Shown piece by piece: positions 1 through 64,000 of a stretch of 64,000 nt of DNA. Numbering within the stretch: position 1 is the stretch's first letter; each line of letters opens with the position of its first letter. The DNA is from Xanthomonas cucurbitae (GTDB taxonomy: Bacteria; Pseudomonadota; Gammaproteobacteria; Xanthomonadales; Xanthomonadaceae), in NCBI RefSeq assembly GCF_002939885.1, contig NZ_MDED01000001.1, positions 1 to 64,000 of the forward strand, in the 5' to 3' direction. Both the position numbers and the translations under genes were made by a program. The notes beneath the pieces were generated by a model. The model made no database searches and was not told the origin of the DNA. It saw only the letters and a list, made by a program, of their open reading frames with translations.

Positions 1-341
1 GCCAGATCGATATCGTGGAAACAGTAGTACGGCACGCCGAGCTTGGTGAAGAATTCGAAGGCGGCGTCGGACTTGGCTTCGGCACGATTGAGTGCGGTGT
101 TGCCTACATCCCACGGATACGCGCGCGTGCCCGGGCCGAACGGATCGGCGCCATTGCCACAGAAGCTGTGCCAGTAGGCCACGGCAAAACGCAGATGCTC
201 GGCCATGGTCTTGTCGCCGATCTTTTTGTTGGCGTCGTAGACCTTGAAGGCGAGCGGATTGTCGGAGTCGCGGCCTTCGAAGCCGATCTTGCCGATGCCG
301 GGAAAGTATTCCTTCGCGCCGATGTAAACGGTGTTGCTCAT
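1..341 (-). CDS. xylA: xylose isomerase, N-terminal part (runs off the window)
   Basis: Interconverts D-xylose and D-xylulose in the cytosol, the first step of xylose use. Only the first 113 residues are visible; the gene continues beyond base 1. The start ([14 protein letters not shown]) and the FHDIDL segment, which holds the first active-site His of bacterial xylose isomerases, are diagnostic. It lies 36 bp downstream of xylB in the same direction and is the most distal visible gene of the xyloglucan locus, so it would consume xylose released by the GH31 enzyme. The truncation is only the window edge. Confidence 0.93.
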
Positions 342-377
342 GGGGTGTGATGTCCTTGGTTCTGGGGGAGTGGTGAA

Positions 378-1871
378 TCAGTCAGCGTAGAGCGGGCTGA
401 CGACCTGCAGGTGCTTGAGGAAGGTCTGGTAATGCTGTTGGTAGCGGGCCACGCGCTGCGGATCCGGCTGCGCGGCCAGTGCGTCGTCCACCTGCAGGTG
501 TTCGAGCACCACATCCGACAACGCCTCGGTGCCGCCATCGTCGCGGTCGCAGGCCCAGAGCGCTTGCAAGGCAGCACCGAAGGCGGCGCCTTCGGGCTGG
601 GTCGGCACCACGACCGGCAGGTTGAACACGTCGGCGACCATCTGCCGCCACTGCGCGCTCTTGCTGCCACCGCCGGTGAGCAGGATGGTATCGAACTGCA
701 GACCAGCCGCGACGAAGGCATCGAAGCCGTTGCGCAGGCTATAGGTCGCACCTTCCATCGCGGCGCGATAGAAATGCGCGGCAGTGGTGTTGTGCAGGTC
801 CATGCCGAACAGGCAGCCGCGCGCATCCGGCAGATTGGGCGTACGCTCGCCATTGAAGAACGGCAGCAACACCAGCCCGTCGGCGCCCGGCGCGGTATCG
901 GCAATCATTGCCTCGGTCTGCTCGCGGGTGATGGAGAACATGCGCATCACCGCTTCGGTGGCGACGGTGCAGTTCATGGTGCAGATCAGCGGCAGCCAGC
1001 CGCCACTGGACGAACAGAACGCGGCCCAGCGTGCGTCATCGTCCACCACCGGGTGATCGGCGTAGGCGAACAAGGTGCCGCTGGTGCCCAGGCTCATGGT
1101 CAGCCGGCCTGGCACCACGTTGCCGGTGCCGATGGCGGCCATCATGTTGTCACCGCCACCGGTAGTGACACGTACGCCGGCCGGCAGGTTCAACGCGTCG
1201 GCCGCGGCATCGGACAATGCGTAGACCGCGCCGGTTTCCACCAGCGGCGGCAACGCCCCGCGCAGATCGCGCTGCGCATCCACCGCGCCGAGCATGCGCT
1301 CGGACCACTGGCGCGTGCGCACATCCAGCCAGCCGGTGCCGGAGGCATCGCCCACTTCTGCAAAGCGCTCGCCGGTGAGCCAGAAATTGATGTAGTCGTG
1401 CGGCAGCATCACCGTGGTCATGGCCGCATATGCGTCCGGGCGATGCTTGCGCGTCCACGGCAGTTTGGACGCGGTGTAGCCAGCCAGGATCGGGTTGCCT
1501 GCAGCCGCCACGCTGCCGGCGGCGCCGCCGACCGCGTCCATGATCTGCTCGCATTCCAGCGCGGTGCTGGTGTCGCACCACAGCTTCACCGGCGCGGTGA
1601 CGCTGCCGTCGGCAGCCACCGGCACGAAGCCGTGCTGCTGGCCGGAGACCGAGATGCCGCGCACCCGCGCGCGTTGCTCGCCATCGAGCTGCGCGAAGCA
1701 GTGCACGATGCCATCGATCCACCACTGCGCCTGTTGCTCGCGGGTGCCGTCGTCGCGGCTGATGAGCTCCATCGGCGCGGCGATGGTGGCAACCACGGCG
1801 CGGTCCTGCGCGTCGTAGGCCACCAGCTTGACGCTCTGCGTGCCCACGTCCAGTCCTACGTACAAGCTCAT
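378..1871 (-). CDS. xylB: xylulokinase
   Basis: Phosphorylates D-xylulose with ATP to xylulose 5-phosphate, feeding the pentose phosphate pathway. The 497-residue product is full length for the FGGY kinase family: N-terminal phosphate-binding segment YVGLDVGTQSVKL at residues 3-15, the SGQQHG substrate loop, and C-terminal nucleotide-binding segments MSLGTSGTLF and LLTGGGSKS. The ATG overlaps the stop of the GH95 gene as ATGA, so the two are probably translationally coupled. An upstream in-frame extension exists but lies wholly over the GH95 gene and is not used. Confidence 0.95.
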   Translation of the reverse strand: MSLYVGLDVGTQSVKLVAYDAQDRAVVATIAAPMELISRDDGTREQQAQWWIDGIVHCFAQLDGEQRARVRGISVSGQQHGFVPVAADGSVTAPVKLWCDTSTALECEQIMDAVGGAAGSVAAAGNPILAGYTASKLPWTRKHRPDAYAAMTTVMLPHDYINFWLTGERFAEVGDASGTGWLDVRTRQWSERMLGAVDAQRDLRGALPPLVETGAVYALSDAAADALNLPAGVRVTTGGGDNMMAAIGTGNVVPGRLTMSLGTSGTLFAYADHPVVDDDARWAAFCSSSGGWLPLICTMNCTVATEAVMRMFSITREQTEAMIADTAPGADGLVLLPFFNGERTPNLPDARGCLFGMDLHNTTAAHFYRAAMEGATYSLRNGFDAFVAAGLQFDTILLTGGGSKSAQWRQMVADVFNLPVVVPTQPEGAAFGAALQALWACDRDDGGTEALSDVVLEHLQVDDALAAQPDPQRVARYQQHYQTFLKHLQVVSPLYAD

Positions 1872-4240
1872 TGCTTCACCAATCGGTTGTTGTGGAGTCC
1901 CACCTGCTGGGTGCGGCCTGCGCCCAGTTCCAGGTCCAGGGTCTGCCCGGCGTAGGACAGTTGATAACGCCCGCCACGATCGCTGTGCAGGCGTGCCTGC
2001 TGCAAGCGACCGCCGTCCCATTCCATGTCGATGCTGGCGCCACCACGCACGCGCAGGCCGCGCACGCTGCCGCGCGGCCAGGCGCTGGGCAAGGCCGGCA
2101 GCAGGAACACGCTGCCACCCCAGCTTTGCAGCAGCATTTCGGTGATGCCGGCGGTGCCGCCGAAGTTGCCATCGATCTGGAACGGCGGATGCGCGTCGAA
2201 CAGATTCGGATAGGTGCGTTCGGGCGAGATCAGCAATTGCAGGATGCGATACGCATGCTCGCCATCGGCAAGCCGCGCCCACAGATTCAAGCGCCAGCCG
2301 ATGCCCCAGCCGGTGGTGTTGTCGCCACGGATCTCCAGCGTGCGTTTGGCTGCGGCCGCCAGCTCGGGCGTATCGCGCAGATTGATCTGGCTGGAAGGAT
2401 GCAGCGCGTACAGATGCGAAACATGCCGGTGCTGCATCTCCGGCGCGTCCATATCCCAATCCTGCTGCCACTCCTGCAATTGCCCGGCCTTGCCGATGCG
2501 GTTGGGCGGCAATTGCTCGCGCAGGGTCGCCAACTGTTGGGCGAGGTCCGCATCCACGTCGAGCAGCTTGCTCATGGCGATGCACTGCGCGAACAGGTCG
2601 CGCAGCAGTTGCGCATCCATGGTGGGGCCTGCACACACCGCCGCACCGAACGGATGCTGGTTTTCCGGCGAGATCGAGGGGTTGGTGACCATCGCACCGG
2701 TGTGCGGGTCGCGCACCAGGGTGGCGACGAAGAACTGCGCCGCGCCCTTGAACAAGGGATAGATCTTGCCCAGGTAGGCGCGGTCGCGGCCATAGTCCCA
2801 ACGGTCCCACAGCTGCTGCAGCAGCCAGACGCCGCCCATCGGCCACAGGCTCCACTTGGCTCCATCGATCGGGCCGGCCTGGCGCCACAGGTCGGTGTTG
2901 TTGTGCACCACCCAACCGGGCGCGTCGTAGAGCGCCTTTGCGGTGTGCGCGCCGGTCTGGGCCAGATCGAACAGCATGGATTCCAGCGGCTCCACGCACT
3001 CGTGCAGTGCGTTGGCTTCGCTGGGCCAGTAGTTCATCTCGGTGTTGACGTTGATGGTGTACTTGCTTTCCCACGGCGGCTGCATCAGGTCGTTCCAGAT
3101 GCCCTGCAGATTGGCCGGCTGGGTGCCTGGCCGTGAGCTGCAGATCAGCAAGTAACGGCCGTACTGGTGATACAGCGCCGCCAGTGCCGGATCGTTGCCG
3201 CTGGCGAAGCGTTGCACGCGTTCGCCGGTGGGCAGGCTTGCCGCGTCGCTGCTGCCCAGGTCGATCGCCACGCGCCGGAACAGGCGCTGATGATCGGCCA
3301 GATGGGCGCGCAGCAATGCGGGGTAATCGAACTTGGCGGCCTTCCGCAGGCTTGCCAAAGTGGATGCAAGCGGATCGCCATCGACCGCATCAAAGCGTTG
3401 GTAACTGGTGGCGGCCGTCAGCAGCAGCACCACTTCGTCGGCGCCTTCGATGCGCAGACGGTCGCGCAACACGGTGACCGTGCCGCCTTTCACCTGCGGC
3501 AACACCCGCACTGCAAAGCGCAGCTTGCCCTCGATACCGGCAAAGCTGCCGTTGCGGCCACTGAACAACAAACCGCCCTGCTCCGCGGTGACCTCGCCGC
3601 TTTGCGGGCTGTCGATGCCCACTCGCAGGGAAATGGCGCGTGGCCGGTCGCACGACAAGCGCACCACGATGCTTTGCGATTGCGCCGAGACGAACACCTC
3701 GCGCCGGTGCACCGCGCCGCCGGAACGGAACGTGGTGGTGGCCACTGCGGTATCGAGATCGAGCTGACGACGGTACTCGCTGATGCCGTCGGCACGATCG
3801 AAATCCAGCAGCAGATCGCCCAATGGTTGATACGGCATCTGCTTGAGCGGGCGCGAAAGCAGCTTGGCATCGGCCAATTGTTCGGCCTGCGCATAGCGGC
3901 CGGCGAAGATCAGCGCGCGCACCTGGGGCAACGCGGCCAATCCATCCGGGCTGGTGGCGTCGTAGGGGCCGCCCGCATACAACGTGTCTTCGTTGAGTTG
4001 CAGGCGCTCATGGGCAATACCGCCCCACACCATCGCACCCAGGCGGCCATTGCCGACCGGCAAGGCCTCCACCCATTCACTGGCCGGTTCGCGATACCAC
4101 AGCTGCAAGGCATCGGCAGGCGCCACCGCTGGCAAACCGCCGGCCTTTGCAGAGTGCGCTGCTTGTGCAGCCACCGGTGCGCCCCCCAGGACCGCGAGCG
4201 CGGCCCCGGTGGCCTTGCACAGTTCGCGGCGGGTCAGCAC
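1868..4240 (-). CDS. GH95 family alpha-L-fucosidase
   Basis: Removes terminal alpha-1,2-L-fucose from xyloglucan side chains by inversion. From the GTG chosen here the product is 790 residues, normal for GH95. Family blocks seen: EALPVGNGRLGAMVWGG near the N terminus, INVNTEMNYWPSEANAL, HNNTDLWR, QHRHVSHLYALHP and QIDGNFGGTAGITEML, which surround the active site. The N terminus TRRELCKATGAALAVLGG is a twin-arginine type export signal, so the enzyme is probably periplasmic. The true start is uncertain: GTG at 4246 or a codon further upstream is possible, but the signal begins at 4240. It is 91 bp downstream of the GH31 gene. Confidence 0.87.
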   Translation of the reverse strand: MLTRRELCKATGAALAVLGGAPVAAQAAHSAKAGGLPAVAPADALQLWYREPASEWVEALPVGNGRLGAMVWGGIAHERLQLNEDTLYAGGPYDATSPDGLAALPQVRALIFAGRYAQAEQLADAKLLSRPLKQMPYQPLGDLLLDFDRADGISEYRRQLDLDTAVATTTFRSGGAVHRREVFVSAQSQSIVVRLSCDRPRAISLRVGIDSPQSGEVTAEQGGLLFSGRNGSFAGIEGKLRFAVRVLPQVKGGTVTVLRDRLRIEGADEVVLLLTAATSYQRFDAVDGDPLASTLASLRKAAKFDYPALLRAHLADHQRLFRRVAIDLGSSDAASLPTGERVQRFASGNDPALAALYHQYGRYLLICSSRPGTQPANLQGIWNDLMQPPWESKYTINVNTEMNYWPSEANALHECVEPLESMLFDLAQTGAHTAKALYDAPGWVVHNNTDLWRQAGPIDGAKWSLWPMGGVWLLQQLWDRWDYGRDRAYLGKIYPLFKGAAQFFVATLVRDPHTGAMVTNPSISPENQHPFGAAVCAGPTMDAQLLRDLFAQCIAMSKLLDVDADLAQQLATLREQLPPNRIGKAGQLQEWQQDWDMDAPEMQHRHVSHLYALHPSSQINLRDTPELAAAAKRTLEIRGDNTTGWGIGWRLNLWARLADGEHAYRILQLLISPERTYPNLFDAHPPFQIDGNFGGTAGITEMLLQSWGGSVFLLPALPSAWPRGSVRGLRVRGGASIDMEWDGGRLQQARLHSDRGGRYQLSYAGQTLDLELGAGRTQQVGLHNNRLVKQ

Positions 4241-4331
4241 GGCCACCGCCGTACTGCCTCGCCGGAACCGCCCGCGACTGCCTTGCGGCGTTCCGGCATC
4301 TGCTCGCTCATCGACTGAAGACAGCCTGCGA

Positions 4332-7235
4332 TCATCGACGACGCACTTTGCCGGAAGCAATCTTGCGCTGCAACACGCTGACCGGCTTGCCGTCGTACTG
4401 GATGGTGGTGTCGGACTTGGGTTCCAGCGCACCGGCATCGACGCGCGGACCATCGACGAAACGCACATGGATGGTGCGCTTGGCCTGCATGCCGGTCCAG
4501 CTGCCTTCGCGCTTGCCGATGCTCAGCTCGCCCTTGGCCTGGTTCCACACCAGCGGGATGCGGCTGAACTCGCCCTTCTCGTAGCCATAGCCCTTGCCAT
4601 CGTCCTCGTACAGCGAGAACGCACCGTCGGCACCGGTGTAGACCACCACGGTGAGCGGCGCATCCGGGATCTGGTCTACGTATTCCTGCACCGGGCCGGT
4701 CGGCACGATGGAGCCGGCCCGCACGAACAGCGGCATGCGTTCGATCGGCGCGGCCGCTTCGATGGTCTGGCCGCCTTCATAGCGCTTGCCAGTGGCGAAA
4801 TCCAGCCAGCTGGCGCCGGCCGGCAGGTACACCTGGCGCGAGGTGGCGCCGAAGCGGGTCACCGGTGCAACCAGGAACGCCGGTCCGAACAAGTACTGGT
4901 CGTTGATGTCGCGCGCCTTCGCGTCATCCGGGAAGTCCATCATCATGCCGCGCATGATGATGCCGTCGCGCTGATAGGTGTCGCCGGCCAGGCTGTAGAT
5001 GTACGGCAGCAAGGCGTAACGCAGGCGGTTGTAGTAGGCCATGCTCTCGTAGAACGGCGTGCCTTCCGGTGCGATGTTCCAGATTTCGCGGTACGGAAAC
5101 TGGCCGTGCGAGCGGAAGATCGGCACGAACGCACCGAACTGGAACCAGCGCGTATTGAGCTCGCGCCATTCCGGCAGATGCGCCGGGTCCTGGCTTTCGT
5201 AACGCTTCTCCACCGCAAAGCCGCCGATGTCGAAGGTCCAGTTGGGCAGGCCCGACAGCGCCATGTTGACGCCACCGGAGATCTGGTCGCGCATGTCATC
5301 CCAACGCGACACGATGTCGCCGCTCCACACCGCCACCGCATTGCGCTGGGTACCGGCGTAGCCCTTGCGCGAGAGGATGAACACGCGCTTGTCGTCGGCC
5401 GCACGGTCGCCTACGTAGACGCCGTGGGTATGCGGCAGCGGATATGAATTGAAATACTCGGTGGACGTGCCCAGCGCATTGGGCGTGGTGCGCGCCTTGC
5501 GCTCGGCGATGTCCAGGTTGGAATGCACGTCCGGTTCGTCGGCGTCCATCCACCAGGCATCGAAGCCCTTGCTGTTGAGCTTTTCGTTGACCTGGCGCCA
5601 GAAGATGGCCTGCGCCTTCTCCGAGTACGGGTCGTAGAACGAGTTCTTGTAGCCCTTGCCGATCCAGTCCAGTTCACCCACTTCCACATTGCGCTTGTAC
5701 ATGAAACCGGCGGCATCCAGTTCCTTGTAGTTGGCAGTGGTGGGATAGAACTTGGGCCAGATCGAAATCATAATCTGCGCGTGCATATCGTGCACGGCCT
5801 TGACCATGCCGTCCGGATCCGGGAAATGCTTGGGATCGAAATCATGCGAACCCCAGGCGTTTTCCGGCCAGTACGACCAATCGAGGACGATGTTGTCCAG
5901 CGACAGCTTGCGCTTGCGGTATTCGGCCACCGCGCCCACCAGCTCATCCTGGGTCTTGTAGCGCTCGCGGCTCTGCCAGAAGCCATAGGCCCACTTGGGC
6001 AGCATCACCGACTTGCCGGTGAGTTCGCGGTAGCCGGCCACGGCCTGGTCGTATGAATCGGCCGAGACGAAGTAGTAGTCGATCATCTGCCCGGCTTCGG
6101 ACCAGAGCGACAGGTCACGCGCTTCGGCAGCCGGTAGCGGGTCGCGGTCCAGCAGCGCGATGTAGCTGGGGTCGATCAGATCCCATTCGATCTTGACCGT
6201 ATGACGCTGACCCGGTTCCAGGTCGAGGGTGAACTCGTGATTCCACGGATTCCAGTTCTGGCGCCAGCGGTCGATCACCAGCTTGCCGTCCACGTACAGC
6301 TTGGCGTATTCGCTCGAGTACAGCGAGAAGGTGTGTTCGCCGCCGGTGAGCGCTTCGATCTGCCCCTCCCAGCTGACCTGCATGCGGCTGTCCTTGTCCT
6401 TGGTGATCGCTTTCTTGGGGAACTTGGTCAGGTCGCTGAGGTATTGATAGTTCACCTCGCTCTCGCGGCGCTCCAGTACATGCTTGCCGTTGATCGCATA
6501 GCGTGCGGTCAACGCGCCGACCTTGCCCTTGGCGTCGTACAGCTTCAGCGACTTCGGCAGCGGCTGCAGGCCGCGCGGGTCGCCCAGGCGGGTGATCGAG
6601 TTGTTGTCCCACAGCAGACCGTAGTTGCGGCTGGATACCAGGTACGGCACCGCCATGTCGATGTTGTTCTGTTGCAGCTCGACGTTGCGGCCCTTCTGGT
6701 TCATCCAGCCCTGCTGGTGCTGGCCGAAGCCGTACAGACCCTCGTCATCGGGCGATTGAAAACGCTGGCGCACGCTCAGGTACTGCTTGCCCTCCGCTTT
6801 CAGCGGCGCAAAGCTGCGCCCGCCGGCCACTTCGGCCAGCACTGGCTTGCCATTGGCATCGGCAAAACTGACATGGCCATCGACAGTGGAGACAGTGGCG
6901 GTGACCTTGCCGGTCTTCAGCTGCACGCTGTCGCCCTGCTCGGCCAGCTGGAACGTGGTGTTGCCCTGCACCGGCACGCGCATCAGGCTGGGGCTGCGCG
7001 CGAAATCGCCGTCCGGGTCCGCGCTGACGCGGATGATGCCGGCATCGACCACCTGCAGGCGCACCGGTGCGGCGCCCTTGGCGCTCGGCACCACGGTGAC
7101 GCCATCGGCGGCCTTGCGCACGTCCTGCGCGTGCGCGGCATTGGCCAGCAGGGCCAGCGACAACGCCAGGCAATGGGCGAGCGGTGTACGTCGGTTGGCA
7201 GGCGCGGGGCCGGCGGAACGGATGGTGGTTTGCAT
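4332..7235 (-). CDS. GH31 family alpha-xylosidase with inserted PA14 domain
   Basis: Removes alpha-1,6-xylose from the non-reducing end of xyloglucan oligosaccharides, with retention. The 967-residue product has a Sec signal (LALSLALLANAAHAQ), a galactose-mutarotase-like N-terminal domain, a PA14-type insertion around residues 245-350 (segment GGEHTFSLYSSEYAKLYVDG), the GH31 barrel with nucleophile motif WWMDADEPD, and C-terminal beta domains. A PA14 insertion is the hallmark of the xyloglucan-active xylosidases typified by Cellvibrio Xyl31A. ATG 7235 is preferred over GTG 7241 because the AGGGAG ribosome site sits 5-6 nt before it. A lipid or outer-membrane anchor is not evident, so the location is probably periplasmic. 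Confidence 0.93.
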   Translation of the reverse strand: MQTTIRSAGPAPANRRTPLAHCLALSLALLANAAHAQDVRKAADGVTVVPSAKGAAPVRLQVVDAGIIRVSADPDGDFARSPSLMRVPVQGNTTFQLAEQGDSVQLKTGKVTATVSTVDGHVSFADANGKPVLAEVAGGRSFAPLKAEGKQYLSVRQRFQSPDDEGLYGFGQHQQGWMNQKGRNVELQQNNIDMAVPYLVSSRNYGLLWDNNSITRLGDPRGLQPLPKSLKLYDAKGKVGALTARYAINGKHVLERRESEVNYQYLSDLTKFPKKAITKDKDSRMQVSWEGQIEALTGGEHTFSLYSSEYAKLYVDGKLVIDRWRQNWNPWNHEFTLDLEPGQRHTVKIEWDLIDPSYIALLDRDPLPAAEARDLSLWSEAGQMIDYYFVSADSYDQAVAGYRELTGKSVMLPKWAYGFWQSRERYKTQDELVGAVAEYRKRKLSLDNIVLDWSYWPENAWGSHDFDPKHFPDPDGMVKAVHDMHAQIMISIWPKFYPTTANYKELDAAGFMYKRNVEVGELDWIGKGYKNSFYDPYSEKAQAIFWRQVNEKLNSKGFDAWWMDADEPDVHSNLDIAERKARTTPNALGTSTEYFNSYPLPHTHGVYVGDRAADDKRVFILSRKGYAGTQRNAVAVWSGDIVSRWDDMRDQISGGVNMALSGLPNWTFDIGGFAVEKRYESQDPAHLPEWRELNTRWFQFGAFVPIFRSHGQFPYREIWNIAPEGTPFYESMAYYNRLRYALLPYIYSLAGDTYQRDGIIMRGMMMDFPDDAKARDINDQYLFGPAFLVAPVTRFGATSRQVYLPAGASWLDFATGKRYEGGQTIEAAAPIERMPLFVRAGSIVPTGPVQEYVDQIPDAPLTVVVYTGADGAFSLYEDDGKGYGYEKGEFSRIPLVWNQAKGELSIGKREGSWTGMQAKRTIHVRFVDGPRVDAGALEPKSDTTIQYDGKPVSVLQRKIASGKVRRR

Positions 7236-7260
7236 GGTCACTCCCTTTGAATGTCGAATC

Positions 7261-7280
7261 GCTGCCGCGGGGGCGGCAGC
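7261..7280 (-). other. strong GC hairpin in the GH35-GH31 gap
   Basis: An 8-bp perfect stem, GCTGCCGC with GCGGCAGC, and a 4-nt loop lie 26 bp upstream of the GH31 start. A second, weaker pair (AATCGAC 7349-7355 with GTCGATT 7365-7371) is in the same 179-bp gap. No T-run follows, so this is more likely an mRNA stability or processing element than a terminator. It is one of the few real gaps within the enzyme block. Confidence 0.4.
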
Positions 7281-7414
7281 GCATGGGTTTCATTTATGAA
7301 GCAGCACGCAAGGCGGCGATGGTCGGGCAAGCCCTGTTGACGCGACGAAATCGACGTGCAGCATGTCGATTCCGCGCACCGCCCGCCCGAAGGCGGCGCC
7401 GTCTCGCGTGGCGA

Positions 7415-9154
7415 TTACTTGTAGGTGGCGAGCTTGATCTTCAGCAATTGCGGCACGCTGGAGAAATTGACCCCGTAGTCGGTCTGGTCGCCGTTCCAGT
7501 TGCGCTGGAACTGCCACTGCGTGCCCTCGTACACGCCTTCCTCGACGCGGTCGTAGACCATGTTGGCGGTGGCATCGCTGGCCGGGTGCAGGGTCACGCG
7601 GGCGTGCCGGGCGGTGACCAGGAACTCGTCCGGGCCCAGCTCGGCGATCAGGGCGGCGCCGATCGGCTCGGGGTTACCCGGCGGCTTGCCCTGGAACCAG
7701 AACTGCGGCACGCCGTAGGTGATGGTGGCGCTCCAGCGGTCGTTGAGCGTGAGTTCCTGCACGGCCTGGCCGGGTTCTTCGGCGGTGCCGTGCAACTTGC
7801 CTTCGGACGCGGCCTTGGCGAACGGGCGCATACCCATGCTCACCGCCTGGAAGCCCTGCGCGAACGGCGCCAGCGTTTCTGCGTCGACCTGCTTGGCGCC
7901 CAGCGGGTAGTTGGAATAGTGGGTGAAGTCGATGCCGAAGGCCGACCAGCCGATACCGTCATGGCCCAGCGTGGGGAACAGGTAGCGCGCGTATTCCGGG
8001 CGGTTGCCGGTTTCGGCCACGAACAAGGCATTGTCCGGGCGCGCGTAGCGCTCCAGCACCGTGGTGTACATGCGGTATTCGGGCATGTAGATGTCCGGCG
8101 CCAGCAGGTCGATATGCGGGCCGGCGGCCTTCCAGACATCCAGCACGTTGTCGGTGGGGCCACCGCTGGCGTACTGGCCGGGCTGGCCCGGATTGAACGG
8201 ACCGCGCAGCGCCGCATTGACATACATCGGCAACGCATATTCGGCCTTGCCGGCTTCGGCCACCTGGTCGATGTAACGGCCGATCGACCACGCGTGGAAG
8301 ACTTCGTCGGCATTGGTGCCGAACACCTGTACCCAGCTGCCCGGCGGCTTGTTCATGCGCTTGAGCAAGTCATCCGGCACGGGTCCGTCGAACAGCTGCT
8401 GCGCCATCGGCGAAAAATCGCGCACGCTGCCATAGGTGCCCGGCTCGTTCTCCGGCTGGACCATGATGACGGTGTGCTGCGGGTCCACCTGCTTCAGGTG
8501 CTGCATGAAGGCAACGAATGCCTTGCGATCGGCATCCAGGGTGGCCTGCGCATGTGGCGACAACGAGCCGATCGCCTTGCCCTCGCGGGTGATGACGCGC
8601 GGGAAGCGCTGGTTGTCGGCTTTGACCCACAGCGGCGCGTAGGCCGGGCCGTTGTTCTTCCAGGTGGCGAACCACAGCAGCACCAGCCGCACCTTGTGTT
8701 CGCGCGCCTGGCTGAGCAGCGTATCGACGAAGGAGAAGTCGAACTTGCCTTCTTCCGGTTCCACCTGTTCCCAGGCAATCGGCACCTGCACGGTGTTGGG
8801 GCCCATCAGCTTGATCGCCGGCCACACCTTGTCCATCACGCCGGGATAGTTGCTGGAGTTGTTGACCTGCGCGCCCAGGATCAGGAACGGCGCGCCATCG
8901 ACCAGTAACGCATGCTTGCCGTCCTTGCTGACGAACTGCGGCATCGGCGTCTGCGCAGAAGTCTGTGTGGTGGCCGGCGCTGCCGCTGCAGGAGTGACGG
9001 CAGGCGCGGAGGCGGCAGGCTTGGCTGCCTGGCCCTGCTCGCCGGACTGGCAGGCAGCCACTGCAAGCGTCAGTGCGGACAGCAGCAACGGACGCAGGCA
9101 ACGCCGCGGGTTGGAACCAGCGATGGCGCGTGCAACGGGGGAATGCATGGTCAT
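7415..9154 (-). CDS. GH35 family beta-galactosidase, lipoprotein
   Basis: Releases beta-1,2-galactose from xyloglucan side chains. The 579-residue product starts with a lipoprotein signal ending LAVAAC (lipidated Cys35), then an Ala/Pro-rich linker to about residue 72, then the GH35 TIM barrel: acid/base Glu in [12 protein letters not shown], nucleophile Glu in [12 protein letters not shown]. Lipidation suggests it is membrane-anchored facing the periplasm. The start is uncertain among GTG 9169 (overlapping the CE20 stop), ATG 9154 and ATG 9148; 9154 has GGAG 4 nt upstream. The galactose it frees fits the dgo operon further right. Confidence 0.93.
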
Positions 9155-9165
9155 AAGACTCCGTG

Positions 9166-11082
9166 TCACCAGGTATCGGTGCGGAAGGGGGAAACGGGCA
9201 ACTGCTCACGATTGATGAGGTTGGCGTCGTCGGGGTTCTCGCTCCAGCCATAGCGCACGGCAACCGGCGCATTGACGGCCTCGCTACGCACGGTCATGCG
9301 ATCGCCATCGATCTGCGCGGTGGCAGGATGGAAGCGCTGATCGGCGCCAGCAATTTGCAAACCCTGCACCGCACCACCGCCACGCACCTGCAGCGCACTG
9401 CCCTGCAGATCGAACGTCAGCACGGCCTTGTCGCCGTCGAAACGCGCGCGTTTGAATACCGGCGCGCTGTAGACCAGTGTTTCGTCATAGGCCACGTGCC
9501 GTGCCGCCAGCGCCAGGCGATGCCCGACATCGCGCTTGTTGGTGGGATGGATGTCGCTGGGGTTGCCGATATCGATGATGACCGCCTGCCCGGTCGCCGG
9601 CAGTGCCAGCGTCTTGGACTGCGACTCACGCAGCAATGCCCACGGGCTCAGCTCGCCCTTGTCGCCGCCGGCCTTGAAGTTGGCCAGCTGCACCCATAGA
9701 AACGGCAGCGTCTTCTGGCCGCGTTCGGCGCGCCACTGCTGGATCATCGCGGCGAACTGTTCGCGATACTTCACTGCCCCGCTCGCGTTGGCATTGGTTT
9801 CGCCCTGGTACCAGAGCACGCCCTTGACCGGAAACGGCTGCAGCGGGTGGATCATCTGGTTGTACAGCAGCGTGGGCAGCTGGTTCTTGTTGTCGGTGAG
9901 TGAAACGCGCACAGCCGCAGGGCGGAACTTCCAGCCGCTCAATGCACGCTTGGCGCCATCGTTGGTCTGCACGAAGCGCTGCGCGTCCGGGCCATGCATG
10001 CCGCCACCGCCGCTGAGATCTTCCACGCGTACCGCGATGTGGTTGACACCGGCCTTGAGCGCCGCCGCCGGCACCTGGTAGATGCGTGGCAGGTTCCACT
10101 GCTTTTCGGTGCTGCCGACCTGCTGGCCGTTGACGTAGGTGATGTCCGAGTCGTCGATCTGGCCCACGCCCAGCGCGATGCCGGCCTTGGCTTGCGCAGC
10201 CGTCAAGGTGAAGGTGGTGCGGTACCAGGCAATGCCGTCCATGCCATCGAAGCCGCTGGCCTCCCATTGCTGGCTGGTCGGGATGCTGTCCCAATCGCGG
10301 TCGTCGAAGTCCGGCTCACGCCATTGCGGCATGTCGCCATCGACCCTCGGCCAGCGCGCGATGCGCTTGCCTGTGGCGGCCTGCGCCGCGGCATCGCGCT
10401 GCTGGATCGCCTTGATCGCGCCCTGGTTCTGGGTGGCGTTCAAACCCAACGAGGCGGCGTCCATCCACGCTTCGATCGCGCTGCCGCCCCAGCTACTGTT
10501 GATGATGCCGATCGGCACGCCGGTGCTGGCGCGCAGCTCCTTGGCGAAGAAGTAGCCCACCGCGGTGAACTCGCCGGCGTTGGCAGGCGTAGCGGCCTTC
10601 CAGTCGCCCCCGCTCAGGCGCGCCTCTGGCTGCACCGACCACGACTTGGGCACCTTGAAGTGACGCAGCTGCGGATCGTTGGCCGCCGCCACCGCCTGCG
10701 GGCCATCGCTGGCCTGCGCCAATGGCCATTCCATGTTCGATTGCCCGCTGGCCAACCACACATCGCCGACCAGCACGTCGCGCACCTGCAACTCGCCACC
10801 GTCGCCCTGCACGCTCAGCACGTAGGGGCCGCCCGCAGTGTGCGCCGGCAGGCTGAGCCTCCAGGCTCCCTGCGCATCGGCCTGGGTGGTGGCGCGCTTG
10901 CCGTCGAAGCTGACGGTGATGGATGCCTTGGGTGTGGACCAACCCCACACCGGCATCGGCTGGTCGCGCTGCAGCACTGCGCCATCGCCGAACAACAGGG
11001 GCAGGGTCGGCTGCGCCGCTGCAAGCGGGCTGACCAGCGCCAGGCCCAGCAGGCAGGCGCGGCGAACGAAGGTGACGGTCAT
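9166..11082 (-). CDS. CE20-type xyloglucan acetylesterase (sialate-O-acetylesterase-like SGNH hydrolase)
   Basis: Predicted to remove O-acetyl groups from galactosyl residues of xyloglucan so that the GH35 can act. The 638-residue product has a signal peptide ([13 protein letters not shown]), SGNH block [11 protein letters not shown] with catalytic Ser115, and the C-terminal DIHPTNK block with the catalytic Asp and His. The SGNH fold is split by an inserted jelly-roll resembling a GH2 sugar-binding domain (about residues 235-360, segment [20 protein letters not shown]). Family CE20 was defined from the equivalent X. citri gene. ATG 11082 has GGAG 8 nt upstream. An annotation as sialate esterase would be a family-name carry-over. 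Confidence 0.88.
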
Positions 11083-11188
11083 GCAGTGATCTCCAGGGTC
11101 GGCGCGGCCAGTCGGCGCGCAACGAGGCAACGGGGGACGAAGATGGACACGGTAGAACAGCGCGATGACACGCGCACGGACGGCGCGC

Positions 11189-13438
11189 TCATCGTGGGTC
11201 GCCGTAGAAGATGCCACGTCCACCGGTCGCGAAATACACCCGACCGGGAAGTCGTGGGTCGCCGGTGACGCTATACGGCTTGCCGAAGCGATGCGCGTCG
11301 TCGTTGATGCGTTGCCAGTGCGCACCTTCGTCGTCGGAGCGGAACACCCCGTCCACCCCATCCACGCGACCGGCCAGATACAGCGCCGGTGGCGCGCCAT
11401 CACGCAACGGCTTGCCGATGCCCAGCGAGCGTGCCTCGTCCAGTGTCGACAGGGTGCGCAGGCGGCCGTCCTGCCAACGCATCACGCCACGCGCGGGGCT
11501 GGCCAGATACACCACCCCGGCGCGCCATGGATCGGGCCGCAGCTGTGGACGCACGCGCTCATCGCGCGCCGGCGTGCCCAGCGACTGCCCGGTATCGCGG
11601 AAACTGGCCGCACCATCGGTGCTTTCGTACAGGCGCCCGCTGAGCGAATCGGCGGCATACCAACGCTGCGCATCCACGCGGTCGGCCACCACCACGGCAG
11701 TCTCGGGCAGACCCTGCACGCGCTGCCAGTGCGTACCGAAATCCGCCGTGCGCCAGTTGCCGCCCTGCTCAGGCGCCCACACCACCTGCGCCGCATCGGC
11801 GCCGATGGCGATTGTGCCGGCGCCCTGCCCGGCCGGCGGTTCGCTGGCGAACGCGCGCCAGTGCGTGCCGCCATCGCGCGAGTACAGCGCGCGGATGTCG
11901 TTGTTGCGGCGATTGCGCACGGTGCCGCTGCGGACCACCGTCAACGGTACCTGACCGGCAGCATCGATGCTCTCGCCATTGGTCAGGCGCGGGCCGGCGT
12001 ATTGCAGTTGTGCGCTGTCCAGATCGTCATGGCGAAAGCCATCGATATCGCCCAACGCACTGAGCAGGTGCGCACCGGCCATCGGGCTGAGCAGATCCAG
12101 CGGCACGGTTTCCTCCAGCCCGCGATCCTGGAACCACCAATGCAACGGCTGTTGCCTGCGTGCGGCATCGCGCAGATTGCGCGAGGCCCAGATGCCGTAG
12201 CCGGTGACGAACAGCGCGTGGTTGCTGTCGAACGGATCGATCGCCAGCGCGCCCATCCAGTGCGGCGTTGCCTGCGCGGTCCACGGTGCGGCGCTGTGGT
12301 CGAACACCGCATCGGCCAATAGCGGCGTCCAATGCTTGCCGCCATCGACACTACGAAACAGCTCATCGCGCGGCGTGCGGCGGCGAAAGGTACTGGCCAG
12401 GATGACCTGCGGCTGCTGCGGATCCACCGCCACCGCGCCCCAGCCGAAACCATCGCCGTCGGCCGGCTGCGGAATCGGGCTGATCTGCTCCCAGCGCGCC
12501 TGCGCGGGTGTGTATTTCCACAGCGCACCGCCGGCCATCAGGTCTGGACCGGGCTGGTCGCCGTAGCTCAGATACCAGTGCCCGTCGCTGCCGCCGGCCA
12601 GATGGCTGGGACGCAGGCCCTTGGGCTGCCCGGGCACCGCAGACCAGCTGCGGCCCGCATCCTCGGACACATACAGGCTGGTCTGTTGGGTGGACATGCC
12701 GACATAGATGCGCGGTGTCGCTGCGCCCTTCTTGCCACTGGTCGCATCGAACACCACGAATGCGACGCCCACCTTTTGTTCGCGTCCAACGTGGTTGCGT
12801 GCGGTCGCGCCAGCAAATGCATCGGCGGGAAAACCGGTAACACGCGACCAATGCGCACCGCGATCCGCACTGCGCCACAGGCCGGCATCGCGCGAACCCA
12901 GCAGCAGCACCCGGCCATCGTGCGGGTCCACTGCCAGCCGCTCGCCATTGGCCCGCCCCAGCTGGTTGCCCCCCAGCTTGAACGGCAGGTCGGCACGCTC
13001 GAAGCGGCGGCCACGGTCGAACGAGCGCAGCACCGCCGCATTGCCGGCGCGCTCGTGCAGATAGGTGCCCGCTGCCAGGTAGATGGCCTCGGGGTTGGCA
13101 GGGTCGATGGCGAATGCATCGATGCCCATCAGGTTCCAGTCGTCCACACCCAGCCAGTCGGTCAGGGCAATCCACTGCTGCGCACGCGCATCCCAGCGAT
13201 ACGCGCCACCGACATCGGTGCGTGCATAGGCAAGCTCGCGCTCGGCGGGATGGAACAGCACGCCGGTGACGAAGCCGCCACCGCCGATGGCGACACTGCG
13301 CCAGTGATACGACCCTGGCGTGCCGGGCTCGGCCGCAGACACGTGGGGCGTCATGAAGGGCAACACCAGCGTCAGGCAAACAGCAGTCAACCATTCGTGT
13401 GCTGCGAAAAGGCGGCGCTTAGTAGGCGGATCGATCAT
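11189..13438 (-). CDS. GH74 family endo-xyloglucanase
   Basis: Cleaves the beta-1,4-glucan backbone of xyloglucan, probably outside the cell or at the cell surface, making the oligosaccharides taken up by the receptors. The 749-residue product has a Sec signal ending HVSAAEP and two seven-bladed propellers with Asp-box-like repeats: SADRGAHW, SEDAGRSW, SVDGGKHW, SRDGGTHW and SDDEGAHW. Candidate catalytic Asp residues lie in YARTDVGGAYRW near the N terminus and in AIDPFDSNHALFVTGYG. ATG 13438 is preferred (GGAGG about 9-10 nt upstream); ATG 13447 almost touches that GGAGG. No carbohydrate-binding module is appended. Confidence 0.92.
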   Translation of the reverse strand: MIDPPTKRRLFAAHEWLTAVCLTLVLPFMTPHVSAAEPGTPGSYHWRSVAIGGGGFVTGVLFHPAERELAYARTDVGGAYRWDARAQQWIALTDWLGVDDWNLMGIDAFAIDPANPEAIYLAAGTYLHERAGNAAVLRSFDRGRRFERADLPFKLGGNQLGRANGERLAVDPHDGRVLLLGSRDAGLWRSADRGAHWSRVTGFPADAFAGATARNHVGREQKVGVAFVVFDATSGKKGAATPRIYVGMSTQQTSLYVSEDAGRSWSAVPGQPKGLRPSHLAGGSDGHWYLSYGDQPGPDLMAGGALWKYTPAQARWEQISPIPQPADGDGFGWGAVAVDPQQPQVILASTFRRRTPRDELFRSVDGGKHWTPLLADAVFDHSAAPWTAQATPHWMGALAIDPFDSNHALFVTGYGIWASRNLRDAARRQQPLHWWFQDRGLEETVPLDLLSPMAGAHLLSALGDIDGFRHDDLDSAQLQYAGPRLTNGESIDAAGQVPLTVVRSGTVRNRRNNDIRALYSRDGGTHWRAFASEPPAGQGAGTIAIGADAAQVVWAPEQGGNWRTADFGTHWQRVQGLPETAVVVADRVDAQRWYAADSLSGRLYESTDGAASFRDTGQSLGTPARDERVRPQLRPDPWRAGVVYLASPARGVMRWQDGRLRTLSTLDEARSLGIGKPLRDGAPPALYLAGRVDGVDGVFRSDDEGAHWQRINDDAHRFGKPYSVTGDPRLPGRVYFATGGRGIFYGDPR

Positions 13439-13502
13439 GGCGATCATTCCTCCGGCTCCCCTCGCGATCGACGGCAGCGCCATCGATCGAAAAAACACCG
13501 TT

Positions 13503-13530
13503 CCAACGAGCTGCCTGCACAGCTCGCCGG
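13503..13530 (-). terminator. hairpin between receptor gene and GH74 gene
   Basis: Read on the minus strand, CCGGCGAGCTG and CAGCTCGTTGG can pair over 11 bp (two G-U pairs) around a 6-nt loop, about 30 nt after the first receptor's stop. Six T's follow about 10 nt later, so this is a weak or partial terminator, or a 3' stabiliser, that could lower enzyme expression relative to the receptors. Confidence 0.35.
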
Positions 13531-13558
13531 ACCGGAGACGCACTTCCTACGGCGCGTT

Positions 13559-16282
13559 CTACAGGCTGGCCCGCAAGGTCAGGCCATACCGACGATCGTT
13601 GATGACGAAATCACGGTAGCGCGACTCGTTGCCCAGGTAGCTTTCGCGACGGGTATCGAGCAGGTTCACGCCATCCAGCGAAATCAACCACACCTCATTG
13701 AGGTTGAAACGCAGCGAGGCATCCAGCTGGCCGAAGCCCTTGTTGTAGACCGGCAGGTTGCCGGTGCCGTTGCCTGCGGTGGTCACCAGCCAGTCGCTGC
13801 GCCAGTTGTAGGCCACACGGCCCTGGAAGCGCGCCGTCTCATAGCTGAGGATCGCGTTGTAGCTGTTCTTGGACAGGCCTTCCAGCGGCACCGTCAACGA
13901 CTGGCCGTTGGTGTCGGTGGCGGTGGGGCTGGGCGCCTCGCTGTCGACGTAGGTGTAGTTGGTCTGCAGGCCGAAGCCGCTCAGCCAGCCCGGCAGGAAG
14001 TCGAAGAACTGCGTGTAGCCCAGTTCCGCACCACGGATCCTGCCCGAATCGCCGTTGACTGGACGGGTGATCTGCCACACCTGGCCGTCGTACACCTCGT
14101 TGAAGACAGCGTTGGCGATGAAGCCTTCCACCTTCTTGTAGAACACCGTGCCATACATCATCGAGCCCTGGCCGAAATACCACTCCAGCGCGGTATCGAA
14201 CTGATCGGCCTTCACTGCCTCCAGGTCCGGGTTGCCTGCCGCACCGGTACGCGTGGCGGTGCCGGTGTTGGAAGTGCCGGTGCTCAGGGTCAGGTTGGGA
14301 TTGAGGCGGTCGAAAGTGGGACGCGAAATACCACGCGAGGCCGCAAAGCGCCACTGCAACTGGTCGCTCAACATCCAGCGTAGATTCAAGCTCGGCAACA
14401 CATCGGTATAGGTCTGCTGCGCATCCACCGGAATCAGACCACCGCCTTCGGCGTCGGTAGCGGTACGCACGCCCTGCGAGGCCACTTCGGTCCGCACCAC
14501 GCGCATGCCGATATTGCCGTCAAACGGAATGTCGCCATCCACGCCAAAGCGCAGCACGCCGTAGGCCGCGTAGGTCTTCTCGTTCTGCGTGTTGATGTTG
14601 TTGGGCGCAAACACCAGCGGCGTGCCACCGAAAGTGGCAAGCGTCTGCTCGTAGTTGGCCACGGCCGCGTCCGATGCCGTCAGCGTCGGACCGAAGGTGC
14701 TGCTCTTGCCGCGGAAGAAATCGGTGATCGGGTTGGTCACCACACCCACGCTGGGGAATTGCGAGAACGGCGTGCCGGCACATCCGTTGATGCACATGAA
14801 GCGGAACACGCCACCCTTGGTTTCGGCATCGCGGTCTGTGTAGCGCACACCAGCCTTGAAGCTGCGCACGAAATCGCTGTCGAACGCCAGGTCCATGTCC
14901 GAGCGCCACGCGAACTCGGTGCCGGTGTTGTCGTCCTTATTGTCCAGGTGCCAGCGCCAGCCGTTGTAGTTGTTCTGGTTGGCCAGGAAACCTTCGGCAC
15001 CACTGGCGTCGGTCACCGACAACGTGGGCAGATCGCCACGGAAATCCACGTTGAAGAACGGTGTGTTGTTCAAGCCGGTGGCCACGATATAGCGCGTGCC
15101 GGTGGTGGTCGCATCGACGTACTGGAAGTCGGTGCTCAAGGTCAGTTTTTCATTGACCGTCCACTTGCCGCCCAGCGAGTAGTCGGTAGTCACCGAATGC
15201 CGCTCGGTCAGGCTGGTGTTGGAGTCGGCCGGCACGTTCTGGAAGGTACCGTTGACGAACTCGTTGCGGCTGTTGACCTGGATGCCGGGGGTCCCCTGCA
15301 TCGGGTTGGCACCGGTCAGCGCGAAGAACGAATAGTCGTGCCAGCTGAAGTCGTAGTCCGACCGCAGCACCTGCGTATACACCTCGACCGCATCGTTGGG
15401 CCGCCACTGCATCGCAAATGCACCGGTCTTGCGCTCGCGCTCACCCACGGTGGTGTTGATACCGGCGCCATGCGGCACCGAGATTTCCCGGCCTTCGTAG
15501 CCCGGCAGATCGGTTTGGGTGTACCACGGCTCGATGGAAATGGTGTCCTGGCGGAACGGGCTCTTCTGCTGCGAGTAGTTCACCAGGATGCCGATCTCGC
15601 CGATCCCGGTCTGCCAGCGGTCGCTGAACAGGCCAGAGAACGCCGGCTTGCCCTCATCGGCCAGGTCGTAATAGTTGTACTGCACGCTGCCGGCGATCTT
15701 GCGGCCTTCGTAATCGAACGGCAGGCGCGTGCGCAGGTCCACGGTGCCGCCCAGGCCACCTTCGATCATGTCGGCAGACGGGTTTTTGTAGACGTTGACG
15801 CCGCCAAGCAACTCGGCGGACACGTCTTCGAAGCTCAGGCCACGGCCGTCGTTGGCGGTGAAGATGTCGCGGCCATTGAGCTCGGTACGCACCTGGGTCA
15901 GGCCGCGGATGGCGATGGAGCTGCCTTCGCCGTAGTTGCGCGAAATCTGGATGCCGGAGATGCGCTGCAGCGCTTCGGCGACGTTGTTGTCGGGCAGCTT
16001 GCCGATGTCTTCGGCGACGATGGAATCGACGATCTGCTCGGCGTTCTGCTTGACCAGCTGCGCCTTGGTGACGCTGCTGCGGGTTCCGGTGACCTGCACC
16101 GTGTCCAGCTGCTGGGTGGTCGCTTCCGACGCCGGGGCGGCCGTGGTGGTCGCATCCTGCGCATAGGCCTGCGCGCTCAGCAGCGTGGCCACACTGATGG
16201 CCATCACCGAGCGGCGGAAATCACGGATCGAACGCTGACCCACAGCCCGGACTGCCGGAATGTGGCGATGTTGCACTGACAT
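13559..16282 (-). CDS. TonB-dependent outer-membrane receptor (xyloglucan locus, first copy)
   Basis: Predicted outer-membrane active transporter for xyloglucan oligosaccharides, powered by TonB. The 907-residue product has a signal peptide ending about residue 41 (AQAYAQD), a TonB-box-like stretch LDTVQVTGTRSS, a plug domain (residues about 65-190, IVAEDIGKLPDNNVAEAL and IAIRGLTQVRTELNGRDIF) and a 22-strand barrel to the C terminus. There is no N-terminal signalling (STN) domain, and no sigma/anti-sigma pair nearby. The strong GGGAGG ribosome site is 5 nt before ATG 16282. It is preceded by a 333-bp gap with its own promoter-like signals, so it may be transcribed separately from the second receptor. 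Confidence 0.93.
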   Translation of the reverse strand: MSVQHRHIPAVRAVGQRSIRDFRRSVMAISVATLLSAQAYAQDATTTAAPASEATTQQLDTVQVTGTRSSVTKAQLVKQNAEQIVDSIVAEDIGKLPDNNVAEALQRISGIQISRNYGEGSSIAIRGLTQVRTELNGRDIFTANDGRGLSFEDVSAELLGGVNVYKNPSADMIEGGLGGTVDLRTRLPFDYEGRKIAGSVQYNYYDLADEGKPAFSGLFSDRWQTGIGEIGILVNYSQQKSPFRQDTISIEPWYTQTDLPGYEGREISVPHGAGINTTVGERERKTGAFAMQWRPNDAVEVYTQVLRSDYDFSWHDYSFFALTGANPMQGTPGIQVNSRNEFVNGTFQNVPADSNTSLTERHSVTTDYSLGGKWTVNEKLTLSTDFQYVDATTTGTRYIVATGLNNTPFFNVDFRGDLPTLSVTDASGAEGFLANQNNYNGWRWHLDNKDDNTGTEFAWRSDMDLAFDSDFVRSFKAGVRYTDRDAETKGGVFRFMCINGCAGTPFSQFPSVGVVTNPITDFFRGKSSTFGPTLTASDAAVANYEQTLATFGGTPLVFAPNNINTQNEKTYAAYGVLRFGVDGDIPFDGNIGMRVVRTEVASQGVRTATDAEGGGLIPVDAQQTYTDVLPSLNLRWMLSDQLQWRFAASRGISRPTFDRLNPNLTLSTGTSNTGTATRTGAAGNPDLEAVKADQFDTALEWYFGQGSMMYGTVFYKKVEGFIANAVFNEVYDGQVWQITRPVNGDSGRIRGAELGYTQFFDFLPGWLSGFGLQTNYTYVDSEAPSPTATDTNGQSLTVPLEGLSKNSYNAILSYETARFQGRVAYNWRSDWLVTTAGNGTGNLPVYNKGFGQLDASLRFNLNEVWLISLDGVNLLDTRRESYLGNESRYRDFVINDRRYGLTLRASL

Positions 16283-16399
16283 GGTGCTCCCTCCCAGGAC
16301 GCATGTACTGCTGTTTTAGCAGGCCGGTGCGCGAACGCCCGGCCCGTCGTCATTGCTGTCGGAGCCGCCCCAGGCCTAGAGCATGAGTGCACCGACGCG

Positions 16400-16423
16400 A
16401 GGTAAACCTTGCAAGGCCTACCT
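16400..16423. promoter_or_regulatory. 24-bp palindrome, candidate repressor operator upstream of receptor 1
   Basis: The inverted repeat has arms AGGTA and TACCT and a perfect 10-bp core CCTTGCAAGG; only two positions per arm do not pair. It lies just downstream of the transcription start predicted from the -10-like TATGCT at 16439-16444. A dyad at that position is typical of a repressor operator, for example of the LacI/GalR family. The binding protein is unknown. Confidence 0.45.
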
Positions 16424-16465
16424 GGCGCTAGCGGCGGGAGCATAGGGCGCGGCTGTCATGCCACA

Positions 16466-16479
16466 CCAATGAAATATTC
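16466..16479 (-). promoter_or_regulatory. shared motif site 1 (upstream of receptor 1)
   Basis: In gene orientation it reads GAATATTTCATTGG, matching the consensus GAAWWTTTCATTKG formed by three sites in this window. It is 187 bp upstream of the receptor start, with 21 nt between it and a -10-like TATGCT. That places it just above a -35 region, as expected for an activator site. Confidence 0.5.
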
Positions 16480-16615
16480 CTGCGGAGGTATTCGTTAAAG
16501 ATATATCAATAACGCGAAACCCGATTCCCCAGGCATTGCCTGCCAACGAAACCGGGTTTCACGGCGCGCGCCAGCATCTGCGAAGGCGCGCACACTGCAA
16601 CAGTGACCGACTGCA

Positions 16616-19549
16616 CTACCAATTCATGCGCAATACCAACGAGTAGCGGCGGTCGTTGACGAACGAGGAACGGGTATACAACCGGGTATCCACTTCGCCG
16701 CCCTCGTACGAGGTGGGGCCCATCAGCACCTTGGTCACGGTGTTGGTCAGGTTGTTGGCCTGTACGCCGAGCTGCAGATGCGCGTTGAAGCGGTAGAAGA
16801 ACGAGCCATCGAGCTGACCGTAGTCGTCTGCCCAGGTCGGCAGCCGGGTGGCCGCGTCGCTGGTGGTCAACAGGTAGCGCGAGCGCCAGTTATAGGCCAG
16901 GCGCAACGACAACGGACCCTTCTCGTAGATGCCGGCCAGGTTGTAGCTGCGCCGCGACAGACCTTCCAGCGGCAGCTCGACGCCGTCCACGGTGGTGCGG
17001 GTGTAGGGATCGATGGCGGTGTTGGCGCCGCCCTTGCTGTCGACAAAAGTGAAGTTGGCATTGACGCCGAACCCGCTCATCCAGCCCGGCAGTTCGTCGA
17101 AGAACTGCGTATAGCCCACTTCGGCGCCACGGATGATGCCTTCGTCGGTGTTGTAGGGCCGGGTCACCAGCCACTGCCGGTTGTCGTAGGTCTCGCTGCG
17201 GGTCTGGGTGGAGAAGTAATCCTTCACCTTCTTGTAGAACAACGTGGCGTACAGCATGTCGCTGGTGTCGAAGTACCACTCCAGTGCGGTATCGAACTGG
17301 TTGGCGGTCATCGGCTTGAGGTTGGGATTACCCGCCGTGCCGACGAAGTTGGTGGCGTTGCCGGCATCGTCGGTCTCCACGTTCAGCAGCACATAGGGCT
17401 GCAACTGGGTGTAGTCCGGACGCGCCATCGCCTTGGAGGCGGCAATACGCCACTGCAAGGTGTCGGTGAAGCGCAAGCGCATGTTCAGGCTCGGCAGCAC
17501 GTTGGTATAGCTACCCTGCGCGTTGTTGTCGAAGTACTGGCCGGTATACCGCGCCCGCAACTCCGGCGAGACGTTCAGACCGGACAGATCCTGGAACTGC
17601 CCAAACCCTTCGGCCTGGGTCTTGGTCTGCACGATGCGCACGCCCACATTGCCGTCCACCGGCACGCCCCAGGCCTCGTCGTTGCCAAAGTACAGCGCCG
17701 CGTAGGCGGCCTGGGTACGCTCGAACTGACGATTGGTGTCCTGCGGCTGGTAGGTGTCCGGTGCCCAGCCCCACCCACGCAGTGCGACGATCTGCTGCTG
17801 CAGCAGCTCCGATGCACGCCCGTAGTTCCTAACCAACCCGCTGTTGGGCACCACCAGGGTGGTCGGCACATTCACCCCACCGCGGAAGAAGTTGGAGAAG
17901 GTGAACTGCGAGGACTCGTCGGGCAGGAACTGCGACATGGTGGCCAGGCCGTTGGGACTGCCGGGAATGGCCGCCCAGTTGTCCGACAGCACGCCCCAGT
18001 TGTAGCCGGAGTTCTTGTTGATCTGGTTGCGGTCGGTGGCGCGCATGCCGAAGCGCGCAAAGCGCAGCCAGCTGCTGTCCTGGAAGGTGTATTCCAGGTC
18101 AACGCGGGTGGACAGCTGGCGCCCGCGGTTGTTGCCCAGGTGATCCATCGCTGCGGCCCAGAAATAATTGGACGGGTCCTGGGTGAAGCCCTGGTTGGCG
18201 ATCTGCACGCTCGGATACTTGCCCGACACGTCATAGGTCAGCCCGGGCAGATAGGTCGCGCTGAACACGGTGAAGTCCAGCTGGTCGTTTTCCGACTGCA
18301 CCAGTTGCACGTCGCCCTTGATCTGCAGATTGTCGTTGAAGTAATGGCTGAACCCCACCGACAGGTCCGAAGTGGTGGTCTGCTGATCCGAATAGCGGTT
18401 ATCGGTGTTGAAGCGCACGCCGTCGCCGGTCAGCTGGCCGCGCCAGGAGTTGGACACCGGCGAACCGCGCTGGAACACGCCATTCTGGTCGTACTGGAAG
18501 GTGGTGCCCGGCGCCGGGCTGATGCTGTTGTTGCTGTCGTTGAAGAACGCCGCGCGCTCCTGCCAGTTCATGTCGTACTGCGAACGCAGGTACTGCGCGT
18601 AGATCTCGGTCTGGTCGCTGGGCCGCCACTGGAAGGCAGCGGCAATGCCGTCGCGCTTGCGTTCGAAATCCAGCTGGCGCCAGTTGACCCCGCCCGGCAC
18701 GAACACTTCGCTGCGGCCGCTGCCCACCAGCACCGCCGCGTCGGTGCGGCGCACGTATGGCTCGACCTGGATGCCATCCGAGCGCGTCGCCAGTTCGGAA
18801 TGGGCGATATCGATCATGAAGCCCATTTCGCCGATACCGGTCTGCCAGCGATCGCTGAACAGGAACGACGCCGAAGGCTTGTACTTCTTGCTCATATCGC
18901 CGTAGTTGACGTCGACGTTGCCGCCGACGATGCGGCCCGGGTTGTCAAACGGCATGCGCGTGCGCAGGTTGACCGTGCCGCCCAGGCCGCCTTCGATGAT
19001 CTGCGCGGAAGGGTTCTTGTACACGTCCACGCCGGCCATCAGCTCGGCCGGCACGTCTTCAAAGCTCAGGCCGCGGCCGCTGGCGGCACTGAAGATGTCG
19101 CGCCCGTTGAGCTCGCCGCGCACCTGGGTCAGGCCGCGGATCATCACGCCACTGCCTTCGGCCGAGAAGTGATCCGGGTCGCTGCGCGCGGCGAAGTGAT
19201 CGATGGTCACGCCGCTGACGCGCTGCAGGGTTTCGGTGACGCTGCGGTCGGGCAGCGCGCCGATGTCTTCGGCACTGACCGAATCCACGATCTGCGCCGC
19301 ATCGCGCTTGATGACCTGCGACTTGATCAAGCTGGCGCGCACGCCACGCACTTCCACCGTGTCCAGGTCCACTGCTGTGCTGCCGGCCTTGCCCGAGGCG
19401 GCGTCCGGCGACGACGGCGCCTGTTGCGCATAGACCGGCGCGGCGAGCAGTAAACCGATGCTGACGGCCATGGCCGAGTGGCGCAAACGTGGGGTACGAC
19501 GCGCACGCACGCCCGTACCTGCCGAGGCATGGCTTGAAAACTTGTACAT
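16616..19549 (-). CDS. TonB-dependent outer-membrane receptor (xyloglucan locus, second copy)
   Basis: Predicted outer-membrane transporter, 977 residues. It has a signal peptide (SIGLLLAAPVYAQQ), a TonB-box-like LDTVEVRGVRASL, a plug domain (residues about 75-200, VMIRGLTQVRGELNGRDIF) and a barrel ending in a C-terminal aromatic residue (VLRMNW), as expected for outer-membrane assembly. It is clearly paralogous to the neighbouring receptor over plug and barrel but longer by about 70 residues, mostly in barrel loops, which suggests a different oligosaccharide preference. The start at ATG 19549 has GGGAGGG upstream. It is the first gene of the locus, 259 bp after the regulator's stop. Confidence 0.93.
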   Translation of the reverse strand: MYKFSSHASAGTGVRARRTPRLRHSAMAVSIGLLLAAPVYAQQAPSSPDAASGKAGSTAVDLDTVEVRGVRASLIKSQVIKRDAAQIVDSVSAEDIGALPDRSVTETLQRVSGVTIDHFAARSDPDHFSAEGSGVMIRGLTQVRGELNGRDIFSAASGRGLSFEDVPAELMAGVDVYKNPSAQIIEGGLGGTVNLRTRMPFDNPGRIVGGNVDVNYGDMSKKYKPSASFLFSDRWQTGIGEMGFMIDIAHSELATRSDGIQVEPYVRRTDAAVLVGSGRSEVFVPGGVNWRQLDFERKRDGIAAAFQWRPSDQTEIYAQYLRSQYDMNWQERAAFFNDSNNSISPAPGTTFQYDQNGVFQRGSPVSNSWRGQLTGDGVRFNTDNRYSDQQTTTSDLSVGFSHYFNDNLQIKGDVQLVQSENDQLDFTVFSATYLPGLTYDVSGKYPSVQIANQGFTQDPSNYFWAAAMDHLGNNRGRQLSTRVDLEYTFQDSSWLRFARFGMRATDRNQINKNSGYNWGVLSDNWAAIPGSPNGLATMSQFLPDESSQFTFSNFFRGGVNVPTTLVVPNSGLVRNYGRASELLQQQIVALRGWGWAPDTYQPQDTNRQFERTQAAYAALYFGNDEAWGVPVDGNVGVRIVQTKTQAEGFGQFQDLSGLNVSPELRARYTGQYFDNNAQGSYTNVLPSLNMRLRFTDTLQWRIAASKAMARPDYTQLQPYVLLNVETDDAGNATNFVGTAGNPNLKPMTANQFDTALEWYFDTSDMLYATLFYKKVKDYFSTQTRSETYDNRQWLVTRPYNTDEGIIRGAEVGYTQFFDELPGWMSGFGVNANFTFVDSKGGANTAIDPYTRTTVDGVELPLEGLSRRSYNLAGIYEKGPLSLRLAYNWRSRYLLTTSDAATRLPTWADDYGQLDGSFFYRFNAHLQLGVQANNLTNTVTKVLMGPTSYEGGEVDTRLYTRSSFVNDRRYSLVLRMNW

Positions 19550-19724
19550 CTGAATCCCTCCCAGGACGCGAGACGACTGAAGACTGGTTGTCGCGGCGCA
19601 ACACGCCCCGCGTGATCGTGCGGAGACGGACGCTGGCGCCGGCTCCACGTTGTTGCTACATGGCGGCTAGACCGCCGATCACTTGCCCGACTTCACGTAC
19701 GCTTCAGCATGGGATCTGGCGCAC

Positions 19725-19731
19725 AGATATA
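19725..19731 (-). promoter_or_regulatory. possible -10 box for receptor 2
   Basis: TATATCT on the minus strand, 20 nt downstream of the shared motif at 19752-19765. The receptor 1 promoter has TATGCT 21 nt from its motif, and both are preceded by a CGCGCC stretch. This gives a predicted leader of about 170 nt. It is inferred from spacing only. Confidence 0.4.
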
Positions 19732-19751
19732 GGCGCGTGCGCCACCGCCAA

Positions 19752-19765
19752 CCAATGAAAATTTC
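19752..19765 (-). promoter_or_regulatory. shared motif site 2 (upstream of receptor 2)
   Basis: In gene orientation it reads GAAATTTTCATTGG, differing from site 1 at only two positions. It is 202 bp upstream of the receptor start and four bases from a perfect palindrome at 19769-19782. Being AT-rich in strongly GC-rich DNA and shared by three promoters of linked function, it is a good candidate for the site of the adjacent LysR-type regulator. Confidence 0.5.
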
Positions 19766-19768
19766 ACA

Positions 19769-19782
19769 GGGTGATATCACCC
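19769..19782. promoter_or_regulatory. perfect 14-bp palindrome GGGTGATATCACCC
   Basis: A fully symmetric 14-bp dyad lies in the gap between the regulator's 3' end and the receptor 2 gene, just upstream of the shared motif. It could be a second regulator site or part of the same operator. I do not see it at the other two motif sites. Confidence 0.4.
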
Positions 19783-19808
19783 CACAGAATACCAATGGAA
19801 GAGCTTGC

Positions 19809-20780
19809 TCAGCCAAGGGATTCCGGCCCGCGCAGACCTGGGTATAACCGGCGCGCCGTGGTGCGCAGCGCCTGCAGGATGCGTTCGGCGCCCGGAGGCA
19901 GCACGTAATCGCGCCGCCGGATGATGCCGAACGACTCCATCCGCACCCCCAGTTCAATCGGCAGCACCGTCAGCAGCTTGGCCTGGATCAGTGGCGCCAC
20001 CGACTCCACCGGCAAGGCGGTCAGCATGTCGGTGCCGCGCAGCAGGGTCGAGGTGACCGGCAGGGACGAGGTTTCGATGGCATTGGTCGGCGTCTGCACG
20101 CCGTGCTCCATGAACATCGAGTCCAGCCGCGCGCGCAGCACGCTGTCGGCCGGCGGCAGGATCCAGCCATGTCGCACCAGGTCCGCATGCTGCAGGCCGG
20201 CGCGGCTGGCCAGCGGGTGGCCGGCGCGGGCGATCACCGAATGCGGCTCGTCGGCCAGCGGCTCGAACTCCAGCTCGCCCACCCCTTCCGGCCCCAGGAT
20301 GCGGCCAATCACGATATCGAGCTGGCCATCCAGCAACTTGGCCACCAGCGGACGGCTGTAGTCCATCTCCACCCGCACCAGGATGTCCGGAAACTCGCGT
20401 TTGACCTCGGCAATGGCCTGCGGCACCAGGTTGGTGCCCGGGTTGACCACGGTGCCGATCGAGGCCTGCCCCATCCGCCCGGCACGCAGGGCGGCAATTT
20501 CTTCCTGCGCGCGGCCGATCTCCGACATGGCCGCGCGGGCGCGCCGGATCAGCACATGCCCATACCAGGTCGGCTCGACACCGCGCGCGTGCCGTTCGAA
20601 TAGTTTCACCCCCAGCATGTCTTCCATTTCGGCCAGCAGCTTGGAAGCGGCCGGCTGGGTCATGCTGGCGGCCTCGGCCGCACGCAGCACCGAGCGTTGT
20701 TCATGCAGATGCAGCAGCAGCAACAGTTGGCGTGTCTTGAGCCGGGCGGCGTTGAACCAGGGAGTCGCGGAATTTGCCAT
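19809..20780 (-). CDS. LysR-type transcriptional regulator (GbpR-like)
   Basis: DNA-binding regulator of 323 residues: winged helix-turn-helix at about residues 15-75 (VLRAAEAASMTQPAASKLL) and a LysR substrate-binding domain from about residue 105. It resembles the GbpR group, LysR proteins tied to galactose-binding proteins and galactose use, and it sits between the xyloglucan receptors and a divergent galactonate operon. It probably responds to galactose or a galactonate-pathway intermediate. The 415-bp divergent gap to dgoA and a motif at 20827-20840 support autoregulation and control of dgo. Ligand and target genes are inferred from context. Confidence 0.85.
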   Translation of the reverse strand: MANSATPWFNAARLKTRQLLLLLHLHEQRSVLRAAEAASMTQPAASKLLAEMEDMLGVKLFERHARGVEPTWYGHVLIRRARAAMSEIGRAQEEIAALRAGRMGQASIGTVVNPGTNLVPQAIAEVKREFPDILVRVEMDYSRPLVAKLLDGQLDIVIGRILGPEGVGELEFEPLADEPHSVIARAGHPLASRAGLQHADLVRHGWILPPADSVLRARLDSMFMEHGVQTPTNAIETSSLPVTSTLLRGTDMLTALPVESVAPLIQAKLLTVLPIELGVRMESFGIIRRRDYVLPPGAERILQALRTTARRLYPGLRGPESLG

Positions 20781-21195
20781 GGGATGCGATTACGGCCGTG
20801 TATTCATCGAGGGAATAGAATATGCCGAAAATTTCATTTGCCGCACATATCTCACCGCGCGAGGCTAGCGCTCGCCGCAGCAGGAGCCCCCTACCTCCCG
20901 GGCGCGGCCAGAACAGACGTGACCCGCCTCGACCAAGCGGCAACACGCATGCCATGACCGTGGAGGTGGACGACGATGACCGCAACTTGCCGGCCACTTG
21001 CACGCCGTAGCAGCCGGCATGCGCTTGCCGCGCCTGGTCGTGTGCGCGTTGGCGCAGCGCCTCCCCGCATTGCGTTTTTGACACCGGATTGCGCATTGGC
21101 GGCAATCTTCTGCCCGCGCAGTCGCGCACGCTCCTCAAACGTTGTCGGCCGCTCGGCCGCCAACGGCCGCTTTCCGCTCTACCGCGAGTAACCGC
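20781..21195. other. divergent promoter region between LysR gene and dgoA
   Basis: No gene seen in 415 bp. The regulator-proximal part is AT-rich (20810-20850) and holds the shared motif. An octamer GCTAGCGC at 20864-20871 also occurs in gene orientation in the receptor 1 promoter (16425-16432) and is part of an imperfect dyad (20859-20875). The remainder is GC-rich and featureless to my reading. Confidence 0.5.
20827..20840 (+). promoter_or_regulatory. shared motif site 3 (LysR/dgo divergent region)
   Basis: Reads GAAAATTTCATTTG on the plus strand, fitting GAAWWTTTCATTKG. It is 46 bp upstream of the LysR start and about 355 bp upstream of dgoA. Its orientation toward the dgo genes equals that of the other two sites toward the receptor genes. 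Confidence 0.5.
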
Positions 21196-21828
21196 ATGAC
21201 CTCAGACACCACCGCCAGCCTGTTCGCCCTGCCGCTGATCGCCATCCTGCGTGGCATCACCCCGGAAGAGACGCCCGACCATGTCGGCGCGCTGATCGAC
21301 GCCGGCTTCGATGCGATCGAGATCCCGCTCAATTCGCCGCGCTGGGAGCAGAGCATTGCACTGGCCCAGCAGACCTATGGCGAGCGCGCCTGGATCGGTG
21401 CCGGCACCGTGCTGCGCAACGACGACGTGGACACCCTGGCCGAGATCGGTGCGCGCTTCATCGTCACCCCGAATACGCGCCCCAGCCTGATCCGCCATGC
21501 AGTGGCGCGCGGCCTGACCGTGGTGGCCGGCTTTGCCACCGCCAGCGAGGCATTCGACGCCATCGATGCCGGCGCAACGATCCTGAAACTGTTCCCGGCG
21601 GCGACTTATGGCGCGGCGCATGTGCGCGCGCTGCGCTCGGTGCTGCCCCCCCACATCCCGGTCTACGTGGTCGGCGGCGTCAGCCCGCAGACCCTGGCCG
21701 GTTTCATCGCCCAGGGCGCCGCTGGCGCCGGTATCGGCGGCGAACTGTACAAACCCGGCCAATCCCTCGAAACAACCCAGACGCATGCACGCGCGTTCGT
21801 GCAGGCCTACCAGGAACTGCAAGGATGA
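21196..21828 (+). CDS. dgoA: 2-dehydro-3-deoxy-6-phosphogalactonate aldolase
   Basis: Splits 2-keto-3-deoxy-6-phosphogalactonate into pyruvate and glyceraldehyde 3-phosphate, the last step of the De Ley-Doudoroff route. The 210-residue class I aldolase has the KDPG-family blocks: catalytic Glu in [20 protein letters not shown], and Schiff-base Lys in [19 protein letters not shown] precedes the phosphate loop. The S/N pattern after EIPL and the neighbouring dgoD and dgoK favour the galacto rather than gluco enzyme. It is the first gene of a tightly packed operon; its stop overlaps the dgoD start. The ribosome site is weak. Confidence 0.92.
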
Positions 21829-22973
21829 AGATCACCCGCCTCACCACCTACCACGCCGCACCGCGCTGGCTGTTCCTCAAGGTCGAGACCGACGAAGGCA
21901 TCACCGGTTGGGGCGAGCCGGTCATCGAAGGCCGCGCGCGCAGCGTGGAAGCGGCCGTGCACGAACTGGCCGGCTACATCGTCGGCAAGGACCCGGCGCG
22001 TATCAACGACCTGTGGCAGACCATGTACCGCGCCGGTTTCTATCGCGGCGGTGCCATCCTGATGAGCGCCATCGCCGGCATCGACCAGGCGCTGTGGGAC
22101 ATCAAGGGCAAGGCGCTGGGCGTGCCGGTGTACGAGCTGCTGGGCGGGCTGGTACGCGATCGCATGAAGACCTACCGCTGGGTCGGCGGCGACCGCCCCG
22201 GGGCCATCATCCAGCAGATCACCGACTACCGTGCGTTGGGCTTTGACACCTTCAAGTTCAACGGCACCGAGGAAATGAAGCTGATCGACAGCGCGCGCGC
22301 GGTCGATGCGGCGGTGGTCAAGGTGGCCGAGATCCGCGAAACCTTCGGCAACGCCATCGATTTCGGCATCGACTTCCATGGCCGCGTCGGCGCGCCGATG
22401 GCCAAGGCACTGCTGCGCGAGCTCGAACCGTTCAAGCCCTTGTTCGTCGAAGAACCGGTGCTGGCCGAACAAGCCGAGTACTACCCGCGCCTGGCCGCAA
22501 GCACCTCGATTCCGTTGGCGGCCGGCGAGCGCATGTTCTCGCGCTTCGAGTTCAAGAACGTGCTGTGCGCCGGTGGCATCGGCATGGTGCAGCCGGATCT
22601 CTCGCATGCTGGCGGCATCACCGAATGCGTCAAGATCGCCGCGATGGCCGAAGCCTACGATGTCGGCTTCGCCCCGCACTGCCCGCTCGGCCCGATTGCC
22701 TTGGCCGCCTGCCTGCACGTGGACTTCGTCTCGCACAACGCGGTGCTGCAGGAACAGAGCATCGGCATCCACTACAACGAAGGCGCCGACCTGCTCGATT
22801 ACGTCCTCAACAAAGACGATTTTCAGTGTATCGATGGCAGCATCGCCGCGTTGCCCAAGCCCGGGCTGGGTGTGGAGATCGACGAAGCCATGCTCAAGCG
22901 CGCCAACGAAACTCCGCCGGACTGGCGTAACCCGGTGTGGCGCCACAGCGATGGCAGTATCGCCGAATGGTGA
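21825..22973 (+). CDS. dgoD: D-galactonate dehydratase
   Basis: Dehydrates D-galactonate to 2-keto-3-deoxy-D-galactonate. The 382-residue member of the mandelate-racemase branch of the enolase superfamily shows the metal-ligand positions [20 protein letters not shown] and AAGERMFSR, and the catalytic His in [14 protein letters not shown]. The length equals that of E. coli DgoD (382). It begins with a 4-bp ATGA overlap with dgoA, implying translational coupling. Assignment as galactonate dehydratase rather than another sugar-acid dehydratase rests on strong motif similarity plus the operon. Confidence 0.94.
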
Positions 22974-23878
22974 GCATGCCCGAACACACCGCCGTGCTGG
23001 CGCTCGACAGCCGCTGCACGCACGGCGAAGGCGTGCTGTGGTGCGAGCAGCGCCAGGCGCTGTACTGGGTCGACATCAGCGAGAAGCGCCTGTGGCGGCA
23101 TCATCCGGCCACGGCGCAATCGCGCTACTGGACGCTGCCCGATCGCCCCGGATGCCTGGGCCTGATGGACGATGGCCGCGTGCTGGTCGCGCTGGCCAAG
23201 GCGATTGGCGTGGTCGATCCGGACAACACCGACGCCGACGCGCTGCCGTTCGAAACGCTGGCCGACTTCGAAACCGGCAACCCGCACACGCGCAGCAACG
23301 ATGGCCGCGTCGATCGGCACGGCAATCTGGTGTTCGGCACCATGGACGAACACGCCACCAAGGCCGCACGCGGCGCGCTGTATCAGTTCTCGCTGGCGCA
23401 TGGCTTGCGTGCGTTGCCGCTGCCGGGCGTGTCGATCCCCAACTCGATCTGCTTCAGCCTGGACGGCCGCACCCTGTACTACTGCGACTCGGTACGCCCG
23501 CAGATCCTGTGCTGCGATTACGATCCGGAGACCGCGCAGACCAGCAACACGCGGGTGTTCACCACCCTGGATCGTGACGACGCCGAACCGGACGGCTCCA
23601 TCATCGACAGCCAGGGCCACCTGTGGAATGCGCAATGGCGCGCCTCGCGCGTGGTGCGCTATCGCCCCGATGGCAGCGTGGAGCGCATCGTGCAGCTGCC
23701 GGTCAAGCACCCCACCTGCAGCGCCTTCGGCGGCGCGGCACTGGATCGCCTGTACGTGATTTCCTCGCGTCTGGACCAGAGCGCCGAAGAACTCGCCCGC
23801 ATGCCCGACGCCGGCAGCCTGTTCGTCTGCGATCTCGCCATCGCCGGCCTGCCCGAAAGCCGGGTGGCCAGCGCATGA
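22967..23878 (+). CDS. SMP-30/gluconolactonase-family lactonase (probable galactonolactonase)
   Basis: Six-bladed propeller of the SMP-30/regucalcin family, 303 residues, metal-dependent sugar lactonase. Motifs: CTHGEGVLW (metal-ligand Glu near residue 20), [16 protein letters not shown] (Asn and Asp region) and [18 protein letters not shown]. Context suggests it opens D-galactono-1,4-lactone made by galactose dehydrogenase, supplying dgoD; other family members act on arabino- or gluconolactone, so substrate is inferred. The start overlaps the dgoD stop (ATG 22967) or lies 3 nt after it (ATG 22976); the choice is not decided by a ribosome site. Confidence 0.86.
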
Positions 23879-24753
23879 TCGCCGTCGACTGGGGCACCAG
23901 CAGCCTGCGCGCCTACCTGCTCGACGCCAGCGGCGCCGTGCTCGACCAACGTCGCAGCAGCGACGGCATCCTGGCCTGCCAGGGCCGCTTTGCCGACGTG
24001 CTGAGCGCATTGATCGACGGCTGGGACGGCCCGGTACTGCTCTCGGGCATGATAGGCAGCCGCAATGGCTGGGTCGAACAGGCCTACCTGCCCTGCCCCA
24101 CCGACACCGCTGCGCTGGCAGCGGCCATGCGCCGCTACCAGGACCTGCTGCCCGGCCGCACGCTGTGGTTCGTGCCCGGCGTCAGCACCGGCGAGCGGCG
24201 CGGCGTGCCCGACGTGATGCGTGGCGAGGAAACCCAGCTGGTCGGCCTGCTCGCCAGCCTGGGCCAGGGGGAGCATGTGGCCTGCCTGCCGGGCACGCAC
24301 AGCAAATGGGCCACGCTCGGCAATGGCCGGCTGACCGACTTCGCCACCGTCATGACCGGCGAGCTGTACGCGGTGCTGTGCCAGCACAGCATCCTCGGCA
24401 AGCTGATCCCCGACCCCCACGCCGAACTCGACGAGCGCGCGTTCCTGCTCGGTATCGCGCGCAGCGCCGAACCGGGCGGGCTCAGCCATCACCTGTTCGG
24501 CACCCGTACGCTGGGCCTGTTCGACCGCCTGGACGCGCAGGCGCTGCCCTCGTACCTGTCCGGCCTGTTGATCGGCCACGAACTGCGCGAGCACCGCGGC
24601 ACGCACGCCACCGTGCATCTGGTCGGCAGCCCCGCGCTGGCGCAGCGCTACGCGCTGGCGTTGACGCATCTGGGTGTCCAGACCCAGCACCACCCGGAGG
24701 ACTTGGCCGCCGCCGGCCTGTACGCCCTGGCCCAGCAACGCGCTTTGGCCTGA
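23875..24753 (+). CDS. dgoK: 2-dehydro-3-deoxygalactonokinase
   Basis: Phosphorylates 2-keto-3-deoxygalactonate at C6 for the DgoA aldolase. The 292-residue product matches the DgoK family: N-terminal phosphate loop [37 protein letters not shown] and CLPGTHSKWA, with VHLVGSPALAQRYA near the C terminus. It starts with a 4-bp ATGA overlap with the lactonase gene and ends the operon. A repeat-type hairpin follows about 25 bp later. No galactose dehydrogenase gene, needed for the first step, is found here. Confidence 0.94.
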   Translation: MIAVDWGTSSLRAYLLDASGAVLDQRRSSDGILACQGRFADVLSALIDGWDGPVLLSGMIGSRNGWVEQAYLPCPTDTAALAAAMRRYQDLLPGRTLWFVPGVSTGERRGVPDVMRGEETQLVGLLASLGQGEHVACLPGTHSKWATLGNGRLTDFATVMTGELYAVLCQHSILGKLIPDPHAELDERAFLLGIARSAEPGGLSHHLFGTRTLGLFDRLDAQALPSYLSGLLIGHELREHRGTHATVHLVGSPALAQRYALALTHLGVQTQHHPEDLAAAGLYALAQQRALA

Positions 24754-24779
24754 ATTCTGGGTGCAGACAGGACAAAAAG

Positions 24780-24817
24780 CCCCTCTCCCCCCGGGAGAGG
24801 GGTTGGGGTGAGGGTAC
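24780..24817. repeat. CCCCTCTCCC-type hairpin repeat, copy 1
   Basis: A 10-bp stem CCCCTCTCCC with GGGAGAGGGG and 3-nt loop is followed by TTGGGGTGAGGGTA. A near-identical element lies at 62957-62993 and ends the same way. This is an intergenic repeat family known in xanthomonads, here between dgoK and fdxA; it may act as a transcript end. Confidence 0.75.
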
Positions 24818-24970
24818 GGCGGAAGGCAGCCATCTCACCAGGCAAGGCGTTCGTGCAGGCAAAACTTGCAGCGCGCGCAGCAAAACAGCCAGCTCCACGC
24901 AACAGCGCAGCAACCTCACACCCGCCACCAGACTGCTTTAGAATTGACAGGCTAAACGCCGGATTCCGCC

Positions 24971-25294
24971 ATGCCTTTTGTTGTCACCGAAAACTGCATC
25001 AAGTGCAAATACACCGACTGCGTCGAAGTCTGCCCGGTGGATTGCTTCCACGTTGGCCCGAACTTTCTGGTCATCGACCCGGACGAGTGCATCGATTGCA
25101 CCTTGTGCGAACCGGAATGCCCGGCCAATGCGATCTACCCGGAAGACGACGTGCCGGCTGGCCAGGAAGGCTTCGTTGCGCTCAACGCCGAGCTAGCCAA
25201 GGCCTGGCCGGTGCTGACCGTGCGCCAGGAACCGCTGCCCGATGCCGCCGAATGGGACGGCAAGCCGAACAAGCTGCCGCTGCTGCAACGCTGA
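24971..25294 (+). CDS. fdxA: 7Fe-8S ferredoxin
   Basis: Small soluble electron carrier, 107 residues. Cysteines at 9, 12, 17, 21 and 25 and then 40, 43, 46 and 50 reproduce, with an offset of one, the pattern of Azotobacter ferredoxin I, which binds one [3Fe-4S] and one [4Fe-4S] cluster. The C-terminal acidic tail and DGKPNK are typical. It stands alone, with a hairpin terminator 55 bp downstream. The redox partner is not evident from context. Confidence 0.93.
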
Positions 25295-25346
25295 GGCCGC
25301 CTTCGGCGAGCGCACCCCGCCAGCCCCTCACCGCGAGCACTGCAAA

Positions 25347-25376
25347 ACAAAACGGGCGCCTCAGGCGCCCGTTTCG
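25347..25376. terminator. bidirectional terminator between fdxA and the BamC-like gene
   Basis: A perfect 9-bp stem, ACGGGCGCC and GGCGCCCGT, with a 3-nt loop lies between the convergent genes. On the plus strand it is followed by a short TTTC; on the minus strand it is followed by TTTTGTTTT, so it best terminates the minus-strand lipoprotein gene but probably serves both. Confidence 0.75.
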
Positions 25377-25400
25377 CTATCCGGCCATGCTGACAACCAC

Positions 25401-25919
25401 TCAGCCGCCCAGCTTGCTCTTCAGCGAGGAGATCACCGCCACCGGCGCGGCCGCCGTGGCCGGCATGCCGCGCGGGTCCACTGCCGACACGTAGCTGCCC
25501 GCCTCGACCTTGACCACGCGCACCAGGAAGCTGGAACCCTCGTAGCTCACGTCGTAGGAGCCAAGCATCTGCGCCTTGCTGGCGATGGTCAGGCCGGGGA
25601 TATCGGCCAGCGCTGCACCCACCTTGGCGAACACCTCGTCGCGCTCGCCCGCCACGTTGAAGCCACTGTTGGCGCTCGCCGACGGCGGCGTGTTGGTGTT
25701 CTGCTGCGTGGCCGAGGCCAGGGTCGGAACCTTCATGGCACCGGAGGTGTCGGGCAGATTCAGGTCTGGCGGCACTTCCAGCGGGCGAGACTCCGGCGCC
25801 AGCGCATAATCGCCGCGCGCGCCCTTCTTGAACCAGCTGCAACCGCTCGTGGCAGCGACGGTGGCGGTCGCCAGCAACGCGAGCGACAGCACGCGGACGG
25901 GGGAAACGGAAGGACGCAT
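25401..25919 (-). CDS. BamC/NlpB-like outer-membrane lipoprotein
   Basis: Lipoprotein of 172 residues: signal with lipobox ending SGC (Cys27), then a low-complexity Ser/Thr/Asn linker to about residue 95, then one small domain ending with VISSLKSKLGG. It lies 16 bp downstream of dapA, the dapA-bamC order of E. coli, and the early LEVPPDLNLPDT segment matches the conserved BamC N-terminal stretch that contacts BamD. E. coli BamC has two helix-grip domains (344 residues); here only one short domain follows. Assignment to the Bam complex is inferred. Confidence 0.72.
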   Translation of the reverse strand: MRPSVSPVRVLSLALLATATVAATSGCSWFKKGARGDYALAPESRPLEVPPDLNLPDTSGAMKVPTLASATQQNTNTPPSASANSGFNVAGERDEVFAKVGAALADIPGLTIASKAQMLGSYDVSYEGSSFLVRVVKVEAGSYVSAVDPRGMPATAAAPVAVISSLKSKLGG

Positions 25920-25935
25920 CGATAGATCTCCTGGG

Positions 25936-26844
25936 TCAGGCCGCGAGCATTTCGCGGCTGGAAAGCGCTTCCAACGCGATGGCGTCGGCGGCAAGGCGGT
26001 CGGCGGCAGGCTGGTGCGCCGGGGAAAGTGGCAGTAGCGGCAGGCGCAGGCCATGCCCGATCCCGGCGCGCTGCAGCAGCGCCTTGACCGGGATGGGATT
26101 GGATTCGATCCCGCAGAAGCTGTGGTACTCGCGCAGGCGTGCGTCCCAGGCCAGCGCCGCTTCGCGCTGGCCGGCACGCGACAGGTCGCACAGGCGCCGA
26201 TACGCCGATGGCAAGGCGTTGGACGCCACCGAGACCAGACCATCGGCGCCGGCCAGCATCGCCTGCGCGGCACTGCCGTCGTCGCCGCTGAGTATCGCAA
26301 AGGTGGCGCTGCGCAGCGTCACCAGCGCGGCCAAGCGCTCGGATTCGCTGCGGGCTTCCTTGATGCCGACGATGTTCGGGTGACCGACCAGCTCGGCCAC
26401 CGTCTCGGGCAGCAGGTCGCAACCAGTACGACCCGGCACGTTGTACAGCACCACCGGCAACCCGCCCTGGTCGGCGACTGCCTGAAAATGCGCCTTCAAC
26501 CCCGCCTGGGTCGGCCGCACGTACGGTGGCGTGACCACCAGCGCGTACTGCGCACCCAGGGCGGCGACGCGGCGCGTCTGCACGATGGTCTTGGCGGTGC
26601 CGGACAGGCCGGTCCCGGCCAGCACCGGCACACGGCCGGCCACCTGCGCCACCGCCGCACGCAGCAGCGTGTCGTATTCGTCGTCGCTGAGGGTCGCCGC
26701 TTCGCCGGTGGAGCCGGCAACCACGATTCCCTGCACACCGCCGCGCAGTTGCTGCTCCAGCAACCGCCGCCAGGCATCCAGGTCGAGTGCGCCGTCGGGA
26801 CCGAAGGGGGTCGCCAGCGCGGTGATGATGCCGGAAAGGGACAA
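25936..26844 (-). CDS. dapA: 4-hydroxy-tetrahydrodipicolinate synthase
   Basis: Condenses pyruvate with aspartate semialdehyde at the first committed step of lysine and diaminopimelate synthesis. The 302-residue TIM barrel has [14 protein letters not shown], the catalytic Tyr in [13 protein letters not shown], the Schiff-base Lys in [11 protein letters not shown] and the [12 protein letters not shown] block. It heads a two-gene operon with the BamC-like gene and is divergent from the gcvR-like gene. Confidence 0.95.
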
Positions 26845-27002
26845 GATTCTGCTGCTCTTACGTGACAGGAGAGGCCCGCGCGAGCGCAGGTTGAGACCAG
26901 CTGCATGTTACTTGCGGCGCGAAACCACGGGCAAGTATGCTGGTCACCGCCAGGGCGCCTGCCCGGGCGGCCATTCAGCCTGATGCAACGCCGGAAGCCC
27001 CT

Positions 27003-27563
27003 TTGACCGACTCGACTCCCCGGCCTTCGCCGACCGAAAACCACCTCCTGATTAACGCCTACACGACGCATCCGGAGTCCCCCCTGTTGCCCGTCACCCG
27101 CCGCATCGCCGACAGCGGCTGCAATCTCGTCGACGCCCGCCTGGCCACGGTGGGGCGCGATGTCTCGGTCACCGCACTGGCCACCGGCTCCTGGGACTCG
27201 GTCGCCAAGCTCGAAGCCATGCTGACCCGCCTGGAACGCGAGGAAGGCCTGAAGCTGGTGTGGTACCGCACCGGCCCCAAGCAGGCGCAGTCCAACCTGC
27301 TGCCATACATCGTCGAGGTGATTGCCGCCGACAAGCCCGGCATCCTGTTCCAGCTGGCCGATTTCTTCGACCGCCAGGGCATCACCATCGAAAACCTGCA
27401 GAGCACCCGCTACCGCGCCATGCAGACCGGTGCGGAGATGTTCTCGGCGCAGGTGACCATCGGCGTGCCGGCCAACATGCACATCGCCGCCTTGCGCGAT
27501 GATTTCCTGGAATTCTGTGATCACCTCAATCTCGACGCGATCATGGACCCGATGAAGTTCTGA
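27003..27563 (+). CDS. GcvR-like tandem ACT-domain protein
   Basis: Protein of 186 residues with two ACT domains (about 14-85 and 103-178; segment YIVEVIAADKPGILFQLADF), the organisation of the glycine cleavage system repressor GcvR. GcvR proteins act by binding amino acid and a partner activator, not DNA, so the role here is a likely regulator of glycine or one-carbon genes. A TTG start at 27003 is chosen, with GGAAG 5 nt upstream; an upstream TTG/ATG-type extension to 26937 is less likely. It is divergent from dapA, as in other gammaproteobacteria. Confidence 0.78.
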   Translation: MTDSTPRPSPTENHLLINAYTTHPESPLLPVTRRIADSGCNLVDARLATVGRDVSVTALATGSWDSVAKLEAMLTRLEREEGLKLVWYRTGPKQAQSNLLPYIVEVIAADKPGILFQLADFFDRQGITIENLQSTRYRAMQTGAEMFSAQVTIGVPANMHIAALRDDFLEFCDHLNLDAIMDPMKF

Positions 27564-27577
27564 GGCAGGAGCACCCC

Positions 27578-27928
27578 ATGGCCATCGCGCTGTCCGCGCT
27601 GAAACAGATGTTCGACCACATCCGCTCGGAAACCGACTGGGATCTGGATGGCCCGCTGCGCTGGGAATATTTCTTCGCCGACCCGGCGCAACAGCCGCTG
27701 CAACGGCTCGCCGAACAATTGACCCAGGATGGCTACCGGGTCATCGACATCTTCCTCGGCGAACGCGACGAAGACGATGGCGACGACGAGCAGTCGTATT
27801 TCCTGCATGTAGACAAGCGCGAGCATCACACGCTGGAGTCGCTGAATCAGCGCAATGCGCAGTTCGATGCGCTTGCCAAACGTTTCCATGTCGCTGCTTA
27901 TGATGGGATGGACGTCGGGCCGGCCTGA
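27578..27928 (+). CDS. RraB-like (RNase E inhibitor family) protein
   Basis: A 116-residue acidic protein with the family features of RraB, the regulator of RNase E activity: an acidic run (ERDEDDGDDEQSYF), LHVDKREHHTLESLNQRN and a C-terminal AYDGMDVGPA, close to the DGWDVG of the family. It follows the GcvR-like gene by 14 bp and precedes bcp, so may be cotranscribed. The function is by family similarity; RNase E interaction is not shown here. Confidence 0.7.
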   Translation: MAIALSALKQMFDHIRSETDWDLDGPLRWEYFFADPAQQPLQRLAEQLTQDGYRVIDIFLGERDEDDGDDEQSYFLHVDKREHHTLESLNQRNAQFDALAKRFHVAAYDGMDVGPA

Positions 27929-27969
27929 TCGGCCGCCGACCACATCCTCCCTTCACAGGCCGAGCAACG

Positions 27970-28452
27970 ATGACCGACGCTGCCACCCAACTTCCTGCCG
28001 CCACCCTCGACCTGCCGCTGGCGCTGTCCGGCGGCACCCAGACCAACCTGCGCGACCATGCCGGCCAGTGGCTGGTGATCTACTTCTATCCCAAGGACAG
28101 CACCCCCGGCTGCACCACCGAAGGCCTGGACTTCAACGCACTGTTGCCGCAGTTCAAGAAAGCCGGCGCCGCCGTGCTGGGCGTCTCGCGCGATTCGGTG
28201 AAGTCGCACGACAATTTCTGCGCCAAGCAGGGGTTTGCCTTCCCGCTGGTCAGCGATGGCGACGAGGCCCTGTGCCGCGCCTTCGACGTCATTAAGGAAA
28301 AGAACATGTATGGCAAGCAGGTGCTCGGCATCGAGCGCAGCACCTTCCTGCTCTCGCCCGAGGGGCGCATCGTGCAGGAATGGCGCAAGGTCAAGGTGGC
28401 CGGCCATGCCGAGGCCGTGCTGGCCGCGTTGAAGGCGCACGCCAAACAGTGA
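27970..28452 (+). CDS. bcp: peroxiredoxin Q / bacterioferritin comigratory protein
   Basis: Reduces hydrogen peroxide and organic hydroperoxides in the cytosol using thioredoxin. The 160-residue protein has the peroxidatic Cys48 in KDSTPGCTTEG and a second Cys84 in SHDNFCAKQG; position 52, where many Prx Q proteins have the resolving Cys, is Gly. The Cys48/Cys84 arrangement is the one characterised structurally for Xanthomonas campestris BCP. It is 41 bp after the RraB-like gene. Confidence 0.94.
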   Translation: MTDAATQLPAATLDLPLALSGGTQTNLRDHAGQWLVIYFYPKDSTPGCTTEGLDFNALLPQFKKAGAAVLGVSRDSVKSHDNFCAKQGFAFPLVSDGDEALCRAFDVIKEKNMYGKQVLGIERSTFLLSPEGRIVQEWRKVKVAGHAEAVLAALKAHAKQ

Positions 28453-28534
28453 CACCCCTCGCTTCCCGCGTCCTCCATCACCCTGCCCCGGCAGGCGTGA
28501 TGGCTCGCCCCTGCTTCATCACCTGGAAGACCCA

Positions 28535-29932
28535 ATGACCCGAGGCAAGCGCATCTACGTGCTGGACACCAACGTGCTGATGCACGATCCCACCGCGCTG
28601 TTCAAGTTCGAGGAGCACGATGTCTTCCTGCCGATGCAGGTGATCGAGGAGCTGGACAACGCCAAGAAGGGCACCTCCGAAGTCAGCCGCAACGCGCGCC
28701 AGGTCAGCCGCTTCCTGGATGAGCTGCTGGAGAACACCAACGCCGAGCAGATCCAGGCCGGCATCGTGCTGAGCCACCCGCAGGGCATCCAGCTCAAGGG
28801 CCAGGCCGCGATCGGTCGGCTGTACTTCCAGATCCACCCGATCGACCCGGGCCGCACCTTCGGCGCGATGCTGCCGGACAACAAGATCCTGGCCTCGGTG
28901 CTGGCGTTGCGCGAAGAAAATCCGGAGGTGCCGGTCATCCTGGTGTCCAAGGACATCAACCTGCGCATCAAGGCCTACATCAGCGGCCTGGTCGCCGAGG
29001 ACTACCAGAACGACCGCGCGCTGGACGATTTCAGCCTGCTGTTCACCGGTGCGATCGAACTGCCGGAAGATTTCTGGCAGAAGCACAACCAGGACCTGCG
29101 CAGTTGGAACGAGCGCGGCCGCACCCACTACGAAATCGTGCCGACCGCCGACGAGGACTGGTACCCCAACCAGTACCTGTACCTGCCAGGCGAGGACGAG
29201 GTGGAACTGCGCGTGGCGCGGGTCGGCGGCGGCAAGGCCACGCTGTGCCTGGTCGATGACTTCCGCACCGCCCAGCACGCGGTCTGGGGCATCGCGGCGC
29301 GTAACCGCGAGCAGAATTTCGCGCTCAACGCCTTGATGGACCCGGAGATCGACTTCGTCACCCTGCTCGGCACCGCCGGTACCGGCAAGACGCTGCTCGC
29401 GCTCGCTGCCGGCCTGGCCCAGACGATGGACCAGCAGCGCTACCGCGAGATCATCATGACCCGCGCCACCGTCAGCGTGGGCGAGGATATCGGCTTTCTG
29501 CCCGGTACCGAAGAAGAGAAGATGACCCCGTGGATGGGCGCGCTGACCGACAACCTGGAAGTGCTCACGCATAACCAGGAAGGCGGCTCGTGGGGCCGCG
29601 CGGCCACCAACGACCTGCTCGCCAGCCGCATCAAGATCCGCTCGATGAACTTCATGCGCGGGCGCACCTTCCTGTCGCGCTATCTGATCCTGGACGAGGC
29701 ACAGAACCTCACCCCGAAGCAGATGAAGACGCTCATCACCCGCGCCGGCCCCGGCACCAAGATCGTGTGCCTGGGCAACGTCGAGCAGATCGACACGCCC
29801 TACCTCACCGAAACCACCTCGGGCCTGACCTACGCGGTAGACCGCTTCAAGGCCTGGCCGCACAGCGCGCACATCACCTTGCGCCGTGGCGAGCGCTCGC
29901 GCCTGGCCGACTTCGCCTCGGAGGTATTGTGA
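28535..29932 (+). CDS. PIN-domain PhoH family ATPase/ribonuclease (PhoH2)
   Basis: A 465-residue fusion of an N-terminal PIN nuclease (about 5-135; YVLDTNVLMHDP holds the first acidic metal ligand, further acids at VIEELDNAKK) with a C-terminal PhoH ATPase (Walker A GTAGTGKT from residue 279, Walker B YLILDEAQN). Such PhoH2 proteins are RNA helicase-nucleases, often cotranscribed with an antitoxin-like partner. No antitoxin-like gene precedes it here; instead a lipoprotein gene overlaps its stop as TGATG. Confidence 0.92.
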   Translation: MTRGKRIYVLDTNVLMHDPTALFKFEEHDVFLPMQVIEELDNAKKGTSEVSRNARQVSRFLDELLENTNAEQIQAGIVLSHPQGIQLKGQAAIGRLYFQIHPIDPGRTFGAMLPDNKILASVLALREENPEVPVILVSKDINLRIKAYISGLVAEDYQNDRALDDFSLLFTGAIELPEDFWQKHNQDLRSWNERGRTHYEIVPTADEDWYPNQYLYLPGEDEVELRVARVGGGKATLCLVDDFRTAQHAVWGIAARNREQNFALNALMDPEIDFVTLLGTAGTGKTLLALAAGLAQTMDQQRYREIIMTRATVSVGEDIGFLPGTEEEKMTPWMGALTDNLEVLTHNQEGGSWGRAATNDLLASRIKIRSMNFMRGRTFLSRYLILDEAQNLTPKQMKTLITRAGPGTKIVCLGNVEQIDTPYLTETTSGLTYAVDRFKAWPHSAHITLRRGERSRLADFASEVL

Positions 29933-30414
29933 TGCGCAGCCTGCACGGCGCGCTGGCGCTTGCGGTGATCGCACTGGCCGGCTGCGCCACCACGCAGCAG
30001 CCGTCCAGCGTGCCGACCAACCTCAAGAGCGGGCAGTCGTGGATCATCACCCGGCAGGGCATCGCCGAGCAGGTGCTGGACACCTGCTCGCGCGACAGCC
30101 CCGCCCGCCAACCCGGGCGCATCAGCGGCTATTGGGCCCCCACCCAGCAGCAGGTCGAATTGCTGGAGTCGCGCCAGGATGCGCTGACCCCGGCCATCGC
30201 CGAACCGCGCGAATACGACCGCCAGTATGTCGGCGTGGTGATCCAGGGCCAGCAGCTGATCTACATCAACGCCTTCAAGCTGCCCAATGCCCCACCGGTC
30301 AGACCGGCACGCGAGGCGATCCGGGTCTGCGACGGTGGCAGCGCGTTCTGGGGCGCGCTGTACGACCCGCAGACCGGGGCATTTTCGGAAATCGCTATCA
30401 ACGGCAGCCCCTGA
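29932..30414 (+). CDS. lipoprotein of unknown function
   Basis: The 160-residue product begins with a lipoprotein signal (ALAVIALAGC, Cys18) and lacks membrane segments. The mature part contains WIITRQGIAEQVLDTCSRDSP, YVGVVIQGQQLIYINAFKLP and a C-terminal VCDGGSAFWGALYDP; I recognise no domain. Two mature cysteines could form a disulfide. The start overlaps the phoH stop by one base, implying coupling, but no functional link is evident. Confidence 0.8.
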   Translation: MRSLHGALALAVIALAGCATTQQPSSVPTNLKSGQSWIITRQGIAEQVLDTCSRDSPARQPGRISGYWAPTQQQVELLESRQDALTPAIAEPREYDRQYVGVVIQGQQLIYINAFKLPNAPPVRPAREAIRVCDGGSAFWGALYDPQTGAFSEIAINGSP

Positions 30415-30496
30415 GGCAACCCTGCTTCACGCCAGCGGGCGCACGCGCTGCATCCGCTTCTGCACAGCCGCCGCCCGGGCAGTGCAGAATCGGCGC

Positions 30497-31306
30497 ATGA
30501 CCACGCCCAGCACGCTGTCCGCATTGACCATCGCCGGCTCCGATTCCGGCGGTGGTGCCGGTATCCAGGCCGACCTGAAGACCTTCGCCGCCCATCGCGT
30601 GCATGGCCTGTCTGCCATCGCGGCGCTGACTGCGCAAAATACCCGTGCGGTGACGGCGGTGCACATCCCGCCGATCACGTTTCTTCGGGCGCAGGTAGAG
30701 GCCTGTTTCGACGACTTCCAGATCCAGGCAGTCAAGTTGGGCATGCTGGCCAATGCCGAGGTCATCCACTGCGTGGCCGACCTGCTCCAAGCGCATCGTC
30801 CCCCGTTCGTGGTGCTGGACCCGGTGATGGTGTCCACCAGCGGCGCGCGCTTGCTCGAAGACGCCGCGCTGGACGCGCTACGCAGCCGCCTGCTGCCGCT
30901 GGCAACGCTGGTTACGCCCAATACGCCCGAAGCCGAGCTGCTCACCGGCCGCCGCATCGACGATGCCGATGCGGCCGAGCATGCCACCGCGGCCCTGCTC
31001 GACCTCGGCGCGCAGGCGGTGTTGCTCAAGGGTGGCCATCTGCATGAAGGCGCGCGCGTGGTCGATCGCTTCGACGACGGCGTCACCCAGGACGTGTTCC
31101 TGCACCCGCGCCTGCAGGTGGACGCGCACGGCACCGGCTGCAGCCTGTCGGCGGCGATCGCCGCGCAACTGTGCCAGGGCCTGTCGCTGCTCAATGCCTG
31201 CGAAGCGGGTATCGACTACGTGGCGCGCGCCATCCGCCATGGCCAGCGCCCAGGCCGTGGCCAGGTGCTGGTGCTCGACCACTTCGGTGCGGCGCCCGGC
31301 GCATGA
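30497..31306 (+). CDS. thiD: hydroxymethylpyrimidine/phosphomethylpyrimidine kinase
   Basis: Phosphorylates HMP and HMP phosphate to HMP diphosphate for thiamine synthesis. The 269-residue ribokinase-fold protein shows TIAGSDSGGGAGIQADLKT, VKLGMLANAEVI, VLDPVMVSTSG, LVTPNTPEAELL and the catalytic-Asp region DAHGTGCSLSAA. ATG 30497 gives the normal length. No TPP-riboswitch-like leader is seen. Its stop overlaps the next start as ATGA. Confidence 0.94.
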   Translation: MTTPSTLSALTIAGSDSGGGAGIQADLKTFAAHRVHGLSAIAALTAQNTRAVTAVHIPPITFLRAQVEACFDDFQIQAVKLGMLANAEVIHCVADLLQAHRPPFVVLDPVMVSTSGARLLEDAALDALRSRLLPLATLVTPNTPEAELLTGRRIDDADAAEHATAALLDLGAQAVLLKGGHLHEGARVVDRFDDGVTQDVFLHPRLQVDAHGTGCSLSAAIAAQLCQGLSLLNACEAGIDYVARAIRHGQRPGRGQVLVLDHFGAAPGA

Positions 31307-32184
31307 ACCTACACAGCGATACCTTGACTGCCAACGCAGCCGATGGACACGCCTGGCAAGTGATTCGCTGCGCGCCCGTGCAGCCGGTCGCCTCGCTGCT
31401 GTGGCTCCCGGCACTGGGCGTGGCGGCACGGCATTACCTGCCATTGGCAACAGCGCTGGCGTCCGCCGGCATCGCGGTGTATCTGCACGAATGGCGCGGC
31501 AACGGCAGCAGCACGCTGCGCCCATCGCGCCAGCATGACTGGGGCTTTCGCAGCTTGCTGGCCGACGATATTCCGGCCAGCCATGCACTGATGGCGCGGC
31601 ACGCTCCGCAGCGGCCCCACCTCGTCGGCGGTCACAGCCTGGGCGGACAACTGGCCTGCTGCCACGCCGCCTTGCAGCCGGCGCGCATCGCGCGGTTGTG
31701 GCTGGTCGCCAGCGGCTCGCCGTACTGGCGAGAGTTTCCGCGCCCCATGCGGTACGGGCTACCGTTGGCCTATCGCCTCCTGCCCTGGCTGGCGCGCGTG
31801 CAGGGCGTGCTGCACGGTCGCTCGCTGCGCTTTGCCGGCACCGAGGCACGCAGCTTGATTAGCGACTGGGCATGGGTCGGTCGCAGCAATCGCTATCGCG
31901 CCGCCGGCACCGCCTGGGACCTGGAACGCGCACTGGGTGCGCTCAGCGTGCCGATCACGGCGGTGACCTTCGCCCGCGACCACTTCGGCCCGCCCGCAGC
32001 GTTGCAGTCATTGCTGCGCAAGATGCCGCACGCACCAGTCGATGTGCAGCCGCTGGACGATGCGCAACTGGGCGTGCGCAGCGATCATTTCGCCTGGATG
32101 AAAACCCCTGACGCCGTGGCTGCGGTGCTGAAACGCACGCATTGCGCCACAGTCGATGACACTGGAATTTCACAAAGGGATTGA
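31303..32184 (+). CDS. alpha/beta-fold hydrolase
   Basis: A 293-residue cytosolic hydrolase with nucleophile elbow GGHSLGGQLA (Ser) and an oxyanion segment LPALGVAARHY; the late DHFAW supplies the candidate His. It resembles the YheT-like/serine aminopeptidase branch, but the substrate is not predictable. It overlaps thiD by 4 bp and is followed by a tRNA gene, so it ends this operon. Confidence 0.84.
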   Translation: MNLHSDTLTANAADGHAWQVIRCAPVQPVASLLWLPALGVAARHYLPLATALASAGIAVYLHEWRGNGSSTLRPSRQHDWGFRSLLADDIPASHALMARHAPQRPHLVGGHSLGGQLACCHAALQPARIARLWLVASGSPYWREFPRPMRYGLPLAYRLLPWLARVQGVLHGRSLRFAGTEARSLISDWAWVGRSNRYRAAGTAWDLERALGALSVPITAVTFARDHFGPPAALQSLLRKMPHAPVDVQPLDDAQLGVRSDHFAWMKTPDAVAAVLKRTHCATVDDTGISQRD

Positions 32185-32224
32185 CGGCCCGTGCGTGCAT
32201 CCGCATAATTCCGCTCCTGACGAG

Positions 32225-32301
32225 GCGCCCGTAGCTCAGTTGGATAGAGTACCTGGCTACGAACCAGGCGGTCGGGAGTTCGAATCTCTCCGGGCGCACC
32301 A
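32225..32301 (+). tRNA. tRNA-Arg(ACG), copy 1
   Basis: 77 nt with encoded CCA. Acceptor GCGCCCG pairs with CGGGCGC; D-loop AGCTCAGTTGGATAGAGT; anticodon loop CTACGAA; T-arm GGGAGTTCGAATCTCTC (TTCGAAT loop). Reads CGU codons (and CGC/CGA after A-to-I editing). Confidence 0.97.
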
Positions 32302-32323
32302 TCTTCAGAAGAAGTACAAAAAG

Positions 32324-32346
32324 ACAGCATTGAACCGCTGTTTTTT
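32324..32346 (+). terminator. weak hairpin after tRNA-Arg copy 1
   Basis: ACAGC pairs with GCTGT across an 8-nt loop, with six T's starting at the end of the stem. It is a short stem, so read-through into tRNA copy 2 is likely. Confidence 0.45.
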
Positions 32347-32399
32347 CAGTTAAACGTCCGCTTGCACTGCATCGGATGCGCAAGACAAACACAAGACAT

Positions 32400-32476
32400 G
32401 CGCCCGTAGCTCAGTTGGATAGAGTACCTGGCTACGAACCAGGCGGTCGGGAGTTCGAATCTCTCCGGGCGCACCA
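32400..32476 (+). tRNA. tRNA-Arg(ACG), copy 2
   Basis: Identical over all 77 nt to the copy 175 bp upstream, including the encoded CCA. The spacer between the copies shows no gene. Confidence 0.97.
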
Positions 32477-32490
32477 ATCTTGAAGAAAAC

Positions 32491-32514
32491 GACCAGCTTG
32501 CTGGTCTTTTTTTT
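32491..32514 (+). terminator. terminator of the tRNA-Arg pair
   Basis: GACCAG and CTGGTC form a stem with a 4-nt loop, followed directly by eight T's. This is a standard factor-independent terminator, 15 nt after tRNA copy 2. Confidence 0.85.
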
Positions 32515-32639
32515 GCCTGATCTCCCAGCCTGGATTGAGCGATGCCGGCAATGCGGCCGCCGATCGCGGCACCCGCGTGGATCGCATCACGGTCAGCCGT
32601 TGATCGCCACACCTCTCTCATGCAGGCGCGCGCCGGTCC

Positions 32640-33632
32640 TCATACCGTTGCACCTCGCACGTCCACGCCTGCAGCCGCCACTAGCGGCAGCAACGACGTC
32701 ACCGGATAACCGGCGGCGTGCCACGCATCCAACCCACCCCGCAATGGCCGCACATCGCGATAACCCCGCGCGCGCAGGCGCCCGGCCAGCCATGCGGCGG
32801 AGACTTCGCCCGGGCACGCGCAATAGATCACGACCGCACGTTCGCGCGGCACGTCGGCAAGGATGTGCGCAAGCTGTCGTTCGTCGGCAAACACGGCACC
32901 CGGGATCGTATAGGGCTGCAGATCGCGATAGCCGGGCGCACGAATGTCCAGCACCGTGGGGCGCTGCTGCTCATCGCCGTCCAGCAACGGCAGCAGTTCG
33001 TCCACCGCGATGCGCGCCTGCTCCAGCGACCGCAGCAAGGCATGCCGCCGCCACCAGCGCCAGCCGACATAGCCGGCCAGCAGCGCCACCAGCACCACCA
33101 CCGCACCGGACCCCAGTTCGGACAGGAATGCCAGCACGTCCTGCACCTGATCGGCGAACACCGCTCCCAGGCCCAGGCCGGCCAGCGCCCACAGCGCAGC
33201 ACCCAACGCGTCGTAGCGCAGGAAGGCCGCCAACCGCACCTGGCTGGCACCGGCCATCGGCACCGACACCATCGACAGGCCGGGCACGAACTTGGCCACC
33301 GCCAGCACGCGCACGCCCCAGCGCGAAAAAAACCGCTCGGTCTGCTTCATGCAGGTATCGCGCGACAGCGACAGGCGGCACAGCGACCGCAAGGTGCCGT
33401 TGCCGAAGCGGCGGCCGGCCAGATACCAGGCCAGGTCGCCCAGCAGGCTGGCCAGCACCGCCACGCCCCACGCCGCCAGACCGGCCAGCCAGGCATCGCT
33501 GCCGCCCGCCAGCGCGTAGCCTGCGCCCACCAGCACCAGCGTCGGCAATGCCGGCACCGGCAGCCCGAGCGACAACGCCAGCACGTTGGCGAACACCAGC
33601 GCCAATCCGTACTGTTCGATCAAGCCTTGCAT
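32640..33632 (-). CDS. DedA-family membrane protein fused to a rhodanese domain
   Basis: 330 residues: residues 1-195 are a DedA/SNARE-associated membrane domain with several hydrophobic segments and the conserved FVPGLSMVSVPMAGAS; residues about 205-320 are a cytosolic rhodanese-like domain with active-loop Cys271 in VIYCACPGEVSA and the entry motif VLDIRAPGYRD. DedA proteins are linked to lipid carrier recycling and membrane homeostasis; the rhodanese part suggests persulfide or thiol chemistry at the membrane. The start overlaps the end of the LysR-type gene by 13 bp, so the two are probably coexpressed. Confidence 0.88.
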   Translation of the reverse strand: MQGLIEQYGLALVFANVLALSLGLPVPALPTLVLVGAGYALAGGSDAWLAGLAAWGVAVLASLLGDLAWYLAGRRFGNGTLRSLCRLSLSRDTCMKQTERFFSRWGVRVLAVAKFVPGLSMVSVPMAGASQVRLAAFLRYDALGAALWALAGLGLGAVFADQVQDVLAFLSELGSGAVVVLVALLAGYVGWRWWRRHALLRSLEQARIAVDELLPLLDGDEQQRPTVLDIRAPGYRDLQPYTIPGAVFADERQLAHILADVPRERAVVIYCACPGEVSAAWLAGRLRARGYRDVRPLRGGLDAWHAAGYPVTSLLPLVAAAGVDVRGATV

Positions 33633-34621
33633 GCGGGGATCCTGCGCGACGGCAAGCCGGCATTATCCGCGCTCGCGTGGCCGCACGACTGCCCGGCGGC
33701 AACGCAACGATACGTTGCGGCCAGCGACTGCGACCAGCGCTCGAACAGCCCCTCGCTGCGCAGCGCCTGGCGCCACCAGTTCAGGGCCTCGCCCTCCTCG
33801 CCCGGCCGCCACGCCAGGTAGAAGGTTTCGTCGGCCTTGCGCGTTTCCACCGGCACCTCCTGCAAGCGGCCATCCTGCAATGCACCGCGCGCGTAAGGCT
33901 CGGGCAGGAAGCCATAGCCCACACCGGCCAGTTGCAGCAGCAGCTTGGTGTGCATGTCCGGTACGGTCAGCACATCGCGGCCGGACAACAGGCCCACGGT
34001 GCGCGGCAGCAAACGCCGCGCCGAATCGGCCACCGCGATCGCACTGTGGTCGGCCAGCTCGGCCGCCCCCGGCAGGGCGGCGCCCGCCAGCGGATGAGTG
34101 CAGGCCACCGCGAACACGAACTGCACGCTGCCGATCGGCTCGGCGACATAGCCGCCGCCACTCGGCCCCTCGCCCGCCGCCACGATCAGGTCCACCCGCC
34201 GATCCAGCAAGGCCTCCCAACTGCCGGACAGCGATTCGCTCAGCACGCGCAGCCGGGTACTGTCGGCCACGCGGTAGAACGCCAGGATTTGATCCTGCAG
34301 CAACGCCGCCTGCAGGATCGCATCCAGCCCGATCGCAAAGTCCGATTCCCAGCCCGAAGCCACCCGCCGCACCCGCACTTCCAGTTCCTGTGCCGCACGC
34401 AGCAGATGGCGGCCTTCGCGCAGCAGTTCGCGCCCGGCCTGGGTGGGGGTCGCCTTCGGCCCGAAGCGCTCGAACAGCTGCACGCCCAGGTCCTCTTCGA
34501 GCCTGGCCACCGTGTAGGAGATGGTCGATGGCACCTTGAACAACACCTTGGCGGCGGCGGCGAATGAACCACGACGGTCGATCGCATCCAGGATCTGCAG
34601 CGCTTCCAGGCTGATCTTCAT
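33620..34621 (-). CDS. LysR-type transcriptional regulator
   Basis: 333 residues: helix-turn-helix at residues 1-60 (LDAIDRRGSFAAAAKVLFKV, TISYTVARLEEDLGVQLFER) and a LysR effector domain to about 295. The C-terminal 40 residues are polar and low complexity and overlap the DedA-rhodanese start. It is divergent from the pirin gene (136 bp gap), so pirin and the fusion gene are natural candidate targets; in several proteobacteria a pirin is controlled by such a divergent LysR. The effector is unknown. Confidence 0.9.
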   Translation of the reverse strand: MKISLEALQILDAIDRRGSFAAAAKVLFKVPSTISYTVARLEEDLGVQLFERFGPKATPTQAGRELLREGRHLLRAAQELEVRVRRVASGWESDFAIGLDAILQAALLQDQILAFYRVADSTRLRVLSESLSGSWEALLDRRVDLIVAAGEGPSGGGYVAEPIGSVQFVFAVACTHPLAGAALPGAAELADHSAIAVADSARRLLPRTVGLLSGRDVLTVPDMHTKLLLQLAGVGYGFLPEPYARGALQDGRLQEVPVETRKADETFYLAWRPGEEGEALNWWRQALRSEGLFERWSQSLAATYRCVAAGQSCGHASADNAGLPSRRIPACKA

Positions 34622-34757
34622 TGTTCGATTTTTTCGATGATAGCAGCCAAATCTACTCGCTTTTTCTTCCTCTCGCAGAGGCGGAGACTCTCCATCAAGG
34701 CGCTGGCACACCGATCCACAGACCGGCGCCAATTCGAATCTACCCTGGAGCAGCAGC

Positions 34758-35459
34758 ATGTTGAATGTCCGCAAAAGTGAAACCCGTGGCCGCGCCGAGC
34801 ATGGCTGGCTGTCCTCGCGCCATACCTTTTCCTTCGCCAGCTACCACGACCCGCGCCACATGGGCATCGGCCCGCTGCGGGTCATCAACGAGGACAAGGT
34901 GCAGCCGGGTGAAGGCTTCGGCACCCACGGCCATCGCGACATGGAGATCATTTCCTACGTCCTGGGCGGGGCGCTGGAACACAAGGACAGCATGGGCACT
35001 GGGTCAGTCCTGCACTACGGCGATGTGCAGCGCATGAGCGCCGGCAGCGGCGTCACCCACAGCGAGTTCAATCATTCGGCCAGCGAGCCGGTGCATTTCC
35101 TGCAGATCTGGGTGATGCCCGAACGCGCCGGGATCGAGCCGAGCTACGAAGAGAAGCACTTCGATGCCGACAGCAAGCACAACCAGCTGCGCCTGATCGC
35201 CTCGCCGGGCGGTGAGAACGGCTCGCTGCGCCTGCATCAGGACGCACGCCTGTACGCCACCATCCTGGACGGCGCGGTGCGCCTGCAGCAGCCGCTGGCC
35301 GAGGGCCGCATCGGTTACGTGCAGGTGGCCCGCGGCAGCCTGAGCGTGAACGGGCAGGCGCTGTCGGCCGGCGATGCGGTACAGCTCATCGGCGAGCCGG
35401 AGATCGTGCTGGCCGATGCACGCGATGCAGAAGTGCTGGTGTTCGATCTGCCAAGGTAA
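34758..35459 (+). CDS. pirin family protein (quercetin 2,3-dioxygenase-like bicupin)
   Basis: 233-residue cytosolic bicupin. The first cupin carries the metal ligands in GFGTHGHRDMEIISYVLGG and SGVTHSEFNHS (His, His, His, Glu), intact as in YhhW, which has quercetinase activity. Other pirins bind regulators or metabolic enzymes. ATG 34758 is preceded by GGAGCAGCAGC. It is divergent from the LysR gene; the convergent neighbour on the right is the PAS-MCP gene. Confidence 0.92.
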   Translation: MLNVRKSETRGRAEHGWLSSRHTFSFASYHDPRHMGIGPLRVINEDKVQPGEGFGTHGHRDMEIISYVLGGALEHKDSMGTGSVLHYGDVQRMSAGSGVTHSEFNHSASEPVHFLQIWVMPERAGIEPSYEEKHFDADSKHNQLRLIASPGGENGSLRLHQDARLYATILDGAVRLQQPLAEGRIGYVQVARGSLSVNGQALSAGDAVQLIGEPEIVLADARDAEVLVFDLPR

Positions 35460-35519
35460 TTCGGCACGGGCCTGATGCGGCGCGGCGCGCCGAAGTCGCC
35501 GCAGCGGCGCAGTGCGCGG

Positions 35520-37490
35520 TCAGGCAGCCTGCGCACTGGCGCGCCGCAGGAGGGCGGCGTCCTGCGGCGTAGATTCCTCGGCGTCGCCATTGACCAGTTC
35601 GAACAACGCATCGGCGTCTGCCTCCAGCACGCGTGCCGAGCGCGCCAGGTCGTCGACCATCTGCGCCTGGTCGCGCGCCTGCACGCCGATCGATTGCAAT
35701 GCCGCATTGGCGGTGGAGATACCCTGCGCCTGCTCGCGGCTGGCACTGGCGATCTGCTCGACGGTGGCGGTGACACGCAGCACCGAACCCACCATGTCCT
35801 GCATCACCACGCCGGCCTGTTCGGCCAGGCGCGAGCCATCGCCGACCTGATCGGTCGCATTGTCGATCAACGCGCGGATCTCCCGCGCCGACACGCTGCA
35901 GCGCTGCGCCAGATTGCGCACTTCGGTGGCCACCACCGCGAATCCGCGCCCCTGCTCGCCGGCACGCGCCGCTTCCACCGCTGCATTCAATGCCAACAAA
36001 TTGGTCTGGAAGGCAATGCCATCGATGACCTCGATGATCTGGCCGATCCGATCTGTCGCAGAACGAATCCCGGCCGTGGTCTCGACCACCTTGGCGATGA
36101 CCTCCGCACCACGACGTGCCACCGCCGCCGATTCCTCGGCCATCTGCCGCGCCGAACCCGCACTCTCGGAATTGGCCTGTACCGTGACGGCCAGCTGATC
36201 GATCGTGCCCGCGGTCTGCGCCACTGCCAGGGACTGGCTGGACGCGCGGCTGACCAGTTCCTGGTTGCTGACGGAAATGTGGTGCGACTCGCGCTGCACG
36301 TTCTGCGCGATGCCCAGGGTCTGCCGCACCAGCTCGTGCATGCGCTCGGCCGAACGCACCTGGTCGGTGACATCGGTGGCGTACTTGACCACCTTGTACG
36401 GGCGGCCGGATACGTCCAGGATCGGGTTGTAGGAGGCCTGGATCCACACCGCACTGCCATCCTTGCGCAATCGGCAATAACGCCCCGCATCGAACTGGCC
36501 GCGCGCCAGCTTGGCCCAGAAATGGCGGTAATCCTCCGATGCGCGGTAGGCCGCATCGACGAACATCCCGTGATGCCGGCCGATGGCCTCCTCCGGCGTA
36601 TAGCCCAGGATCGCCAGGAAATTGGCGTTGGCGCCCAATACGTGGCCCTCCAGATCGAACTCGATCACCCCCATCACCTTGTCGATGGCCTGGATGCGGC
36701 CATCCGCATCGGCCGAATCGACCACCTGGCGGGTCACATCGGTGGCGTACTTGACCACCTTGTACGGGCGCCCATGCGCGTCCAGCACCGGGTTGTAGGA
36801 CGCCTGGATCCACACTTCACGCCCATCCTTGCCGATGCGCCTGTAGCGACCGGCGTTGAATGTGCCGCGCCCAAGCGACTCCCAGAACGCACGATAGGGA
36901 GCGGACTGGCGCGTAGCGGCATCCACGAACATGCCGTGATGCTTGCCGCGAATCTCATCGAGCCGGTATCCCATCACCTGCAGGAAATTCTGGTTGGCAT
37001 CGAGCACCGTGCCATCGAGCGAGAACTCGATGACCGCCATCACCTTGTCGATCGCATCGATCCGCCCTTCGAAATCGACGGTCTGACGCACCTGCTGGGT
37101 AATGTCGGTGGCGTACTTCACCACCCGATACGCCTTGCCGGCACGATCGAGCAACGGGTTGTAGGAGGCATTGATCCACACCTCGCGTCCATGCTTGTCC
37201 AGTCGACAGAAACGCCCGGCATTGAAGTCGCCGCGACGCAACGCCTCCCAGAACTGGCGATAACTCTCGCTATCGCGGTCGCTGGCGGTGACGAACATGC
37301 GGTGATGCTGGCCGACCACTTCGTCACGCCGATAGCCCATCAGCGACAGGAAGTTCTGGTTCACCTCCAGGATGCGGCCATCCAGATCGAACTCGATCAC
37401 GGCCATCACCCGGTCCACCGCGTTGGCCTTGTGCTGCAGCCCACTGTTCCCGAACGAGAACAAGCGCCTCAATAGCGGCAATCGATACAT
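35520..37490 (-). CDS. soluble methyl-accepting chemotaxis transducer with three tandem PAS domains
   Basis: 656 residues with no membrane segment and no HAMP domain. Three PAS-PAC units repeat with a period of 122 residues (starts near [33 protein letters not shown]; each with GxHHxMFV and VVKYATDVT). They are followed by an MCP signalling domain with the conserved hairpin tip [27 protein letters not shown] (abridged here). The architecture resembles the biofilm-dispersal protein BdlA of Pseudomonas, which has two PAS units. It probably senses a cytosolic cue (redox, haem or flavin) and feeds CheA/CheW. ATG 37490 is preferred over the preceding GTG. Confidence 0.93.
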
Positions 37491-37715
37491 CACGTCGAAT
37501 CCGGGATTTAGTCCACAGTATTAGCGGCGCACTGATGCCGGACTTGATCTGCGCGCGGACCGTCAGACCCACCCGCGCAATGGCCGTGAGCGATCGGGCG
37601 CCTGGCCTGCGCTGCAAGATGGCCCGCGCACTCACCGCCCCCGGTCCTTCATCATCCGGATCACTGACCAGCCTTTGCCGCAGCCGCCCCGTCACCACCG
37701 ACCGATTAAACAAAA

Positions 37716-37744
37716 ACGCCTGCAAATCAGCGATTTGCAGGCGT
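37716..37744 (-). terminator. terminator downstream of tRNA-Ser
   Basis: A perfect 13-bp stem, ACGCCTGCAAATC with GATTTGCAGGCGT, and a 3-nt loop. On the minus strand it is followed by TTTTTGTTT, 10 nt after the tRNA-Ser 3' end, so it ends that transcript. Confidence 0.9.
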
Positions 37745-37753
37745 CTGGAACAC

Positions 37754-37846
37754 TGGCGGAGCGAGAGGGATTCGAACCCTCGATAGAGCTTTTGACCCTA
37801 TACTCCCTTAGCAGGGGAGCCCCTTCAGCCACTCGGGCATCGCTCC
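37754..37846 (-). tRNA. tRNA-Ser(GCT)
   Basis: 93 nt, a class II tRNA with long variable arm and encoded CCA. Acceptor GGAGCGA pairs with the 3' TCGCTCC; anticodon loop reads CTGCTAA (anticodon GCT) and the T-arm GAGGGTTCGAATCCCTC is canonical. Reads AGC/AGU. Confidence 0.97.
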
Positions 37847-37929
37847 AGTTTTTTCGTCCTGCCGCACTGTCTGTGGCAGGCCGCGAAGAATACCGGGTAA
37901 GAGGGGCTAACGTAAACCCTTTATGACGA

Positions 37930-38142
37930 TCAATTCGAAGAATCGTCGCCGTGATGCGCGCCGGAGGCCACCGGCTCGTCTCCACGTTGGATGCGCTGAT
38001 AGATTTCTTCACGATGCACAGCCACATCCTTGGGTGCGGTAATACCAATACGCACCTGATTACCCTTGACGCCGAGCACAGTGACGGTGACCGAGTCGCC
38101 GATCATCAAGGTTTCGCCTACCCGGCGAGTGAGGATCAACAT
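37930..38142 (-). CDS. csrA: carbon storage regulator, RNA-binding protein
   Basis: 70-residue post-transcriptional regulator that binds GGA motifs in mRNA leaders and controls motility, polysaccharide and virulence in Xanthomonas (where it is often called RsmA). The sequence [31 protein letters not shown] and [12 protein letters not shown] is canonical, with the RNA-binding Arg44; a short acidic tail extends to DDSSN. It lies between alaS and a tRNA-Ser, the conserved alaS-csrA-tRNA order; the 139-bp gap to alaS suggests its own promoter. Confidence 0.97.
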
Positions 38143-38281
38143 TTTGCAAATCTCCTGGAACTGGTGGGCTTCCCACCAGCATCGACGGTCTCCTGAGTGA
38201 GACGCGCCCTAGGTAAAGGGAATAGACGATAAATGGTAGCGGCACATCCCGCTGACCATCAAGGCATAGCAGGACAAGTGT

Positions 38282-40930
38282 TCAGCCCAAGTGTTGCTTG
38301 ACCCAGGAGGTCACACCGTCGAGTGCGGTCGCAAGAGCGGGACCGTCCTCGCCACCACCCTGGGCGAGATCCGGACGGCCGCCGCCCTTGCCTCCGATCT
38401 GACTGGCGATATGGCCAAGCAGTTCCCCCGCCTTCACCTTGCCGGTTGGCTTGCCGTTCACTCCGGCCACCAACGCGACCTTGCCGGCCGATGCACCAGC
38501 CAGCACGATCACCGAGTCGCCCAATTGCTGCTTCAGGCGATCCATCGCCTCGCGCAAGGCCTTCGCATCGAAGCCTTCCAGACGCACGGCGACGACCTTC
38601 ACCCCGGCAACATCCACGGCGCTCGCGCCCAGATCTGCGGTCGCACCGGATGCCAGCTTGGCCTTCAATGCGTCCAGCTCACGCTCCAGGCGCTTCTGAC
38701 GTTCGGTCAGCACGCGCACCTTGTCGACCACTTCGCCGGCATTGCCACCCAGCAGGCCGGCCGCCTCGGACAAGCGTCGCTCCTGGTCGGCAACATGATC
38801 CAGCGCGCCCTGCCCGGTCACCGCCTCGATGCGACGCACGCCCGAGGACACACCGCCTTCGGAGGTGATCTTGAACAGGCCGATGTCGCCGGTGCGGCTC
38901 ACATGGGTGCCGCCACACAGCTCGGTGGAATAGCCGCCCATCTTCAGCACCCGCACGCGCTCGCCGTACTTCTCGCCGAACAGCGCCATCGCGCCGAAAT
39001 CCAGCGCTTCCTGCATGGCCATGTTGTGCACTTCGACGGCATGGTTGGCGCGCACCTCGGCGTTGACCTTGCGCTCGATCACCGCCAGTTCGTCGGCGGT
39101 GATCGGCTGGAAATGCGAGAAGTCGAAACGCAGCCGGTCCGGCGCCACCAGCGAGCCCTTCTGCTGCACATGCGTGCCCAGCACCTCGCGCAACGCGGCA
39201 TGCAGCAGGTGCGTGGCCGAGTGGTTGAGGATGGTCTTGCCGCGGCGCTGCACATCGATGCCGCCCGCCAGCACGTCGCCCAGCGCGAGCGCACCCTCGG
39301 TGATGCGCCCTACGTGTCCGTGGAACTGGCCGGCGAACTTCTGGGTGTCGGTGATGTCGATCGATACGTGGGTGTTGCTCAACTGCCCGCTGTCGCCGAC
39401 CTGACCGCCGGATTCGGCGTAGAACGGCGTGCGATCGGTGAACACCATGACCTCCTCGCCGGCCTCCGCACGCTCGACCGTGCGGCCCTGCTTGAGCAGG
39501 GCGACGACCTTGAGGGTATCGGCGTCGTGCGCCTTATAGCCCAGGAACACGGTCGGCGACATGGTGGCGACCAGGTCGGCCGGCAACGCAACGCCACCGC
39601 CGAACTTGCCGGCGGCACGCGCGGTCTCGCGCTGGCGCTCCATGGAGAACTCGAAGCCCTCCATGTCCACCCGCATGCCGCGCTCGCGCGCGATATCGGC
39701 CGTCAGATCGACCGGGAACCCGTAGGTGTCGTAGAGACGGAACGCGTCCGCCCCCGGAATGACGTCCTGCGACCGCGCCGCCACGTCGTCGAAGATCTTC
39801 ATGCCGGCGTCCAGCGTCTCGGCAAAGCGCTCCTCTTCGGCCAACAAGGCGCGGGCGACGGTATCCCTGGCCACCACCAGCTCGGGATAGGCCTCGCCCA
39901 TCAGCTCGACCAGGGTGGGCACCATCTTGCTGAAGAACGACTGGCGCACGCCCAGCATCCAGCCATGCCGCAGCGCACGCCGGATGATCCGGCGCAGCAC
40001 GTAGCCGCGCCCTTCGTTGGAGGGCAACACGCCGTCGACGATCAGGAACGAACAGGCGCGGATGTGATCGGCGATGACCCGCAGCGACTTGTTTTCCAGA
40101 TCGCTGACACCGGTCAGCGCGCTGGCCTTGCCGATCAGCGCCTGGAACACGTCGATTTCGTAGTTGGTGTGGACGTGCTGCAGGATTGCAGCCAACCGTT
40201 CCAGACCCATGCCGGTGTCCACGCAGGGGGCCGGCAGGGGCACCAGGGTGCCATCCGGCTGGCGGTCGAACTGCATGAAGACCAGGTTCCAGATCTCGAT
40301 GTAACGATCGCCGTCTTCGTCCGGCGAACCCGGCGGGCCACCGGCGATATGGTCGCCATGGTCGAAGAAGATCTCGGTGCAGGGGCCGCAGGGGCCGGTA
40401 TCGGCCATCTGCCAGAAGTTGTCCGAGGCGTAAGGGGCGCCCTTGTTGTCGCCGATGCGTACGATGCGGCTCTCGGGAATGCCGATCATGTCGCGCCACA
40501 GTGCGAAAGCTTCTTCGTCGGTGTGATAGACGGTGACCAGCAGGCGCTCGGCCGGCAGTTTCCAGACCTGGGTCAACAGTTCCCAGGCCCAGGCGATGGC
40601 ATCCTTCTTGAAGTAATCGCCGAACGACCAGTTGCCCAGCATCTCGAAGAAGGTATGGTGACGCGCGGTATAGCCCACCGAATCCAGGTCGTTGTGCTTG
40701 CCGCCGGCACGCAGGCAGCGCTGCACGTCTGCGGCGCGCACGTAACTGCGCTTCTCTGCGCCAAGAAAGACGTCCTTGAACTGGACCATGCCGGAATTGG
40801 TGAACAGCAGGGTCGGGTCATTGCCCGGCACCAGCGGTGCGGATGGCACGATGGTGTGGCCCTTGCCCTCGAAAAACGCAAGGAAGTCGCGGCGGATCTG
40901 GGAAGTGCTAAATTTGGCAGGTGCGTTCAT
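38282..40930 (-). CDS. alaS: alanyl-tRNA synthetase
   Basis: 882-residue class II synthetase charging tRNA-Ala. Order: aminoacylation domain (1 to about 460), editing domain with the HSATHLLH and [10 protein letters not shown] zinc/active-site motifs (around 570-675), and C-terminal DHHA1-type oligomerisation domain from about 750 with the Gly-rich [20 protein letters not shown] 40930 gives the normal length. It is 101 bp downstream of recX and upstream of csrA. Confidence 0.97.
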
Positions 40931-41031
40931 GTGCTGGCATTGGGCGGGCGGCAGTCCCGGTCACCCAATGAGATATGGGCGCAGATGAGCGGAACAACCT
41001 GAAACCACCAAGGGTAGCAGGCCTGACGCCC

Positions 41032-41520
41032 TCAGTCCTCAAGGTCGAAGCGCGTGGCGCTGCGAATGCTGTTGCCGTCGAAACCACGCCGGGCCAGCAG
41101 CTCGGCGGCCTTGCGCCGCTGCGGCAAATCCACCGGCCCTTGCTCGCCGAAACGGCGGCAGACCAGATCGCGCGCATTCTCGGTCCAATCGCCCTCGAAG
41201 GTGGCCATTGCGGCACTGATGGCCTCGCTGTCCAGCCCATGGGTGCCGAGTTCGGCGCGGATGTGCAGGGGGCCGTAGCCCGAACCGGCGCGGTTTCGCA
41301 CCACCGAGGCGGCAAACCGGGTGTCATCCTGCCACCCCTCGCCCGCCAGGCGCTCGACGGCCGCCTGCGCGGCGTCCGGCTCGATCCCGCGCGCCAGCAA
41401 CTTGCGATTCAATTCCTTGCGCGAGTGCTCGCGCCGCACCAGTAGCCCCAATGCACGTTGGACCGGCGTCTGCTCCTTGAACCGGCGGCCCCGCTTGGGG
41501 GCGGATTCTTGCTCGTCCAT
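41032..41520 (-). CDS. recX: RecA regulatory protein
   Basis: 162-residue helical protein that modulates RecA filaments. Family features: [33 protein letters not shown] and [17 protein letters not shown]. It is downstream of recA in the same direction, 258 bp away, longer than the usual spacing. The first 20 residues are charged and non-conserved. The gap from recA includes a run of eight G's (41675-41682). Confidence 0.93.
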
Positions 41521-41778
41521 CGTGACGTGTCCCTCGATTGCTGCATCAATGCGCCGTCCCTGGCGCCCGCCCTCCTGGCCCTCGATAGATCTACCGCGAG
41601 AAGCAGCAGCACTGACTCCACCGTTCCCGCGATAGAAAAACTTGAAACGACATCACCAGCGAACTACGTCAGAAGGGGGGGGAAGCGGCTGAGACTGCCA
41701 CGCCCCCCGGGACACCAACCCCATCACGGCACGCCGGTCGCGCCAGCCTGGCCAACGCCTTCCGGCTACCAGTGCTGC

Positions 41779-42813
<1,035 letters not shown>

Positions 42814-42985
42814 CTGGGTGATCCTTGTCAGTGATTTCGGTGTGGAGCCAATGTAGCGGTGGTGTATCGCAAAGGCTGAGACTGGCGGCGACACACTCAG
42901 GTTAACGATGCGGTCGGTGCCCGGGCAGCGGACAATGCGGCGATGCCGACTGGGAAAACGCCCCGCGCAGGCATCGGTACAGCCC

Positions 42986-43630
42986 TCAGCGATTGGGCCT
43001 CAGCAGCCCGCAATACAGGCCTTCGATGGCGAAATCCTGATCGGGCTGCACTTCGATCGGGGCGTAGTCCGGATTGCGCGGCAGCAGCCGGATCCGGTCC
43101 TTGCCGATCTTCAACAGCTTGACGGTGATCTCTTCGTCGATCCGCGCCACCACGATCTGCCCGGAGCGCGCGTCGCGGGTGCGGTGCACACCGATCAGGT
43201 CGCCGTTGAAGATGCCTTCGTCGCGCATGGAATCGCCTTGCACCTTGAGCAGGTAATCCGGCGATGGCGAAAAGAACACCCGGTCCAGCACCACGAAGTC
43301 GTCCGAACCGATGTCGGCACCGATCGGCAGGCCGGCGGCCACCCGGCCCAGCACCGGCAGCCGCAGCACATCGTCGCGGTTCGATTCGCCGCCCGCCGGT
43401 GCGCGCGGCTGCGCGCTGCCCTGGCCAGCCAGGCGGATGCCGCGTGCCTGCCCGGGCACGCGCCGGATCGCACCGGCCTGCTCCAGGGCCTCCAGGTGAT
43501 ACTGCGCCGCGCGCACGCCTTTGAATCCGAAGGCGCGCGCGATCTCGGTCTGTGACGGCGGAACGCCGTCGGTCTCGATGCGCTCGGCGATCAGGGCCAG
43601 GATGGCGTGTTGGGTATCGGTCAGGTCCAT
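42986..43630 (-). CDS. lexA: LexA repressor
   Basis: 214-residue SOS repressor with winged helix-turn-helix (about 1-65; [19 protein letters not shown]) and S24 autoprotease domain: cleavage site Ala99-Gly100 in [10 protein letters not shown], catalytic Ser134 in GDSMRDEG and Lys171 in ITVKLLKIG. The ATG lies 2 bp from a perfect 19-bp dyad that should be its own operator. It heads the lexA-recA-recX cluster. Confidence 0.97.
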
Positions 43631-43632
43631 GG

Positions 43633-43651
43633 TTAGTAGTATTACTACTAA
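43633..43651. promoter_or_regulatory. LexA operator
   Basis: TTAGTAGTATTACTACTAA is a perfect 9+1+9 bp dyad two bases before the lexA ATG. It matches the operator known for Xanthomonas LexA, which differs from the E. coli SOS box. Being so close to the start, it must overlap the 5' end of the mRNA; autorepression by occlusion is likely. Confidence 0.93.
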
Positions 43652-43709
43652 CGCAGCGGCGTGCAAGCCCTGCGCACGGCAGCACGTCGTTGGCAACCGG
43701 AATGCGGCG

Positions 43710-45386
43710 CTAGCGCCGACTGCGCCAGATCGAAAACAGGATCCAGATGCCGCACAGCCCAGCGCCGATGAAACCGCTCACGCCCAGGCCAAGCAGCCAG
43801 CGGCTGGCGCTGCCGCCGACACTATTCATCACGATCGAGGAGCCGATCACCAGCGCGGCGGTGACGATGCCCATGGTCAATCGGTTGGCCGCGCGGTCGA
43901 CCTGTTCGCCGAATTCGCGCAATGCGCGCGTTTCCACCTGCAACTGCAGCTTGCCGCGCCGCGCGGCCTGGATCAGCCGCTTGAGATCACGCGGCAGATC
44001 GCCAATCAGGTCGATCGCGCCGGTCACGGTGCGGCGGCCACGGCGCAGCATGGCGTTGGGCGCATAACGCTGCAGGACCACGCGCTCCAGATACGGCTGC
44101 GCTTCGGTGGCCATGTCGAAATCCGGATCGAGCTGACGCCCCATGCCTTCCAGCGTGAGAAAAGCCTTGATCATCAGCGCCAGATCCGACGGGAGCGGCA
44201 AGCTGTGGTCGCGCAGAATTGCGGTGACATCGCCCAGCATGGCACCGATGCGCAGTTCCTTCAGCGGCACGCCCCGGTATTGGTCGATAAACGCGCCGAT
44301 GTCCTGCTGCAGGCGCGGCTCATCGATCTCGAGGCTGGCACCGGCCCATTCCAGCAGCACATCGATGACGGCTTCGGCGTCCTGGCTCACCATGCCGTGC
44401 AACAGCTGCGCAACCTGGAAGCGCCGCTGCTCGGAGACACGCCCGACCATGCCAAAGTCGATGACGGCGATGCGCCCGTCGCGCAGGTAGAAGATATTGC
44501 CCGGATGCGGATCGGCGTGGAAACACCCGTTCTGCAACACCATCTTGAGCACGATGCCGGCACCGGCGCGCGCGAGCGCCTTGCGATCCAGCCCGGCCGC
44601 GTCCACCGCCTGCAGGTCGCGTCCGGGAATGCCGTCGATGAAGTCCTGCACGTTGAGCGATTCGCAGGTCCACTGCCAATACACCGCCGGCACCACGACC
44701 TGCGGGTCGTGAGCGAAGTCGGCCGCGATGCGTTCGGCATTGCGGCACTCGGCGGCGAAATCCAGTTCGCGCCGCAGCGACACGGTGAACTGCTGCACCA
44801 CCTCGGCCGGGCGGTAGCGCTTGAGATCCGGTGCGCGGGTCTCGACGATGTCGGCCAGCCGCGCCAGCAGGCGCAGATCCGCTTCGATGGTGTCGCCGAT
44901 CCCGGGGCGACGGATCTTCAACACCACCGGGGTGCCGTCGGCCAGCCAGGCGCGGTGGGTCTGCGCCAGCGAGGCGGCGGCCAGCGGTTGCTCGTCGAGG
45001 CGGGCGAACACGCTATCGGGCTCGGCACCGAGCGCGGCGACCAGTTGCGGCAGGACCTGCGCGAAGGGCAAGGCCGGCACGGCATTCTGCAGTTCGCTCA
45101 GTTCGTCGATCCAGTCCGGCGGCAGCAGGTCAACGCGCGTGGCCAGCACCTGACCCAGCTTGACGAAGGTGGGGCCCAGTTCCTCCAACGCACGTCGCAC
45201 GCGCATCGCGGCGGACATGCGCAGGCGGCCTTCGGCATTGCCCCACTGCAATAGCTTGCCGGCCCGCTCCAACACGTCCGCCAGCCCGATCCGGCGCACG
45301 ATATCGCCGAATCCATAGCGGATCAGCACGGCGGCAATTTCCTGCAGCCGCCCCAGGTCGCGCACGGTGCCAAGTGCCTCCCACAT
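43710..45386 (-). CDS. ubiB: UbiB/ABC1 family atypical kinase
   Basis: 558-residue membrane-associated protein needed for ubiquinone synthesis or CoQ-precursor handling. The ABC1 core shows FVKLGQVLATR (KxGQ motif, residues about 70-80), AAASLAQTHRA, VVLKIRRPG with the conserved Lys, CFHADPHPGNIF and VIDFGMVGR. Two hydrophobic helices at the C terminus (VTAALVIGSSIVMNSV and FIGAGLCGIWILFSIW) anchor it in the membrane. It reads toward lexA on the same strand, 58 bp upstream of the LexA operator. The ubiE/ubiJ partners are not adjacent. Confidence 0.9.
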   Translation of the reverse strand: MWEALGTVRDLGRLQEIAAVLIRYGFGDIVRRIGLADVLERAGKLLQWGNAEGRLRMSAAMRVRRALEELGPTFVKLGQVLATRVDLLPPDWIDELSELQNAVPALPFAQVLPQLVAALGAEPDSVFARLDEQPLAAASLAQTHRAWLADGTPVVLKIRRPGIGDTIEADLRLLARLADIVETRAPDLKRYRPAEVVQQFTVSLRRELDFAAECRNAERIAADFAHDPQVVVPAVYWQWTCESLNVQDFIDGIPGRDLQAVDAAGLDRKALARAGAGIVLKMVLQNGCFHADPHPGNIFYLRDGRIAVIDFGMVGRVSEQRRFQVAQLLHGMVSQDAEAVIDVLLEWAGASLEIDEPRLQQDIGAFIDQYRGVPLKELRIGAMLGDVTAILRDHSLPLPSDLALMIKAFLTLEGMGRQLDPDFDMATEAQPYLERVVLQRYAPNAMLRRGRRTVTGAIDLIGDLPRDLKRLIQAARRGKLQLQVETRALREFGEQVDRAANRLTMGIVTAALVIGSSIVMNSVGGSASRWLLGLGVSGFIGAGLCGIWILFSIWRSRR

Positions 45387-45900
45387 CAGCGCACCGCCTG
45401 GCATGGCTGGACCGCACAGCGCTGCCGCAGGCCTGCCGGTGCAGGAGCGAAGCGGTGGACGCGCACGCCGCCGCACCAGGGGGGCGCGTGCGGGGGTGTC
45501 GCGCTGGACTGCTGCAGGCCCTGGGCGATTGCAGCAACGCATCGCCGCGCGAACTGCGCACTCCACCGGCACGCAGCAGGCGGGAACGGCGACGAGGAAA
45601 CGATTTCGACAGCGGAGAACGCGGGCATCGGCACACAGGTCGGCAAGCAGAGCCTGGGTTGTAGCCCATCTGCCACCCGTTGTCGCGCGCCCGATGCTGC
45701 CGGCCGGCCATGCCAGGTTTGTGCAGGCCTGGCGTGCGACCGGTCGATTGCACAGGCGCTGGCGCGACGCGCGGGCCACTGGCGCAACGAGGCATGCGGC
45801 CCAGCGGCCGGCTGGCAGCAGCGTGTGATGACGATCTGGCGGACGCTATCGGTGATCGCGCACGCGCTGTAAACGACAACCGCTGGTGCGCGCGCTTGCC
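45387..45900. other. 514-bp gap with no convincing gene
   Basis: Between ubiB and pncC I see only high-GC sequence with open frames that are chance products (Arg/Ala/Ser-rich, no motif). No repeat, RNA-like structure or pseudogene was recognised. It is the longest gap in the window that I cannot explain. Confidence 0.55.
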
Positions 45901-46395
45901 CTATAGCAGCGCGCTCAATCCACCGAGCGCAGCCACCACGGTCTGTCGGCGCACGGCATCGCGGTCGCCATCGAACTGGCACAGCTGCGCGGTGGCATAG
46001 CCGCCCCGTCGCTTCCACCCAATCCAGACCGTGCCGACCGGCTTGCCTTCGCTGCCGCCACCCGGACCGGCGATTCCCGTCACCGCCACCGCAATGCTGC
46101 CGCCGGAGCCGACCAAGGCACCGGAGACCATCTCGATGACGGTTTCCCGACTGACCGCCCCGTGGACTTCCAGGGTCTGCGGCCGCACCCGCAACAAGGC
46201 CTGCTTGGCTTCGTAGCTGTAAGCAACGATGCCGCAATCGAACCAGTCCGACGAGCCGGCAATGTCGGTCATCGCCTTGGCAATCCAGCCGCCGGTGCAG
46301 CTTTCCGCCGTCACCAGCCGTTCGCGCGCGGCACGCAACTGCGTACTCAGCGCGTGGGCAAGCTGCTGGAGATCGTGGTCGGTCGGAAACGTCAT
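45901..46395 (-). CDS. pncC: nicotinamide-nucleotide amidohydrolase (CinA C-terminal domain type)
   Basis: Deamidates NMN to nicotinate mononucleotide, recycling the product of DNA ligase. The 164-residue protein is the stand-alone CinA C-terminal domain: [14 protein letters not shown] with catalytic Ser, [20 protein letters not shown] and [11 protein letters not shown]. The usual length is about 160. In many proteobacteria it sits next to recA; here lexA and recA are about 2.3 kb further downstream on the same strand. Confidence 0.93.
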
Positions 46396-46628
46396 TGCGG
46401 GGTTCGGCTTGGACAGCGCCCACTTTTATCCGAATTCGCCGGCCGTGTCTTGCGCTGCAGTGCCGGTGCCCTGGCCGCGAGCAGCGCCTCAGGTCCGGGG
46501 AGGCCAGCAGCGTGGTGGTCGTGGCGCGGCGCAAGGCTCAGGGAAGGCGAGCGGCCGGCGTGGGCGAGCAACCGCACGCCCATCGCCACCCCCGTCCTCT
46601 CATGCGCCGGCACTGATGCTGGCGTGCA

Positions 46629-47948
46629 TCAGGTTTCCCAGTCTTCGCGGCGATCGGGCAACATCGCGCGCAACGGCGCACCGTCGTCGCCCGCAGCCAG
46701 ACGCTCGGCCTCGACCATCGGCAGATCGACTTCGAGCAGCCAACCGTCTTCGTCACCCTGCTCCTGGCGCACCACTTCCAGCTGATGCAACTTGGAGCGC
46801 AGGCGGCCGGCCGAGGGCGGCAGCCGCAGCTGGCCGGTCACATGGCGTAGATCCAGGCGCTGGCCGAGTGCGCGTTGCAGTTCTTCCAGCCCGCGGCCAT
46901 CGCGTGCGGAAATCCACACGCGCTCGCGGCGCGCCGGATCGGGAATCCCGTCCTGCGCGTCGTGACGCACTTGCGCGCCTTCGATCCTGTCGATCTTGTT
47001 GAATACCAGCAGCTGCGGCAGCTCGCCGGCACCCACCGCATGCAGCACCTCGTCCACCTGCAGGATACGTTCTTCGCGCAGCGGGTCGGCGGCATCGACG
47101 ATATGCAACAGCAGATCGGCCTCGCGTGCCTCGGACAGGGTCGAACGGAACGCGGCCACCAATTCGTGCGGCAGATCGCGCACGAAGCCGACCGTATCGG
47201 CCAGGATCGCGCTGCCACCCGGCAAGGCGATGCGCCGCACGGTAGGATCGAGGGTGGCGAACAACTGGTCGGCCGCATACGCATCGGCACCGGTCAGCGC
47301 ATTGAACAACGTGGACTTGCCGGCATTGGTATAGCCAACCAGCGCGATGCGCGGCAGCTCGCTGCGCAGCCGCGCGCGGCGCATCTGGTTGCGCTGCACC
47401 TCGACCTTTTCCAGCCGCTTCTGCAACTGTTCCACCCGTTTCTGCAGCAGGCGGCGGTCGGTTTCCAGCTGGGTTTCGCCAGGGCCGCGCAGGCCGATCG
47501 CACCACCGCGCTGACGCTCAAGGTGGGTCCAGCCGCGCACCAGCCGTGTGGCCATATGCCGCAGCTGCGCCAGCTCCACCTGCAACTTGCCTTCGTGGCT
47601 GCGCGCACGTTGCGCGAAGATATCCAGGATCAGCCCGGTGCGATCGATCACGCGCCGCTCCAGATAGCGCTCCAGGTTGCGTTCCTGGCCAGGCGACAAG
47701 GTGTGGTTGACCAGCACCAGATCCGCGCCGGTGGCCTCGGCCGCCGCCTTGACCTCTTCGAGCTTGCCACTACCGATCAGGGTGGACGGGCTGGGTTTGT
47801 CGATGCGCGCGGTGAGCGTGGCCGCCACCGTGGCGCCCGCCGACCTTGCAAGGTCGGCGAACTCCTCCAGCACATCTTCTTCGGCAGGCCCACCGGCGTG
47901 GGTCTGGATCAACAACGCGTGTTCACCCTTGCGTGAGCGATCAAACAC
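46629..47948 (-). CDS. hflX: ribosome-associated GTPase HflX
   Basis: 439-residue GTPase that splits stalled ribosomes. N-terminal HflX domain to about residue 190 (LIGSGKLEEVK, LERQRGGAIGLRGPGE), coiled-coil linker rich in Gln/Arg, then the G domain with G1 VGYTNAGKST, G3 DTVGFV and G4 FNKID. It uses a GTG start at 47948, 11 bp after hfq. It is the third gene of the miaA-hfq-hflX cluster conserved in gammaproteobacteria; hflKC are not in the window. Confidence 0.96.
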   Translation of the reverse strand: MFDRSRKGEHALLIQTHAGGPAEEDVLEEFADLARSAGATVAATLTARIDKPSPSTLIGSGKLEEVKAAAEATGADLVLVNHTLSPGQERNLERYLERRVIDRTGLILDIFAQRARSHEGKLQVELAQLRHMATRLVRGWTHLERQRGGAIGLRGPGETQLETDRRLLQKRVEQLQKRLEKVEVQRNQMRRARLRSELPRIALVGYTNAGKSTLFNALTGADAYAADQLFATLDPTVRRIALPGGSAILADTVGFVRDLPHELVAAFRSTLSEAREADLLLHIVDAADPLREERILQVDEVLHAVGAGELPQLLVFNKIDRIEGAQVRHDAQDGIPDPARRERVWISARDGRGLEELQRALGQRLDLRHVTGQLRLPPSAGRLRSKLHQLEVVRQEQGDEDGWLLEVDLPMVEAERLAAGDDGAPLRAMLPDRREDWET

Positions 47949-47959
47949 GCACTACTCCA

Positions 47960-49298
<1,339 letters not shown>

Positions 49299-49299
<1 letters not shown>

Positions 49300-50201
49300 C
49301 AGTCCTCGTCCGGCCAACGGATCGTCGGCGCAGCCGGTGCCGTCACCCGTGGCACCGGGATCGCCGCGACCGCGCTCCAGACCTTCAGTGCATCCACGGT
49401 CGCGGCCACATCGTGCACACGCAACAACAGCGCGCCGTGCTGGGCGGCGATCAGATGCGCGGCCACCGAGCCATGCACCCGCTCGGCGGCCACTTCGCGC
49501 CCGGTCAACTCGCCGATGCTGCGCTTGCGCGACAGCCCGGCCAGCACCGGCAGGCCGAACTCCTGCAGGCGCTGCAACTGCGCCAGCAAGGTGAGGTTAT
49601 GTGCGGTGGTCTTGTCGAAACCGAAGCCGGGGTCGAGCACCAGCCGACGTTTGTCGATGCCGGCCATTTCGGCGGCGAAGATGCGCTCGGCGAGAAACCG
49701 ATGCACCTCGCCCACCACATCGTCGTAGTGCGGCGACTGCTCCATCGCATGCGGCGCGTTGCGCGCGTGCATCAACACCACCGGCACCTGCAGTTCGGCG
49801 GCGGCCTGCAACGCGCCGGGCGAACGCAGGGCGTACACATCGTTGATGACGCCGGCACCAGCCGCGACGGCCGCGCGCATGACCTCCGGCTTGAACGTAT
49901 CGATGCTGATCGGCACCGTCGTCCGATGCGCCAACGCCTGGATCACCGGAATCACGCGCTGCAGTTCATCGTCCAGCGACACCGGCGCTGCCCCGGGACG
50001 GGTGGATTCGCCCCCGATATCCAGCACCGCCGCGCCCTGCTCCACCAGCCGCAGGCCGTGGGCGATGGCCGCCTCGCAGGTGGCGTGCTGGCCGCCGTCG
50101 GAGAACGAGTCGGGCGTGACATTGACGATGCCCATCACCTGCGGCGCATCCAGTCGCAGGCTGCGACCGGCGCAATCCAGCTTGAGGGCGGTGTCGAACA
50201 T
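49299..50201 (-). CDS. folP: dihydropteroate synthase
   Basis: Joins p-aminobenzoate to dihydropterin pyrophosphate in folate synthesis; target of sulfonamides. 300 residues with [42 protein letters not shown] and [19 protein letters not shown] and a C-terminal [10 protein letters not shown] complete the TIM barrel. It lies 146 bp downstream of ftsH, the conserved ftsH-folP pairing. glmM, the usual next gene, is replaced here by miaA. Confidence 0.95.
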
Positions 50202-50347
50202 CGGAAGTCTCCTGAATCGGTTGGACGAGGGGGTGGACGACGCGTTTTGCTGGCGTGCGTCGCGCTGCATCGAAGGCCACAACGCATCGGGGCCAGGAAT
50301 CGCTTCCTGGCCCCGACACTTCTTGCATCACGCTGGTCGGCGGCAGC

Positions 50348-52288
50348 TTACAACTGCTCGGCCGGTCCTGCGATGGGCGGCAGCGGACGCGGGCTGCCCT
50401 TGTCGTTGTTGTTGCCACCATCCTTGTCCGATTTGCCCCAGCCTGCCGGCGGCGGCGGCTCGCGGCCTTCCATGATGGCGTCGATCTGCGGCACGTCGAT
50501 GGTTTCGTACTGCAACAGCAACTGCGACATGGCGTGCAGCTTGTCCAGATTCTCGGTGAGAATGGTCTTGGTCTTGCTGTAGGCCTTGTCCAGGATCGAG
50601 CGCACTACTTCGTCGATCTTGCGCGCCGTCTCGTCGGACACGTTCTTGTGCTGGGTCACCGAACGACCCAGGAACACTTCGTCTTCCTCTTCGCCGTACG
50701 CGACCGGGCCGAGTTCGTCGGACAGACCCCACTTGGTGACCATGTTGCGGGCCATCTTGGTGGCACGTTCGATGTCGTTCGATGCGCCGGTGGTGACCTT
50801 GTCGCCACCAAAGATCAGTTCTTCGGCGACGCGACCGCCATATAGCGAACACAGCTGCGATTCGATCGCTACGCGATTCATCGAGTAACGGTCGCCTTCG
50901 GGCAGATACATGGTGACGCCCAACGCGCGACCGCGCGGGATGATGGTGACCTTGTAGACCGGGTCGTGCTCCGGCACCAGCCGGCCGACGATGGCATGGC
51001 CGGCTTCGTGGTAGGCGGTCAGGGTCTTCTCGTCCTCGCTCATGGCCATCGAACGACGTTCGGCACCCATCAGGATCTTGTCGCGGGCACGGTCGAAGTG
51101 ATCCATGCGGACCTCCTTCTCGCTGCCGCGTGCAGCAAACAACGCCGCCTCGTTACACAGGTTGGCCAGGTCCGCGCCGGAGAAGCCCGGGGTGCCGCGC
51201 GCGATGACCATGGGCACCACGTCCTCGGCCAGCGGCAGCTTGCGCATGTGCACGCGCAGGATCTGCTCGCGGCCCTTGACGTCTGGCAGGCCGACCACCA
51301 CCTGGCGGTCGAAACGACCCGGGCGCAGCAGCGCCGGGTCCAACACGTCGGGACGGTTGGTGGCAGCGATCACGATCACGCCTTCACCGCCCTCGAACCC
51401 GTCCATCTCCACCAGCAACTGGTTCAGGGTCTGCTCGCGCTCGTCATGACCGCCGCCCAGGCCGGCACCACGATGACGGCCCACCGCATCGATTTCGTCG
51501 ATGAAGATGATGCACGGCGCATGCTTCTTGGCCTGCTCGAACATGTCGCGCACGCGGCTGGCGCCGACACCGACGAACATTTCCACGAAATCCGAGCCGG
51601 AGATGCTGAAGAACGGCACCTTGGCCTCGCCGGCGATCGCCTTGGCAAGCAGGGTCTTGCCGGTACCCGGCGGACCCACCATCAACACGCCGCGCGGAAT
51701 CTTGCCGCCCAGCTTGGTGAACTTGGTCGGGTCACGCAGGAAATCGACCAGCTCGCCCACTTCTTCCTTGGCCTCGTCGCAACCGGCGACATCGGCGAAG
51801 GTGATCTTGATCTGGTCCTCGCCCTGCAATTTGGCGCGCGACTTGCCAAAGCTCATCGCCCCCTTGGCGCCGCCGCCACCGCCCTGCATCTGGCGCATGA
51901 TGAACAGCCAGAAGCCGATGATGAGGATGACCGGCAGGAAATTCAGCACCAGCGACCAGAACCCGGGGCCGGTGGACGGCTTCTGCCGGGTCATTTCGAT
52001 GTTCTTGCTGTACAGCACGTCGACCAGCTTGTCGTCGCGCGGACCGTAGACGGTGGCTTCGCTGCCGTCGGTGCGCTTGAAGCGGATCGCGTTGACAGCC
52101 AGGTTGGTCTCGTCGGTGTAATCCACCGATTTGACGCGTCCGGAGTCCACTTCCTTCAGGAATTGGGTGTAGGTGATCGAGTCGGCACCGACACCACCCG
52201 CCATCCGCGGCGAGAAGCTCTGGAAGACGACCATCAGCACAACCGCGACGACCACCCACAGCAGCAGATTCTTGGTCAAGTCGTTCAT
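50348..52288 (-). CDS. ftsH: ATP-dependent zinc metalloprotease FtsH
   Basis: 646-residue inner-membrane AAA+ protease. Two transmembrane segments (residues about 8-25 and 110-130) flank a periplasmic domain; AAA Walker A GPPGTGKT is at 205-212, Walker [12 protein letters not shown] near 260-270, and the zinc site HEAGH at 427-431. The Gly-rich membrane-proximal linker [10 protein letters not shown] is typical. ATG 52288 is chosen (MNDLTKN), with GGAG 9 nt upstream; ATG 52294 is the alternative. It is 60 bp downstream of rlmE, as in E. coli. Confidence 0.97.
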
Positions 52289-52348
52289 CCTCATTGGCTC
52301 CGGTGCCCTCTACTCTTCAATTCTTGAAACACGGTGGTCATTGGCAGC

Positions 52349-52981
52349 TTACTTGATCTGGACACGCTTGCCCTGACCGAGCACATAAACTTCCGGGGAG
52401 CGCTTGCGCGAGGCCGCCGGCTTGCGAATCGTCACCTTGTCATAGCGGCGGCGAAGCTCGCGAATGTAGTCGTCGGACCCCACACCCTGGAACAGCTTGA
52501 TGAGGAACGCCCCACCCGGCTTGAGATGGGTGTCGGCAAATTCCATCGCCAGTTCCGCCAGGTGCATCATCCGCGGTTGGTCGACCGCATCCATGCCACT
52601 CTTATTGGGGGCCATATCCGACAGCACAAGGTCTACCGGCACATCGCCCAGCATCGCCTCGAATTGCGATAGGACGTCCTGCTCCCTGAAATCACCGTGA
52701 AGGAACTCCACGCCCGCCAGGGCCGGCATGTCCAGGATGTCCAGCGCCACCACCCGGCCGCTGTTGCCCATCGACTTGCGCACCTGTTGCGACCAGCCAC
52801 CCGGCGCGGCGCCCAGGTCCACCACCACCATGCCCGGCTTGAGCAGGCGATCGCGCTGCAGCAGCTCTTCCAATTTATAGGCCGCGCGCGAGCGCATGCC
52901 TTCGGCTTGGGCCTTCTTCACGTAAGGGTCGGCGAAGTGTTCCTTGAGCCAGCGCTGGCTGCTTTTACTGCGGGAAGGCAT
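52349..52981 (-). CDS. rlmE: 23S rRNA 2'-O-ribose methyltransferase (U2552)
   Basis: 210-residue FtsJ/RrmJ-type SAM methyltransferase acting on the 50S subunit. It has RSRAAYKLEEL with the first catalytic Lys, the SAM loop VVDLGAAPGGWSQ, LSDMAPNKSG with the catalytic Asp, and FLIKLFQG with the second Lys. ATG 52981 gives the expected N terminus MPSRSKSSQRW. It heads rlmE-ftsH and is divergent, by 65 bp, from yhbY; this triad is conserved in gammaproteobacteria. Confidence 0.96.
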   Translation of the reverse strand: MPSRSKSSQRWLKEHFADPYVKKAQAEGMRSRAAYKLEELLQRDRLLKPGMVVVDLGAAPGGWSQQVRKSMGNSGRVVALDILDMPALAGVEFLHGDFREQDVLSQFEAMLGDVPVDLVLSDMAPNKSGMDAVDQPRMMHLAELAMEFADTHLKPGGAFLIKLFQGVGSDDYIRELRRRYDKVTIRKPAASRKRSPEVYVLGQGKRVQIK

Positions 52982-53046
52982 TGGCAAAGGGGTCCGAACG
53001 GGCCGCCATGATACCCTGAACACCCTTTGCTGCCTTTCGATCCTGC

Positions 53047-53352
53047 ATGTCCATTGTTCTCACCTCCGCCCAGAACCGTTTCCTGCGCGGCCAGGCCCAC
53101 GACCTCAAGGCCCTGCTGCAGACCGGCGGCAAGGGGGTCACGCCGGCATTCCTGGCCGAACTCGAGGACGTGCTCGAGCGCCACGAACTGGTCAAGGTGA
53201 AGGTGGCTTCCGAGGACCGTGAGACCCGCGATGCATTGATAGCCGAACTGGTCGAGCAGACCGGCAGTGCCCTGGTGCAGCGGATCGGCCATGTTGCCAT
53301 CCTGTACCGCCCCAGCAAGGAAAAGCGCCAGATCGTGCTGCCGCGCGGCTGA
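53047..53352 (+). CDS. yhbY: CRM-domain RNA-binding protein (YhbY)
   Basis: 101-residue ribosome-assembly factor of the CRS1-YhbY family, associated with pre-50S particles. Family motifs: LTSAQNRFLRGQAHDLKAL, VTPAFLAELEDVLERHELVKV and HVAILYRPSKEKRQI; the GxxG-like RNA loop is TGGKGVT. It is divergent from rlmE, the usual pairing. Confidence 0.94.
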   Translation: MSIVLTSAQNRFLRGQAHDLKALLQTGGKGVTPAFLAELEDVLERHELVKVKVASEDRETRDALIAELVEQTGSALVQRIGHVAILYRPSKEKRQIVLPRG

Positions 53353-53368
53353 ACCTGCGAGTGCCTTC

Positions 53369-53743
53369 ATGCCTTTGAGCCAGGAACACCCCGATTACAC
53401 CTATGCCTTGCGTGCGGCCGATGGCCGTCACGCCAAGGTGAACGAGCAGATCCTGCAACACAGCTTCATCCTGATGCCGGACGAACTGGTGGACCACTGG
53501 CCGGTGCAGGACCTGGCGCAGCTGCAGGCCAGCGATCTGGATGCAATCCTGGCGCTGTCCCCGGCGGTGATCCTGCTGGGCACGGGCGAGCGCCAGCAAT
53601 TTCCCAATGCGCAGGTGCTGGCCGCCTGCCTGACCCGCGGCATCGGCCTGGAAGCGATGACCAACGCCGCCGCCGCCCGCACCTACAACGTGCTGGCCAG
53701 CGAAGGCCGCCGGGTGGCCTTGGCAATGATTTTGCCTGGCTGA
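53369..53743 (+). CDS. Mth938-like domain protein (DUF498 family)
   Basis: 124-residue protein of the Mth938/NDUFAF3-like family: NEQILQHSFILMPDELVDHW, VILLGTGERQQFP and RGIGLEAMTNAAAARTYNVL are the conserved blocks. The function is unknown; related mitochondrial proteins assist complex I assembly. It is 16 bp after yhbY, so likely cotranscribed. Its stop codon coincides with the start of a heptanucleotide tandem repeat. Confidence 0.82.
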   Translation: MPLSQEHPDYTYALRAADGRHAKVNEQILQHSFILMPDELVDHWPVQDLAQLQASDLDAILALSPAVILLGTGERQQFPNAQVLAACLTRGIGLEAMTNAAAARTYNVLASEGRRVALAMILPG

Positions 53744-53833
53744 ATCGGGAATCGGGAATCGGGAATCGGGAATCGGGAATCGGGAATCGGGAATCGGGAA
53801 TCGGGAATCGGGAATCGGGAATCGGGAATCGGG
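53743..53833 (+). repeat. tandem heptanucleotide array, 13 units of AATCGGG
   Basis: The 91 bp are 13 perfect seven-base units, read as GGGAATC in another phase. The array begins inside the stop codon of the Mth938-like gene. Inverted copies face it at 53939-53965. The GGGAATC family is abundant in Xanthomonas genomes. Copy number probably varies between strains, but no reading frame is affected because the array is beyond the stop. Confidence 0.95.
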
Positions 53834-53938
53834 AAAAGCAAGCTGGACTAAGCTTCTTCTGTCAAGCACCCGCTCGACCAATCTCTTAGCTGCAGTATTT
53901 GCCGATCGTCAAACTATCGACCAGCCCAACGCTGTTGC

Positions 53939-53965
53939 GATTCCCCATTCCCGATTCCCGATTCA
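53939..53965 (-). repeat. inverted heptad repeat (GATTCCC units) at the nlpD stop
   Basis: GATTCCC, CATTCCC, GATTCCC then GATTC run into the nlpD stop codon. They are complementary to the 13-unit array 105 bp to the left, so the transcript of either convergent gene could form a long stem. This may act as the terminator for both genes. Confidence 0.85.
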
Positions 53966-54736
53966 CTTCTTCGGCAAATACAACAACGGGTCCACCGGCT
54001 TACCGTTGTAGCGGATCTCGAAGTGCAGCATGTCGCGCGCGGCGCCGCTGCGGCCCATTTCGGCGATCTGCTGGCCGGCCTTGACGTTCTGGCCTTCGTT
54101 GAGCAGGCGCTTGCGGTTGTGGCCGTAGGCCGACAGCCACTGGTCGTTGTGCTTGATGATGATGAGCTCGCCGTAGCCGACCAGGCCGGCACCGGAGTAC
54201 ACCACCACGCCATCGGCCGCGGCACGCACGGCCTGCCCGCTGGCGCCGGCGATATCCACGCCCTGCTTGGTGGTCTCTCCGCTCACGAACGTCCCGACCA
54301 CCACGCCATCGGCGGGCCAGCGCCATGCAAAACCGCTGCTGACCGGCGCGGCGACCGGCGCCGCCGGGCGCGCCGGGACCACGCTGCCGCCGGCCACCGG
54401 CGCGCTGCTGCCGGGCTTGCTCGCCCCACCGGGATACAGCTTGAGCGTCTGGCCGGGATAGATCGTGTTCGGAGACGACAGGCCATTCCAGGCCGCCAGG
54501 TCCGCAGCGGTGATATTGGTCCGGCGCGAGATCGCGTACAGGGTGTCGCCACGCTGCACGGTGACGGTGGCACCGGGACGCGGCACCGACGGCCGCTGCG
54601 CCGCCGCAGGGCGCGACGACGAAGATCCGCCGCCGGGCGAACGCACCACCGTGGCGCTGCTGCAGGCGGCCAGCCCGATGGCGACCATGAGCAGGACTGC
54701 TGTCTTGCGTACCGAATTCATCTGCGTCTTGCTCAT
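53963..54736 (-). CDS. nlpD: NlpD-like LysM/M23 lipoprotein (amidase activator)
   Basis: 257-residue outer-membrane lipoprotein: lipobox LAAC (Cys25 from this start), Ser/Pro-rich linker, one LysM peptidoglycan-binding domain at about 57-102, and an M23/LytM domain from about 150. The catalytic metal ligands are degraded: the HxGxD position reads KQGVDIAG and the HxH position reads DMLHFEIR, each lacking a His. That is the pattern of E. coli NlpD, which does not cut peptidoglycan but activates amidase AmiC at division. ATG 54736 overlaps the upstream stop as ATGA; ATG 54721 is possible. No rpoS follows. Confidence 0.92.
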   Translation of the reverse strand: MSKTQMNSVRKTAVLLMVAIGLAACSSATVVRSPGGGSSSSRPAAAQRPSVPRPGATVTVQRGDTLYAISRRTNITAADLAAWNGLSSPNTIYPGQTLKLYPGGASKPGSSAPVAGGSVVPARPAAPVAAPVSSGFAWRWPADGVVVGTFVSGETTKQGVDIAGASGQAVRAAADGVVVYSGAGLVGYGELIIIKHNDQWLSAYGHNRKRLLNEGQNVKAGQQIAEMGRSGAARDMLHFEIRYNGKPVDPLLYLPKK

Positions 54737-55347
54737 CCGTTGGTTGTCTTCCACACCAGCCAGCCGGCGCCGGCCGCGAGCACCACCATCGCCATCCAGC
54801 CCAGCGGCTCGATCCACTTATGCAACGCCGCCTCTGCCCGCGCACCGCCCAGGCGGATGGCACCGGCCACCAGATACACGCGCTTGCCGCGCCCGACCAG
54901 CATGCTGGCGATGAAGGGCAACAACGGCACACCGACCACGCCGGAGGCCCAGGTGAAGATCTTCAGCGGGATCGGGGTGAAGCCCACCAGCACCAGCGCC
55001 CAGAACGCCTTCCACGGCGACTCGGCCACCAGCACGCGCAGGGTCTCGATCTGCTGCTGGATCTTCGCACTCCAGCCCAGCCATTCGATCAACGGTTGCA
55101 GGGCGGCAAAGGCGAAGTGGCCCAGCAGGTAGCCGACCAGCGCGCCGCAGATCGAACCGATCAGGCTCAAGGTGGCGAACCAGAGTGAGCGCTTGGGCTC
55201 GGCCAACGACATCGGCGCCAGCATCACTTCCGGCGGCACCGGAAAGATGAAGCCCTCCACGAAGCTCAGGCCGGTCAGCAGCGCGGGGGCGCGGCGATGG
55301 CGCGACCAACGGATGGCCACGTCGTACAACGGCCCGAAAATCTTCAT
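54733..55347 (-). CDS. YqaA/DedA-family membrane protein
   Basis: 204-residue inner-membrane protein of the SNARE-associated/DedA superfamily with about four or five hydrophobic segments; LTGLSFVEGFIFPVPPEVML, LIGSICGALVGYLLGHFAF and FTPIPLKIFTWASGVVG are family blocks. It lies between pcm and nlpD, a position where E. coli has nothing, and overlaps nlpD by 4 bp, so it is part of the surE-pcm-nlpD operon. The transported or handled lipid is unknown. Confidence 0.88.
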   Translation of the reverse strand: MKIFGPLYDVAIRWSRHRRAPALLTGLSFVEGFIFPVPPEVMLAPMSLAEPKRSLWFATLSLIGSICGALVGYLLGHFAFAALQPLIEWLGWSAKIQQQIETLRVLVAESPWKAFWALVLVGFTPIPLKIFTWASGVVGVPLLPFIASMLVGRGKRVYLVAGAIRLGGARAEAALHKWIEPLGWMAMVVLAAGAGWLVWKTTNG

Positions 55348-55365
55348 CGTGGAACTCTCATGAGG

Positions 55366-56043
55366 TCAATCCAGCATGCCCGACAACAGCGGGACGAACG
55401 TGACCGGGGCCAGAACCTGGTGTTCGATCGCACCGTCGGCCGCGCGGGTGAGTTGCACCAGCGACTGCGAGGACGCACCACCGACCGGGGCGACCAGCCG
55501 CCCGCCGACCGCGAGTTGATCGACCAACGCATCCACCAGCGCCGGCGCGGCAGCGGTGACCACGATGGCATCGTAGGGACCGTGTTCGGGCCAGCCGATG
55601 CGACCGTCGTCGTGCTTGCTGCGCACATTCATGCCCAGGTGGCGGAAGCGCTTGCGCGCCTGCCGCAGCAGATCGCCGATGCGTTCGACCGTATAGACCT
55701 CCAGTCCCAGCGCGGCGAGGATCGCGCCCTGGTAGCCAGAACCGGTGCCCACTTCGAGCACCTTGGTCGGCGCCACCTGCAGCACCGCTTCGGTCATGCG
55801 CGCCACTACCCAGGGCTGGGAAATGGTCTGGCCATGACCAATCGGCAAGGCAGTGTCTTCGTAGGCGCGCGAGGCCAGCGCTTCATCGATGAACAGATGC
55901 CGCGGCACAGTGCGCACCGCATTGAGCGTGGCTTCGTCCTGGATGCCGGCCTCGCGCAGGCGCTCGACCAGGCGGTCGCGCACGCGCTGCGAGGTCATGC
56001 CGATTCCCACCGACTCCGGTTGCAGGCGCAGCCTCGGCGTCAT
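55366..56043 (-). CDS. pcm: protein-L-isoaspartate O-methyltransferase
   Basis: 225-residue SAM-dependent repair enzyme for isoaspartyl damage. Motifs: [17 protein letters not shown] loop [26 protein letters not shown] and [20 protein letters not shown] 56043 overlaps the surE stop as ATGA. The order surE-pcm followed by nlpD matches other gammaproteobacteria. Confidence 0.96.
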
Positions 56044-56819
56044 GCCGACGCGTCCAGCGCGGCGGTCAGTCCGCCGACCCAGCCGGCCACGGTCTCCAGC
56101 GCCTGGTAGCGGGTGAGATCGACATGGATCGGGGTGATCGAAATCCGCCCGGTGCGCACGGCATGGAAGTCGGTGCCGGCGCCGGCATCCTGCTCGGGAC
56201 CGGCCGGACCGATCCAGTACACGGTGCGGCCGCGCGGGTCGCGCTGCGGCACGCACGGCTCGGAACGGTGGCGGTTGCCGAGCCGGGTGACCTCGAAACC
56301 AAGCACATCCGACCAGGGCAGATCCGGAACGTTGACGTTGAGGATGGTGTCGGCCGGCAACGGATCGGCCTTCAGCCGCGCAACGATCTCCACCGCTGCG
56401 CGCGCGGCGGTTTCGTAGTTGTGCGCCTCGTGGTTGTGCGTGACCAGCGACACCGCCACCGCGGGCAGGCCCAGGAAGCGGCCCTCCATCGCAGCGGAGA
56501 CAGTACCGGAGTAAATCACGTCATCGCCCAGATTGGCCGAGTTGTTGATACCCGAGACCACGATGTCCGGCTCGTACTCCAGCATGCCGGTGAGCGCCAG
56601 ATGCACGCAGTCGGTTGGCGTGCCGGCCACCGCGCAGGTCTGTGCGTCGATACGGCGGGTACGGATGGGCACATCCAGCGTCAGCGAATTGCTGGCGCCG
56701 GAGCGGTCGCGATCGGGCGCGACCACCATCACTTCATGACCGGCACTCCGCAGTGCCTCGGCCAGGATCTGGATGCCGGGGGCGTCGACACCGTCGTCGT
56801 TGCTAACCAGTACGCGCAT
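56040..56819 (-). CDS. surE: 5'/3'-nucleotidase SurE
   Basis: 259-residue stationary-phase nucleotidase and polyphosphatase. Metal ligands are in [13 protein letters not shown] at the N terminus, and the family motifs [26 protein letters not shown] and [23 protein letters not shown] are intact. ATG 56819 is the family start; a long upstream in-frame extension is unlikely. It is first in the operon and divergent from smr by 99 bp. Confidence 0.96.
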
Positions 56820-56918
56820 GGGACTCCTCGGAAAACCCGGCCATGATACCGGATGCGTCCACGGGCTTGCCGCTTGATCTTCGCGTCTGCCTGAGGTTGG
56901 AACGGTTACGCTGTGCCC

Positions 56919-57458
56919 ATGTCGCATCCCGAAGACGAAGACGACGGCGCGCTGTTCCGTGCCGCCATTGGCGCGGTCCAGCCGCTGCGCGAGGTCGCGC
57001 CGCCGGCCAATGCCAAGCCGCGCCCGAAGCCGCGCGCACGCATGGCCGAGCGCGACGAGGCGCAGGCGCAGACTGAATTCGCCCGCCTGCTGCGCGACAG
57101 TGCGCCGCTGGAAGCCGGCGATACCGCCAGCTACCGCCGCGACACGCTGCCTGCGAGGCTGTTCCAGCGGCTCAAGCGCGGGCAGTTTTCAGTGCAGGAC
57201 GAGCTGGATCTGCATGGTGCCACCGCTGCACAGGCCGAGGCCTTGCTGCGCCAGTTCCTGCTGGAGGCGCATGCGCACGAACATGGCTGCGTGCGCATCA
57301 TCCATGGCAAGGGCCTGCAGTCGGACAACGGTGCGCCGGTGCTGAAGAACCTGGTGGACCGCTTGCTGCGCCAGCGCAACGACGTGCTGGCGTTTCATTC
57401 CGCACCACCCACGCAAGGCGGGACCGGGGCATTGTTGGTATTGCTGGCGCGGAAGTAG
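56919..57458 (+). CDS. Smr-domain protein
   Basis: 179-residue protein with a disordered, charged N-terminal half and a C-terminal Smr (MutS2-related) domain: DELDLHG at residues 94-100 (LDLHG motif) and VRIIHGKG at 125-132. Smr domains bind or nick nucleic acid; in bacteria stand-alone forms (SmrA/SmrB) can cleave RNA at collided ribosomes. The start ATG 56919 follows GTG 56913, either of which gives nearly the same product. The last 58 residues are duplicated downstream. Confidence 0.9.
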
Positions 57459-57470
57459 TCGCAGCATCCT

Positions 57471-57536
57471 GTAGGAGCGGCCCCGGCCGCGAGAGGCGCT
57501 ACCGGCAATGCCTGTCGCGGCCGGGGCCGCTCCTAC
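57471..57536. repeat. inverted-repeat element (GTAGGAGCGGC type), copy 1
   Basis: Perfect arms of 22 bp, beginning GTAGGAGCGGC, with a 22-nt spacer. It follows the smr stop by 12 bp and may act as its terminator. The same type of element is widely scattered in Xanthomonas and related genomes. Confidence 0.88.
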
Positions 57537-57558
57537 ACAGAATTACGCTGATGCGTCG

Positions 57559-57738
57559 AAACATGGCTGCGTGCGCATCATCCATGGCAAGGGACTGCAA
57601 TCGGACAACGGTGCGCCGGTACTGGAGAACCTGATGGACCGCCTGCTGCGCCAGCGCAACGACGTGCTGGCGTTTCATTCCGCACCGCCCACGCAAGGCG
57701 GGACCGGGGCTTTACTGGTGTTGTTGGCGCGGAAGTAG
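57559..57738 (+). pseudogene. truncated duplicate of the smr 3' end
   Basis: Carries the last 58 codons of smr, from HGCVRII to the stop, including HGKG but not the DLHG motif or N-terminal half. It differs from the parent at about 12 bases but only 2 residues (Lys to Glu, Val to Met). An ATG at 57508 inside the inverted repeat opens a frame through it, but no ribosome site precedes it, so translation is doubtful. Confidence 0.8.
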
Positions 57739-57750
57739 TCGCAGCATCCT

Positions 57751-57816
57751 GTAGGAGCGGCCCCGGCCGCGAGAGGCGCTACCGGCAATGCCTGTCGCGG
57801 CCGGGGCCGCTCCTGT
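57751..57816. repeat. inverted-repeat element (GTAGGAGCGGC type), copy 2
   Basis: Duplicate of the element at 57471-57536 with two changes in the right arm end (CCTGTAC for CCTACAC). It ends 13 bp before the truD stop codon, so it now lies between the convergent smr fragment and truD. Confidence 0.88.
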
Positions 57817-57828
57817 ACAGAATTACGC

Positions 57829-58935
57829 TCAGGCGTCGGAACCCAGCGGCGCGGCGCGGCCTTCGTCGCTGACATCGCCCAGCTCCCACAGCACTGCGGT
57901 GGCATAGCAGCCTGGCGGCAATGCGAATTCCACCTGCAGGGTCTGCGCATCCAGCCAGCGGTAGCCAAGGTCTTGCGGACGCAAGCGCAATGCGCGGCGC
58001 TCCTGCTTCAATCCTGCGGCCTCCAGGCCTTGCCGCAGCGCCTGCGATGGCAGGTCCGAAAGTGCACCCTGCTCCATCGTGGCCGCCTGATCGGTGGGGC
58101 GTAACTCCCCCGCGCCCCACAATGGGCCGCTGGGATGGATGTCGAAGCGCGCCAGCCGCTCGGCCAGCACCTCGCTCCACGGCTCGGGACCGAACACGCT
58201 GCGCGAGCCATCCAGCATCCAGGCCTCACCCTCCAGCGCGCTATCCCAGCTGCCCTGCTGCACGCGGGCGGCCAGCACGCGATTGAACAGCGCCGAGCGC
58301 GCTGCCGACAGCAGGATCGAGCGCTGGTCGTTGCGCAGCCGCCGTTTCGATGCCGGCGCCGGCGCCAGGCTGCCGTCAGCTTGCTGCACATGGCCAAACA
58401 TCGCCAGCGCCGACGCCACGTTGCCGCCGTCGCGGCCAAAACGCTGTTCGCCGAACCAGTTGGGAATGCCGCGCGCAGCGATCGCCTGCAGGCGCTGCTC
58501 GATGGCCTCGCGCTCGCCCTGCACCTGGCGCAGGGTCAGCACGAAGCGGTTGCCCAGCAGCGCGCCGCGCTGCAGCTTACGGTTGTGCCAGGTGCTGTCG
58601 ATCACCTGCAGCTGTGCGTCGTCGAGCGTGGCCAGATCCGGGGCGACGCGCTTGGGTAGGTGCACGCTGAAACGCTGCGTGGTGACTGCATGGCGATCCT
58701 TCAGGCCGGCGTAGCTCACCCCCATTTCGGCGATGCCCGCCCAACGCGCAAGCGCCTTGGCGACATAGGCGGTGTTCTGCCCACGCTTGCGGATGGTGAG
58801 CAACAGATGTTCGCCTTCGCCGGAAGGCTCGAATGCCGGCAACTCATCCACCTGGAAGTCGTCCGGCGTGCAGCGCATGGCCGCACGCAGCACGGCCGCG
58901 CCGTGCGCGCGTGGAAGAACGGAGGTGTGACTCAT
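57829..58935 (-). CDS. truD: tRNA pseudouridine(13) synthase
   Basis: 368-residue enzyme making pseudouridine at position 13 of tRNA. The catalytic Asp is in [40 protein letters not shown] and the C-terminal [14 protein letters not shown] are TruD family blocks. ATG 58935 gives [12 protein letters not shown]. Its last codons lie within 10 bp of the tandem-duplication boundary, yet the frame is intact. It is 102 bp downstream of ispF, the ispD-ispF-truD-surE order typical of gammaproteobacteria. Confidence 0.96.
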
Positions 58936-59037
58936 GCTGTGGTTTACCTTCGCGCCGACGCATCGTGCGCTGTGGGCCGATGGCTCGGCGCGGAATGTCA
59001 CCTCGCCCGCCGGACAGGCCCGGCAGGCAGGAGTGAA

Positions 59038-59529
59038 TCAGGTAGCGATCTTGCCCAGCAGCACCGCCGCCTGTGCAGCAATGCCTTCGCCGCGGCCGGT
59101 GAAGCCGAGCTGTTCGCTGGTGGTGGCCTTGACGCTGACCGCATCGCATTCGATCGCCAGCAAGCCGGCAATACGTTCGCGCATTGCCAGCGCGTGCGGG
59201 CCGACCTTGGGACGCTCGCAGATCACGGTGACATCGGCATTGCCGACCCGCCAACCGCGCTCACGCAGCAACTGATCGCAATGCTCCAGGAATTGCGCAC
59301 TGTCGGCGTCCTTCCAGCGCGCATCGCTGGGCGGAAAGTGCTGACCGATGTCGCCCAGCGCCAGCGCGCCCAGCATGGCATCGCACAACGCGTGCAGCAC
59401 CACGTCGCCATCGCTGTGTGCGAGCACGCCGTGGCGATGCGCCACGCGCACGCCGCCGAGCATCACGTGGTCGCCAGGGCCGAATGCATGGACGTCGTAG
59501 CCTTGGCCGATGCGGAAATTGAAGGACAT
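59038..59529 (-). CDS. ispF: 2-C-methyl-D-erythritol 2,4-cyclodiphosphate synthase
   Basis: 163-residue trimeric enzyme of the MEP isoprenoid pathway. The zinc ligands are in GYDVHAF and [25 protein letters not shown] and [17 protein letters not shown] are intact. The start at ATG 59529 is 7 bp beyond the ispD stop, so the two are cotranscribed. They are separate genes here, not fused as in some alphaproteobacteria. Confidence 0.97.
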
Positions 59530-59536
59530 GCAGACC

Positions 59537-60349
59537 CTATGGTGATTGAGTGACGTCGTTGCCGTGTCCGGCAGTGACCGACTGGGCAGCGGCGTTGCGC
59601 GCGGTGGTCGGCACCTCGGTGGCCTGCGCAACTGACGACTCGGCATCGACCGTCACGCCGCGGCGCGCCAGTTCGAATTCAAACCGTGCCAGATCCGTCG
59701 GCGTGGTGACCTTGAAGTTGTCTTCGGCCCCTTCCACCAGCAAGGGGCGCAATCCCAGCCGCTCCATCGCCATTGCCTCGTCGGTCACGTCTACCCCGGC
59801 GGCCGCGGCCTCGGTGAGGCCGCGAATCAGTTGATGCCGGCGAAACAGCTGCGGAGTGAGCGCGCGCCATAGACGTTCGCGCGGCTCGGTGCCATCGATG
59901 CCGCCATCGTCGCCGGCACGCTTGAGCGTGTCGCGCACCGGTGCCGCCAGGATGGCGCCCACCGGATCGCCGCGACCGATTTCCAGCAATCGGTCCAGAT
60001 CGGCCAAGGCCAGATTCGGACGCGCCGCATCGTGCACCAGCACGAAATCGTCTGCACGCACGCTGTCGGGCAATGCCAGCAACCCGGCCAGGACGGAGGC
60101 AGCGCGCGTCGCACCGCCCACGCAATGCAGTACCGGCTTGGACTGCACCGCCGTCCAACCGGGCCAATCAACATCATCGGCAGCGATCGCCACCAGGATG
60201 CCGGCCACCGCCGGATGTGCGGCCAGTGCGGCCAGGGTGTAGGCCATCAGCGGCTGCCCGGCCGCGTGCAGGTATTGCTTGGGCGTGGGCCCACCGAACC
60301 GCGTGCCGCGCCCGGCGGCCGGCACGATGGCCCAGATGGAGCCGGTCAT
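59537..60349 (-). CDS. ispD: 2-C-methyl-D-erythritol 4-phosphate cytidylyltransferase
   Basis: 270-residue CTP-dependent enzyme of the MEP pathway. Signatures: [21 protein letters not shown] (nucleotide loop, abridged), [11 protein letters not shown] and [16 protein letters not shown]. It is about 30 residues longer than E. coli IspD; the extra residues are an Ala/Thr/Ser-rich C-terminal tail with no recognisable fold. It overlaps ftsB by 4 bp. Confidence 0.95.
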
Positions 60350-60711
60350 GGATGACCCACCGGGTCGGTGGAGGCCGGCGCCTGCTGCGCAGGAGCAGGC
60401 GCCTCGGTCGACGTAGGTGACGGCAGCGGTGCATCCTCGACCACGCGATAGAACGTTTCGCCCGGCTTGATCATGCCCAGCTCACTGCGTGCGCGCTCTT
60501 CGATTGCCGCCTCGCCATCCTTCAAGTCCTTGACCTCTGCGGCCAACGCCTGGTTGCGCTGGCGCAGACCGTCGTTGTCCTGTGTCTGATGCGCGACCTG
60601 GGCTTCCAGCATCATGACTTCGCCAGAATTCCCAGGCCCGAACCAAAAGCGGTACTGCAGCCAAGCCAGCAACACCGCCAGCACCAGCAGTAGCCAGCGC
60701 CAGTTGCGCAC
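60346..60711 (-). CDS. ftsB: cell division protein FtsB
   Basis: 121-residue bitopic protein of the FtsQLB complex. A short cytosolic N terminus (MRNWR), one transmembrane helix ([16 protein letters not shown]), a periplasmic coiled coil ([20 protein letters not shown]) and the conserved [18 protein letters not shown] Pro/Ala/Thr tail of about 25 residues is extra. The start is GTG 60711, 3 bp after the eno stop; the eno-ftsB-ispD order is conserved. Confidence 0.95.
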
Positions 60712-60714
60712 GGC

Positions 60715-62019
<1,305 letters not shown>

Positions 62020-62101
62020 TTACCAGTAAGGGGGGAAGTACACCGGAAACAAGCTGCCGGATTATCGCCGCAGGATGCCGGCTTGCCAAATGCCAGGGCG
62101 A

Positions 62102-62935
62102 TCAGACACCGTGTTCGAGGAAGCCGTTGCGCTTGGTGATGGTATCCAGTGCAAGCAGCGTCTCAAGCAAGGCTTCCATCTTGTCCAGCGGCCACGCATT
62201 GGGTCCATCGGACAGCGCCTTGGACGGATCCGGATGGGTTTCGGCAAACAGGCCGGAGATACCGACTGCCACCGCCGCGCGCGCAAGCACCGGCACAAAT
62301 TCGCGCTGGCCACCGGAGCTGCTGCCCTGCCCGCCCGGCAACTGCACCGAATGGGTGGCGTCGAACACCACCGGGCAGCCGGTGTCGCGCATCACGCTCA
62401 ACGAGCGCATGTCGCTGACCAGGTTGTTGTAGCCGAACGAGGCGCCACGCTCGCAGACCATGATCTGTTCGTTGCCGGTGGACTTGGCCTTGTCCACCAC
62501 CGGCTTCATGTCCCACGGCGCCAGGAACTGGCCCTTCTTGATGTTCACCGGCTTGCCGGCCGCGCAGACGTTCTTGATGAAGTCGGTCTGGCGTACCAGA
62601 AACGCCGGGGTCTGCAGCACATCGACCACGGCGGCCACTTCGTTCATCGGGGTGTATTCGTGCACGTCGGTGAGCACCGGCACGCCAATCTGCCGCTTCA
62701 CCTCGGCCAGCACCTTCAGGCCTTCTTCCAGGCCGGGGCCACGGAAGCTGGTGCCGGAGGTCCGGTTGGCCTTGTCGAAGCTCGACTTGAAGATGAAGTT
62801 GATCCCCAGCTTGCCGGTGATCTCCTTGAGCTTGCCGGCGACATCGAGCTGCAGCTGCATCGACTCGATCACGCAGGGGCCGGCAATCAGGAACAACGGC
62901 TGGTCGAGGCCGACTTCGAAGTCACACAGTTTCAT
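62102..62935 (-). CDS. kdsA: 2-dehydro-3-deoxyphosphooctonate aldolase (Kdo-8-P synthase)
   Basis: 277-residue enzyme condensing arabinose 5-phosphate and PEP for lipopolysaccharide core. Blocks: [43 protein letters not shown] and [12 protein letters not shown]. The Cys metal ligand of class II enzymes is replaced by Asn (class I, metal-independent) in the N-terminal region [10 protein letters not shown]. It lies between pyrG and eno, the conserved order; a repeat-filled 219-bp gap separates it from pyrG. Confidence 0.96.
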
Positions 62936-62956
62936 CAGATCACCTGTTGATTAAAG

Positions 62957-62993
62957 CCCCTCTCCCGCCGGGAGAGGGGTAGGGGTGAGGGTG
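62957..62993. repeat. CCCCTCTCCC-type hairpin repeat, copy 2
   Basis: Stem CCCCTCTCCC (62957-62966) and GGGAGAGGGG (62970-62979), then TAGGGGTGAGGGTGCG. It matches copy 1 near 24780 apart from one or two bases. Confidence 0.78.
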
Positions 62994-63081
62994 CGAAGTA
63001 CTGCTGAAGCAAAATGGTTTGCCCTGGCTGGCGCGTAGCGACGCGTTCGTCATGGCTGCCATCTTCCAGTGCGTTGCGGCG

Positions 63082-63150
63082 CACCCTCATCCGCCCCTTC
63101 AGGGCACCTTCTCCCCATAAAGGGGACCGAGGTCCCAAGGGGAGAAGGGA
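63082..63150. repeat. second intergenic repeat type before kdsA
   Basis: CACCCTCATCCGCCCCTTC followed by CCTTCTCCCC and, after 21 nt, GGGGAGAAGGG, forming an inverted repeat. It faces the CCCCTCTCCC-type element in the same gap. Similar sequence is common between Xanthomonas genes. Both elements could end the pyrG transcript or stabilise the kdsA transcript. Confidence 0.65.
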
Positions 63151-63154
63151 CTGC

Positions 63155-64000
63155 TCACGCACGCGCTTCCTTGAGCAGCTTGCCGCCCGCCTTCTTCTCG
63201 CGCGCGGCTCGCACGAAGCCAATGAACAGTGGATGCCCGTCGCGCGGGGTGGACAGGAACTCCGGGTGCGCCTGGCAGGCCAGGAACCACGGATGCGTGT
63301 CGCGCGGCAGTTCCACCACTTCCACCAGCGTGTCGTCCATCGACTTGCCGGAAATCACCAGGCCGGCATCTTCCAGCTGGGTGCGGTAGCGGTTGTTGAA
63401 CTCATAGCGATGACGGTGACGCTCGGCCACCACGTCCTTGCCGTAGACCTCGCGCGCCAGCGTACCCGGCTTCAGCCGTTGCTCCTGCAGGCCAAGGCGC
63501 ATGGTGCCGCCCAGATCCGACTTTTCGTCGCGCTTCTCGACTTCGCCACTGGCGGTGCGCCACTCGGTAATCAGGCCGATCACCGGATGCGGCGACTGGC
63601 GATCATTCTCCGTGCTATTGGCGGCGTCCAGCGCGGCAACGTGGCGGGCATAGTCCACCACTGCGGCCTGCATGCCATAGCAGATGCCGAAGTACGGCAC
63701 CTTGTGCTCACGCGCAAACCTGGAGGTCAGCACCTTGCCTTCGAAGCCGCGGTCGCCGAATCCACCCGGCACCAGGATGCCGTCGATGTCCTGCAGGGCG
63801 GCCATGTCGCTGCCTTCCAGGTCTTGGGCTTCCAGCCACTTCAGGTTGACCTTGGTGCGCTGGCGCAAGCCGCCGTGACGCAGCGCTTCGGCCACCGACT
63901 TGTAGGCGTCCTGGTGATCGACGTACTTGCCGACCACTGCAATGGTGACCTCATCCAGCGGGTGCTTGACCGCATCCACCACCGCCGTCCATTCGGATAG
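63155..64000 (-). CDS. pyrG: CTP synthase, C-terminal part (runs off the window)
   Basis: Makes CTP from UTP, ATP and glutamine. Only the last 281 residues are visible, starting with [11 protein letters not shown] at the window edge, and they cover the glutaminase domain: nucleophile Cys in [26 protein letters not shown], and the [15 protein letters not shown] block with catalytic His and Glu. Note CYGMQ where many CTP synthases have CLGMQ. The start is outside the window. pyrG precedes kdsA, as in many gammaproteobacteria. Confidence 0.95.

What the first reader, a model, noticed from the sequence alone, without database searches (positions are those of the whole stretch)
16425..20872. Shared 14-bp motif ties xyloglucan receptors to the galactonate operon
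GAAWWTTTCATTKG occurs in three promoter gaps and, by eye, nowhere else in the window: before receptor 1 (16466-16479), before receptor 2 (19752-19765) and in the LysR/dgo gap (20827-20840). All three have the same orientation to the receptor or dgo genes. At both receptors a -10-like box (TATGCT 16439-16444, TATATC 19725-19731) follows after 20-21 nt, preceded by CGCGCC. The octamer GCTAGCGC also recurs in two of them. The adjacent GbpR-like LysR is the natural candidate to bind, giving one regulon for polymer uptake and galactose catabolism.
Basis: partly seen in the sequence, partly recalled or inferred. Interest (0 to 1): 0.78.

Follow-up and report, generated by a model that had tools for sequence, protein, structure and literature searches.

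The report
Galactose regulator's sites at xyloglucan receptors
Three promoters in this Xanthomonas genome, two for outer-membrane receptors that import pieces of the plant polymer xyloglucan and one for galactose breakdown, carry the same conserved two-part docking site, very probably for the neighbouring galactose regulator GamR, so that one protein would switch uptake and digestion on together.

Summary
GAAWWTTTCATTKG occurs exactly three times in the window and in the whole 4.42 Mb genome, always in these gaps (0.016 expected). In each gap a dyad TATTC-N7-GAATA (TAT-N11-ATA, a LysR-type box) lies exactly 9 nt upstream and a -10-like hexamer 20-21 nt downstream, which puts the dyad near -64 and the motif near -46 to -33, the usual layout of a LysR activator operator. 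The composite is in 34 of 35 genus genomes, only at these gaps (96 sites, control 0), and in 71 of 297 family genomes. It tracks the LysR gene: both 70, gene only 2, site only 1, neither 224; 16 of 17 genomes with dgoD but no full LysR match lack it. In other genera it precedes quite different TonB receptors. By gene order the LysR is GamR, a published galactose regulator; its control of the xyloglucan receptors was not found in the searches made. Binding is untested. The hrpG-hrpX gap, a reported GamR target, lacks the composite.

The parts
20801..20817 (+). dgo operator, LysR-type dyad TATTC-N7-GAATA (TAT-N11-ATA), centre about -64
   Evidence: 10 of 10 arm positions; invariant in 33 genus sites
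20827..20840 (+). dgo operator, motif GAAAATTTCATTTG, about -46 to -33
   Evidence: exact match; 14 of 14 columns invariant in 33 genus sites
20861..20866 (+). weak -10-like hexamer GAGGCT of the dgo promoter (prediction)
   Evidence: position only, 20 nt after the motif
19775..19791 (-). receptor 2 operator, dyad (TATTC-N7-TGATA)
   Evidence: 8 of 10 arm positions
19752..19765 (-). receptor 2 operator, motif GAAATTTTCATTGG
   Evidence: exact match
19726..19731 (-). -10-like TATATC of the receptor 2 promoter (prediction)
   Evidence: 20 nt after the motif
16489..16505 (-). receptor 1 operator, dyad (TATAT-N7-GAATA)
   Evidence: 8 of 10 arm positions
16466..16479 (-). receptor 1 operator, motif GAATATTTCATTGG
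   Evidence: exact match
16439..16444 (-). -10-like TATGCT of the receptor 1 promoter (prediction)
   Evidence: 21 nt after the motif
19809..20780 (-). LysR-type regulator, GamR by gene order
   Evidence: PF00126 HTH_1 and PF03466 LysR_substrate; XAC1767 = GamR in PMC8245568
16616..19549 (-). TonB-dependent receptor 2 (XAC1768 by gene order); start taken as the ATG after GGGAGGG
   Evidence: TIGR01782 above cut-off; leader read
13559..16282 (-). TonB-dependent receptor 1 (XAC1769 by gene order)
   Evidence: TIGR01782 above cut-off
21196..21828 (+). 2-dehydro-3-deoxy-6-phosphogalactonate aldolase
   Evidence: NF006600 above cut-off
21825..22973 (+). galactonate dehydratase (dgoD)
   Evidence: NF010624 above cut-off

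Best explanation
The three sites are operators of the adjacent LysR-type activator GamR. GamR anchors at the TAT-N11-ATA dyad centred near -64 and, with an inducer from galactose catabolism bound, contacts GAAWWTTTCATTKG at about -46 to -33, next to or over the -35 region, to recruit RNA polymerase to a promoter whose -10 lies 20-21 nt on. At dgo the operator sits in the divergent gap, so it probably also controls gamR itself. At the two receptors the same operator puts uptake of xyloglucan pieces, and the enzyme genes behind receptor 1, under the same signal: galactose released from the imported polymer would induce both its own breakdown and more uptake. Shown here: the sites, their geometry, their conservation and their co-occurrence with gamR. 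Inferred: that GamR is the binder, the inducer, activation rather than repression, the start sites, and read-through into the enzyme genes.
For: Composite at orthologous gaps in 34 of 35 genus genomes, 96 of 96 sites there, control 0; 71 of 297 family genomes, 13 of 54 genera; dgo gap with 3 or fewer mismatches in 77 of 79 named loci with upstream sequence. Flanks 0.13-0.18 bits, dyad arms 1.35-1.84, motif 1.53-1.78. TAnnnT at 20-21 nt in 48 of 57 receptor-side sites against 1.5% in shuffles. Dyad centre -64/-65 and motif -46 to -33 from a predicted start match the LysR scheme in PMC8407307 passages. Co-occurrence with gamR 70/2/1/224; dgoD without full gamR: 16 of 17 lack it; G239 has gamR only in pieces and a drifted dgo operator. 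Three off-locus composites lie before a GH97 gene, a TonB receptor and an arabinofuranosidase-domain gene. Passages: XAC1767 is GamR, xyloglucan oligosaccharides induce XAC1768-XAC1777 (PMC8245568); two X. campestris receptors, XCC1749 and XCC1750, taken by gene number for the same pair, share inducers (PMC1790865).
Against: No binding or mutant data. The hrpG-hrpX gap, where GamR is reported to bind (PMC7831014 passage), lacks the composite in all 20 of 34 genomes examined (best score 9.0; 17-60 for training sites). Window receptor dyads match only 8 of 10 positions. Sites and gene share one locus, so their co-occurrence is partly trivial, and it is not corrected for ancestry; in the dgoD control 11 of the 17 dgoD genes are distant, 52-57% identical. 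6 of 55 loci gave no receptor-side site, and 2 of 72 genomes with gamR lack the composite at 3 mismatches. The RNA-seq passages do not show galactose alone inducing the receptors.
Confidence: 0.85

Rival explanations
1. The composite is the operator of another regulator (a second LysR or a regulator of another family) that serves the same genes; GamR acts elsewhere in the gap.
For: The composite is absent from the hrpG-hrpX gap reported as a GamR target. Many family genomes also carry a LysR paralogue about 40-45% identical.
Against: The site is lost where gamR is lost (16 of 17 dgoD genomes) although such genomes can keep the paralogue (G239); divergent placement next to gamR and LysR geometry.
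Confidence: 0.1
2. The three sites are copies made by duplication of one promoter, kept by recent common ancestry rather than by function.
For: The gaps lie within 4.4 kb and both receptor leaders share GCGTCCTGGGAGGGA before the start codon.
Against: Spacers and flanks have drifted while arms and motif are kept across 13 genera; in G239 the operator drifted where gamR is in pieces.
Confidence: 0.02
3. The motif is a Fur or CRP/Clp box, or part of a known RNA leader element.
For: AATGAAAAT resembles half of the published Xanthomonas Fur box (PMC1790865 passage).
Against: Best Fur match 9, 10 and 9 of 19, random 66-mers mean 8.4, maximum 12; best CRP match 6, 5 and 7 of 10, random mean 5.3, maximum 7. 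No Rfam family at gathering score in 16000-21300. In the passages read, that paper reports Fur boxes at 9 receptors and none at other receptors.
Confidence: 0.02

Closest known systems
GamR of Xanthomonas oryzae (Rashid et al. 2016; paper not held; seen only in citing passages)
   Same: LysR-type regulator of galactose metabolism; XAC1767, next to XAC1768/XAC1769, is equated with it, and the window has the same order.
   Different: Reported targets in the passages are galactose metabolism and hrpG/hrpX; here the xyloglucan receptors are added and the hrpG-hrpX gap lacks the composite. Sequence identity to the X. oryzae protein was not tested.
LysR-type activator operators in general (PMC8407307 passages; PMC11739112 passages)
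   Same: T-N11-A recognition site near -65 and an activation site reaching the -35 region, 50-60 bp in all.
   Different: Here the activation half is as conserved as the recognition half (1.78 and 1.84 bits at dgo; 1.53 and 1.35 at receptors).
XyGUL, the xyloglucan utilization locus of X. citri (PMC8245568, sections 6 and 11 read)
   Same: Two TonB receptors followed by hydrolase and esterase genes, in the published order; induced by xyloglucan oligosaccharides.
   Different: No regulator of the locus itself is named in the sections and passages read; here GamR is proposed.
Xylose-responsive receptor loci of Xanthomonas (PMC1790865 and PMC7831014 passages)
   Same: A shared motif in receptor and catabolic promoters ties uptake to breakdown.
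   Different: There a 20-bp palindrome, and a LacI-type repressor XylR; here a LysR-type operator.

Membership tests
LysR-type regulator (protein) | N-terminal LysR HTH and LysR substrate-binding domain | tested here: met
   PF00126 and PF03466 above cut-off
LysR-type operator | T-N11-A dyad | tested here: met
   TAT-N11-ATA, 10, 8 and 8 of 10 arm positions; conserved arms, drifting spacer
LysR-type operator | recognition site near -65 and activation site near -35 | tested here: inconclusive
   -64/-65 and -46 to -33, but from predicted, not mapped, start sites
LysR-type operator | bound by the regulator | not testable with these tools
   needs a footprint
GamR | gene order: between galactonate genes and the xyloglucan receptors | tested here: met
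   against PMC8245568
GamR | sequence match to the published protein | not tested
   the published sequence was not fetched
GamR | same site in the hrpG-hrpX gap | tested here: not met
   composite absent in 20 of 20 gaps fetched; a different invariant element is there. The published site was not available to me.
XyGUL | two TonB receptors, GH74, esterase and GH35 genes in a row | tested here: inconclusive
   receptors, SASA esterase and GH35/GH42 domains; the GH74 gene shows only BNR/sortilin repeats in Pfam and is named by position
Fur box | 9-1-9 palindrome; 15-17 of 19 in the published boxes shown | tested here: not met
   9-10 of 19
CRP/Clp box | TGTGA-N6-TCACA (recalled) | tested here: not met
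   5-7 of 10

The most novel reading that the evidence does not exclude
The 40-bp operator with its -10 is a movable promoter cassette. In at least 13 genera it has stayed with the gamR locus while the receptor genes behind it were exchanged for quite different TonB receptors and, at other places, for sugar-releasing enzyme genes, so that GamR is a family-wide switch for scavenging galactose-containing polymers. The invariant element in the hrpG-hrpX gap is a second, altered class of GamR site that ties this diet signal to the infection programme.
Probability: 0.3. Interest if true: 0.65.

Novelty: new member of a known kind. Interest (0 to 1): 0.52.

Why it matters
It offers an answer to which regulator controls the xyloglucan receptors of Xanthomonas, and ties a polymer-uptake system to the regulator of the sugar that the polymer releases. 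It gives a 40-bp pattern specific enough to read this regulon off genomes of the family (controls 0), and a clean prediction: receptor induction by galactose needs gamR. Because GamR is reported to act on hrpG and hrpX, it also sharpens the question how cell-wall sugars reach the infection programme.

Tried and rejected
Octamer GCTAGCGC as a shared element: rejected, not conserved. The 14-mer alone as a regulon finder: the 5 one-mismatch hits in the own genome and the 4 off-locus exact hits in the genus lack the dyad (5-9 of 10 arm positions wrong). Fur and CRP boxes and known RNA families: rejected. The first scan for receptor-side sites in the named loci was made on the wrong strand (the 'down' columns) and is void; one search repeats it on the right strand. 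hrpG-hrpX as confirmation of the composite: negative. The HTH_18 search in G027 and the ORF listing of its loci did not at first show a full hrpX frame; I searched G016 too and then used the G027 frame as query, which showed that the frame is broken there. No structure was predicted: it would not show which DNA is bound.

Full report
WHAT WAS CLAIMED AND CHECKED. Exact matches in the window are 16466-16479 (-), 19752-19765 (-) and 20827-20840 (+); no other site has fewer than 2 mismatches. The whole 4.42 Mb genome has the same 3 exact hits and 5 one-mismatch hits, with 1 hit for the reversed control pattern. Base composition predicts 0.016 exact hits per genome.

THE ELEMENT IS LARGER. I fetched 40 stretches from the genus genomes: 36 at the locus, from 34 genomes, and 4 off-locus. 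Lining them up showed a dyad TATTC-N7-GAATA exactly 9 nt upstream of the motif in all three gap classes, although the gaps are otherwise unlike. Written as TAT-N11-ATA it is the LysR box. In the window it matches 10 of 10 arm positions at dgo and 8 of 10 at each receptor. After the motif a -10-like hexamer follows at 20 nt (TATATC, receptor 2), 21 nt (TATGCT, receptor 1) and, weaker, 20 nt (GAGGCT, dgo). If transcription starts 7 nt after that hexamer, the dyad is centred at -64 (dgo, receptor 2) and -65 (receptor 1) and the motif spans -46 to -33 or -47 to -34. PMC8407307 (passages) gives the LysR scheme: a T-N11-A site near -65 and an activation site over the -35 and -10 regions.

CONSERVATION IN THE GENUS. 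The exact 14-mer has 96 hits in 34 of 35 genomes, 92 at these gaps and 4 elsewhere; the reversed control has 1. The composite with up to 3 mismatches has 96 sites in 34 of 35 genomes: 33 at dgo, 30 at receptor 2, 33 at receptor 1, none elsewhere, control 0. The genome without any, G028, is 81% complete. Receptor 2 sites are missing in G018, G019, G028, G029 and G033, the dgo site in G008 and G028, the receptor 1 site in G009 and G028 (G009 keeps the exact 14-mer there). Within the genus the motif is invariant in 14, 10 and 13 of 14 columns and the upstream flank in 1, 3 and 1 of 30 (dgo, receptor 2, receptor 1; 33, 30 and 34 sequences with at most one motif mismatch).

CONSERVATION IN THE FAMILY. 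Of 297 genomes, 73 had a LysR match at 1e-60; one of these (G239) was only a 43% paralogue, leaving 72, one of them partial (G310). The composite was in 71 of 297, control 0. Both 70, LysR only 2 (G215 has 4 mismatches; G231 lacks it at dgo and has 4 mismatches at the receptor), composite only 1, neither 224 (Fisher p about 1e-64, not corrected for ancestry). Because sites and gene share a locus, a better control is dgoD: 85 of 297 genomes have it at 1e-130. Of 68 with gamR, 66 have the composite; of 17 without a full gamR match, 1 has it. Of those 17 dgoD genes 11 are distant (52-57% identical), 6 close (74-97%). The exception, G008, keeps receptor-side sites; its gamR is cut at a contig end by a stretch that by eye reads like a transposase (no domain search), and the gap before its dgoD is not held in full (the contig begins 209 nt before it). 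G239 looks like a natural loss: gamR matches only in pieces in different frames, and the dgo operator has 7 mismatches and a shifted spacer, where three sister genomes have 0-1 mismatches; sequencing error cannot be excluded for the frames.

In 80 titled loci 79 had upstream sequence: composite mismatches 0 in 44, 1 in 24, 2 in 5, 3 in 4, 4 in 1 and 7 in 1, a Rhodanobacter. In 40 loci from other genera of the unnamed set 39 had a dgo-gap composite with up to 4 mismatches. For the 55 titled loci whose LysR is at most 90% identical (a few of them still titled Xanthomonas), 53 dgo sites with up to 4 mismatches and 57 receptor-side sites with up to 5 were profiled: information content 0.18 and 0.13 bits in the flank, 1.84 and 1.35 in the dyad arms, 0.46 and 0.21 in the dyad spacer, 1.78 and 1.53 in the motif. 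Receptor-side sites were picked by similarity, so those figures are biased upward; 6 of 55 loci gave none. A TAnnnT box at 20-21 nt, which was not used for picking, is present in 48 of 57 against 1.5% in shuffles.

RECEPTORS CHANGE, OPERATOR STAYS. 54 of 57 receptor-side sites lie before a TonB receptor match; 18 of these receptors are at least 60% identical to a window receptor, 7 are 45-59%, 29 are under 45%. Three composites away from the locus lie before a GH97 gene, a TonB receptor and a gene with an arabinofuranosidase C-terminal domain.

WHO BINDS. The LysR gene lies between dgo and receptor 2 and has the two LysR domains. PMC8245568 (passages; sections 6 and 11 read) has XAC1767 beside receptors XAC1768 and XAC1769 and equates it with GamR of X. 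oryzae; I identify the window gene with it by gene order, not by sequence. The GamR paper is not held. From memory, its abstract reports binding upstream of the adjacent galactose operon with galactose-dependent induction; I did not read it. A citing passage reports binding in the hrpG-hrpX region.

TEST AGAINST THE OTHER REPORTED TARGET. I took the hrpG-hrpX side from 20 of the 34 genus genomes with an hrpX match. None has the composite: the best matrix scores are 9.0 and 2.2, above the window background (maximum -2.7 per 1.8 kb) but below training sites (17-60) and window sites (36-59). Instead AATGGTATGTACCATT (first T or A at base 2), then 9-10 nt, then an AAAGTTTCA-type block lies there in 20 of 20, and once per genome in 34 of 35 with at most 1 mismatch. 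It has the geometry of the composite with other arms (T-N10-A, a spacing PMC8407307 also lists for LysR boxes). It may be a second kind of GamR site or belong to another regulator. This is the main result against a simple reading.

MECHANISM. GamR anchors at the dyad; with inducer it contacts the motif next to polymerase. Published induction fits but does not prove it: xyloglucan oligosaccharides raise XAC1768-XAC1777; XCC1749 and XCC1750, which I take by gene number for the same receptor pair (not checked by sequence), are both induced by polygalacturonate and by arabinose (PMC1790865 passages); XAC1768 and XAC1769 change in the same direction in a quorum-sensing table (PMC6337780 passage). 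The inducer (galactose, galactonate or 2-keto-3-deoxygalactonate) is inference.

NOVELTY. GamR, the xyloglucan locus and LysR operators are known. That the xyloglucan receptors belong to the GamR regulon, and the composite operator, were not found in searches for GamR with Xanthomonas, XyGUL with regulator, the locus tags, and GamR with TonB-dependent and galactose; the library holds open papers only, and I read passages, not all texts.

Noticed in passing
G000:C3:159037-159071 (-), outside the window; L288-L307: A single-copy, nearly invariant element AATGGTATGTACCATT-N10-AAAGTTTCA lies in the hrpG-hrpX gap, in 34 of 35 genus genomes with at most 1 mismatch, with the dyad-N9-GAAA layout of the GamR composite but different arms.
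   Followed up: partly
L245 (G008:C294:1-9000): gamR is cut by a transposase-like stretch, the receptor 2 frame is broken, and the receptor 1 promoter has lost its TATGCT, while the operators are still present.
   Followed up: partly
L337 (G239): gamR matches only as pieces in different frames and the dgo operator has drifted, a natural case of joint decay.
   Followed up: partly
window 16288-16302 and 19555-19569 (-): Both receptor leaders carry the 15-mer GCGTCCTGGGAGGGA just before the start codon, and it occurs nowhere else in the window.
   Followed up: no
L095 (G026:C1:100400-110900): About 4.5 kb more than usual lie between the dgo and receptor 2 operators, with a second, partial gamR match (residues 269-321) beside the receptor 2 operator.
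   Followed up: no
L098 (G029:C92) and L105 (G014:C65): Exact 14-mers without the dyad occur in the same sequence context in two genomes, away from the locus; probably unrelated.
   Followed up: no
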